A DNA stretch of 38,620 bases, taken from the NCBI GenBank assembly GCA_009885525.1, contig VFKN01000147.1, positions 1 through 38,620 on the forward strand, written 5' to 3'. Shown one piece after another: positions 1 through 38,620 of this stretch. Numbering within the stretch: the stretch's first letter is position 1; the number at the start of each line of letters is the position of its first letter. The translations under genes were made by a program, and so were the position numbers. Origin of the DNA: Anaerolineaceae bacterium. Lineage in GTDB: Bacteria; Chloroflexota; Anaerolineae; Anaerolineales; Villigracilaceae. Under the pieces are notes generated by a model, which worked only from the letters and a program-made list of their open reading frames with translations, had not been told where the DNA came from and did not search any database.

Positions 1-111
1 ATTTGTTTATGATTTGTTTTGGGAGTCATGGCTTTTCCTTTTTCGGTTTTGTCACCTGCAAGGATACCAAGACTCCCCTCTTTTTACACACTTTTCGTTA
101 TACCACCAAAT

Positions 112-145
112 AAAAGAGCCCGCTTCGTAAGAAGCGGGCTCTTTT
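112..145. terminator. Bidirectional Rho-independent-type terminator hairpin
   Basis: Perfect inverted repeat AAAAGAGCCCGCTTC-GTAA-GAAGCGGGCTCTTTT just downstream of the minus-strand SIMPL gene. Confidence 0.85.
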
Positions 146-159
146 ATTCAAAGGGAAAA

Positions 160-876
160 TTACTTGATCGAGTAAGCGATACTGACGTTGACCGAGATGG
201 TCAACTGACCCGGCTGGATCGGCACAGCCGCGTTCGCATCCATCGCGCCGCCGCCGCCCTTGCCGGCCATCATCGGGATGGGGCTGTTGTCATAGAAATT
301 GATGCTCTGAATATCGCCGAGTTTAATTCCAGCGACTTCCGCCAATTCCTGAGCCTGTACCTTCGCATCCGCAACGGCTTTCGCGCGTGCTTCCTTCAAG
401 GCAGCAGATTTATCCGCCACATCAAACTGGATGCTGTTGATACTGTTCGCGCCCGCGCCGACCACTTCGTCGAGCAACTTGCCGAGCCCATCAATCTTGC
501 GCACTGTGACATATACCGTGTTATCCACCATATAAGTCGTCCCGATGATCTTGCCTTCGGGGCTGTATTGCTGCGAAGGATAAATACTGAAGTTCGTTGT
601 GCTGATATCTTTGGGATCAACACCGGCTTTCTTGATCGCGTCCGTGACCGCGCTGGTTTGGGTCGTATTCGTGCTGACCGCATCCGCAGCGGTGGGGGAT
701 TCCGTATGCACGCCGATATAAATGTAGGCAATGTCGGGCGTCAAATAGGATTGCCCCACACCGTTCACATTCAACGTGCGGACGACCGGCTGAGCCGCCT
801 GATTGATCGTCGGGCTGCAGGCACTCAATACAAGGGTAAGAGCCAATACTGCAAAAACTAAGAATTTTGTACGCAT
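160..876 (-). CDS. SIMPL (DUF541) domain lipoprotein
   Basis: Lipoprotein signal MRTKFLVFAVLALTLVLSAC; SIMPL-like LNVNGVGQSYLTPDIAYIYIGV. Start trimmed from the ORF to MRTKF. Confidence 0.85.
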   Translation of the reverse strand: MRTKFLVFAVLALTLVLSACSPTINQAAQPVVRTLNVNGVGQSYLTPDIAYIYIGVHTESPTAADAVSTNTTQTSAVTDAIKKAGVDPKDISTTNFSIYPSQQYSPEGKIIGTTYMVDNTVYVTVRKIDGLGKLLDEVVGAGANSINSIQFDVADKSAALKEARAKAVADAKVQAQELAEVAGIKLGDIQSINFYDNSPIPMMAGKGGGGAMDANAAVPIQPGQLTISVNVSIAYSIK

Positions 877-1001
877 TTTTATCTCCTGTTTATAGTGTAA
901 TAACTTGTCTCTTTCAAGACGATGCATCTTCAAAAAAGTTCCCTTGTATTTTAGTTCAATTACGACTAAAATTTTTGCACAAATGTTCTACGAGAAAAAT
1001 C

Positions 1002-2171
1002 ATGCCCATTGACTATCAGCAAGTCTACACACAAATCAAAGAGATCGGCGCAGGCGTTACAGAAAGAAAAAAGAAGAAAGAAGATGCGCAAGCCCTCGCC
1101 CGCGAATATCTTGCCTATTACGATTCTCTTTTGGATGAACTCCACGCCAAAGTGGATTCTGCCCGCCAGATGGATTCCAACACCCGCTGCGCCTCCCCGC
1201 TGACCGAGTCGCTCGCGTCCTCCTTCCCACCGATTGACTCACCCGCGCAAGTAACTCTCATCGCCGCGGATGGCTCGCAGATCAACCCCGATCGGCACGC
1301 CGCGCAGCAATATTTTGTGGTCAATGTAGGCTCCATCGTCATGCAGGTCGGCTCAGGCAACACCCCCGAAGTTTTCACCGACACCAAACTTCACCTGCTT
1401 GATGAATTTGACGATCACTTCTTTAGCGAAAGTCAGGTCGCATTACAGCGCGACATTGCCGAACGCAAAAAATTATTGGAGATCGCCAAAAACTATTCGG
1501 GCACAGTCATCGCGCTCACCGAAGGTCAACTGGAATTATGGGGCGCAACCGATCCAGACAATGACCGCGATTTTCAAAAAAGCCTGCTCGATTATTTAAA
1601 CTCGCTCAAAGAATTGGAAAAGCGAAGAATAATCACCTCCGGCTACGTGGATAAGCCCGGCGCAAATTGGGTCATAAGATTACTGGAAATCGCCAGCGCG
1701 CCAGCCGACTTGAAAGAATTAAAAAAATATCATCCCTTACGCGGCGCAACCGACTACTGGTTATTCAGCACAATTCTTGGCAAACATCAACGCTCCGCGA
1801 TTTTTGCGCTCAAAGCCAAAACAGCCGAAAAATATCAAGACTCACTTGCCATCCATTTTTTCTACCTCAATGTCGGCGATGAGAAAAAACCAAAAATCGC
1901 CCGCGTGGATATTCCCCTCTGGGTCGTGAATGATGCGCAAGCCCTAAATGATTTACACGCCGCACTAATTGCCCAATCCCAAATTATGGGTGACGTTGCG
2001 CCGTTTCCATACCTGCTGCATCGTGCCCATGAAATCGCAGTCGTCTCACACCGCGAAAAAGATCAAATTGACCAAATGCTCAACCTCGCCATCCGCAGCA
2101 GCGGCGGCGAAGTTGGCGAAATCTCAGGTAAACAATCCGCCAAGAATTTGGCGGGGAGAAACAAAAGATAA
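1002..2171 (+). CDS. nurA: NurA-family 5'-3' nuclease (DNA double-strand-break repair)
   Basis: VTLIAADGSQINPDRHA motif near the N-terminus and C-terminal PFPYLLHRAHEIAVVS typical of NurA; start trimmed to MPIDYQQ. Confidence 0.75.
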   Translation: MPIDYQQVYTQIKEIGAGVTERKKKKEDAQALAREYLAYYDSLLDELHAKVDSARQMDSNTRCASPLTESLASSFPPIDSPAQVTLIAADGSQINPDRHAAQQYFVVNVGSIVMQVGSGNTPEVFTDTKLHLLDEFDDHFFSESQVALQRDIAERKKLLEIAKNYSGTVIALTEGQLELWGATDPDNDRDFQKSLLDYLNSLKELEKRRIITSGYVDKPGANWVIRLLEIASAPADLKELKKYHPLRGATDYWLFSTILGKHQRSAIFALKAKTAEKYQDSLAIHFFYLNVGDEKKPKIARVDIPLWVVNDAQALNDLHAALIAQSQIMGDVAPFPYLLHRAHEIAVVSHREKDQIDQMLNLAIRSSGGEVGEISGKQSAKNLAGRNKR

Positions 2172-2209
2172 TGCGACATTAATGTCGCGCTACTTAAAAG
2201 GAATCACTC

Positions 2210-2275
2210 ACGACCAAACAAATCGAAGTCGGACTTTTACTATGAGCAGGCATAACCGGCTTCATTACTGGTAGC
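2210..2275 (+). pseudogene. Relic of the HAS-barrel gene 5' end
   Basis: Frame 2210: (ACG)TKQIEVGLLL*AGITGFITGS aligns without gaps to MSNSIEIGRLLSAGTTGFIAGC of the intact gene at 2777; start codon is ACG and one codon is TGA. Confidence 0.7.
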
Positions 2276-2308
2276 CTACCCTGCAATAATTTATAAACGA
2301 GGTGAAAT

Positions 2309-2752
2309 ATGACAGTTAAAAGTAAATCAAACGGATGTGTTAGTGTGATCATGGGCATACTCATGATCCTCTTTGGAATCGGAGCGGGACTTTATAGTCT
2401 GTATAGCGGCTACAATAGCGCCAACCTTTTTTTGAACGGCAGCCAGGTCAATGCTGTGGTGACAGATATGGTTTTAGGAAAATCAGAGAATAATCACACA
2501 CCGTCTTCACCAGTCTTTGAATACATAATCAATGGAAAGACTTATAAGTACGAAAGCGGATATGAGTCCTACCCGCCGCGATATAAAATTGGCGATCACG
2601 CGACTTTGATCTACGATCTGCAAAACCCACAGAATGCCAAGGAAAATATTTTTTTGGAATTGTGGCTGTTACCCATGATTATGTGTCCGGCTTCCATTGT
2701 AAGTATTTTCGCGGCTATCATGATCATGGTCTTGGGCAGGCGAACACAATAA
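2309..2752 (+). CDS. DUF3592-like membrane protein
   Basis: N- and C-terminal TM segments flanking VNAVVTDM...FEYIINGKTYKYES...YKIGDHATLIYDLQNPQNA. Confidence 0.65.
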   Translation: MTVKSKSNGCVSVIMGILMILFGIGAGLYSLYSGYNSANLFLNGSQVNAVVTDMVLGKSENNHTPSSPVFEYIINGKTYKYESGYESYPPRYKIGDHATLIYDLQNPQNAKENIFLELWLLPMIMCPASIVSIFAAIMIMVLGRRTQ

Positions 2753-2776
2753 GAAAATATACTGGAGATGAACTAT

Positions 2777-3376
2777 ATGTCTAACTCAATCGAAATCGGA
2801 CGCTTACTGAGCGCGGGCACAACCGGGTTCATCGCCGGCTGCCGCGTCTCGCAATTGACCGTGCCGGCCTTTGGCGCCCTCGTGCGCGCGCCGCTCGGTG
2901 AAGGCTATCAAGTCTATGGCCTCATCCACGACATTCACATTGACGATGACGGGCTGGTGCGCCAACTCGTCACCGCGGATCATGTCAGCGACGAAGTGAT
3001 GCGCGACAACCGCGAGCGCCGCATCGTCCCCGTGGAAATGTCCGTTCTGGCGGTCGGATTCGAGCAGGATGGAAAAATCCATCATCTGCTTCCGCCGCGC
3101 CCGCCGCTGAGTTTGGATGTCATCTATTTATGCGAAGACAAAGACCTCGCGCGTTTCACCTCCGCGGGCAGGTTCGGATATTTCCGTCACATTTTGGGCA
3201 GCCAGGAAATTCCCGTGGGCGAAGTATTGGCGGCACACCTCGAACAGGCGAGCAAAGCACATGGCGCAGATAGTGGAAAGTGGAAAGAGAAAGCCGTGCA
3301 TGAACTCATCACCCTGCTGCGCGACGATTATCCAACGCTCATGTCCGTCCTCGGCGCGCTGAGCGAAATTGCATAA
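2777..3376 (+). CDS. HAS-barrel (HerA-type N-terminal barrel) domain protein
   Basis: SIEIGRLLSAGTTGFIAG...GALVRAPLGEGYQVYGLIHDI resembles the HerA HAS barrel; close to nurA; RBS-like GGAGAT upstream of ATG 2777. Confidence 0.6.
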   Translation: MSNSIEIGRLLSAGTTGFIAGCRVSQLTVPAFGALVRAPLGEGYQVYGLIHDIHIDDDGLVRQLVTADHVSDEVMRDNRERRIVPVEMSVLAVGFEQDGKIHHLLPPRPPLSLDVIYLCEDKDLARFTSAGRFGYFRHILGSQEIPVGEVLAAHLEQASKAHGADSGKWKEKAVHELITLLRDDYPTLMSVLGALSEIA

Positions 3377-3386
3377 AGATATTTGC

Positions 3387-3483
3387 TACCGTACATTTTC
3401 CTCGTAAAAAACGCTAAAGGTCTTTCTCGTTAATCGGGATTTTGCGAAGACAAAGCAGACCTTTAGGGTTTACGTGTACGGTA
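3387..3483. repeat. Nested inverted-repeat element
   Basis: Outer arms TACCGTACA/TGTACGGTA and inner arms CTAAAGGTCT/AGACCTTTAG; inner right arm shares AGACCTTTAGGGTTT with 7671-7684. Confidence 0.75.
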
Positions 3484-3497
3484 GAGAATAAAGATAT

Positions 3498-3550
3498 AAA
3501 AGAAGAAAGAGGAAAGATTTTTTTCTTTCCTCTTTCTTCTTTCTTCTTTT
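3498..3550. terminator. Polypurine/polypyrimidine hairpin, probable terminator
   Basis: AGAAGAAAGAGGAAAGA / TCTTTCCTCTTTCTTCT inverted repeat separated by a T run. Confidence 0.55.
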
Positions 3551-3992
3551 ATTTACCCCACAACTTCTTCGCCAACTCCACTACTTCTTTACACTGGCTT
3601 TCAGATAAATCAACGAACGGGGAATTTTCCACAACGGTATCGCGGTTCTCCACGATCAGCACGCGCGCATCTTCGCTGAAAGTATGCGAGTGCCACGCAT
3701 TTCCCTTCACGTTATACAGTTTATATAATTCCATATCCACCGCGTGGATTTTTGTCACGCTTTCCCCGCCTTCACCGATAAACAAAATACAGCGGCCTTT
3801 CATCAACACAAAGACCTCGTCGGTCTCGGTGTGTTTCTGCACGCGGTTGATCTTCTCGGGCAAAAGGTCAGGCGTGTAATTCATCAATGCCACGCGCCAG
3901 GCTTGATAATCGACCAGCGGCATATAATCTGCGCCGGTATGTTCGCGGACTTCGATCAGAGATTCGAGAGGTGTTTCCATGTGTTTCTCCAA
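3549..3992 (-). CDS. Cupin-fold protein
   Basis: RVQKHTETDEVFVLMKGRCILFI...YNVKGNAWHSHTFSEDARVLIVEN cupin-like motifs. Confidence 0.7.
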   Translation of the reverse strand: MEKHMETPLESLIEVREHTGADYMPLVDYQAWRVALMNYTPDLLPEKINRVQKHTETDEVFVLMKGRCILFIGEGGESVTKIHAVDMELYKLYNVKGNAWHSHTFSEDARVLIVENRDTVVENSPFVDLSESQCKEVVELAKKLWGK

Positions 3993-4018
3993 TTAAATTT
4001 TTTGTAATGAATAACTCA

Positions 4019-4094
4019 CGTGATTCCCTGAAGCGGTAGCGAAGGGTTTCTAAAACAACCGTAGAGGTTCTTCGCTTCGCTCAGAACGACACTG
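4019..4094 (+). repeat. ~75-bp dispersed repeat, copy 1
   Basis: CGTGATTCCCTGAAGCGGTAGCGAAGGG...GTAGAGGTTCTTCGCTTCGCTCAGAACGACACTG; inverted homologue at 38224-38298. Confidence 0.85.
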
Positions 4095-4857
4095 TATAAG
4101 GTGACTGAATAAGATCGCTGATAAACTGCCAGCGTTTTGTCTTTGTGTAATCGCCATCTTGTGGATAAAAATAAGGCGCATAATCTGACCAGTTATCCGC
4201 GATTTTATAAATTGGGTCTTTGCTGCCGTTGGGCAAAAGATAGCGTTCAATTCTGCCATGTGCGGTGCGTGAGAGAATATTATTGCGACCCCAGCCGCAA
4301 TACATTACAACAGATTCTGCAAAATCCTCTTTACGGTTGAAATTCCAATTCGAGCCGCTGGGCTTATCGTCGTAGAAATATCCCGCTTTGTTGACGCCGG
4401 GTTTTCTGCCGTAATAACCGGGCTTTTGTTCAGCGCCGAGTAAACCGGCATCCCAATCGGTGGGCGACAGTCTTTTTGCGAGGGATAATTTCGAGTCGGT
4501 GAAGCCACCCGTGTGTTGTTCCAATTTGGCGGATAGATTCCAGTTGTGTTTTGCATCCCAGACATGCGCCATTTCATGCAGCAGCGACCACGCGCTAATC
4601 GGCGCATTTGCGCTTAACTGAATGCGGTCTTTATATGCGAGGCCTAGTTTTCCACCTATATCTGTTCTTTCAATTAATACATCCCCGATCTTAAGTTTGA
4701 GGTTTTCGCTTCCGCCAAACACATCCGCAAAAAGTGTGAGTGTATGCTGCAGGTCATCGAGTTCGTTGGACAGCCAGTTCTTTTGCTGCTCGATGCGGAT
4801 TTTGAAATCTGTTTGCAGCCGCGCGAATTTTTCATGAGTGGATGAATGTGTATCCAT
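4081..4857 (-). CDS. Putative zinc metallopeptidase-like protein
   Basis: HEMAHVWD (HExxH) plus downstream EDFAESVVMYCG, a possible third metal ligand. Confidence 0.55.
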   Translation of the reverse strand: MDTHSSTHEKFARLQTDFKIRIEQQKNWLSNELDDLQHTLTLFADVFGGSENLKLKIGDVLIERTDIGGKLGLAYKDRIQLSANAPISAWSLLHEMAHVWDAKHNWNLSAKLEQHTGGFTDSKLSLAKRLSPTDWDAGLLGAEQKPGYYGRKPGVNKAGYFYDDKPSGSNWNFNRKEDFAESVVMYCGWGRNNILSRTAHGRIERYLLPNGSKDPIYKIADNWSDYAPYFYPQDGDYTKTKRWQFISDLIQSPYTVSF

Positions 4858-4902
4858 ATTTATCAGGTTGTATCATGGTCAATTGTCCGCGGTCTGCGGT
4901 CG

Positions 4903-7086
4903 TTAAATAATTTCCAATTTTGCCAGCGATGCGGCTAAACGTTTAAGCCCAACAGATTTGAATTCGATGACAACGATCTCATCGCCATCTTGTATTTTAC
5001 TTTCCTGCACCGTGCCTTCGCCCCATGATGGATGTTTGATGCGGTCTCCGGATTTGAATTTATTCTGGAGAATAGGAGCAGATCGCGGCGGAGGGGGCAG
5101 AATCCAATCTAAAAGTAAAGAAGAACTTCGGGAGCGGGAAGAACTCGAACTGCGTCCTGTCCGCGATTTTTCGGCAAGCAGATCCGTTGGAATGTCATTC
5201 AAAAAACGCGAGGGTTCAGACACTTCCGGCGCACCGTGTCCGCCGCGTTGAATAGCGCGGATTAAATACAGCCGGTCTTTTGCGCGGGTGATGCCCACGT
5301 AAAACAGGCGGCGTTCTTCTTCCATTTGCGCGGGGTCATCGAATGAACGGCTGTGCGGAATGATGCCATCATCCATGCCGACGATGAAGACCGCGCCGAA
5401 CTCAAGTCCCTTCGCGGCGTGGAGCGTGAGCAGCGTGGGCGCGTTCGCATCGGTGATGGTGTCCTGATCGGCGACAAGCGCAATATTTTCGAGGAACTCA
5501 TCCATCGTGCGCGTGGAGAATTCCTCTGCGAGGCGGCGCAACTCCTGCACGTTATCCCAGCGGTCTTTGCTTTCTTCCGAGTCATCTTCGATGATGAAAT
5601 CCTTGTAGTTGATGTCTCTTACGATCCGATCAAAAAGTTCGGGTACGGTATATGTCGCCGAGAGCGCGAGCCAATCCGCGAACATGCCGCCAAAATCTGC
5701 AAGCGGAAGCGCTGCGCGGCCCGTGAAGGATTTGTAATACGGAGACTCCGCGCCGCGCGAAAGATCGAGCAGCACCGCACCCGGAGAGAGTTGAACCTGT
5801 TGCGCGACCAGATACAGCGTGGTAAGAGTCTTCTCTCCGATCCCGCGCGGCGGCACGTTGATGATACGGCTCAACGCGGCTTCATCGGCGGGATTATGCA
5901 CGAGGCGCATAAACGCGATCATATCCTTCACTTCACGGCGTCCATAAAATCGCTGCGCGCCGACAAGCCGATACGGAAGGCGTGCCTTCAAAAATGCTTC
6001 TTCCATTAAACGCGACATGGCGTTGGTGCGATACATCACCGCGCATTCGCCCGGCTCAAATTCTTTGGCAGCCACAAGTTGCGCAATGTTATCTACGACA
6101 AACGCAGCTTCATCATAATCATTGTAGGCTTCGTGGAAATATATTTTTTCGCCTGCGCCGCGATCGCTGAATAGTTTTTTCTTGCGGCGATTCTGCGCGC
6201 GGTCGATCACGCCCATGGCCGCATCGAGAATATTTTGGCGGGAGCGATAATTCTCTTCGAGCAAGATAACTTGCGTATCAGGGAAATCCTGCTCAAAGCG
6301 CTGCACGTTACGATAATCCGCGCCGCGCCAACCGTACACGCTCTGGTCAGGATCTCCCACGCAAAAAATATTCTTATGATGCGAAGCGAGATGTTTTACC
6401 AGCGTATATTGCGCCATGTTGGTATCTTGAAACTCGTCCACCAATACATGTCTGAATCGCTGCGCGTATTTATCGCGCACGCTGGGATTTTCCTCCAGCA
6501 GGCGTGCGGTGTAAACGAGCAGGTCGTCAAAATCAACGGCGTTGCTGGCGATTAATCTTTTTTGATATTCGGTGTAAACGCGCTTGACAACTTCATCGCG
6601 ATAGGTGTTGATGAGGTAATCATCGGGCATGATCAATTCATTTTTTGCGCTCGAGATCGCGGCGTGGATGCTCTGCGCGCGATACAACTTGTCGTTCAAA
6701 TTGAATTCCTTGATGATCGTCTTGACGATACGCAGCTGGTCATCTGAATCAAAAATAACGAAATTGGATTGCACCGGAAGAAAATCCGTTTCGCGCCTGA
6801 GAATGCGCGAACAAATCGAGTGGAATGTGCCGAGCATGATGCCATCGGTGGCTTGCTCGTTCAGCATTGCCTTCACGCGCTGATCCATTTCCTTCGCGGC
6901 TTTATTGGTGAATGTGACAGCAAGAATCTGCCACGGGCGGACTCCCTCGGAGGCGATCAAGTACGCAACGCGCTGAGTCAATACGCGCGTCTTTCCAGAG
7001 CCTGGCCCGGCGATGACCAGCACAGCTCCATCAGGGGCGGTGACCGCTTTGCGTTGTTGGGGGTTGAGTTTGTTTAGGAAGTCCAT
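4903..7086 (-). CDS. pcrA: UvrD/PcrA-type superfamily 1 DNA helicase
   Basis: LNPQQRKAV, GPGSGKTRVLTQR, VDEFQDTN, LEENYRS, TLHAAKGLEF, EERRLFYVGITRA. Confidence 0.95.
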   Translation of the reverse strand: MDFLNKLNPQQRKAVTAPDGAVLVIAGPGSGKTRVLTQRVAYLIASEGVRPWQILAVTFTNKAAKEMDQRVKAMLNEQATDGIMLGTFHSICSRILRRETDFLPVQSNFVIFDSDDQLRIVKTIIKEFNLNDKLYRAQSIHAAISSAKNELIMPDDYLINTYRDEVVKRVYTEYQKRLIASNAVDFDDLLVYTARLLEENPSVRDKYAQRFRHVLVDEFQDTNMAQYTLVKHLASHHKNIFCVGDPDQSVYGWRGADYRNVQRFEQDFPDTQVILLEENYRSRQNILDAAMGVIDRAQNRRKKKLFSDRGAGEKIYFHEAYNDYDEAAFVVDNIAQLVAAKEFEPGECAVMYRTNAMSRLMEEAFLKARLPYRLVGAQRFYGRREVKDMIAFMRLVHNPADEAALSRIINVPPRGIGEKTLTTLYLVAQQVQLSPGAVLLDLSRGAESPYYKSFTGRAALPLADFGGMFADWLALSATYTVPELFDRIVRDINYKDFIIEDDSEESKDRWDNVQELRRLAEEFSTRTMDEFLENIALVADQDTITDANAPTLLTLHAAKGLEFGAVFIVGMDDGIIPHSRSFDDPAQMEEERRLFYVGITRAKDRLYLIRAIQRGGHGAPEVSEPSRFLNDIPTDLLAEKSRTGRSSSSSRSRSSSLLLDWILPPPPRSAPILQNKFKSGDRIKHPSWGEGTVQESKIQDGDEIVVIEFKSVGLKRLAASLAKLEII

Positions 7087-7091
7087 AGGGA

Positions 7092-7126
7092 AAGGATGAA
7101 GGATGAATTATGAAGGATGAATGAAG
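7092..7126. repeat. Heptamer tandem array (AAGGATG type)
   Basis: AAGGATG AAGGATG AATTATG AAGGATG AATGAAG immediately upstream of the pcrA start. Confidence 0.8.
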
Positions 7127-7163
7127 ATAATTTGTCCCGCCGGATTTTACGCCTGCGGGACTT

Positions 7164-7195
7164 GTTTACGTGTCTACTTGTGTACTTGTTTACTT
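7164..7195. repeat. Octamer tandem array (GTNTACNT type), copy 1
   Basis: GTTTACGT GTCTACTT GTGTACTT GTTTACTT. Confidence 0.8.
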
Positions 7196-7199
7196 TTGA

Positions 7200-7598
7200 T
7201 TACTTCAATTCTGACGTACAATGCGCGCAGCGTGTGGCTTTGATCGGGATGACGCTCAAGCAATGCGGGCATTCCTTGGTGATAAATTCTGTAGGCGCGG
7301 CGGGCGGCGGGGTCTTCTTCGTGGCATTCATGGCTTTAATGATCAGGAAGATCACAAGAGCAACGAGCAAAAAGTCCACAATAGTTTGCACAAACGTGCC
7401 CCATTTGACAACCGCAGAACCAACCGTAAAGGATAATTCTGCAAAGTTGACTCCACCCATGACCACACCAACCAACGGCATGATGATGTCATTGACCAAT
7501 GAGCCGACGATCTTCCCAAACGCGCCGCCGATGATGACCGCAACGGCAAGGTCCAACACATTGCCGTGCATAACGAAATCTTTGAATTCTTTGAGCAT
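7200..7598 (-). CDS. mscL: Large-conductance mechanosensitive channel MscL with C-terminal zinc-ribbon-like tail
   Basis: [44 protein letters not shown]; tail [18 protein letters not shown]. Confidence 0.92.
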
Positions 7599-7623
7599 AA
7601 GTTCCTCCGTGAATGGATAGTGA

Positions 7624-7684
7624 AAACCCTAAAGGTTTTTTTATTAAACACAAACTCGGTATTTCAGCGAGACCTTTAGGGTTT
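7624..7684. repeat. Inverted repeat AAACCCTAAAGGT...ACCTTTAGGGTTT
   Basis: 13-bp perfect arms 7624-7636 and 7672-7684; same motif as at 3457-3471. Confidence 0.8.
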
Positions 7685-7780
7685 GCTTTATATTGACGCA
7701 AATAGATTCTATGTGAGGTAATGAAGATTGTCAACGAGGAAACCCATCCTATGCTAAAATAGATGTATTGGAGTTGCCCT

Positions 7781-8332
7781 ATGTCAGATATGATTGAAGT
7801 TGTCATTGATAGTATCCGCGTGCATTTAATGGCGCCACAACGTGTCATTGTTCTCAAGCAAACAAACGCAGACCGCTTCCTGACCATTTGGGTCGGTCCC
7901 TACGAAGCAGAAGCGATCACCGTTGCGTTGCAGGAAGTGGAAGTCGCACGCCCGCTCACCCATGATTTAATCAAAAATATTTTTGGCGCGTTCAATGCGC
8001 GCATCACGCGCATCGAGATCGTTCGATTGAAGGATGAAATCTTCTTCGGCAACATCGTCGCCGAAGTGGATGGGCGCGAAGTCCACATCGATTCACGCCC
8101 GTCCGATGCGATCGCGATTGCCGTGCGCGCGCATGTGCCAATCCTCGTTCATTCCACTGTTATGGAAGAAGCGGGCAGATCGCCCGAGCAAGACATACCC
8201 GTAGTAAGCGCTCCGATCAAAAAAGCCCCACCGGTCCCGCTAACCGATGAAGGCAACGATAGATTATCCGTCTTCAAAGATTTTCTAGATAAACTGGATC
8301 TTGACAGCCCCGATAAAAACAAGCCCGCGTAA
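7781..8332 (+). CDS. Bifunctional nuclease family (BFN/DUF151) protein
   Basis: AEAITVALQEVEVARPLTHDLIKNI...RPSDAIAIAVRAHVPILV. Confidence 0.88.
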   Translation: MSDMIEVVIDSIRVHLMAPQRVIVLKQTNADRFLTIWVGPYEAEAITVALQEVEVARPLTHDLIKNIFGAFNARITRIEIVRLKDEIFFGNIVAEVDGREVHIDSRPSDAIAIAVRAHVPILVHSTVMEEAGRSPEQDIPVVSAPIKKAPPVPLTDEGNDRLSVFKDFLDKLDLDSPDKNKPA

Positions 8333-8339
8333 ATCACGC

Positions 8340-8369
8340 GCAGTCCAAAGTCTCCTGACTTTGGACTGC
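8340..8369. repeat. Perfect 12-bp stem palindrome, 6-nt loop
   Basis: GCAGTCCAAAGT-CTCCTG-ACTTTGGACTGC, followed by the related GGAGTCTTTGGACTCC at 8384-8399. Confidence 0.8.
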
Positions 8370-8414
8370 ACCTCCAACGACGGGAGTCTTTGGACTCCGA
8401 ATTCAAAAAAATCA

Positions 8415-9812
8415 ATGACAGATTCCTTCCCCCAAGAACCTCCCTACGGGGATGATCAATCCGCCCCAGCCAGCCCCGCCTCATCGATGGTTCCGCATAA
8501 CCGCGAAGCCGAAGAGGCAGTTGTAGGGGCGGTATTGATTAATCCCGAAGCCTATTACGATGTTGCTCAATTCCTCGACGCGGAGGATTTTTACATCCAC
8601 CGCAACCAATGGATTTGGAGCGCATTTGTGCGCCTGCACGAACAGCGCATCCCCGTTGACCTGCTCACCCTTTCCGAAGAACTCGACCGCAACAATCAGC
8701 TTGCCGAAGTCGGCGGCTCGGCGTACCTCACCTCTTTAATTAATCAAGTCCCATCCTCGCTCAACGCGGAGTCTTATGGGCACATCGTTGAGGGGCATTC
8801 CGTTCGCCGCAAGATGATCGCCGCCGCGAATAAGATCGCGTCAATCGCTTACAACGAATCATCTTCGGTTGAAGAAGTCATGAACGAAGCGGAGAAGGCT
8901 GTCTTCAACGTCAGCGAACGCCGCCTCAAACATGATCTTCTGCCGATCTCAAAAGTGTTGAGCGATTACTATGACCGCGTGGATGAACTCGCGAAACGTC
9001 CCGAAGAAATTCACGGCGTCCCAACGGGTTTCATCGACCTCGACAAAATGCTCGGCGGCCTACAGGCTTCGGATTTGCTCATCATCGCAGGCCGCCCGGG
9101 ACAAGGCAAAACAGCGTTCCTGCTTTCCATTGCGAAAAATGCCGCGCTGACTCATAAAAAACACGTCGCCATCTTCTCATTGGAAATGTCCAACGAGCAG
9201 GTCGTGCAGCGTTTGATCGCACAGACGACAGAAATTTCATCGCAGCGTTTGCGTAACGGCAAATTAAATGAGAATGAATGGCCGCTTTTTACGCATGCCA
9301 TTGAAGTCCTTTCTGATACACATATTTATCTCGATGATACACCCGCCATTACGCCATTGCAGCTGCGCACCAAATGCCGCCGCCTGCACATGGAATACGG
9401 CATTGATCTAATCATCATTGACTATTTGCAATTGATGGGCGGCGACACACGCAACGACAACCGCGTGCAGGAAGTCTCGCACATCTCGCGCAGTTTGAAA
9501 GTGCTCGCGCGCGAATTGAACGTCCCCGTGTTGACCGCCGCGCAGTTATCCCGTGCGGTGGAACAGCGCACCGATAAACGCCCTGTACTTTCTGATTTAC
9601 GCGAATCGGGCTCACTCGAACAGGATGCCGATATCGTCATGTTTATTTATCGCCCGGATGAATATGAAAGCGGCTCAGATAAACCGAACATCACAAAAAT
9701 TGTTGTTTCGAAACATCGTAACGGATCTACTGGTGACATTGACCTGATCTTCCGCGGCGAATTAACCAGGTTCGAAAACGCCACAACAACCTCATTCAAT
9801 CCGAATCAATGA
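8415..9812 (+). CDS. dnaB: Replicative DNA helicase DnaB
   Basis: PHNREAEEAVVGAVLINPEAY, GRPGQGKTAFLLSIAKNAA, IIDYLQLM, SDLRESGSLEQDADIV; start trimmed to MTDSFPQ. Confidence 0.95.
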   Translation: MTDSFPQEPPYGDDQSAPASPASSMVPHNREAEEAVVGAVLINPEAYYDVAQFLDAEDFYIHRNQWIWSAFVRLHEQRIPVDLLTLSEELDRNNQLAEVGGSAYLTSLINQVPSSLNAESYGHIVEGHSVRRKMIAAANKIASIAYNESSSVEEVMNEAEKAVFNVSERRLKHDLLPISKVLSDYYDRVDELAKRPEEIHGVPTGFIDLDKMLGGLQASDLLIIAGRPGQGKTAFLLSIAKNAALTHKKHVAIFSLEMSNEQVVQRLIAQTTEISSQRLRNGKLNENEWPLFTHAIEVLSDTHIYLDDTPAITPLQLRTKCRRLHMEYGIDLIIIDYLQLMGGDTRNDNRVQEVSHISRSLKVLARELNVPVLTAAQLSRAVEQRTDKRPVLSDLRESGSLEQDADIVMFIYRPDEYESGSDKPNITKIVVSKHRNGSTGDIDLIFRGELTRFENATTTSFNPNQ

Positions 9813-9828
9813 TATTGCATTAAATAAA

Positions 9829-10494
9829 ATGACAACTTTCAACGGATTCACATCTTCTGAAACATTCTCTCAAATTCCAAATTCTTTATTTCGCATGTTG
9901 AATGAAATTGACGACATCGCGGAATTAAAAGTGACGCTCTACGCCATCTGGCGCATCGAGCATATTGAGGGACATTTCCGCGCGCTGTGTCAGACCGACT
10001 TTGAGTCAGATGCGCTGGGATTAAATCCGCAGGAGATTCAAATCGGGTTGGAGAAAGCAATCGAGCGTGGCACACTCATCGTATCCTCCCACGAAGCGGA
10101 TACTTTTTACTTCCTCAACTCGCCGCGCGGGAGACTCGCCGCGGAGGCATTCGCAAAAGGTCAGTGGCGCGAATCGGCGCGGATCATGTCAGCGCCGTTC
10201 GCGCTCGCGCGTAAATCAAATATATTTAAGTTGTACGAAGAGAACATTGGCGCGCTCACACCTTTATTATCAGATATGCTGCACGAAGCCGAGAAAAATT
10301 TTCCGGGCGAATGGTTTGAAGAAGCGTTTTCAATTGCTGTCAGCAAAAATATTCGCAACTGGAAATATGTGGAAGCGATCCTGACGCGCTGGAAGGAAAA
10401 AGGCAAAGATGAAAGAAAAAATAACCAAGACATTGTCAAAGATGCAAAACGATACTCCGACAGCGAATTCTCGGATTTTTTCAACCGAGACTGA
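9829..10494 (+). CDS. DnaD-like primosome/helicase-loading protein
   Basis: C-terminal WFEEAFSIAVSKNIRNWKYVEAILTRWKEKG is the DnaD signature; directly after dnaB. Confidence 0.8.
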   Translation: MTTFNGFTSSETFSQIPNSLFRMLNEIDDIAELKVTLYAIWRIEHIEGHFRALCQTDFESDALGLNPQEIQIGLEKAIERGTLIVSSHEADTFYFLNSPRGRLAAEAFAKGQWRESARIMSAPFALARKSNIFKLYEENIGALTPLLSDMLHEAEKNFPGEWFEEAFSIAVSKNIRNWKYVEAILTRWKEKGKDERKNNQDIVKDAKRYSDSEFSDFFNRD

Positions 10495-11932
10495 GCATGT
10501 GGTCAAACCGCTTGGAGACCTAAACTGCCCGCACTGCAAAGGCGTGGGTTATGTTCGTTATGATGTGCCGGTAGGACACGAAAAATTCGGCAAGATCGAT
10601 TCGTGCGTTTGCCGCGCAAAAGATGTAGCGGACAGCGCACGCAGTCGTTTGTTTGCATTAAGCAATCTGGATCGTTTAACCCATTTGCGTTTTGAGAATT
10701 TCAAAGCATCGGGAAATGAAAAAGCAAAATTCATGACCCCGCAGGAAAAAGAGAATTTGCATAAAGCCTTTGAGGCTTGCGAGGAGTTCTCACGGCTCAA
10801 AAAAGGCTGGGTTCTGCTCGAAGGCGGATACGGCTGCGGCAAGACACATCTCGCGGCGGCAATTGCAAATGAAGCAGTCAGCAAGGGCACGCCCACGCTT
10901 TTTATCACCGTGCCTGATTTGCTCGATTCTTTGCGCTTCGCATACGGTGATCCTGAAACAACTTTTGAGCAGCGCTTTGATGAAATTCGCAGCGCAGATT
11001 TATTAATCCTCGACGATTTTGGCACGCAGAACGCGACCAACTGGGCTCAGGAAAAATTATTTCAAATTATCAATTACCGTTACATCAATAAATTGGCGAC
11101 GGTCATCACCACCAATTTGATGCTTGATGAAATCGAAGGTCGTATCCGCTCGCGTTTGCAGGATGATGAATTTGTAAAATATATCAAGATGTCCGCGCCG
11201 GATTACCGCCGACCCGAAGAGACCAGTAATCCCGGCATCTCCATGTTGTCACTGCCTGAAATGAAGAACATGACCTTCAAGACATTTCAAATGCGCGATG
11301 ATGAGATCGGCAAGGAAGCGATCACAACGGTCACAACAGAGAAGCAGGACAAGTTCGGAAATAAATATAAAGACAAAGAGATCACGCGCGTCAAAGTAAC
11401 GAAGGAAGATGTCAAAACTTTGCATGAAGCCTTCAGCGCGGCCGCGCGTTTTTCTGAAGAACCTGAAGGCTGGCTGGTATTGCTGGGACAATCCTTCTGC
11501 GGCAAGACTCACCTCGCGGCGGCGATCGGCAACTATCGCGTGGCACTCGGCGGGCAGGCATTACTCGTGGAAGTTTCCGCGCTGCTCGATTATTTGCGCC
11601 AGACATTTCGCCCCAGTTCGGAAGTCCCATTTGACCGGCGCTTCAACGAGATTCGCACCACGCCGTTGTTGATTCTTGATGACTTGAAGGAAAGCGGCGC
11701 GAGTTCCGTTTGGGCCGAGGATAAACTCTACAGCGTTTTGAATTATCGCTACAACGCGCATCTGCCCACGGTGATCACATCCACCATGCGGTCGGAGTCG
11801 TTCGCGCTCAGCTATCCAAATTTGTGGAATAAATTATTAGACCCGTCAATGAGTGAAATCCGCGTGATTAATATGCCGCCTTATCGCCGTGTGATGAAAA
11901 CGAGTAAACCGAGTCCGCATAAGAAGAAGTAG
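10442..11932 (+). CDS. DnaC/IstB-like AAA+ ATPase with two tandem ATPase domains and an N-terminal Cys cluster
   Basis: Two Walker A motifs (GGYGCGKTHLAAAI and GQSFCGKTHLAAAI) and two Walker B motifs (LLILDDFG and LLILDDLK); CPHCKGVGYVRYD...CVCR at the N-terminus. Confidence 0.85.
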   Translation: MQNDTPTANSRIFSTETEHVVKPLGDLNCPHCKGVGYVRYDVPVGHEKFGKIDSCVCRAKDVADSARSRLFALSNLDRLTHLRFENFKASGNEKAKFMTPQEKENLHKAFEACEEFSRLKKGWVLLEGGYGCGKTHLAAAIANEAVSKGTPTLFITVPDLLDSLRFAYGDPETTFEQRFDEIRSADLLILDDFGTQNATNWAQEKLFQIINYRYINKLATVITTNLMLDEIEGRIRSRLQDDEFVKYIKMSAPDYRRPEETSNPGISMLSLPEMKNMTFKTFQMRDDEIGKEAITTVTTEKQDKFGNKYKDKEITRVKVTKEDVKTLHEAFSAAARFSEEPEGWLVLLGQSFCGKTHLAAAIGNYRVALGGQALLVEVSALLDYLRQTFRPSSEVPFDRRFNEIRTTPLLILDDLKESGASSVWAEDKLYSVLNYRYNAHLPTVITSTMRSESFALSYPNLWNKLLDPSMSEIRVINMPPYRRVMKTSKPSPHKKK

Positions 11933-11937
11933 TTTAA

Positions 11938-11995
11938 CTCTGGAGTACGGGAGCTTGTCCCCGCACTCTCGGACGGCAAGCCGTCCGATTCCAGA
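11938..11995. repeat. ~52-nt double-palindrome element, intergenic copy
   Basis: GGAGT-ACGGGAGCTTGTCCCCGCACTC-[TCGGACGGC-AA-GCCGTCCGA]-TTCCAGA; same layout as 34933-34985. Confidence 0.75.
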
Positions 11996-12008
11996 ATAAG
12001 GAGCCCCC

Positions 12009-12434
12009 ATGAAAAGTCGCTTTACTGGTGTTGTAATCGGACAGATCATTGGCTTGGTGATCGTGTGCATGGTATCCACATTTATTGCATTGGTTTCATT
12101 TGGGGGAATTGCCGGCGTTGCGATGGCATCCAAATCCGAGCAGATATTTCAATATGCTGCGCCGCTGACCTGTCCCAACGGGACGGTAAAATACGAAGAA
12201 TATACCGCCTCGTACAACAAACCCGGCGAGAAAAACTTCAATGTAACATGTGTCGCCTCGGATGGAACGAGCACCGATATCACCCTCGCATCCATTGGAT
12301 ATTCGCTTTTGGGGTTTTACCTCGCTTGCCTCCTGCCTTTATGTATCCCCGGCGGGTTGCTGGCGATCATTGTGCCGCTCTTCTTTTTGCGCGGACGTAA
12401 AGTCGATTCACCAAGTGCCATCGAAATTCTGTAG
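12009..12434 (+). CDS. Hypothetical membrane protein
   Basis: TM segments at both ends; good start context (AAGGAGCCCCCATG). Confidence 0.5.
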   Translation: MKSRFTGVVIGQIIGLVIVCMVSTFIALVSFGGIAGVAMASKSEQIFQYAAPLTCPNGTVKYEEYTASYNKPGEKNFNVTCVASDGTSTDITLASIGYSLLGFYLACLLPLCIPGGLLAIIVPLFFLRGRKVDSPSAIEIL

Positions 12435-12477
12435 CACCTACCAAATTGGACGATTCGTCCCTTATTTGTGATGACTA

Positions 12478-12534
12478 ATATTTATCAAAAATGTGATAAA
12501 TATCTTGTCAATTTACGAAGGCACATGTTAGAAT
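12478..12534 (+). promoter_or_regulatory. Candidate operator and promoter upstream of the FTR1 permease
   Basis: Perfect inverted repeat ATATTTATCA-N6-TGATAAATAT (12478-12503), then TTGTCA (12505-12510) and TAGAAT (12529-12534), 18-bp spacing. Confidence 0.5.
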
Positions 12535-12543
12535 TTTCTCAAT

Positions 12544-12571
12544 AAAACAACCTGAACATCAGGTTGTTTTT
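12544..12571 (+). terminator. Terminator-like hairpin between candidate promoter and FTR1 start codon
   Basis: AAAACAACCTGA-ACA-TCAGGTTGTTTTT, 12-bp stem ending in a T run. Confidence 0.65.
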
Positions 12572-12597
12572 CATTCCCAATTTACATGAGGTAAAAC

Positions 12598-13449
12598 ATG
12601 CTCCCCTCTTATTTACTCTCCCTGCGCGAAGGACTCGAGGCCGCACTCATCATCGGCATCGTGCTCGGCGCACTGCGCAAGATCCGCCGCACAGACCTTG
12701 CCCCGGCACTCTGGCTTGGCACATTAAGCGCCATAAGCGTCAGTATTTTAGCCGCCGTGTTACTTACTCTTTTTGGATTAAACCTCGAAGGTGATGCTGA
12801 AAAGATATACGAAGGCATCACCATGTTCCTCGCCGCTGGCATCCTGACATGGATGATCTTCTGGATGAGCAAACAGGCACGCAACATGAAAAGCGAGTTG
12901 GAAGACGGAGTGAACAAAGCCGCTGCATCTACAGGTAAGTCATCCATTTTCTGGCTGGCATTTATCGCTGTGGTACGCGAAGGCATCGAACTCGCACTCT
13001 TCCTGACCGCCGCATTTTTCGCAGGTAACAATGAAAGCGTCAGCATCAACACCATCCAAACGCTCGCGGGTGTTGTGCTTGGGTTGGGCACAGCTATTTT
13101 GCTCGGCTGGTCATTACTCGCCAGCACTGCCCGCCTTGACCTGCGGCGCTTCTTTCAGATCACAGGGTTATTGCTCATCCTCTTTGCAGCGGGGCTGGTC
13201 GCGCACGGCATTCATGAATTCAACGAGATCAACTGGATTCCCGCCATCATCGAACACGTTTGGGATATGAACTCATTTGTGGATGAAAACTCCGTGGTAG
13301 GTTTATTACTCAAGACACTTTTTGGCTATAACGGCAATCCGTCCCTCACAGAAATGATCGGCTATTTTTCCTATATCGCCGTCGTTGCCGGATTGTTCAA
13401 TTACGGCGCCATCAAAAACGACACAAAAGTCAACCAGCCTCAGGCGTAA
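12598..13449 (+). CDS. FTR1 family iron permease
   Basis: Two REGxE motifs (LREGLEAALIIGIVLG, VVREGIELALFL) in a multi-TM protein. Confidence 0.92.
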   Translation: MLPSYLLSLREGLEAALIIGIVLGALRKIRRTDLAPALWLGTLSAISVSILAAVLLTLFGLNLEGDAEKIYEGITMFLAAGILTWMIFWMSKQARNMKSELEDGVNKAAASTGKSSIFWLAFIAVVREGIELALFLTAAFFAGNNESVSINTIQTLAGVVLGLGTAILLGWSLLASTARLDLRRFFQITGLLLILFAAGLVAHGIHEFNEINWIPAIIEHVWDMNSFVDENSVVGLLLKTLFGYNGNPSLTEMIGYFSYIAVVAGLFNYGAIKNDTKVNQPQA

Positions 13450-13461
13450 ACTCACCTTTAC

Positions 13462-13503
13462 AAAAACAGGCTTTGAATCAAATGTGATTCAAAGCCTGTT
13501 TTT
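13462..13503. terminator. Rho-independent-type terminator
   Basis: 19-bp inverted repeat AAAAACAGGCTTTGAATCA-AATG-TGATTCAAAGCCTGTTTTT. Confidence 0.9.
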
Positions 13504-13518
13504 CGTTATACTATACCC

Positions 13519-14523
13519 ATGAACCAATATCCCATCCCCGATTTTTTTGACCCCGCCCGCGTCGGTGAAATTTGGAAAGTCGATTACGCCGCCCGCGCAG
13601 AAGCCGCCCGCGAATACGCGCGTCAACACGCCCTCAAATCTGCTGCTGCTTCAGCGGAGAGAATCTCCCTGCTGATCATTGACGCACAAAACACATTCTG
13701 CCTGCCCAACTTTGAGCTCTTCGTCGGCGGGCGCAGCGGAAATGGCGCAGTGGAAGATAATATCCGCTTGTGTGAATTCATCTATCGCAACATCGGCAAC
13801 ATCACGCACATCACCGCGACGATGGATACGCACACCACACACCAGATATTTCACCCCATCTTCTTTGTGGATAAAGACGGCAATCACCCCGCACCCTATA
13901 CCGACATTCATGCGAGCGAGTTACGCGATAACAAATGGAAATTCAACCCCGCGCTTTCATCGCAATTCAGCGTCGCGCCTGAATACGGCCAGCAGATGAT
14001 GCTCCATTATGCCGAAGCGCTGGAGAAAAAAGGAAAATACGCGCTGACCATTTGGCCTTATCACGCCATGCTCGGCGGTATCGGACACGCACTTGTACCC
14101 GCGCTGGAAGAAGCCATCTTCTTTCATTCCATTGCAAGAAATTCACAGCCCGAGTTTGAACTCAAAGGCGATAACCCTTTCACCGAACATTATTCCGTGA
14201 TCGGCCCCGAAGTGTTGATCGGCCCCATGGGCGAAGCACTCGGCGCACGCGACATGAAATTCATCCAGCAATTACAGGGAACGGATCGACTATACATTGC
14301 AGGCCAAGCCAAGAGTCACTGTGTTGCATCAACAGTTTCTGATTTGCTTGAAGACATTAACGCCACAGACCCGGAACTTGCAAAGAAAGTTTATCTATTG
14401 GAAGACTGCTCCTCGCCCGTGGTCGTACCCGGGGTTGTTGATCATACCGACGCGGCGAATGAAGCGTACCAGCGATTTGCATCCGCAGGGATGAAGATCG
14501 TAAAATCCACAGACGCTATTTAA
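13519..14523 (+). CDS. Isochorismatase-family cysteine hydrolase, probable nicotinamidase
   Basis: LLIIDAQNTFC...; IAGQAKSHCVASTVSDLL with catalytic Cys; first gene of an NAD gene cluster. Confidence 0.75.
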   Translation: MNQYPIPDFFDPARVGEIWKVDYAARAEAAREYARQHALKSAAASAERISLLIIDAQNTFCLPNFELFVGGRSGNGAVEDNIRLCEFIYRNIGNITHITATMDTHTTHQIFHPIFFVDKDGNHPAPYTDIHASELRDNKWKFNPALSSQFSVAPEYGQQMMLHYAEALEKKGKYALTIWPYHAMLGGIGHALVPALEEAIFFHSIARNSQPEFELKGDNPFTEHYSVIGPEVLIGPMGEALGARDMKFIQQLQGTDRLYIAGQAKSHCVASTVSDLLEDINATDPELAKKVYLLEDCSSPVVVPGVVDHTDAANEAYQRFASAGMKIVKSTDAI

Positions 14524-14550
14524 TTTTTACAGGTATACAAGGCAGAGCCC

Positions 14551-15894
14551 ATGTCCATTTTTGACGGTAAAAGACTCACGAACGAAACATTCAAGCTCGA
14601 CATCGAGCGTATGCGCCGCGGCTGGTATTCGGATAAATATTTCGAGAACATCAACCGCATGTTGATTGCATTATCAAAAGAAGGCTACTCCTATTCTGGA
14701 GACTTTCATAATTTGCCGCAAAGTATTTCAGCCGAAAATATTTCCGTGGGCGATATCGAAGTGGAGATGCAATGGTTCACGCGCCGCATGGGTAAGACCA
14801 CCATCGTCGGCGTGGATAAATCCCTCGCCATGCTCAAGCATTGCACCGGTTATTTCGACGGCGATACATTCATCGACACATCCGACAATCTCGAAGTATG
14901 GGCGGCGCATGACGGCACCACCGTCAAATATGAAGGCGACCCAAAGAAGATTCAACCCGTCATCAAAGTGCGCGGGCGTTATCGTGATTTCGCGCTGCTG
15001 GAGACTCCCACGCTGGGCATCCTCACACGCTCAAGCCGCGTGGCGACGAATGTGTATGAAACCTTTGTGGCTTCACAGGGCAAGCCCGTCCTTTTTTTCC
15101 CCGCCCGTTTTGATGTGCATGAAGTCCAAGCCGCCGATGGTTACGCCTACAACATCGCGCTGCAAAGATTTAATAAAGATCACGCGCATGATCTCGGCGC
15201 ATTTGTCTCCACCGATGCGCAGGGCGATTGGTGGGGCGGCGCGGGCGGCGGGACAGTCGCGCACGCGGCAATCGCATCTTTCCTCGGTGACACCGCCGAA
15301 GCGATGATGGAGTTCTCGCGAATTCTGCCCGCCAGAATTCCGCGCATTGCATTAGTGGATTTCAATAACGACTCAGTCCGTGATACGCTGCGCGTGCTGG
15401 ATGCGATGTTTGCGAAATACCGCGAATTGATCGACGGCGGCAACAAAAGTGAAGCCGAGAAATATAAATTATATGGCGTGCGTTTGGATACAGGCGGAAA
15501 CCTGCGCGACGTTTCCATCCAACCGCTGGGCGACCCCGCTTTGGATTTGGGTGTCAATCCGCGCCTCGTGTTCAACATCCGTCAGGGATTGGATCATGCC
15601 TGGGAATACTGGGACATCCCTGAAGATTGGAAAGCGCCCGCGCAGGAATTTTGTCACAACGTGAAGATCGTCGTGTCCGGCGGTTTCAATCCTGAGAAGA
15701 TTCGCAAGTTTGAAAAGTTGGGCGTCCCCGCGGATATTTATGCGGTCGGTTCGTATTTGTTCAACAACAACGGCGCCACCGTTACCGATTTCACCGCCGA
15801 TGTTGTGCGCGTAAAAATTAACGGCGAGTGGCTCGATATGGCGAAGGTCGGGCGGCAAGTTGGCGAGAACGAAAATTTGGAAAGGGTCTGGTGA
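14551..15894 (+). CDS. Nicotinate phosphoribosyltransferase
   Basis: MSIFDGKRLTNETFKLDIERMRRGWYSDKYF...VYGVRLDTGG-type motif (LYGVRLDTGGNLRD)...VSGGFNPEKIRKFEKLGVPADIYAVGS. Confidence 0.88.
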   Translation: MSIFDGKRLTNETFKLDIERMRRGWYSDKYFENINRMLIALSKEGYSYSGDFHNLPQSISAENISVGDIEVEMQWFTRRMGKTTIVGVDKSLAMLKHCTGYFDGDTFIDTSDNLEVWAAHDGTTVKYEGDPKKIQPVIKVRGRYRDFALLETPTLGILTRSSRVATNVYETFVASQGKPVLFFPARFDVHEVQAADGYAYNIALQRFNKDHAHDLGAFVSTDAQGDWWGGAGGGTVAHAAIASFLGDTAEAMMEFSRILPARIPRIALVDFNNDSVRDTLRVLDAMFAKYRELIDGGNKSEAEKYKLYGVRLDTGGNLRDVSIQPLGDPALDLGVNPRLVFNIRQGLDHAWEYWDIPEDWKAPAQEFCHNVKIVVSGGFNPEKIRKFEKLGVPADIYAVGSYLFNNNGATVTDFTADVVRVKINGEWLDMAKVGRQVGENENLERVW

Positions 15895-15897
15895 AAC

Positions 15898-16734
15898 GTG
15901 CAAAACGAAATTCTTGAACATATTCGCCGCGCGCTGAATGAAGACATTGGCGCGGGCGATGCAACCTCCAACAGCATCATCCCCGCAGATGCGATGATGA
16001 ACGGCAAAATCATCGCCAAGCAAAACGGTGTCGTTGCGGGATTGGATGTCGCCCGCAAAGTTTTTCACCTGCTCGATGATTCGATTCAATTCGAATCTTT
16101 TGCCGCTGACGGAGAACGCGTCACAACTTCCACCGAAATCGTTCACCTGCGCGGATATGCCCGCCCGCTATTAACCGGCGAGCGCACCGCGCTGAATTAT
16201 CTCGGGCGCATGTCCGGCATCGCCACGCTGACGAGTCAATTCGTGGATGCAGTTGCTGACACACGCGCAAAAATTCTCGACACACGCAAAACCGCGCCGG
16301 GGCTGCGCACATTGGATAAACTCGCGGTGAAACTTGGCGGCGGAGAGAATCATCGCATCGGACTCTTCGACATGATCCTCATCAAAGATAATCATATTGA
16401 CTTCGCAGGCAGTATTGAGGAAGCGGTGCGGCGCGCGCGGGAGTATTCGAGCGGGCTGGAGATCGAGGTTGAGACCAGAAATCTCGAGGACGTTAAAGTC
16501 GCGCTGAATCTGGGAGTCGAAAGAATCCTTTTGGATAACATGTCAGTAGAGATGATGCGGCAGGCCGTTCAAATCACAAACGGACGCGCGAAACTTGAAG
16601 CCTCTGGAAATGTCTCGTTTGAAACCGTGCGCGCCATCGCCGAAACCGGCGTGGATTTTATTTCCATCGGCGCACTCACGCACTCGCCAAAGGTTTTTGA
16701 TTTTAGTTTGCAGTATGTTGTAGAACAGGCTTAA
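15898..16734 (+). CDS. nadC: Nicotinate-nucleotide pyrophosphorylase (quinolinate phosphoribosyltransferase); GTG start
   Basis: EDIGAGDATS, TRKTAPGLRTLDKLAVKLGGGENHRIGLFDMILIKDNH. Confidence 0.95.
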   Translation: MQNEILEHIRRALNEDIGAGDATSNSIIPADAMMNGKIIAKQNGVVAGLDVARKVFHLLDDSIQFESFAADGERVTTSTEIVHLRGYARPLLTGERTALNYLGRMSGIATLTSQFVDAVADTRAKILDTRKTAPGLRTLDKLAVKLGGGENHRIGLFDMILIKDNHIDFAGSIEEAVRRAREYSSGLEIEVETRNLEDVKVALNLGVERILLDNMSVEMMRQAVQITNGRAKLEASGNVSFETVRAIAETGVDFISIGALTHSPKVFDFSLQYVVEQA

Positions 16735-16747
16735 GCCTGTTCTACAA
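16718..16747. repeat. Perfect 30-bp palindrome spanning the nadC stop codon
   Basis: TTGTAGAACAGGCTT|AAGCCTGTTCTACAA. Confidence 0.9.
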
Positions 16748-16756
16748 GGAGATAAC

Positions 16757-17809
16757 ATGCTTTCACAAGTTACCAATTTTGATGAAATGTACGCAGGGAT
16801 GAAAGAGAAACTCGCCAACGTCGTCCCCGATGCGGAACTGTATTACAAGGCAGAGTTAGCGGTAGAAATTAACAAGTTAAAGAAAGAGCGCAACGCCGTA
16901 ATCCTCGGTCACAATTATATGGAGCCAGCGCTGTTCAACTCCATCCCCGATTTTGTCGGCGACTCGTTGGAGTTAAGCCGCAAAGCCGCGCAGACCGATA
17001 AAGACATCATTGTTTTTTGCGGCGTTAAATTTATGGGTGAAACAGCAAAAATATTAAACCCGACTAAAAAAGTTTTGCTGCCATCCAACCGCGCAGGTTG
17101 CTCACTGGCTGAAAGCATCACCGCCGCGGATGTGCGCGCGCTGAAGGAAAAATTCCCCGGCGTGCCGGTTGTGACTTATGTCAACACCTACGCGGATGTG
17201 AAAGCCGAAAGCGATATTTGCTGCACATCCGGCAATGCAAAAATGGTGGTCGAATCACTCAACACCGACTCGATCATTTTTATCCCTGATGAATATTTAG
17301 CGGGCAACATTGCGCGCGAAACCGGCAAACATATCATCTTCCCCAAACGCGGCGCGCCCAATTTGGAATTCGCAGCAGACCTCGATTATCAAATGATCGG
17401 CTGGACAGGTCGCTGCGAAGTGCATGAGAAATTCACGCTCAACGACATCGAAACCGTGCGCGCACAATTCCCTGAAGTTGCCATCCTCGCGCATCCCGAA
17501 TGCAGCCCCGAAGTAACCGCCGCTTCCGATTTTTCCGGCAGCACCACCGCGATGATCAAATTCGTGCAAGACTCAAAAGCGCCGCAATACTTGGTCTTAA
17601 CCGAATGTTCAATGGGAGATAACATCGCCGCCGCAAACCCCGAAAAAGATATGCTGCGCCTATGCATGGTGCGCTGTCCGCACATGAACACGATCACGAT
17701 GGAAGACACACTCAATGCGCTGAAACTCGACCGCTACATCATTGACGTCCCCGAAGACATTCGCATCCGCGCAGCGCGCTCGGTGCAGAGAATGATTGAG
17801 ATTGGATAG
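16757..17809 (+). CDS. nadA: Quinolinate synthase
   Basis: VILGHNYMEPALF, PSNRAGCSLAESI, VTYVNTYADVKAESDICCTSGNA, HPECSPEV. Confidence 0.95.
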   Translation: MLSQVTNFDEMYAGMKEKLANVVPDAELYYKAELAVEINKLKKERNAVILGHNYMEPALFNSIPDFVGDSLELSRKAAQTDKDIIVFCGVKFMGETAKILNPTKKVLLPSNRAGCSLAESITAADVRALKEKFPGVPVVTYVNTYADVKAESDICCTSGNAKMVVESLNTDSIIFIPDEYLAGNIARETGKHIIFPKRGAPNLEFAADLDYQMIGWTGRCEVHEKFTLNDIETVRAQFPEVAILAHPECSPEVTAASDFSGSTTAMIKFVQDSKAPQYLVLTECSMGDNIAAANPEKDMLRLCMVRCPHMNTITMEDTLNALKLDRYIIDVPEDIRIRAARSVQRMIEIG

Positions 17810-17823
17810 CTAGAGATTAGATA

Positions 17824-17889
17824 AATAGAGAATAGAGATTGGTATCTACCTACTCTCTACTCTCTACTCTCTAATCTCTATTCTCTATT
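17824..17889. repeat. Inverted repeat with internal heptamer tandem repeats
   Basis: 17-bp perfect arms AATAGAGAATAGAGATT / AATCTCTATTCTCTATT around TACTCTC repeats. Confidence 0.85.
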
Positions 17890-17906
17890 CACACCTATAA
17901 ACACAC

Positions 17907-19508
17907 ATGATTGAAACCGACGTACTCATCATTGGAACTGGAATTGCCGGGGCGACTGCCGCGCTGCGCTTGGCGGAGAATCCGAATCTGCGGATTGCGC
18001 TGATCACCCGCTCGGAGCCGCACGACTCAAATACATATTGGGCACAGGGCGGTATTATTCATCGCGGGCCCGATGACCGCGCTGAATTACTCGTGGAGGA
18101 TATTCTCGCGGCGGGCGCGGGCGCGTCACTGCCTGAGGCGGCACGTATACTCGCAGAAGAAGGTCCGCCGCTTTTGAATGAAATTCTCATCCAAACTTCA
18201 AAGATCGAATTTGATAAAAATAAAAATGGTGACTTGAATTATGGGAATGAAGCCGCGCACCAACGTCGGCGCATCATCCATGTGGGTGATGGCACGGGCG
18301 CGGCGATCAGCAAGGGATTGATTGCGGCGCTAAAAAGCAAACCCAACATTCAATGGTTCCCCGACGCGACCGCCGTTGATCTGATCACGTATCCGCATCA
18401 CTCGCGCGACCCGCTCGATACCTATAAGCCGATCACCTGTCACGGCGCGTATGTGTTCGATCACAAAGGGCGCGCGGTGCATCGCACACTCGCAGCGATC
18501 ACCATTTTAGCAACCGGCGGCCTGGGCAGAATTTATCGCAACACCACCAACCCGCAAGGCTCGCGCGGAGACGGGCTCGCGATGGCGCATCGCGCCGGCG
18601 CGCGCATCATCAACGCGGAGTATGTGCAATTTCATCCGACCGCGCTGGCAGTACCAGGCTCGGAGGGATTTCTCATCTCGGAGGCGGTGCGCGGCGAAGG
18701 CGGCGTGCTGCTCACATCCGATGGCCACCCTTTCATGCAGGATTATTCTCCCCAGTGGAAAGACCTCGCGCCGCGTGATGTGGTTTCGCGCGCCATCCAT
18801 CATGTGATGGAAAAAAATGAATATTCCTATGTGCTGTTGGATATCGCTTCGCAAAAACCCGCGGAGGAAATTAGAGCGCGCTTCCCGAATATTTACGCCC
18901 ACTGTTTGAAATTCGGCGTGGATATTTCGCGCGATCCGATTCCGGTTGTGCCTGCCGCGCATTATTTTTGCGGCGGCGTACAAGTGGATGAGGTCGGGCA
19001 AAGCAGCATTGAGAATCTTTACGCGGTAGGTGAAGCGAGCTGCACCGGCTTGCATGGCGCGAATCGACTCGCATCCACTTCGCTGCTCGAAGGATTGGTT
19101 TGGGGAAATCGCGCCGCACGCGACATTGCCGCAAAACTGGATAAAGCGCCGCGCCAAATTCCCACCCGCGAGATGATTCCCCCGTGGGATGAAAGTCACC
19201 TCGATGCGGATTCCGACCCCGCGCTGATTCAAGGCGACATGCAGACGATTCAAAATATCATGTGGCATTACGTGGGACTCGTCCGCAGCGGAGAAAGACT
19301 CTCTCGCGCCATCCGCGAACTGCGTCACCTGCAAAACGAGATCGAAACCTTTTATCGTGTGACAAAACTCAGCGACGGCTTGATCGGCCTGCGCAACGCC
19401 ATCGAATCCGCGCTGATCGTGGCGCAGGCGGCACGTCATAATCGCCAAAGCCGCGGATGTCACTATCGCGTCGATTCGGTGGACGGCGAAGGGGATCGGT
19501 TGATATAA
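17907..19508 (+). CDS. nadB: L-aspartate oxidase
   Basis: DVLIIGTGIAGATAALRLAE, GGLGRIYRNTTNPQGSRGDGLAMAHRAGA, HPTAL, LYAVGEASCTGLHGANRLASTSLLEGLVWG. Confidence 0.95.
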   Translation: MIETDVLIIGTGIAGATAALRLAENPNLRIALITRSEPHDSNTYWAQGGIIHRGPDDRAELLVEDILAAGAGASLPEAARILAEEGPPLLNEILIQTSKIEFDKNKNGDLNYGNEAAHQRRRIIHVGDGTGAAISKGLIAALKSKPNIQWFPDATAVDLITYPHHSRDPLDTYKPITCHGAYVFDHKGRAVHRTLAAITILATGGLGRIYRNTTNPQGSRGDGLAMAHRAGARIINAEYVQFHPTALAVPGSEGFLISEAVRGEGGVLLTSDGHPFMQDYSPQWKDLAPRDVVSRAIHHVMEKNEYSYVLLDIASQKPAEEIRARFPNIYAHCLKFGVDISRDPIPVVPAAHYFCGGVQVDEVGQSSIENLYAVGEASCTGLHGANRLASTSLLEGLVWGNRAARDIAAKLDKAPRQIPTREMIPPWDESHLDADSDPALIQGDMQTIQNIMWHYVGLVRSGERLSRAIRELRHLQNEIETFYRVTKLSDGLIGLRNAIESALIVAQAARHNRQSRGCHYRVDSVDGEGDRLI

Positions 19509-19524
19509 ATAACAAAAGAGGAAA

Positions 19525-19552
19525 GAAGGACTGCCGAGATTGGCAGTCCTTC
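19525..19552 (+). terminator. Rho-independent-type terminator after nadB
   Basis: GAAGGACTGCC-N6-GGCAGTCCTTC, 11-bp stem. Confidence 0.8.
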
Positions 19553-19655
19553 ATCTATTTAAAGAGCACCGGACAAAATTAAATATATGGTTACAAGAAC
19601 AAGCACACGCAAAACTGTCACAGCCGAATTTGTTTTAATATCATAAAATTATCAA

Positions 19656-20591
19656 ATGACACGCCTCATCACAATCGGAAGCCTCGCGGCTTTATTTTTT
19701 AGCAGCACATTTGTATTGAACCGCGCCATGAGCCTGCAAGGCGGACATTGGGTGTGGACAGCCAGCCTACGTTTTGGATTCATGCTGATCTTTCTCATCG
19801 CGCTGTTATTGATCACACAAGGAAAAAAAGCGCTGAAAGATGTAAAAGATATTTTTCTAAAACATTGGATGTTTTGGATTCTATCAGACAGTATCGGCTT
19901 CGGCATTTTTTATTCGCTCATCACCTTCAGTTCACAATTCGCGGCAGGCTGGATCATCGCGACAACATGGCAAACCACCATCCTCGCCACGCCGATTGTT
20001 TTAATTTTCTTCGGGCGCAAAGTTCCGACCAAAGGATTATTACTAACCGGCATTATTTTCATCGGGATTGTATTGGTCAACATTGAACACGCCGCGTTGA
20101 CCAGTTTGCGCGAAGTTTTGTTCAGCGCGTTACCCGTTTTAATCGCGGCGTTTGCCTACCCGATCGGCAATCAACTTGTCTGGGAAGCGCGTATGGGACA
20201 AAATCCGCGCATCCCCAAAATTAACCATCCCATTTTGGAGAATGGCTTCGCGCGCGTTTTGCTGCTGACATTAGGCTCGCTTCCATTTTGGTTTTTGCTG
20301 CTCGCCATTACATCTCCGCCGCCGCCATCAAGCGAACAACTGCTCAGTACCGCGCTGGTTGCATTGCTCTCAGGAGTGATCGCCACCACGCTGTTTCTCT
20401 ACGCCCGTCATCTCTGCATCCAACCCTATGAAATCGCCGCCGTGGATGCGACTCAATCTATGGAAGTGGTTTTCTCTTTGATCGGAGAAATTATATTTTT
20501 AGGCGGCGCATTTCCAGGTCCGCTTGGGATGATTGGTGTTGCGTTGACCATTATTGGTTTGATTGCTTACATGAAGATGCAAGCCACTTAA
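19656..20591 (+). CDS. DMT-superfamily (EmrE-like) membrane transporter
   Basis: About ten hydrophobic TM segments; FFSSTFVLNRAMSLQGGHWVWTASLRF start. Confidence 0.7.
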   Translation: MTRLITIGSLAALFFSSTFVLNRAMSLQGGHWVWTASLRFGFMLIFLIALLLITQGKKALKDVKDIFLKHWMFWILSDSIGFGIFYSLITFSSQFAAGWIIATTWQTTILATPIVLIFFGRKVPTKGLLLTGIIFIGIVLVNIEHAALTSLREVLFSALPVLIAAFAYPIGNQLVWEARMGQNPRIPKINHPILENGFARVLLLTLGSLPFWFLLLAITSPPPPSSEQLLSTALVALLSGVIATTLFLYARHLCIQPYEIAAVDATQSMEVVFSLIGEIIFLGGAFPGPLGMIGVALTIIGLIAYMKMQAT

Positions 20592-20706
20592 AAATGATGA
20601 GTACAATTTAATAAATAAAAGATAATTAGCCAAAGAAAAGCGGAAGGATATCATTAGCCAAAGGTGTGCGTTTTGATAAATGGTAAAATGCAATAAGGTA
20701 TCAAAT

Positions 20707-21081
20707 ATGGAAACTTCAATATTCTCTGTCAAAACAAAAATCCGCCCGACTGGATTTCCGCCTGTGGCAAAGACCTTGCCCAAGGCGATTAAACGCATTG
20801 TGGCGGAACTTAAGCCTGAGAAAATTATTCTGTTTGGTTCGTATGCGTACGGGAATCCCACGCCTGACAGCGACGTGGATTTGTTGGTGGTCATGCGAAC
20901 AAGAAAACGGGAAATTGACAGATATGTCGTCGTTTCCAATGTATTGTATCCGCGCGATTTTCCAGTGGATATTCTGGTAAAGACGCCAAAAGAAATCGAA
21001 GCGGAATTCAAGAAAAAAGGTAATTTTTTTATGCGCGAAATTTTGAGCAAAGGGAAGGTTTTATATGAGCGACTCAAATAA
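20707..21081 (+). CDS. MNT-type minimal nucleotidyltransferase (putative antitoxin)
   Basis: IILFGSYAYGNPTPDSDVDLLVVM = GSxxxGxxxxxSDxDL; overlaps the HEPN gene by 17 nt. Confidence 0.85.
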   Translation: METSIFSVKTKIRPTGFPPVAKTLPKAIKRIVAELKPEKIILFGSYAYGNPTPDSDVDLLVVMRTRKREIDRYVVVSNVLYPRDFPVDILVKTPKEIEAEFKKKGNFFMREILSKGKVLYERLK

Positions 21082-21451
21082 TCCACTGGATTGGGTTCAG
21101 TACGCAGAAGATGATCTGGCAATGACAAAAAGTGCGCTGAAACGCAGCAAGCCACTGACAAGTCCTTCCTGCTATCACAGCCAGCAATGCGCGGAAAAAT
21201 ACCTGAAAGCAATTCTGATTGCAAAAGACCTTGAATTTCCCAAAACCCACGACTTGATTATTTTGGACAGATTATGCAGCGAAGCAGGGGTTTTGACTGG
21301 ATTTACAAAAGAAGACCTCGGCAGGTTGACAGGCTACGCCGTTCACACGCGCTATCCAGGAAACCAACCAACTCCTGAAGACGCGCAAGAAGCATTTGAA
21401 ATCGCAATGAATGTACGCAAGTTTGCAAGAAAATTTTTGGGAGTGAAGTAA
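21065..21451 (+). CDS. HEPN domain protein (putative toxin partner of MNT)
   Basis: CYHSQQCAEKYLKAILI...VHTRYPG; partner of the upstream MNT gene. Confidence 0.82.
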   Translation: MSDSNNPLDWVQYAEDDLAMTKSALKRSKPLTSPSCYHSQQCAEKYLKAILIAKDLEFPKTHDLIILDRLCSEAGVLTGFTKEDLGRLTGYAVHTRYPGNQPTPEDAQEAFEIAMNVRKFARKFLGVK

Positions 21452-21555
21452 ACACCTTCCACAAATCAGACCACGATGACGAATATGAATCACCCATTCG
21501 TAGACGGTCATTAACATCAAAAGGGACACAATATGACCGATCATTGTTTCATCTT

Positions 21556-23634
21556 ATGACCTCATCCCTCACCCCCTTCTTCAATCCTAGCGGCGTCGTC
21601 GTGATCGGCGCATCCACCTCACCGGAAAAACTTGGCTATGGTGTGGCGCGTAATTTGGTCGAAAGCAAATATCAGGGCGCGATCCATTTTGTGGGACAAA
21701 AAAACGGAACGCTCTTCGACCGCCCGATATACACAAGCCTCAATGAAGTTTCCGACCCCGTTGATCTTGCAATTCTGATTGTCCCAACCCAAGCCACACC
21801 TGAAACGATTGAAGCCTGCGGTCAGCGCGGAATTAAAGCCGTGACAATTGTCTCAGCCGGTTTTCGTGAAGTGGGCGCAGAAGGCGCGGCGCTCGAACAG
21901 CAATGCGTGGATGTTGCACGCAAATACGGCGTGCGTCTGCTCGGTCCTAATTGCATCGGCACGCTCGACACGCATCTGCCGCTTGATACAACTTTTCTCC
22001 AGCCGCCGATGCCCGCGCAAGGCAACATCGGTTTCATCTCGCATTCGGGCGCGTTCTGCGCCGCGATCATTGACTGGGCGCGCATGCAGGGTTTTGGATT
22101 TTCTCAAATTGTCAGTTTGGGAAATCAAGCCGATGTCAACGAAACCGATGTGCTGCCCGAAGTCGCAAATGACGCACACACCAACGTCATCGTCATGTAC
22201 ATGGAAGGCGTTTCGGATGGTCAGCGTTTTGTTAAGGTTGCGAGTGAGGTCACAAAACATAAGCCTGTCATTGCGCTAAAAGTCGGGCGTTTTGAAGCGG
22301 GACAAAAAGCGGCAGCATCGCATACCGGCGCGCTGGCTGGATCAGAATCCGCTTTTGATGCCGCCTTCGCCAAGAGTGGCATCCTGCGCGCAGACACCGC
22401 CGAGCAAATGTTTGATTGGGCGCGCGCGCTCGCGACTTGCGCGGAGCGGCCACCGAGCGGATCAAGCATGGCAATATTGACCAACGCTGGAGGTCCCGGC
22501 GTCATCGCCGCGGATGCGCTCGAAACGAACGGATTGCATCTTGCCGCGCTGAGTGACTCAACCCGCAAAGAACTCGCCGCCATCTTGCCCGCATCCGCAA
22601 GTGTGAACAACCCCGTGGATATGCTCGCCTCCGCTTCGCCAGATACATACGCAAATTGTTTAAAGATTTTGCTGCAAGATGAAAACGTCAACGGCGTGAT
22701 GGTCATTCTCCCGCCGCCGCCGATGTTCAAAACCGAAGAAGTGGCGGAGAAGATTATTGCAACTCTGTCGAACAGCAAGCTGTTCGACTCCAGAAAAAAA
22801 CCTGTTGTGATCGCATTGATGGGTTCAACTTTAATTGAAGAAGCACAAAAGACATTTCAATGGGCGAACATTCCAACATATCCATTTCCTGAACGGGCTG
22901 CATCCGCTTTGAGTGCGCTGGTGAAACGCGCAAAGTATTTAGACGATAGACCACAGACTATAGACCATATCGTCCATCGTCAATTGTCTATCGTCGGGCT
23001 TTCTCCTGATGAAATGGTTGCTGGTTATGGAATTCCAACCATTCCCATTCGCCTCGCACAAAATGAAGACGATGCAGTTGTAATTGCGAATGAACTTGGG
23101 TTTCCTGTTGTGATGAAGATCGCCTCGCCTGACATTTTGCATAAGTCAGATGTGGGCGGTGTGATATTGAATATCAATGATGTTGAATCACTCAAAAATA
23201 ATTATTTGCAAATGATGACGCACATTAAATCGGTAAAACCCGAAGCAAGAATCGAAGGCATGTATCTGCAACATCAAGTTGAGCAGGGACAGGAAGTGAT
23301 CGTGGGCATGGTGCGCGATCCGCTGTTTGGGGCGTTGATGATGTTCGGGTCGGGCGGAGTCGAGGTGGAAGGACTGCGGGACGTGGCGTTTTCACTCGCG
23401 CCGCTGAATCAGACCGAGGCGCGGGAAATGATCCGCGCGACTTGGGCGGGCAGAAAATTAAAGGGCTTTAGAAATATTCCGCCAGCGGATGAAGAATCGG
23501 CGGTGGACATCCTCATCAAATTATCATTACTTGCTTACGAGCATGAAGAAATCGAAGAGATCGAAATTAATCCATTGTGGGTGTTGAGCAAAGGCGCGGC
23601 GGCTGTGGATGTTCGGGTAAAATTGCGCGCATGA
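21556..23634 (+). CDS. ADP-forming acetate/acyl-CoA synthetase, fused alpha-beta
   Basis: N-terminal CoA-binding FFNPSGVVVIGASTSPEKLGYGV, GNIGFISHSGAF, SHTGALAGSE; C-terminal ATP-grasp GFPVVMKIASPDILHKSDVGGV. Confidence 0.88.
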   Translation: MTSSLTPFFNPSGVVVIGASTSPEKLGYGVARNLVESKYQGAIHFVGQKNGTLFDRPIYTSLNEVSDPVDLAILIVPTQATPETIEACGQRGIKAVTIVSAGFREVGAEGAALEQQCVDVARKYGVRLLGPNCIGTLDTHLPLDTTFLQPPMPAQGNIGFISHSGAFCAAIIDWARMQGFGFSQIVSLGNQADVNETDVLPEVANDAHTNVIVMYMEGVSDGQRFVKVASEVTKHKPVIALKVGRFEAGQKAAASHTGALAGSESAFDAAFAKSGILRADTAEQMFDWARALATCAERPPSGSSMAILTNAGGPGVIAADALETNGLHLAALSDSTRKELAAILPASASVNNPVDMLASASPDTYANCLKILLQDENVNGVMVILPPPPMFKTEEVAEKIIATLSNSKLFDSRKKPVVIALMGSTLIEEAQKTFQWANIPTYPFPERAASALSALVKRAKYLDDRPQTIDHIVHRQLSIVGLSPDEMVAGYGIPTIPIRLAQNEDDAVVIANELGFPVVMKIASPDILHKSDVGGVILNINDVESLKNNYLQMMTHIKSVKPEARIEGMYLQHQVEQGQEVIVGMVRDPLFGALMMFGSGGVEVEGLRDVAFSLAPLNQTEAREMIRATWAGRKLKGFRNIPPADEESAVDILIKLSLLAYEHEEIEEIEINPLWVLSKGAAAVDVRVKLRA
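22768..22794. repeat. In-frame palindrome (9-bp stem, AA loop) + CTCCAGA inside the acyl-CoA synthetase gene
   Basis: TCGAACAGC-AA-GCTGTTCGA-CTCCAGA. Confidence 0.75.
22942..22995. repeat. In-frame inverted repeat at the alpha-beta junction of the acyl-CoA synthetase gene
   Basis: GACGATAGAC ... GTCTATCGTC with internal degenerate ATAGACC / CGTC units. Confidence 0.65.
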
Positions 23635-24428
23635 TTACACTTTCAAACCTCACCTACTATCCCATCAAAGCGTGCCGCGGATTCGATGTGACTGAATCTT
23701 TTGTGGAGCGCATGGGGCTCGCCAATGACCGCCGTATGATGGTTGTTACGCCCGAAGGCAAATTTCTGACGCAGCGCGAATACCCGAAGTTGGCATTGAT
23801 CACGCCAACCTTAACAAATGATCTGGTGACTCTCGCCGCGCCGAATTTTGATTCGATGCGCGTCGTGCTTCAAAAATCCGGCGCGAATTTTCCCGTAAAT
23901 ATTTGGAAGAGCGAAAATGTTTCGGCTGTCGATCAGGGCGATGATGCGGCGCAATGGCTTTCGGATTGGCTCGGCGTTGCGGTGCGACTCGTCCACTTTG
24001 CGGATGGCTACCAGCGCGGACTGAATCCCGAGTATGCGATCAACGCGGATGACCACACCGGATTTGCGGACGGCTATCCGATTTTAATTATCTCGGAAGA
24101 ATCGCTGAGCGACCTCAACTCGAAGTTGGATTCTGCTTTGCCGATGAATCGCTTCCGCCCGAATATTGTTGTCAAAGGCGGCGCGGCGTTTGAAGAAGAT
24201 ATATGGAAGCGCATCAAGATCGGCGATGTTGAAATGGCGCTCGTCAAACCATGTCCACGTTGTGAGGTGACGACCATTGATAAAGAAACGCTTGAGAGAA
24301 ACAAGGAACCGCTCAAGACTCTGGGCAAATATCGCAAGCATGAACTTGGCGCGATTTTCGGGATGAATACCATTCCGTTGAATGAAGGCAAACTCGAAGT
24401 CGGCATGCGCGTGGAGATTCTCGCGTAA
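23631..24428 (+). CDS. MOSC domain protein
   Basis: LTYYPIKACRGFDVTESFVERMGLANDRRMMVV; NRFRPNIVVKGGAAFEEDIW; KPCPRCEVTTID. ATGA overlap with the upstream stop. Confidence 0.9.
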   Translation: MITLSNLTYYPIKACRGFDVTESFVERMGLANDRRMMVVTPEGKFLTQREYPKLALITPTLTNDLVTLAAPNFDSMRVVLQKSGANFPVNIWKSENVSAVDQGDDAAQWLSDWLGVAVRLVHFADGYQRGLNPEYAINADDHTGFADGYPILIISEESLSDLNSKLDSALPMNRFRPNIVVKGGAAFEEDIWKRIKIGDVEMALVKPCPRCEVTTIDKETLERNKEPLKTLGKYRKHELGAIFGMNTIPLNEGKLEVGMRVEILA

Positions 24429-24676
24429 TGGATTCGTTCATCAATATCCTCGGCTGGGTCGGCACGATCATTTATCTCATCGCATACGGATTGGTCTCTG
24501 CAAAAAAAGCGGAGAGTGATTCATGGCTGTATCAGGGCATGAACATGGTCGCGGGTGTGATGCTCATCATCAACACGATTTATTTGAGAGCGTATCCTTC
24601 CGCGGGTTTGAATATCGCGTGGGTCGGAATCGCGATTGTTACATTGGGTCGTAAAGTTTGGATAAAGAATGGCTAA
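24428..24676 (+). CDS. Small integral membrane protein (CBU_0592-like)
   Basis: ILGWVGTIIYLIAYGLVS...WLYQGMNMVAGVMLIINTIYLRAYPSAGLN. Confidence 0.65.
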   Translation: MDSFINILGWVGTIIYLIAYGLVSAKKAESDSWLYQGMNMVAGVMLIINTIYLRAYPSAGLNIAWVGIAIVTLGRKVWIKNG

Positions 24677-25445
24677 TTTTTCGCGCAGAGATTTTTTGAA
24701 AATCGGCGGCGCGGCATTGCTTGGGCTGGCGGGTACGCGCTTTATTCCAAAACAGGAAGAATTTTTTTTCGAAGCGCCGCTGCTCTGGCATGGAAGCCGC
24801 AGTTATAAAAATATCGCAATCACATATGATGATTGCAACTCGATTGTCCGCTTTCATAAAGTGGAGGCACTGCTCAATGAGTTCCCTGAATTCAAAGTGA
24901 CTTTCTTTCCGATTGGGTTGAACATCCCCGACTTCCAAAATAAAGATAAAGGAATTTGGAAACGACTGATCGAGAAAGGTCACGAGATCGGCTATCACAC
25001 GTATGAGCATGTCAATATTCAGGTGATGTCTCCTGTCGCTGCAATCATGGATTTTGACCGCTGGCAAGCCGCGCTCGTGGATGCGCTTGAGATGGATTAC
25101 CCCACGCGCTTTGTACGCCCGCCCTATAATATTCTCAGCCCCACGTTGGATATCCTCTGCCAGGAACGCGGATTGGTTGCCGCGGAATTTTCCATCGGCG
25201 GCGGCGGAGCGCCCGATGTGGTGCTGCGCGCCATTCAAAAAACCAAAGGCGGCGACATCGTGCAAATGCACATCCGCACTGAAGATTATGAATCGAGTAA
25301 ACTCGCATTCCCGTGGTTGAAGGAAAACAATTGGGACCTGGTCACGATGAGCAAGTTATACGATGACTATCTGCGCGAGCAGGTCAACGCGGATGGGTGT
25401 GATGTGGAAGCGGGGAATGAACTTACAAGAACGTGTGTGGAATAA
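24669..25445 (+). CDS. Tat-exported polysaccharide deacetylase (NodB-like)
   Basis: Tat motif SRRDFLKIGGAALLGLAG; NIAITYDDCN...KVTFFPIGLNI...GHEIGYHTYEH. Confidence 0.85.
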   Translation: MANFSRRDFLKIGGAALLGLAGTRFIPKQEEFFFEAPLLWHGSRSYKNIAITYDDCNSIVRFHKVEALLNEFPEFKVTFFPIGLNIPDFQNKDKGIWKRLIEKGHEIGYHTYEHVNIQVMSPVAAIMDFDRWQAALVDALEMDYPTRFVRPPYNILSPTLDILCQERGLVAAEFSIGGGGAPDVVLRAIQKTKGGDIVQMHIRTEDYESSKLAFPWLKENNWDLVTMSKLYDDYLREQVNADGCDVEAGNELTRTCVE

Positions 25446-25447
25446 AT

Positions 25448-25495
25448 GTAGACAGGTAGACAGGTAAACAAGTAGACTTGTTTACTTGTTTACTT
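25448..25495. repeat. Octamer tandem array, copy 2
   Basis: GTAGACAG GTAGACAG GTAAACAA GTAGACTT GTTTACTT GTTTACTT. Confidence 0.85.
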
Positions 25496-26464
25496 AATCA
25501 CTTCCCCCGCATACTTATCAGCGAACAACGCGGGCTGTCCACCTGTATGCCAGAATAAAATCGTTTCATCTTTCTTGAAAAATCCCTTGCGAATTAGATC
25601 GATCATCCCAGCGGCGGCGCGGCTTGTGTAAACGGGGTCGAGCAGCAAACCTTCGTTGCTGGCGAATAAATGGATGGCTTCGCGCTCACCTTCGCCAAAG
25701 ACACCGTATCCGGCCTGACAATAATTTTCGTTAGCGAGAACATCATTGTGGGTGAAAGTGATCCGTGTTCCAAATCGTTCACTGGCTTGCGAGGCAAGTT
25801 CTGAAACATGCGCTTTGAGTTCTATTTCGGGTTCATCAATACTGATGCCCAAAATTCTGCCTTTGAAATTAAAGATACGCTGCCCCAAAACAAATCCCGC
25901 GTGCGTGCCGCCAGAGGATGTGCCGAAGACGATCCAATCCGCGTGGATGTTTTGCTGCATAAATTCTTCCACCGCAAACGCATAAGCCAACGCGCCCGTT
26001 GGGCTTGATCCGCCGTAGGGGACGAGATACGGTTTTTTGCCCGATGCTACAGCATTATCAAAAGTTTCCTGAAGGATGCGGTCACGGTCTTTGCGATCTT
26101 CCACGGTGATGATCTGCGCGCCGAATAACTGGTCAAGCAGAAAATTCGCGGAAGATTGTTCGGGGCGCTCGCCCGTCAAGACCAGTGTGCATTCAAATCC
26201 AAATCGCGCCGCGGCTGCCGCAGTTTGTCGGCAGTGATTGGATTGAATCGCACCCGCCGAAATGAGCGTATCCGCGCCTTGTTCGCGTGCCTCTGCCACG
26301 AGGAATTCCAATTTGCGGGTCTTGTTTCCGCCAAAGGCGAGTCCCGTTTGGTCATCGCGTTTAACAAGCAGGCGAGGTGCGTTGAGGGCTTTGGTCAATC
26401 GAGGCATTTCTTCGATGGGCGTGGGAAGATGGGCAAAGTTGAAGCGAGGGATGTTGTAGGTCAT
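25490..26464 (-). CDS. D-cysteine desulfhydrase / ACC deaminase family PLP enzyme
   Basis: LPTPIEEMPRLTKALNAPRLLVKRDDQTGLAFGGNKTRKLEFL...GAIQSNHCRQTAAAA. Confidence 0.88.
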   Translation of the reverse strand: MTYNIPRFNFAHLPTPIEEMPRLTKALNAPRLLVKRDDQTGLAFGGNKTRKLEFLVAEAREQGADTLISAGAIQSNHCRQTAAAAARFGFECTLVLTGERPEQSSANFLLDQLFGAQIITVEDRKDRDRILQETFDNAVASGKKPYLVPYGGSSPTGALAYAFAVEEFMQQNIHADWIVFGTSSGGTHAGFVLGQRIFNFKGRILGISIDEPEIELKAHVSELASQASERFGTRITFTHNDVLANENYCQAGYGVFGEGEREAIHLFASNEGLLLDPVYTSRAAAGMIDLIRKGFFKKDETILFWHTGGQPALFADKYAGEVIK

Positions 26465-26480
26465 GCGGGCTCCTTTAATC

Positions 26481-26553
26481 GTAATTGGTAAATAGTAATT
26501 AAGGATTGGAAGTTAGTCAATTACCAATTACCAATTACCAATCTCTAATTACC
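26481..26553. repeat. Inverted heptamer arrays (GGTAATT / AATTACC)
   Basis: GTAATTGGTAA...TTACCAATTACCAATTACCAATCTCTAATTACC. Confidence 0.8.
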
Positions 26554-27711
26554 TTCAATACCTTGTTTCGTTTTCTCTTTCCCCCGTGACCTCATCACAT
26601 CCAGCACGCGCGGCATGATATCGGTGTAGAGTTTATACCAAAGTTTATTTGGAGCAAAATCATACGCGCCGAGCGTGCGGATCACTTCTCCACTCAAGCC
26701 TTCTTTAAAGCGATACACGCCCCACATTGAATCGCTTTCATCGAAGACATCGGGCGCGCCCCAAAGATCGTAGGCGGCACAACCATTTGCTTTGGCGCGT
26801 TTGATCGCATCCCATTGCAAAAGATAGGTGGGCATTTTTTCACGGTGCGCGTTGCGCGACATACCGTAAACGTAATAGGCGCGTCCGGCGAACATGAAGA
26901 GGAAAATGGCGGCGACGGGTTCGCCATCCACTTCAGCAATGAGAGGAATAGCCGAGGGTAATTGGTAATTGGTAATTAGGGATTGAGGATTGGGCGCGAA
27001 GGTTTTCCACACTGTCATATAATAATTTTCGTCGCGGATAACAAAGCCGTCACGAACGGAAGTCTCCGCGTACATTTTGTACAGCGCGGGTAAATCTTCG
27101 AGCGTCCCCACGCGCACGGTGACGCCCTTCTTTTCCGCCAGGCGGATGTTGTAGCGCGTCTTCGATTTCATGCGCATGATCATTTCTTCTTCGGTGGCGG
27201 AAAGATTGATGAGGACGGTGTTTTTGAATTGAATCTGCTCAGATGAAAATTTCCATCCGCGGCGATCAAGTTCTCCAAGCACTGCATGGCGCGGACTTAA
27301 GTCCGCGTTACTTTCAGGCACACCGCGCCCCAGCACAACATCCGGATCAATTTTCAAAAAGATCGCGCCTTGTTTTTTAGCGAAGGATTGCAGGTCGTTC
27401 AGCACACGCGTCCGCAGGAATTCATTAGACCAATCCAGCAGCGGACCTTTGGGACTGTATAAAATGCACAAACGCGCGACAAGTCCGCGGCTGAGGATTT
27501 GACGTTTCAAGATCAAAGCAGACGCAACGATTGGAGAGTGGAAAGTGGAAAGTGATTCTATATTACTTTCCACTTTCCACTTTCCATCCTCCGTCCAGAC
27601 AGCATAATACGGAATCCAACCATACTTCGCCTTGACCTGTCCCCACTCATAGGTTTGCAGGAAGTGCGGGCTGGGAAGTTTCGAAATTAATTCATTCCAT
27701 AAATTAGACAT
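26545..27711 (-). CDS. FemAB/FemX-type aminoacyltransferase (peptidoglycan bridge family), copy 1
   Basis: FLQTYEWGQVKAKYGW, MKSKTRYNIRLAEKKGVTVR, YVYGMSRNAHREKMPTYLLQWDAIKRAKANGCAAYDLWGAPD. Confidence 0.9.
   Translation of the reverse strand: MSNLWNELISKLPSPHFLQTYEWGQVKAKYGWIPYYAVWTEDGKWKVESNIESLSTFHSPIVASALILKRQILSRGLVARLCILYSPKGPLLDWSNEFLRTRVLNDLQSFAKKQGAIFLKIDPDVVLGRGVPESNADLSPRHAVLGELDRRGWKFSSEQIQFKNTVLINLSATEEEMIMRMKSKTRYNIRLAEKKGVTVRVGTLEDLPALYKMYAETSVRDGFVIRDENYYMTVWKTFAPNPQSLITNYQLPSAIPLIAEVDGEPVAAIFLFMFAGRAYYVYGMSRNAHREKMPTYLLQWDAIKRAKANGCAAYDLWGAPDVFDESDSMWGVYRFKEGLSGEVIRTLGAYDFAPNKLWYKLYTDIMPRVLDVMRSRGKEKTKQGIEGN
26957..26991. repeat. Heptamer array inside FemX copy 1
   Basis: GGTAATT GGTAATT GGTAATT AGGGATT GAGGATT (exact 7-nt phasing). 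Confidence 0.85.
27290..27307. repeat. Perfect 18-bp TTAA-centred palindrome inside FemX copy 1
   Basis: CGCGGACTTAAGTCCGCG. Confidence 0.8.
27537..27581. repeat. 17-bp-arm inverted heptamer repeat inside FemX copy 1
   Basis: AGTGGAAAGTGGAAAGT-N11-ACTTTCCACTTTCCACT. Confidence 0.9.
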
Positions 27712-27713
27712 GA

Positions 27714-28229
27714 TTACTGAAGGTCTCTCTGCCGGGCTGCCAATATCCACTCAGCAATGACTTGGTCATGACCGCCTTTTGTAAGATAAGACGGAACATC
27801 TTTCCATGCAAAATATTGCGCAGCGCTGGATTCATTATTAATGCGCAGCTCGCCTGAAATGGATTTTGCCTTATATACGAACGTGACGCCATTTCCGCGC
27901 GGGTCATCTGAAAAATAATAAACTTGAAAAAACTCAATGTCATCCACTACAAGATTGGTCTCTTCGAAAACTTCACGTCTTGCCGCGTCCATCGGGTTTT
28001 CATCTGCTTCGACATAACCCGCAGGCAGCATCCAACTTCCCTTCCACGGTTCGTAGCTTCTTTGTAGAAGCAATAGTTTATTATCATTTTCTATAACGAC
28101 AGCCGCGCCTACTTTTAATTGAGCATAGTACACCCAGCCGCAAACCGTACAAACTTCACGCTCACGCTGATCGAGGTGTTTAATTTCAAGTACCTGCCCG
28201 CATTGAAAACAATAATGTGAGTTCATCAT
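27714..28229 (-). CDS. Nudix hydrolase with N-terminal zinc ribbon
   Basis: CFQCGQVLE...CTVCGW; GYVEADENPMDAARREVFEETNLVV (Nudix box). Confidence 0.9.
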   Translation of the reverse strand: MMNSHYCFQCGQVLEIKHLDQREREVCTVCGWVYYAQLKVGAAVVIENDNKLLLLQRSYEPWKGSWMLPAGYVEADENPMDAARREVFEETNLVVDDIEFFQVYYFSDDPRGNGVTFVYKAKSISGELRINNESSAAQYFAWKDVPSYLTKGGHDQVIAEWILAARQRDLQ

Positions 28230-29218
28230 TAGCGACCCTTCATAAAATGCAAATAAGCCCAATACAACAGCGGACTATAGACTCTGTCCAATGCCTGCGC
28301 AGCGCGTTTGACTTCGCCGCCAAATCCGCGTTTGAAGCGGTAAACGCCCCAGAGTCCATCGTGACGTGATTCAAACTCCGCCTCAAGTTTTTCTTCGTTT
28401 TCGTCGGGAACTCCCCACAGGTCGTATTCTTCACAGCCGCGCGCTTTTGCCCAGCAGATGGCTTCCCACTGTAAAAGATAAGTGGGCATACGGTTACGTT
28501 CCTCGTCATTGGATGCGCCATAAACATACCACGCGCGTTTCCCATTTGCAAAGACCATTAGTGACGCAAGCGGCTTGCCTTCATACTCGGCAACCAGCAG
28601 TTCGCATGTCCCTTTGGGATGAAATAATTCATAGGCGCGTTGATAATATTCGGATGAATGCACGCCGAAGTTATCGCGCCCACCGGTAACGGTCATCATT
28701 TCGTGGAAGGATTTAATATCATCCCATGCGCGGACGGTGATTCCTTTTTTCTCAGCGAGGCGCGTGTTGTAACGGCACTTCGGTTTCATCTTTGCGAGAA
28801 TAGATTCTTCGCTGCCGCGAATATCAATGACAACGGTGCGCGGAGGTTGGATATTATGAGGGGAAAGGATGAACGCTTCGCGTGAAGGATGAAGGATGAA
28901 TTCAGTATCCCAAACATCAAGTTCAATTTTCAAGAAGACGGCGTGATTCTTTTTGCAAATCGAATCAACTTCCTTCCAAAACTGATCACTGACCACTGAC
29001 CACTGACCACTGAATATCGGCTTCGGCATATACCCAACCGTAAATCCAAGCGGAAGTTTGCGGAATAAAATTTGCGCGCCAACATCACCGGCAATAATGC
29101 GAACAGGCTTCCACCCAAATGTGGATTTTAATTCGCCCCACTCACCCATTTGAAGTAAATGCGCGTCAGGATGATTTGCTAAAAATTGATTCCAATCGGT
29201 GAGGGAGACTTCAGGCAT
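28229..29218 (-). CDS. FemAB/FemX-type aminoacyltransferase, copy 2
   Basis: LLQMGEWGELKSTFGWKPVRI, MKPKCRYNTRLAEKKGITVRAW, YVYGASNDEERNRMPTYLLQWEAICWAKARGCEEYDLWGVPD. Confidence 0.9.
   Translation of the reverse strand: MPEVSLTDWNQFLANHPDAHLLQMGEWGELKSTFGWKPVRIIAGDVGAQILFRKLPLGFTVGYMPKPIFSGQWSVVSDQFWKEVDSICKKNHAVFLKIELDVWDTEFILHPSREAFILSPHNIQPPRTVVIDIRGSEESILAKMKPKCRYNTRLAEKKGITVRAWDDIKSFHEMMTVTGGRDNFGVHSSEYYQRAYELFHPKGTCELLVAEYEGKPLASLMVFANGKRAWYVYGASNDEERNRMPTYLLQWEAICWAKARGCEEYDLWGVPDENEEKLEAEFESRHDGLWGVYRFKRGFGGEVKRAAQALDRVYSPLLYWAYLHFMKGR
28865..28898. repeat. AAGGATG heptamer repeats inside FemX copy 2
   Basis: AAGGATG-N13-AAGGATG AAGGATG; same unit as 7092-7126. Confidence 0.75.
28981..29015. 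repeat. ACTGACC heptamer array inside FemX copy 2
   Basis: ACTGATC ACTGACC ACTGACC ACTGACC ACTGAAT. Confidence 0.85.
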
Positions 29219-29222
29219 AAAG

Positions 29223-31091
<1,869 letters not shown>

Positions 31092-31116
31092 GGGGGGAAA
31101 GGATGAAAAGGAAAAT

Positions 31117-31203
31117 GTAAACAAGTACACAAGTATACATGTCTACGTGTTACGTGTTTACGTGTGTACCTGTGTACCTGTGTACCTGTTTACCTATCTA
31201 CGT
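31117..31203. repeat. Octamer tandem array, copy 3 (11 units)
   Basis: GTAAACAA GTACACAA GTATACAT GTCTACGT GTTACGT GTTTACGT GTGTACCT GTGTACCT GTGTACCT GTTTACCT ATCTACGT. Confidence 0.9.
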
Positions 31204-32119
31204 TCTTCATTTCTTCCACTGCTTCCTTCACACCATCAGCCAATGTGACTTGTGGTTTGAAGCCGAGCGTATCCATGATTTTTTTGGGTGTGCCGATGGA
31301 ACGATAGATGTCGCCCGCGCGCGGTTCAGCGTGGATATGTTTTGGGGCGTTCGGGAAAATTTCGTAGAGAATATCGAGCAGGTCAAGTAAGCGCGTTTCA
31401 ACGCCGGTGCAGACATTGAATATTTGACCGGGCGCGGCGGGATGTTGGGATGCGATCAAATTCGCCTGCACCACATCGCGCACGTTGACCAGGTCGCGGG
31501 TTTGTCCGCCATCGCCATAAACGGTTATAGGTTTGTTATCCAACATGCGGCGGATAAAAATCGGGACTGCCGCGGCATACATCGAGTCGGGGCGCTGACG
31601 CGGACCGTAGACATTGAAGTAGCGTAGCGCAGCAACTTCCAATCCAAATGAATGGGTGTAAAGGTTTGCATACATTTCATCCACGCGTTTGGAGGTGGCG
31701 TAGGGAGATAATTGTTTAAGCGGAGTATCTTCCACCAGCGGCATGGCAGTTGAATCGCCATACACCGCCGCGCTGGAAGCGATGACCACGCGCTTTACAT
31801 TTGCTTTTCTTGCGGCTTCAAAAAGAATGGATGTGCCGGTAATGTTGACATCAAAACATTCCTGCGGCTTTTCCATTGATTCGGGCACGGAGACGAACGC
31901 GGCTTCGTGGAAGATGATATCCACGCCGCTGACTGCTTCCTTTACTTTTTCAGCATCGCGCAGATCGCCTTCGATAATTCTGACATCCAAGCCCTGCAAA
32001 TTTTCGCGTTTGCCCGAAGAGAAATTATCCAGAACACGAACATCCGCGCCTTGCTGAAGCAAAGTGATTGCAATGTGTGAACCGATGAAACCGGCGCCGC
32101 CTGTGATTAAATATTTCAT
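31190..32119 (-). CDS. NAD-dependent epimerase/dehydratase (UDP-glucose 4-epimerase-like)
   Basis: MKYLITGGAGFIGSHIAITLLQQG; YATSKRVDEMYA; ALRYFNVYGPRQRPDS. Confidence 0.92.
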   Translation of the reverse strand: MKYLITGGAGFIGSHIAITLLQQGADVRVLDNFSSGKRENLQGLDVRIIEGDLRDAEKVKEAVSGVDIIFHEAAFVSVPESMEKPQECFDVNITGTSILFEAARKANVKRVVIASSAAVYGDSTAMPLVEDTPLKQLSPYATSKRVDEMYANLYTHSFGLEVAALRYFNVYGPRQRPDSMYAAAVPIFIRRMLDNKPITVYGDGGQTRDLVNVRDVVQANLIASQHPAAPGQIFNVCTGVETRLLDLLDILYEIFPNAPKHIHAEPRAGDIYRSIGTPKKIMDTLGFKPQVTLADGVKEAVEEMKNVDR

Positions 32120-32183
32120 TTTATTTTCTCCAAAGATGTATCAAAGTTAACTCAGGGAATCAAGATTGAGTGCGTCAGGTGAT

Positions 32184-33650
32184 CTATCTGCCTGTCCTTC
32201 TTAAGACTGTGCCAATCGTACGCAGGACAATGTTAAAGTCCATGTTGAGTGTGCGGTGTTTGATGTAATAAAGATCATATTCGAGTTTCACGGCTGTTTC
32301 TTTTATGGTGGAGACATAGCCATAATTAATTTGCGCCCAACCCGTGAGACCGGGTTTGACGAGTAAACGCGCGCGATAAAAGGGAATTTGTTTCTGAAAT
32401 TGCGCCACGAGTTCGGGGCGTTCGGCGCGCGGACCAACCAGACTCATTTCGCCGGTGAACACGCCGACAAATTGCGGTACTTCATCGATGCGGGTCTTGC
32501 GCAGGAAATTTCCCACACGTGTCACACGCGGATCATTCTCTTCGGCGGGTTTGGCTTCGCCATCTGCTTCGGCATTCTGATACATCGAGCGGAATTTGTA
32601 AATTCTGAATATCCGCCCGCCTTTGCCCAGTCTTTCCTGTGAATAGAAAATTGGAAAACCACTTTCCAATGCAATCGCGAGCGCAACAATTGGGAAGATC
32701 AGCACAAAGATCAACGAACCGAGCAACCCGCCGATAATGTCCATAAGGCGTTTGAACAATTCATACATGCCACTCACGCGGACTTGATCTACAAACGAGC
32801 GGATGACCCAATCCGATTCGAGGTGTTCGACCGGTACGCGCTGAGTCATCTCTTCGTACATGATCGGCATACGCGTTACTTCGATGCCGCTTTCCTGTGT
32901 ATCCAAAATAGTCTGAAAGGTCTCGCCCTTCATCTCGCCATTGATGGCAACAACAATATCCGAGACGTTATATTCTTCAATGGTCTCAAGTAGTTTTTTA
33001 GTTGTGCCCAACACGGCAAAGCCCTGATAAGACTTGCCCAGCTTCCTTATATCGTCATCAATAAATCCGAGTAGCAGAAACGGGGGCGGATTGAGTTTGC
33101 GGTAAATATCCGCAAGCGAATGGCCAGCCTTGCCCGCGCCTATGATCAATATACGGCGCATTAATCCTGATGAGGTGTAGATTCTAATGTAGATGGCGCG
33201 CCAGACCAGCGTCAGGATCGAGGCGATGACAAGAAATGCGCCGACGCCGATACGCGGAAGTGAATTGGGGTCTTGATTAAACGTGAAGAGCAGGGAATAT
33301 CCGAGCAAGCCAACGATCGGCGCAACCGCAATTCCGCGCAGGGTTTTCCTCCAACTGGCGGCGGCATGCGGCTCATACGAATCAACCAGCAATAAAAGCC
33401 AGATCAAAGGCAGAAGATAAAACCAATAGGGCGTCTTGATATCCAGAAATTTTTCAGCAAGGGCTTCCGCGCGGACTTTGGGAAAACCCCTCTCGATCAG
33501 CCGCGCGACCTCACGATATAAAGATAATTCATACCAAATATATAACGCCAGTCCCATCGCAGCCGCTGAGGCGATCAGATCGCCGATAATCAGAATAGTG
33601 CGTTGTTCGCTGGGTCGTAATCGTAGGGAAGGTTTTGAAATATCAGCCAT
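32184..33650 (-). CDS. Polyprenyl glycosylphosphotransferase (exopolysaccharide initiation)
   Basis: [92 protein letters not shown]. Confidence 0.93.
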
Positions 33651-34653
33651 GTTTCTCAGCCGAGAATAAGCTCGCAATACTGCTCCACAAAAAACCCGCG
33701 CCCCAAGAGATATGCATGGTTGAAATCGCAAGCGGCAACCCGACAATCAGGAAACCATTTCGTTTTTCGATTGCAAGTTTCAAACCAGCCAGCCCGAGCG
33801 CGGAGAAATAGAAAATCAATTGGGCGGCAAGTAAAACACGCCCCAACCCAATAAATAAGGATAACACAATAAATACAAACAGGCTTAATACAAATAGCGG
33901 AGGTAACGCCTGCCGCCAGCGCAGTGTGTGCGGATAGCGTTTGAGCATTTTGAGTTTCCAAAAACCATAACGCCAATATTGATCGGCTAATTTTTTCAAT
34001 GTGCTGCGTGAAAAATAAACCGAGCGAATGGATGGATCCAGCCAAACTTTACCACCCGATTCGCGCACACGGGTATTGAACTCGTAATCTTCGTTTGCCA
34101 GCAAAGTTTCGTCGAACATGCCAATCTTGTCGAGCAACGTGCGGCGGAACGATCCAAATGGGACGGTATCCACGGCGGATTCTTTTGCGTTGAGCCGATA
34201 CATCGCGTCGCCTACGCCCATCGGGTGGGCTGCCGCGAACGAGATGGATTCGGCGACCCAGGTATTTGCGCCCGCGCGGATATCCCACACGCCGCCGATA
34301 TTCGCGCCCTTGTTTGCTTCGTGGGCAGTGACGCAGCGTTGCACGTATTCCGGAATCGGCATCGAATGCGCATCGAGGCGGACGATAATTTCTCCGCGCG
34401 AATTTTTAATCGCCTGATTCAGCGCCGCGGGAATCGTCCGCACGCTATTTTCCACCACGCGCACGGATAAATCCGCGTGCTCGGATTGGAACGCGGAGAT
34501 GACCGCGCGCGTTTTATCAGTGGACATGCCATCCGAAATGACAAGTTCCATTTGCGCGCGCGGATAGGTCTGCGCGAGGATGGCATCGAGCAGGTGGCGA
34601 ATGGTCGCTTCTTCGTTATAACAAGGGACAATGATCGAGATAAAAGGCGGCAT
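33643..34653 (-). CDS. Family 2 glycosyltransferase
   Basis: ISIIVPCYNEEATIRHLLDAIL; VISDGMSTDKTR; NEDYEFNTRVRESGG. Confidence 0.92.
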   Translation of the reverse strand: MPPFISIIVPCYNEEATIRHLLDAILAQTYPRAQMELVISDGMSTDKTRAVISAFQSEHADLSVRVVENSVRTIPAALNQAIKNSRGEIIVRLDAHSMPIPEYVQRCVTAHEANKGANIGGVWDIRAGANTWVAESISFAAAHPMGVGDAMYRLNAKESAVDTVPFGSFRRTLLDKIGMFDETLLANEDYEFNTRVRESGGKVWLDPSIRSVYFSRSTLKKLADQYWRYGFWKLKMLKRYPHTLRWRQALPPLFVLSLFVFIVLSLFIGLGRVLLAAQLIFYFSALGLAGLKLAIEKRNGFLIVGLPLAISTMHISWGAGFLWSSIASLFSAEKHG

Positions 34654-34677
34654 GGATTTTACAAAGTGACAGTCACC

Positions 34678-36105
34678 TTAAAGGTGACTGTTATTTTTAT
34701 TATAAGGGAAAAACACCTCAAAAGTTGTCCCCTCGCCTAACTTGCTGCGGACGCTAATTCTGCCGCCGTGCGCCTGCACAATTTCGTGCGCAATGGCAAG
34801 TCCCAGCCCCGCGCCGTGTTTCTCTCCGCCTTTGCGGGCAGGGTCGGCTTGATAGAAGCGGTCAAAGATGTGCGCCTGCGCCTCGGGTGAAATCCCCGCG
34901 CCGGTGTCTGTAACGGAGATGAGCATAATTTTGGAGTCCATCAGTTTACTGATGGACTTGTCAGGCAGCAAGCTGCCTGACTCCAGAGTTTGAGCGCGAA
35001 GCGTAATCAAACCGCCGTTAGGAGTGAACTTGAGCGCGTTGTCCACCAGGTTGGTGAAGACTTGCGCGAGACGGTCACCATCGGCGGTGAGTTTCGGCAG
35101 GTTTGAATCTGCGTCCACTTTGATTTGCACGCCCGCTTTTTGCGATTGCGGGGTGAACTTTTCAGCGATCACATTTAACAACGCGGGGATTTGCACCGAA
35201 GACATTGTAATATCCGCTGTGCCGGCGTCGAGTTTGGCGAGGTCGAGCAGATCGAGCACCATGCGATGCATGCGCGCGGACTCGTCGTAGATGACTTGCG
35301 CGGCTTGCTGGCGCGCTGCGTCTGTATCCGCGGTGCTGTCCAAAATCGCTTGCGCGAATCCTTGAATGGAGGTGAGCGGCGTTTTCAATTCGTGCGAGAC
35401 ATTCGCGACAAACTCCCGCTGTGATTTTTGACTCGCCTGCGCGCGCGCGACCATCGAGTTAAAAGCGCGCGTCAATTCTTTGACCTCGTGCGGACCTTGC
35501 GCGCCGATAAGTTTTTCCTCCACCGCTAAATTTTCACGTGCGGCAGCGACAACTTTTTGCAGCGGGTCTGCGATCCAGCGCGCGACGAAGAAGGCGACCA
35601 CAAGCGAGAGCAGCAGCGCGACAACTCCGCTTTGCAGGATGATGGGCAGGAAATCATCGGTAAAAATATTTGCGATGGAAATACGCGGACGTGGCGAAGC
35701 GACCAGGAGGTAAGTCTTGTCCGGAAGTTTTTGAAGCGAGTATAGCCACGTCACGCCGCTTTCATCACGCACAAACGGAATGCGCGCAAAGAATCTTTTT
35801 TGCGGGAACGGCAGCGCGGACTGTTTACCCGATTGTGTATCGAAAATGACTTGTCCATCTTTTGTATACAACAATACGCGGACATCAAATGTACGCGTGG
35901 CATTTTCGGCAACCACTGAAATCGACTGCGAGCCATTACCTGTCATCACAACCGATTCAACGGCTTTCAGGCGTTGAATGGTTTGACGATACAACAATGG
36001 ATTACGTAAAAGATATATAAATAGAACCAGCGCCACAATGCTTAACGCTGTGGTGATGACAAGGGCGTAACTTAACCAGAGACGGGAACGGAGGGAGGTG
36101 AACAT
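34678..36105 (-). CDS. Sensor histidine kinase (HAMP-HisKA-HATPase)
   Basis: FVANVSHELKTPLTSIQGFAQAI; NLVDNALKFTPNGG; DTGAGISPEAQAHIFDRFYQ; GAGLGLAIAHEIVQAHGG. Confidence 0.95.
   Translation of the reverse strand: MFTSLRSRLWLSYALVITTALSIVALVLFIYLLRNPLLYRQTIQRLKAVESVVMTGNGSQSISVVAENATRTFDVRVLLYTKDGQVIFDTQSGKQSALPFPQKRFFARIPFVRDESGVTWLYSLQKLPDKTYLLVASPRPRISIANIFTDDFLPIILQSGVVALLLSLVVAFFVARWIADPLQKVVAAARENLAVEEKLIGAQGPHEVKELTRAFNSMVARAQASQKSQREFVANVSHELKTPLTSIQGFAQAILDSTADTDAARQQAAQVIYDESARMHRMVLDLLDLAKLDAGTADITMSSVQIPALLNVIAEKFTPQSQKAGVQIKVDADSNLPKLTADGDRLAQVFTNLVDNALKFTPNGGLITLRAQTLESGSLLPDKSISKLMDSKIMLISVTDTGAGISPEAQAHIFDRFYQADPARKGGEKHGAGLGLAIAHEIVQAHGGRISVRSKLGEGTTFEVFFPYNKNNSHL
34933..34985. 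repeat. ~52-nt double-palindrome element inserted in-frame in the HATPase domain
   Basis: GGAGT-[CCATCAGT-TT-ACTGATGG]-ACTTG-[TCAGGCAGC-AA-GCTGCCTGA]-CTCCAG. Confidence 0.85.
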
Positions 36106-36114
36106 GGGGAAAAT

Positions 36115-36195
36115 GTCACTGCGAGGAACGAAGCAGTCTCCTGTGATGCGAGATTGCTTCGGGCAAAGAACAAGAGCGCCCTCGCAAAGACAGTA
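36115..36195. repeat. Small inverted-repeat element between response regulator and kinase
   Basis: GTCACTGCGAGG...CCTCGCAAAGAC imperfect ends; internal CGAAGCAGTCTC / GAGATTGCTTCG. Confidence 0.65.
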
Positions 36196-36876
36196 TCATG
36201 CGATCAACTTGTATCCAACCCCGGTAACGGTTTCGATCTTAACATTGGAGCCTTCGAGTTTTTTGCGAAGGTGCGCAATATGGACATCCACCGTGCGAGT
36301 TTGGCCGTAGAAGTCAAATCCCCAGGCGAGTTGGAGCAATTGCTCGCGGGTGAATACTCGGCCGGAATGTTCTGCGAGCGTAAGCAGCAAATCGAATTCC
36401 TGAGTCCGCAACTCGAGGACGCGTGACGCGAGATGCACTTCACGCGCGGCGGGATCGATCATCAAGTCGCCGCGATGAATCGGCTTGGGATCTGAGTCCT
36501 TCGTTTTTTCACTGCGACGCAAAATGGCTTTGGCGCGCGCGGTCAACTCACGCGGATTAAACGGCTTGGTCAGGTAATCATCCGCGCCGAGTTCGAGACC
36601 GAGAATTTTATCGATATCCTCATCACGCGCGGTCAGCATGATGATGGGAGTCTGGTCGCCGTCCGCGCGGAGTTTGCGGCAGACCTCGAAACCATCCAGT
36701 TTGGGAAGCATCACATCCAGCACGATCAGCGCGGGGCGATGCTTTGCGACCGCCTCCAACGCGGATTCGCCATCGCCCGCTTCCTGTATGCGAAATCCCT
36801 CGCGCTCAAAATACATGCGCGCGAGTTGAATAATGGAAGGTTCGTCGTCAACAAGGAGGATGAGTTCGGAGGACAT
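36196..36876 (-). CDS. OmpR/PhoB-family response regulator
   Basis: ILLVDDEPSIIQLARMYFEREGF, LIVLDVMLPKLDG, GADDYLTKPFNPREL; winged-helix RTVDVHIAHLRKKLE. Confidence 0.95.
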   Translation of the reverse strand: MSSELILLVDDEPSIIQLARMYFEREGFRIQEAGDGESALEAVAKHRPALIVLDVMLPKLDGFEVCRKLRADGDQTPIIMLTARDEDIDKILGLELGADDYLTKPFNPRELTARAKAILRRSEKTKDSDPKPIHRGDLMIDPAAREVHLASRVLELRTQEFDLLLTLAEHSGRVFTREQLLQLAWGFDFYGQTRTVDVHIAHLRKKLEGSNVKIETVTGVGYKLIA

Positions 36877-36895
36877 AAAGCCTAAAGACTTTTTG

Positions 36896-36962
36896 CCACA
36901 GAGATCACGGAGAGCACAGAGAAAGCCTTAAAAAATCTCCGTGACCTTTGTGCTCTCTGTGG
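36896..36962. repeat. CCACAGAG-type imperfect inverted repeat
   Basis: CCACAGAGATCACGGAGAGCACAGAG ... TCTCCGTGACCTTTGTGCTCTCTGTGG. Confidence 0.7.
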
Positions 36963-36973
36963 TGGAATTTTTT

Positions 36974-37357
36974 TTACCCAATCAAAGCAACGGCTTCGAT
37001 TTCAACCGATGCGCCTTTGGGAAGTCCGGCTACTGCGACGGTGCTGCGTGCAGGCGGATTTTCGCCGAAGAATTCAGCGTAGATGGAATTCATTTTGGGG
37101 AAATCGCCCATGTCTTTAAGGAAGACAGTGGTTTTGACCACATTTGAAATACTGGAACCAGCGGCTTCGAGCACGGCGCTTAAATTGGTCAGCACCTGAC
37201 GGGTCTGCTCTTCCACGCCGCCTTCAATCAACTCACCCGTGGCAGGAATTAGCCCGATCTGCCCGGCTGTGTAGATCATGGCCTCGGTGGCAATGGCTTG
37301 CGAGTAGGGTCCGATCGCCTTGGGTGCTTTGTCTGTTTGAATGACTTTCTTTTTCAT
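36974..37357 (-). CDS. ridA: RidA family protein (enamine/imine deaminase)
   Basis: KAPKAIGPYSQAIATEAMIYTAGQIGLIP...ARSTVAVAGLPKGASVEIEAVALIG. Confidence 0.93.
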   Translation of the reverse strand: MKKKVIQTDKAPKAIGPYSQAIATEAMIYTAGQIGLIPATGELIEGGVEEQTRQVLTNLSAVLEAAGSSISNVVKTTVFLKDMGDFPKMNSIYAEFFGENPPARSTVAVAGLPKGASVEIEAVALIG

Positions 37358-37483
37358 AACTTACCTCTCTGGAAATGATTTGAGAACCGAGTATACAACC
37401 TTTGGGAAAATGGTTCAATGGTTTTGGAAGCAAAAGACCTCCGAGGTTTTGCACGCAGCGCCTCGGAGGTCTGAAAACATCAC

Positions 37484-38173
37484 CTATTTTGCTTCATCGT
37501 CAGGAGGAGGAATTTCCTGTTCTTTCCTGCCAATGAAGATCAGGGATTCAAGGTCTTCAATATCTTCTGGAGAAAAATTTTTCACTACAGCGCGGACTTC
37601 ATCCAAATCCGCGTCGGATGTCCAGCCCAACATGCGCGAAATATCCGCCCAGTCTTGTGGACGTTGAGCCGCCATTTTCAAGAGGACAAGATAGGGCAAG
37701 CCAACCACAGGATATCCCGCAGGGTCAAGTTTGGGATTCGTCAACGCTGCTTTTAGCCACGGATATTTTCCAAAAATAACATCCAGTTCGGTTCCATCGG
37801 GTGAAAGCATTAAATAGCCTGGAATTGCTAATGGCGAGGAAATACTATATCCCGCCTCCTGCAATTTTTTTATGACAGTATTGCCATCCCGTTCGTGGAT
37901 GATAATATCCATATCTTTTGTCATGCGTTCGGGCATATAGGCGCGGGTGGCGACGCCGCCAATCAGCGCCCATTCGATACCCTGCAAAATGGGACGTAAA
38001 TCGGGCCATGGATTCATAGCCGTTCTCCTTCGCATAAAATCGTGACCGCTGCCCGTGCCGGGTTTGACGCGCCGCAAGACCATATCAATCATAAAGCGCC
38101 GCATCTGGCGCGGAGTGAGATTGCCGTCAGGCGCAATCTTGGCAATGGCTGGGGGAACTGGTAAGGCGTTCAT
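37484..38173 (-). CDS. Nucleotidyltransferase-fold-like hypothetical protein
   Basis: ALIGGVATRAYMPERMTKDMDIIIHERD resembles GG-x-DxD of NTase-fold proteins. Confidence 0.5.
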   Translation of the reverse strand: MNALPVPPAIAKIAPDGNLTPRQMRRFMIDMVLRRVKPGTGSGHDFMRRRTAMNPWPDLRPILQGIEWALIGGVATRAYMPERMTKDMDIIIHERDGNTVIKKLQEAGYSISSPLAIPGYLMLSPDGTELDVIFGKYPWLKAALTNPKLDPAGYPVVGLPYLVLLKMAAQRPQDWADISRMLGWTSDADLDEVRAVVKNFSPEDIEDLESLIFIGRKEQEIPPPDDEAK

Positions 38174-38223
38174 TATGGTTATCTTACTATAATCTTTGCG
38201 AAAGATGAATAACTCACTTTACG

Positions 38224-38298
38224 CAGTGTCGTTCTGAGTGAAGCGAAGAACCTCTACGATTGCCTCAGAGACCCTTCGCTAACGCTCAGGGAATCACG
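38224..38298 (-). repeat. ~75-bp dispersed repeat, copy 2 (inverted relative to 4019-4094)
   Basis: Reverse complement CGTGATTCCCTGAGCGTTAGCGAAGGG...CGTAGAGGTTCTTCGCTTCACTCAGAACGACACTG. Confidence 0.85.
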
Positions 38299-38339
38299 CT
38301 TGTATCCGTTCATCCGTTCAAAATCTGCTGGGAACATTT

Positions 38340-38511
38340 TTACGGTGTGCGGGCGCAACGAAAGCCGACAAAGTTATTGGAATTCGTCGGGTCGTACCTG
38401 CTGCGGTTGGCAGAGCGCGTGTCGTTAAAGTAGATGTACCACGAGCCGCCCCGCAACACTCGGCTACCCGAAACACTCAAATCCTCTCTGCCATCATTGA
38501 GATCATAAGGA
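38340..38511 (-). pseudogene. C-terminal fragment of an FGE-sulfatase (SUMF1-like) domain protein, interrupted by an IS1-like element
   Basis: PYDLNDGREDLSVSGSRVLRGGSWYIYFNDTRSANRSRYDPTNSNNFVGFRCARTP*; homology stops at the IS boundary. Confidence 0.8.
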
Positions 38512-38620
38512 GGTAGTGGGCTTTTCCAAATGATGGTATAAAAGGGACATGATAAGCAAAATGGTAGTTTTTCACTGTCCTGAGTGCGATAGCACAAATG
38601 TAGTCAAGAATGGCAAAAAT
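38512..38620 (+). mobile_element. Left end of an IS1-like insertion sequence (continues beyond the window)
   Basis: GGTAGTGGGCTTTTCC end, then ATG at 38549 encoding MISKMVVFHCPECDSTNVVKNGKN..., like the IS1 InsA zinc-finger N-terminus. Confidence 0.7.

Follow-up and report, generated by a model that had tools for sequence, protein, structure and literature searches.

A putative GGAG-headed REPIN family with in-frame copies inside genes and hairpin turnover at orthologous sites in Anaerolineales

Introduction

REPINs, RAYTs (REP-associated tyrosine transposases), stem covariation and intragenic REPs are known ground. REPs are defined by a 5' GT(A/G)G tetranucleotide (PMC3686654, PMC6006769), complementary stem changes between REP copies are known (PMC2817692, PMC3116915), and so are heterodimers and intragenic REPs (PMC3733652). 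In Escherichia coli TnpAREP, H101 and R104 contact the guide (PMC6006769). In a guide model derived from experiment, A3 and G4 of the tetranucleotide select the CT cut site, and in one system stem substitutions are modest in effect whereas a mid-stem mismatch nearly abolishes cleavage (PMC8266576).

The elements described here share with the REPs and REPINs of RAYTs (PMC2817692, PMC3116915, PMC3686654) a short hairpin with a 5' tetranucleotide, head-out dimers, inverted copies flanking a RAYT gene and complementary stem changes among copies. They differ in having a GGAG head (GGAC in relatives) instead of GT(A/G)G, in lying within genes at ~30% of their sites, and in the hairpin turnover seen at fixed orthologous sites. 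With intragenic GTAG/CGTC REPs and Rickettsia palindromic elements (Di Nocera 2013, PMC3733652) they have in common that in-frame palindromes add 10-30 residues to unrelated proteins; they differ from these in the head, in having their own RAYT, and in that the same protein sites are kept or used again in different species while the hairpins there have changed.

Results

Repeat units in the window

The window, 38,620 nucleotides in full, is contig C64 of an Anaerolineales MAG (draft genome of 4.10 Mb in 206 contigs). A first-pass annotation had read three related palindromic sequences, starting at 34933, 11942 and 22768, and all three are found as it read them. The features are as follows.

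34930..34987, no strand assigned: whole putative REPIN dimer, two head-out units, in frame within the histidine kinase gene
34933..34956, + strand: left unit of the kinase dimer, GGAG head at 34933-34936, 44.4 bits to model R1
34937-34956: hairpin of the kinase left unit, TCCATCAGT-TT-ACTGATGGA
34961..34984, - strand: right unit of the kinase dimer, 50.5 bits to model R1
34961-34980: hairpin of the kinase right unit, TCAGGCAGC-AA-GCTGCCTGA, head CTCC at 34981-34984 (GGAG on the - strand)
11940..11995, no strand assigned: intergenic putative REPIN dimer, units of 16.7 and 43.8 bits
11969-11988: right hairpin of the intergenic dimer, TCGGACGGC-AA-GCCGTCCGA, head GGAA (TTCC at 11989-11992)
22768..22794, - strand: single unit, in frame in the acyl-CoA synthetase gene, 48.2 bits
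22768-22787: hairpin of this unit, TCGAACAGC-AA-GCTGTTCGA, head CTCC at 22788-22791, antisense
34678..36105, - strand: sensor histidine kinase gene, insert at ~residues 372-392, within HATPase_c (342-468)
21544..23634, + strand: acyl-CoA synthetase gene (CoA-binding, Succ_CoA_lig, ATP-grasp_5)

Read head-first, a typical unit consists of A(A/T)(C/T)TCT-GGAG-T and a 9-bp hairpin tipped GCTTGC, and the double element is two such units placed head-out. The tip, previously given as GC-AA-GC, reads GC-TT-GC in the head-first orientation. An inverted-repeat scan of the window recovers the two kinase hairpins, the right intergenic hairpin and the single acyl-CoA synthetase hairpin; the perfect arms of the window copies are 9-11 bp. 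The intergenic copy has its left GGAG head at 11942, and its left hairpin is imperfect and weak (16.7 bits with the family model). As single-stranded DNA, the kinase element is predicted to fold into two hairpins at -19.3 kcal/mol (z = -6.1). An Rfam search of the window gave no match.

Three other palindromes in the window should be noted. The one at 8335-8400 (GCAGTCCAAAGTCTCCTGACTTTGGACTGC, then GGGAGTCTTTGGACTCC) overlaps the 5' end of a dnaB-like ORF and resembles another GGAG-headed family, with AAGTCTCC tips, that flanks the RAYTs L098 and L099. A GTAG-headed palindrome (GTAGAACAGGCTTAAGCCTGTTCTAC) at 16718-16747, between nadC-like and nadA-like genes, resembles the GTAG REPs flanking the RAYTs L046 and L047, and the palindrome CGCGGACTTAAGTCCGCG at 27290-27307, within ORF 26545-27750, resembles the GCGGACT family flanking the RAYT L042.

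Genome-wide copies and stem covariation

Copies were collected by pattern, covariance model and regional sequence. The covariance model gives ~54 units above 24 bits, at 34 sites, in the genome of the window. A pattern of tip and end with a 7-nt spacer has 36 matches in the genome against none for the reversed control, and a dimer pattern finds eight dimers, again against none. Pattern matches on C3, C36, C43, C51, C106, C116 and C148, having no paired stem, were discarded as chance. A match on C97, in a GT1 glycosyltransferase, was rejected as well, its stem being broken and its peptide ('LLESARLLTDK') being what we take to be typical of that family.

The stems vary and remain paired. In 36 copies picked by head and tip alone, with pairing not a criterion, 155 of 180 mid-stem positions are Watson-Crick pairs, as compared with a mean of 94 and a maximum of 113 when the arms are dealt at random. 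In an alignment of 42 units, 98.1% of the stem cells are paired, and eight of the nine pairs have changed on both sides, with 82 compensatory cells; the arm shuffling of the 36 copies is the unbiased test, since the 42 units were partly picked on pairing. The covariation between conserved ends that the first-pass annotation had noted is strong in both the alignment and the shuffled-arm test. It need not reflect selection on the structure site by site, as the annotation's first suggestion would have it, since orthologous sites show stems that have been replaced or homogenised, and some copies within genes are decaying. The other suggestion of the first-pass annotation, a mechanism dependent on hairpin structure, is supported by the extra copies, the covariation, the empty kinase sites and a RAYT with flanking dimers. 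Nor is the element confined to the window, as the ~54 units attest, and the kinase segment is not a piece of protein conserved in relatives without the palindromes, being missing from most orthologs.

A RAYT flanked by the same dimers

The genome contains nine Y1-transposase genes. The first-pass annotation had suggested looking for a RAYT in this genome, and L044 (contig C157, 182 aa) carries dimers of the family directly upstream and directly downstream. L044 scores 101 bits against NF047646 (REP-associated tyrosine transposase, cut-off 80) and 24 bits against the IS200 family NF033573, below its cut-off of 55, and an IS200/IS605 insertion sequence with an IS200-type TnpA was rejected on this score. 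The best solved relative is TnpAREP 4er8 (E 2e-8), whose sequence was used solely over the stretch given by the solved-structure match. The orthologs L084-L092 are likewise flanked by repeats on both sides. The arrangement is that of a REPtron, with repeats on both sides of a transposase of the REP-associated Y1 family, and the double element has the form of a REPIN, with two inverted head-out units and a short spacer. As for the high copy number and extragenic position of REPINs, there are ~54 units, and roughly 10 of the 34 sites are intragenic.

Copy number tracks RAYT presence among 57 congeners (Fisher p = 4e-4). Copies number 27-57 in the six genomes, that of the window included, whose RAYT is at least 77% identical, and 0-4 in 37 of the 40 genomes without a RAYT relative of at least ~50% identity. 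The exceptions are G003, G009 and G045, in which 15-48 copies were counted but a close RAYT was not found; the completeness of G003 is only 77%. Since the dimers flank the RAYT and copy number follows it, the elements appear to work as a REPIN/RAYT system. Judging from these sequence data, the element is very probably a REPIN, the non-autonomous mobile element of a RAYT, with the mechanism set out in the Discussion, and the 182-aa RAYT on C157 is the likely autonomous source of the dimers.

At least five more Y1 transposases of this genome (L042, L043, L045, L046 and L047) have nearby hairpins of different families, most of them GTAG-headed, so several REP/RAYT families coexist there.

The GGAG/GGAC guide

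The units lack GT(A/G)G at the hairpin foot, the mark of canonical REPs. GGA is invariant (42/42 units), GGAG is present in 39/42, and the CT directly before it is conserved (C 38/42, T 42/42). An alignment of these RAYTs was used to scan 85,462 species genomes, and the scan of flanking heads covered GG- and GT-type heads. Relatives occur in several phyla, among them Verrucomicrobiota, Acidobacteriota, Armatimonadota, Omnitrophota and Planctomycetota. Where flanking hairpins can be recognised, the heads of most nearer relatives are GGAGT or GGACT, whereas those of more distant ones (Cyanobacteria, other Chloroflexota) are GTAGT. On a maximum-likelihood tree of 66 RAYTs the head label changes three times, against 15.5 with shuffled labels, and the GGAG/GGAC-headed RAYTs of several phyla split almost cleanly from the GTAG-headed ones. 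Within the genus, the hairpin tip tracks the RAYT clade (GCTTGC, AAGTNNTACTT-like, AAGTCTCC-GACTT and GACTTCAGTC).

Two entries of the survey should be mentioned. L179, from a Verrucomicrobiaceae MAG, is a GTAG-headed RAYT that falls within the GGAG/GGAC clade and may represent a guide reversion. L174 (DYDH01000001.1), in a MAG that bears the public label Herpetosiphon sp., is identical to the RAYT of G039, which belongs to the window's genus; this label is probably wrong.

The nearest described subclass, and sister group in the tree, is TnpAREP subclass 2.8 (Quentin 2018, PMC6006769), which shares the HYH motif, W[YH], a YIHYNP-like motif and a proline-rich N terminus. The REPs of subclass 2.8 are canonical GT(A/G)G, sampled only in Cyanobacteria, whereas the clade here is GGAG/GGAC-headed. 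The positions aligned with H101 and R104 are mostly Thr and Thr in GG-headed RAYTs and mostly Arg and Arg in GTAG-headed relatives, a contrast that is confounded with phylogeny and that L179, L104 and L105 fit poorly.

In terms of the guide model (PMC8266576), GGAG retains A3 and G4 with the conserved CT just before it, where the cut would be placed. The mismatch and substitution results of the same study fit a free stem sequence with obligatory pairing. An attractive conjecture is that GGAG is favoured over GTAG since it lacks the TAG stop. A partial literature search, which leaves priority unsettled, found no description of a GGAG/GGAC guide class with its own RAYT clade; REP searches rely on GT(A/G)G and would therefore miss such a class.

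Insertions inside genes

In an alignment of 28 kinase orthologs, most show only a short turn at the place of the ~20 extra residues in the window, so that the loci without the element sought by the first-pass annotation do exist. Eroded inserts are present at the same spot in G045 and G051, and a possible one in G040. The acyl-CoA synthetase site is vacant in most species and holds family elements in G000, G013, G031, G052 and G034. In G054 and G050 (orthologs L148 and L154) this position is occupied by other, unrelated palindromes, suggesting that it is a shared tolerant spot or a palindrome hotspot.

About 10 of the 34 sites in the genome (~30%) lie in genuine genes, all of them open and in frame. 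The hosts are the kinase, biotin carboxylase, acyl-CoA synthetase, an FMN oxidoreductase, a P-type ATPase, a DUF2298 protein, two family-2 glycosyltransferases (with the element at the homologous loop in both), a protein with an ortholog that carries a helicase C-terminal domain, and one protein without annotation. In this count C203a is treated as probably upstream of the true start, and C170 and C100 as not clearly intragenic. Seven of the eight heads read in sense use the frame CTG-GAG-TC (L-E-S), which is also the commonest in four congeners (24/46, a count including some chance matches), and the peptide inserted is mostly L-E-S-x-(S/G)-L-(L/P)-x-D. Exact insertion boundaries and target-site sequence were not readable at the orthologous sites, where the flanks are too diverged.

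Turnover of hairpins at fixed sites

In a flank-anchored comparison, the ends stay in place at several orthologous sites and the hairpins differ yet pair. Such sites lie in alanyl-tRNA synthetase (AlaRS; three species), DUF2298 (three species) and biotin carboxylase (two species); some other sites are unchanged, e.g. L342/L320. The sister pairs G031/G052 and G001/G054 are ~90% identical in nucleotides at the kinase locus. Thirty-two orthologous unit pairs, matched by similarity and in part not independent of one another, contain 12 double complementary changes, one double non-complementary change and 32 one-sided changes, where independent mutation is estimated to give roughly one double change overall.

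The loops of 200 units selected by head and arms are TT (164), AA (18), TC (13), TG (2), GA (2) and CT (1), with TA and AT at zero. The lack of TA and AT beside the presence of AA (9%) is as predicted by reverse-complement flips. Selection against self-complementary loops is also possible, and five of the 18 units with AA carry two heads, so that deletion between units may have produced them instead. At one orthologous site (L087 vs L084) the loop is flipped and the spacer conserved.

Whole dimers also appear to have been inverted. Between L357 and L394 in AlaRS, the units match at 19/20 and 19/20 positions when inverted, as compared with 14 and 14 in direct orientation, and between L330 and L377 the inverted dimer has a rare GGAAC stem and keeps its own spacer. 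The inversion is convincing at these two sites and suggestive at a third. A crude global-alignment score of dimer inversion does not exceed its 95% null, since common stems turn up repeatedly and the cores were cut unevenly at their boundaries; we therefore claim inversion at two sites only, from unit identity, shared spacer and rare stem.

Polymerase template switching is known to leave arm homogenisation and spacer inversion as its signatures (PMC8604942, PMC8794818), and the sites here share with template-switch mutation at inverted repeats arm homogenisation, compensatory clusters and loop or spacer inversion. The pattern resembles template switching or exchange between copies, copy exchange being an equally possible contributor where both hairpins changed. 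In a partial literature search, which leaves priority unsettled, we found no paper linking extragenic palindromes (REPs) to template switching and no earlier description of orthologous-site turnover with flips.

Discussion

From the copies, covariation, RAYT association, empty sites, co-segregation of head and RAYT, and turnover at fixed sites, we infer how the DNA would be recognised and cut and how template switching would act. On single-stranded DNA, the RAYT probably recognises the 5' GGAG tetranucleotide and the paired, GCTTGC-tipped hairpin; its cut would probably fall at the conserved CT immediately 5' of GGAG. The identity of the middle stem pairs would be free, the pairing itself being what matters. 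Copies would insert between and within genes, and in-gene ones would persist where they encode an open in-frame peptide at a tolerant position. Once placed, the hairpins would be reshaped by arm homogenisation, loop flips, dimer inversion and replacement, most simply through template switching in replication and exchange between copies; this reshaping would explain why stems differ among copies yet remain self-complementary.

Each copy might instead be selected for the host as an RNA or DNA structure (a transcript stabiliser, terminator or protein-binding site) with the RAYT incidental, as the many different, perfectly paired stems, the mostly intergenic sites and reports of REPs that bind host proteins or affect mRNA elsewhere (PMC2817692, PMC3733652) could suggest. 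The sites, however, are spread over unrelated genes and missing from most congeners, in-gene orthologous copies decay or vanish, the Rfam search of the window was blank, and the RAYT has dimers on both flanks, all of which makes this explanation improbable. Elements of the Rickettsia type (RPE, CGTC class), which spread in genes without a dedicated transposase, would account for open-frame intragenic insertion like that in R. conorii (PMC3733652), but the units here carry GGAG where that class has CGTC, and the same dimers stand on both sides of a RAYT, whereas CGTC repeats reportedly have no dedicated transposase; we rejected this assignment and regard it as very improbable indeed.

If the elements are REPINs, the changed stems may have come from replacement by other copies, through gene conversion or RAYT-driven re-insertion at the same site, and not from template switching within the hairpin. 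Both hairpins differ together at L330/L354 and L335/L383, new stems (e.g. CAAAC) are frequent at other places in those genomes, and several species hold elements at identical protein positions. The flip of the loop alone beside an identical spacer in L087 vs L084, the absence of TA and AT loops from 200 units with AA at 9%, and the inverted dimers of L330/L377 that retain their own spacer and rare stem speak against replacement, and we consider it the less probable source, though one to be taken seriously.

Within the REPIN reading, we tentatively propose, at rather less than even confidence, that REPIN sites are long-lived docking sites, often in genes, in genomes having a RAYT clade with the guide re-coded to GGAG/GGAC, and that the swapping, flipping and re-pairing of hairpin cassettes at these sites outpaces the divergence of the flanks. 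If so, turnover of cassettes in place would contribute to the evolution of the population as much as new insertion does, and a short peptide would be rewritten in host proteins such as AlaRS, a histidine kinase and biotin carboxylase. The orthologous sites with changed hairpins show protein segments rewritten in frame, repeatedly, by what is very probably a mobile element. GT(A/G)G has been treated as the defining constant of REPs, from which the GGAG/GGAC class departs, and its RAYT clade in Chloroflexota, Verrucomicrobiota, Acidobacteriota, Armatimonadota, Omnitrophota and others offers natural pairs for studying guide reading and cut-site choice. With conserved ends around differing, paired hairpins, the old question of REP stem complementarity becomes directly testable.
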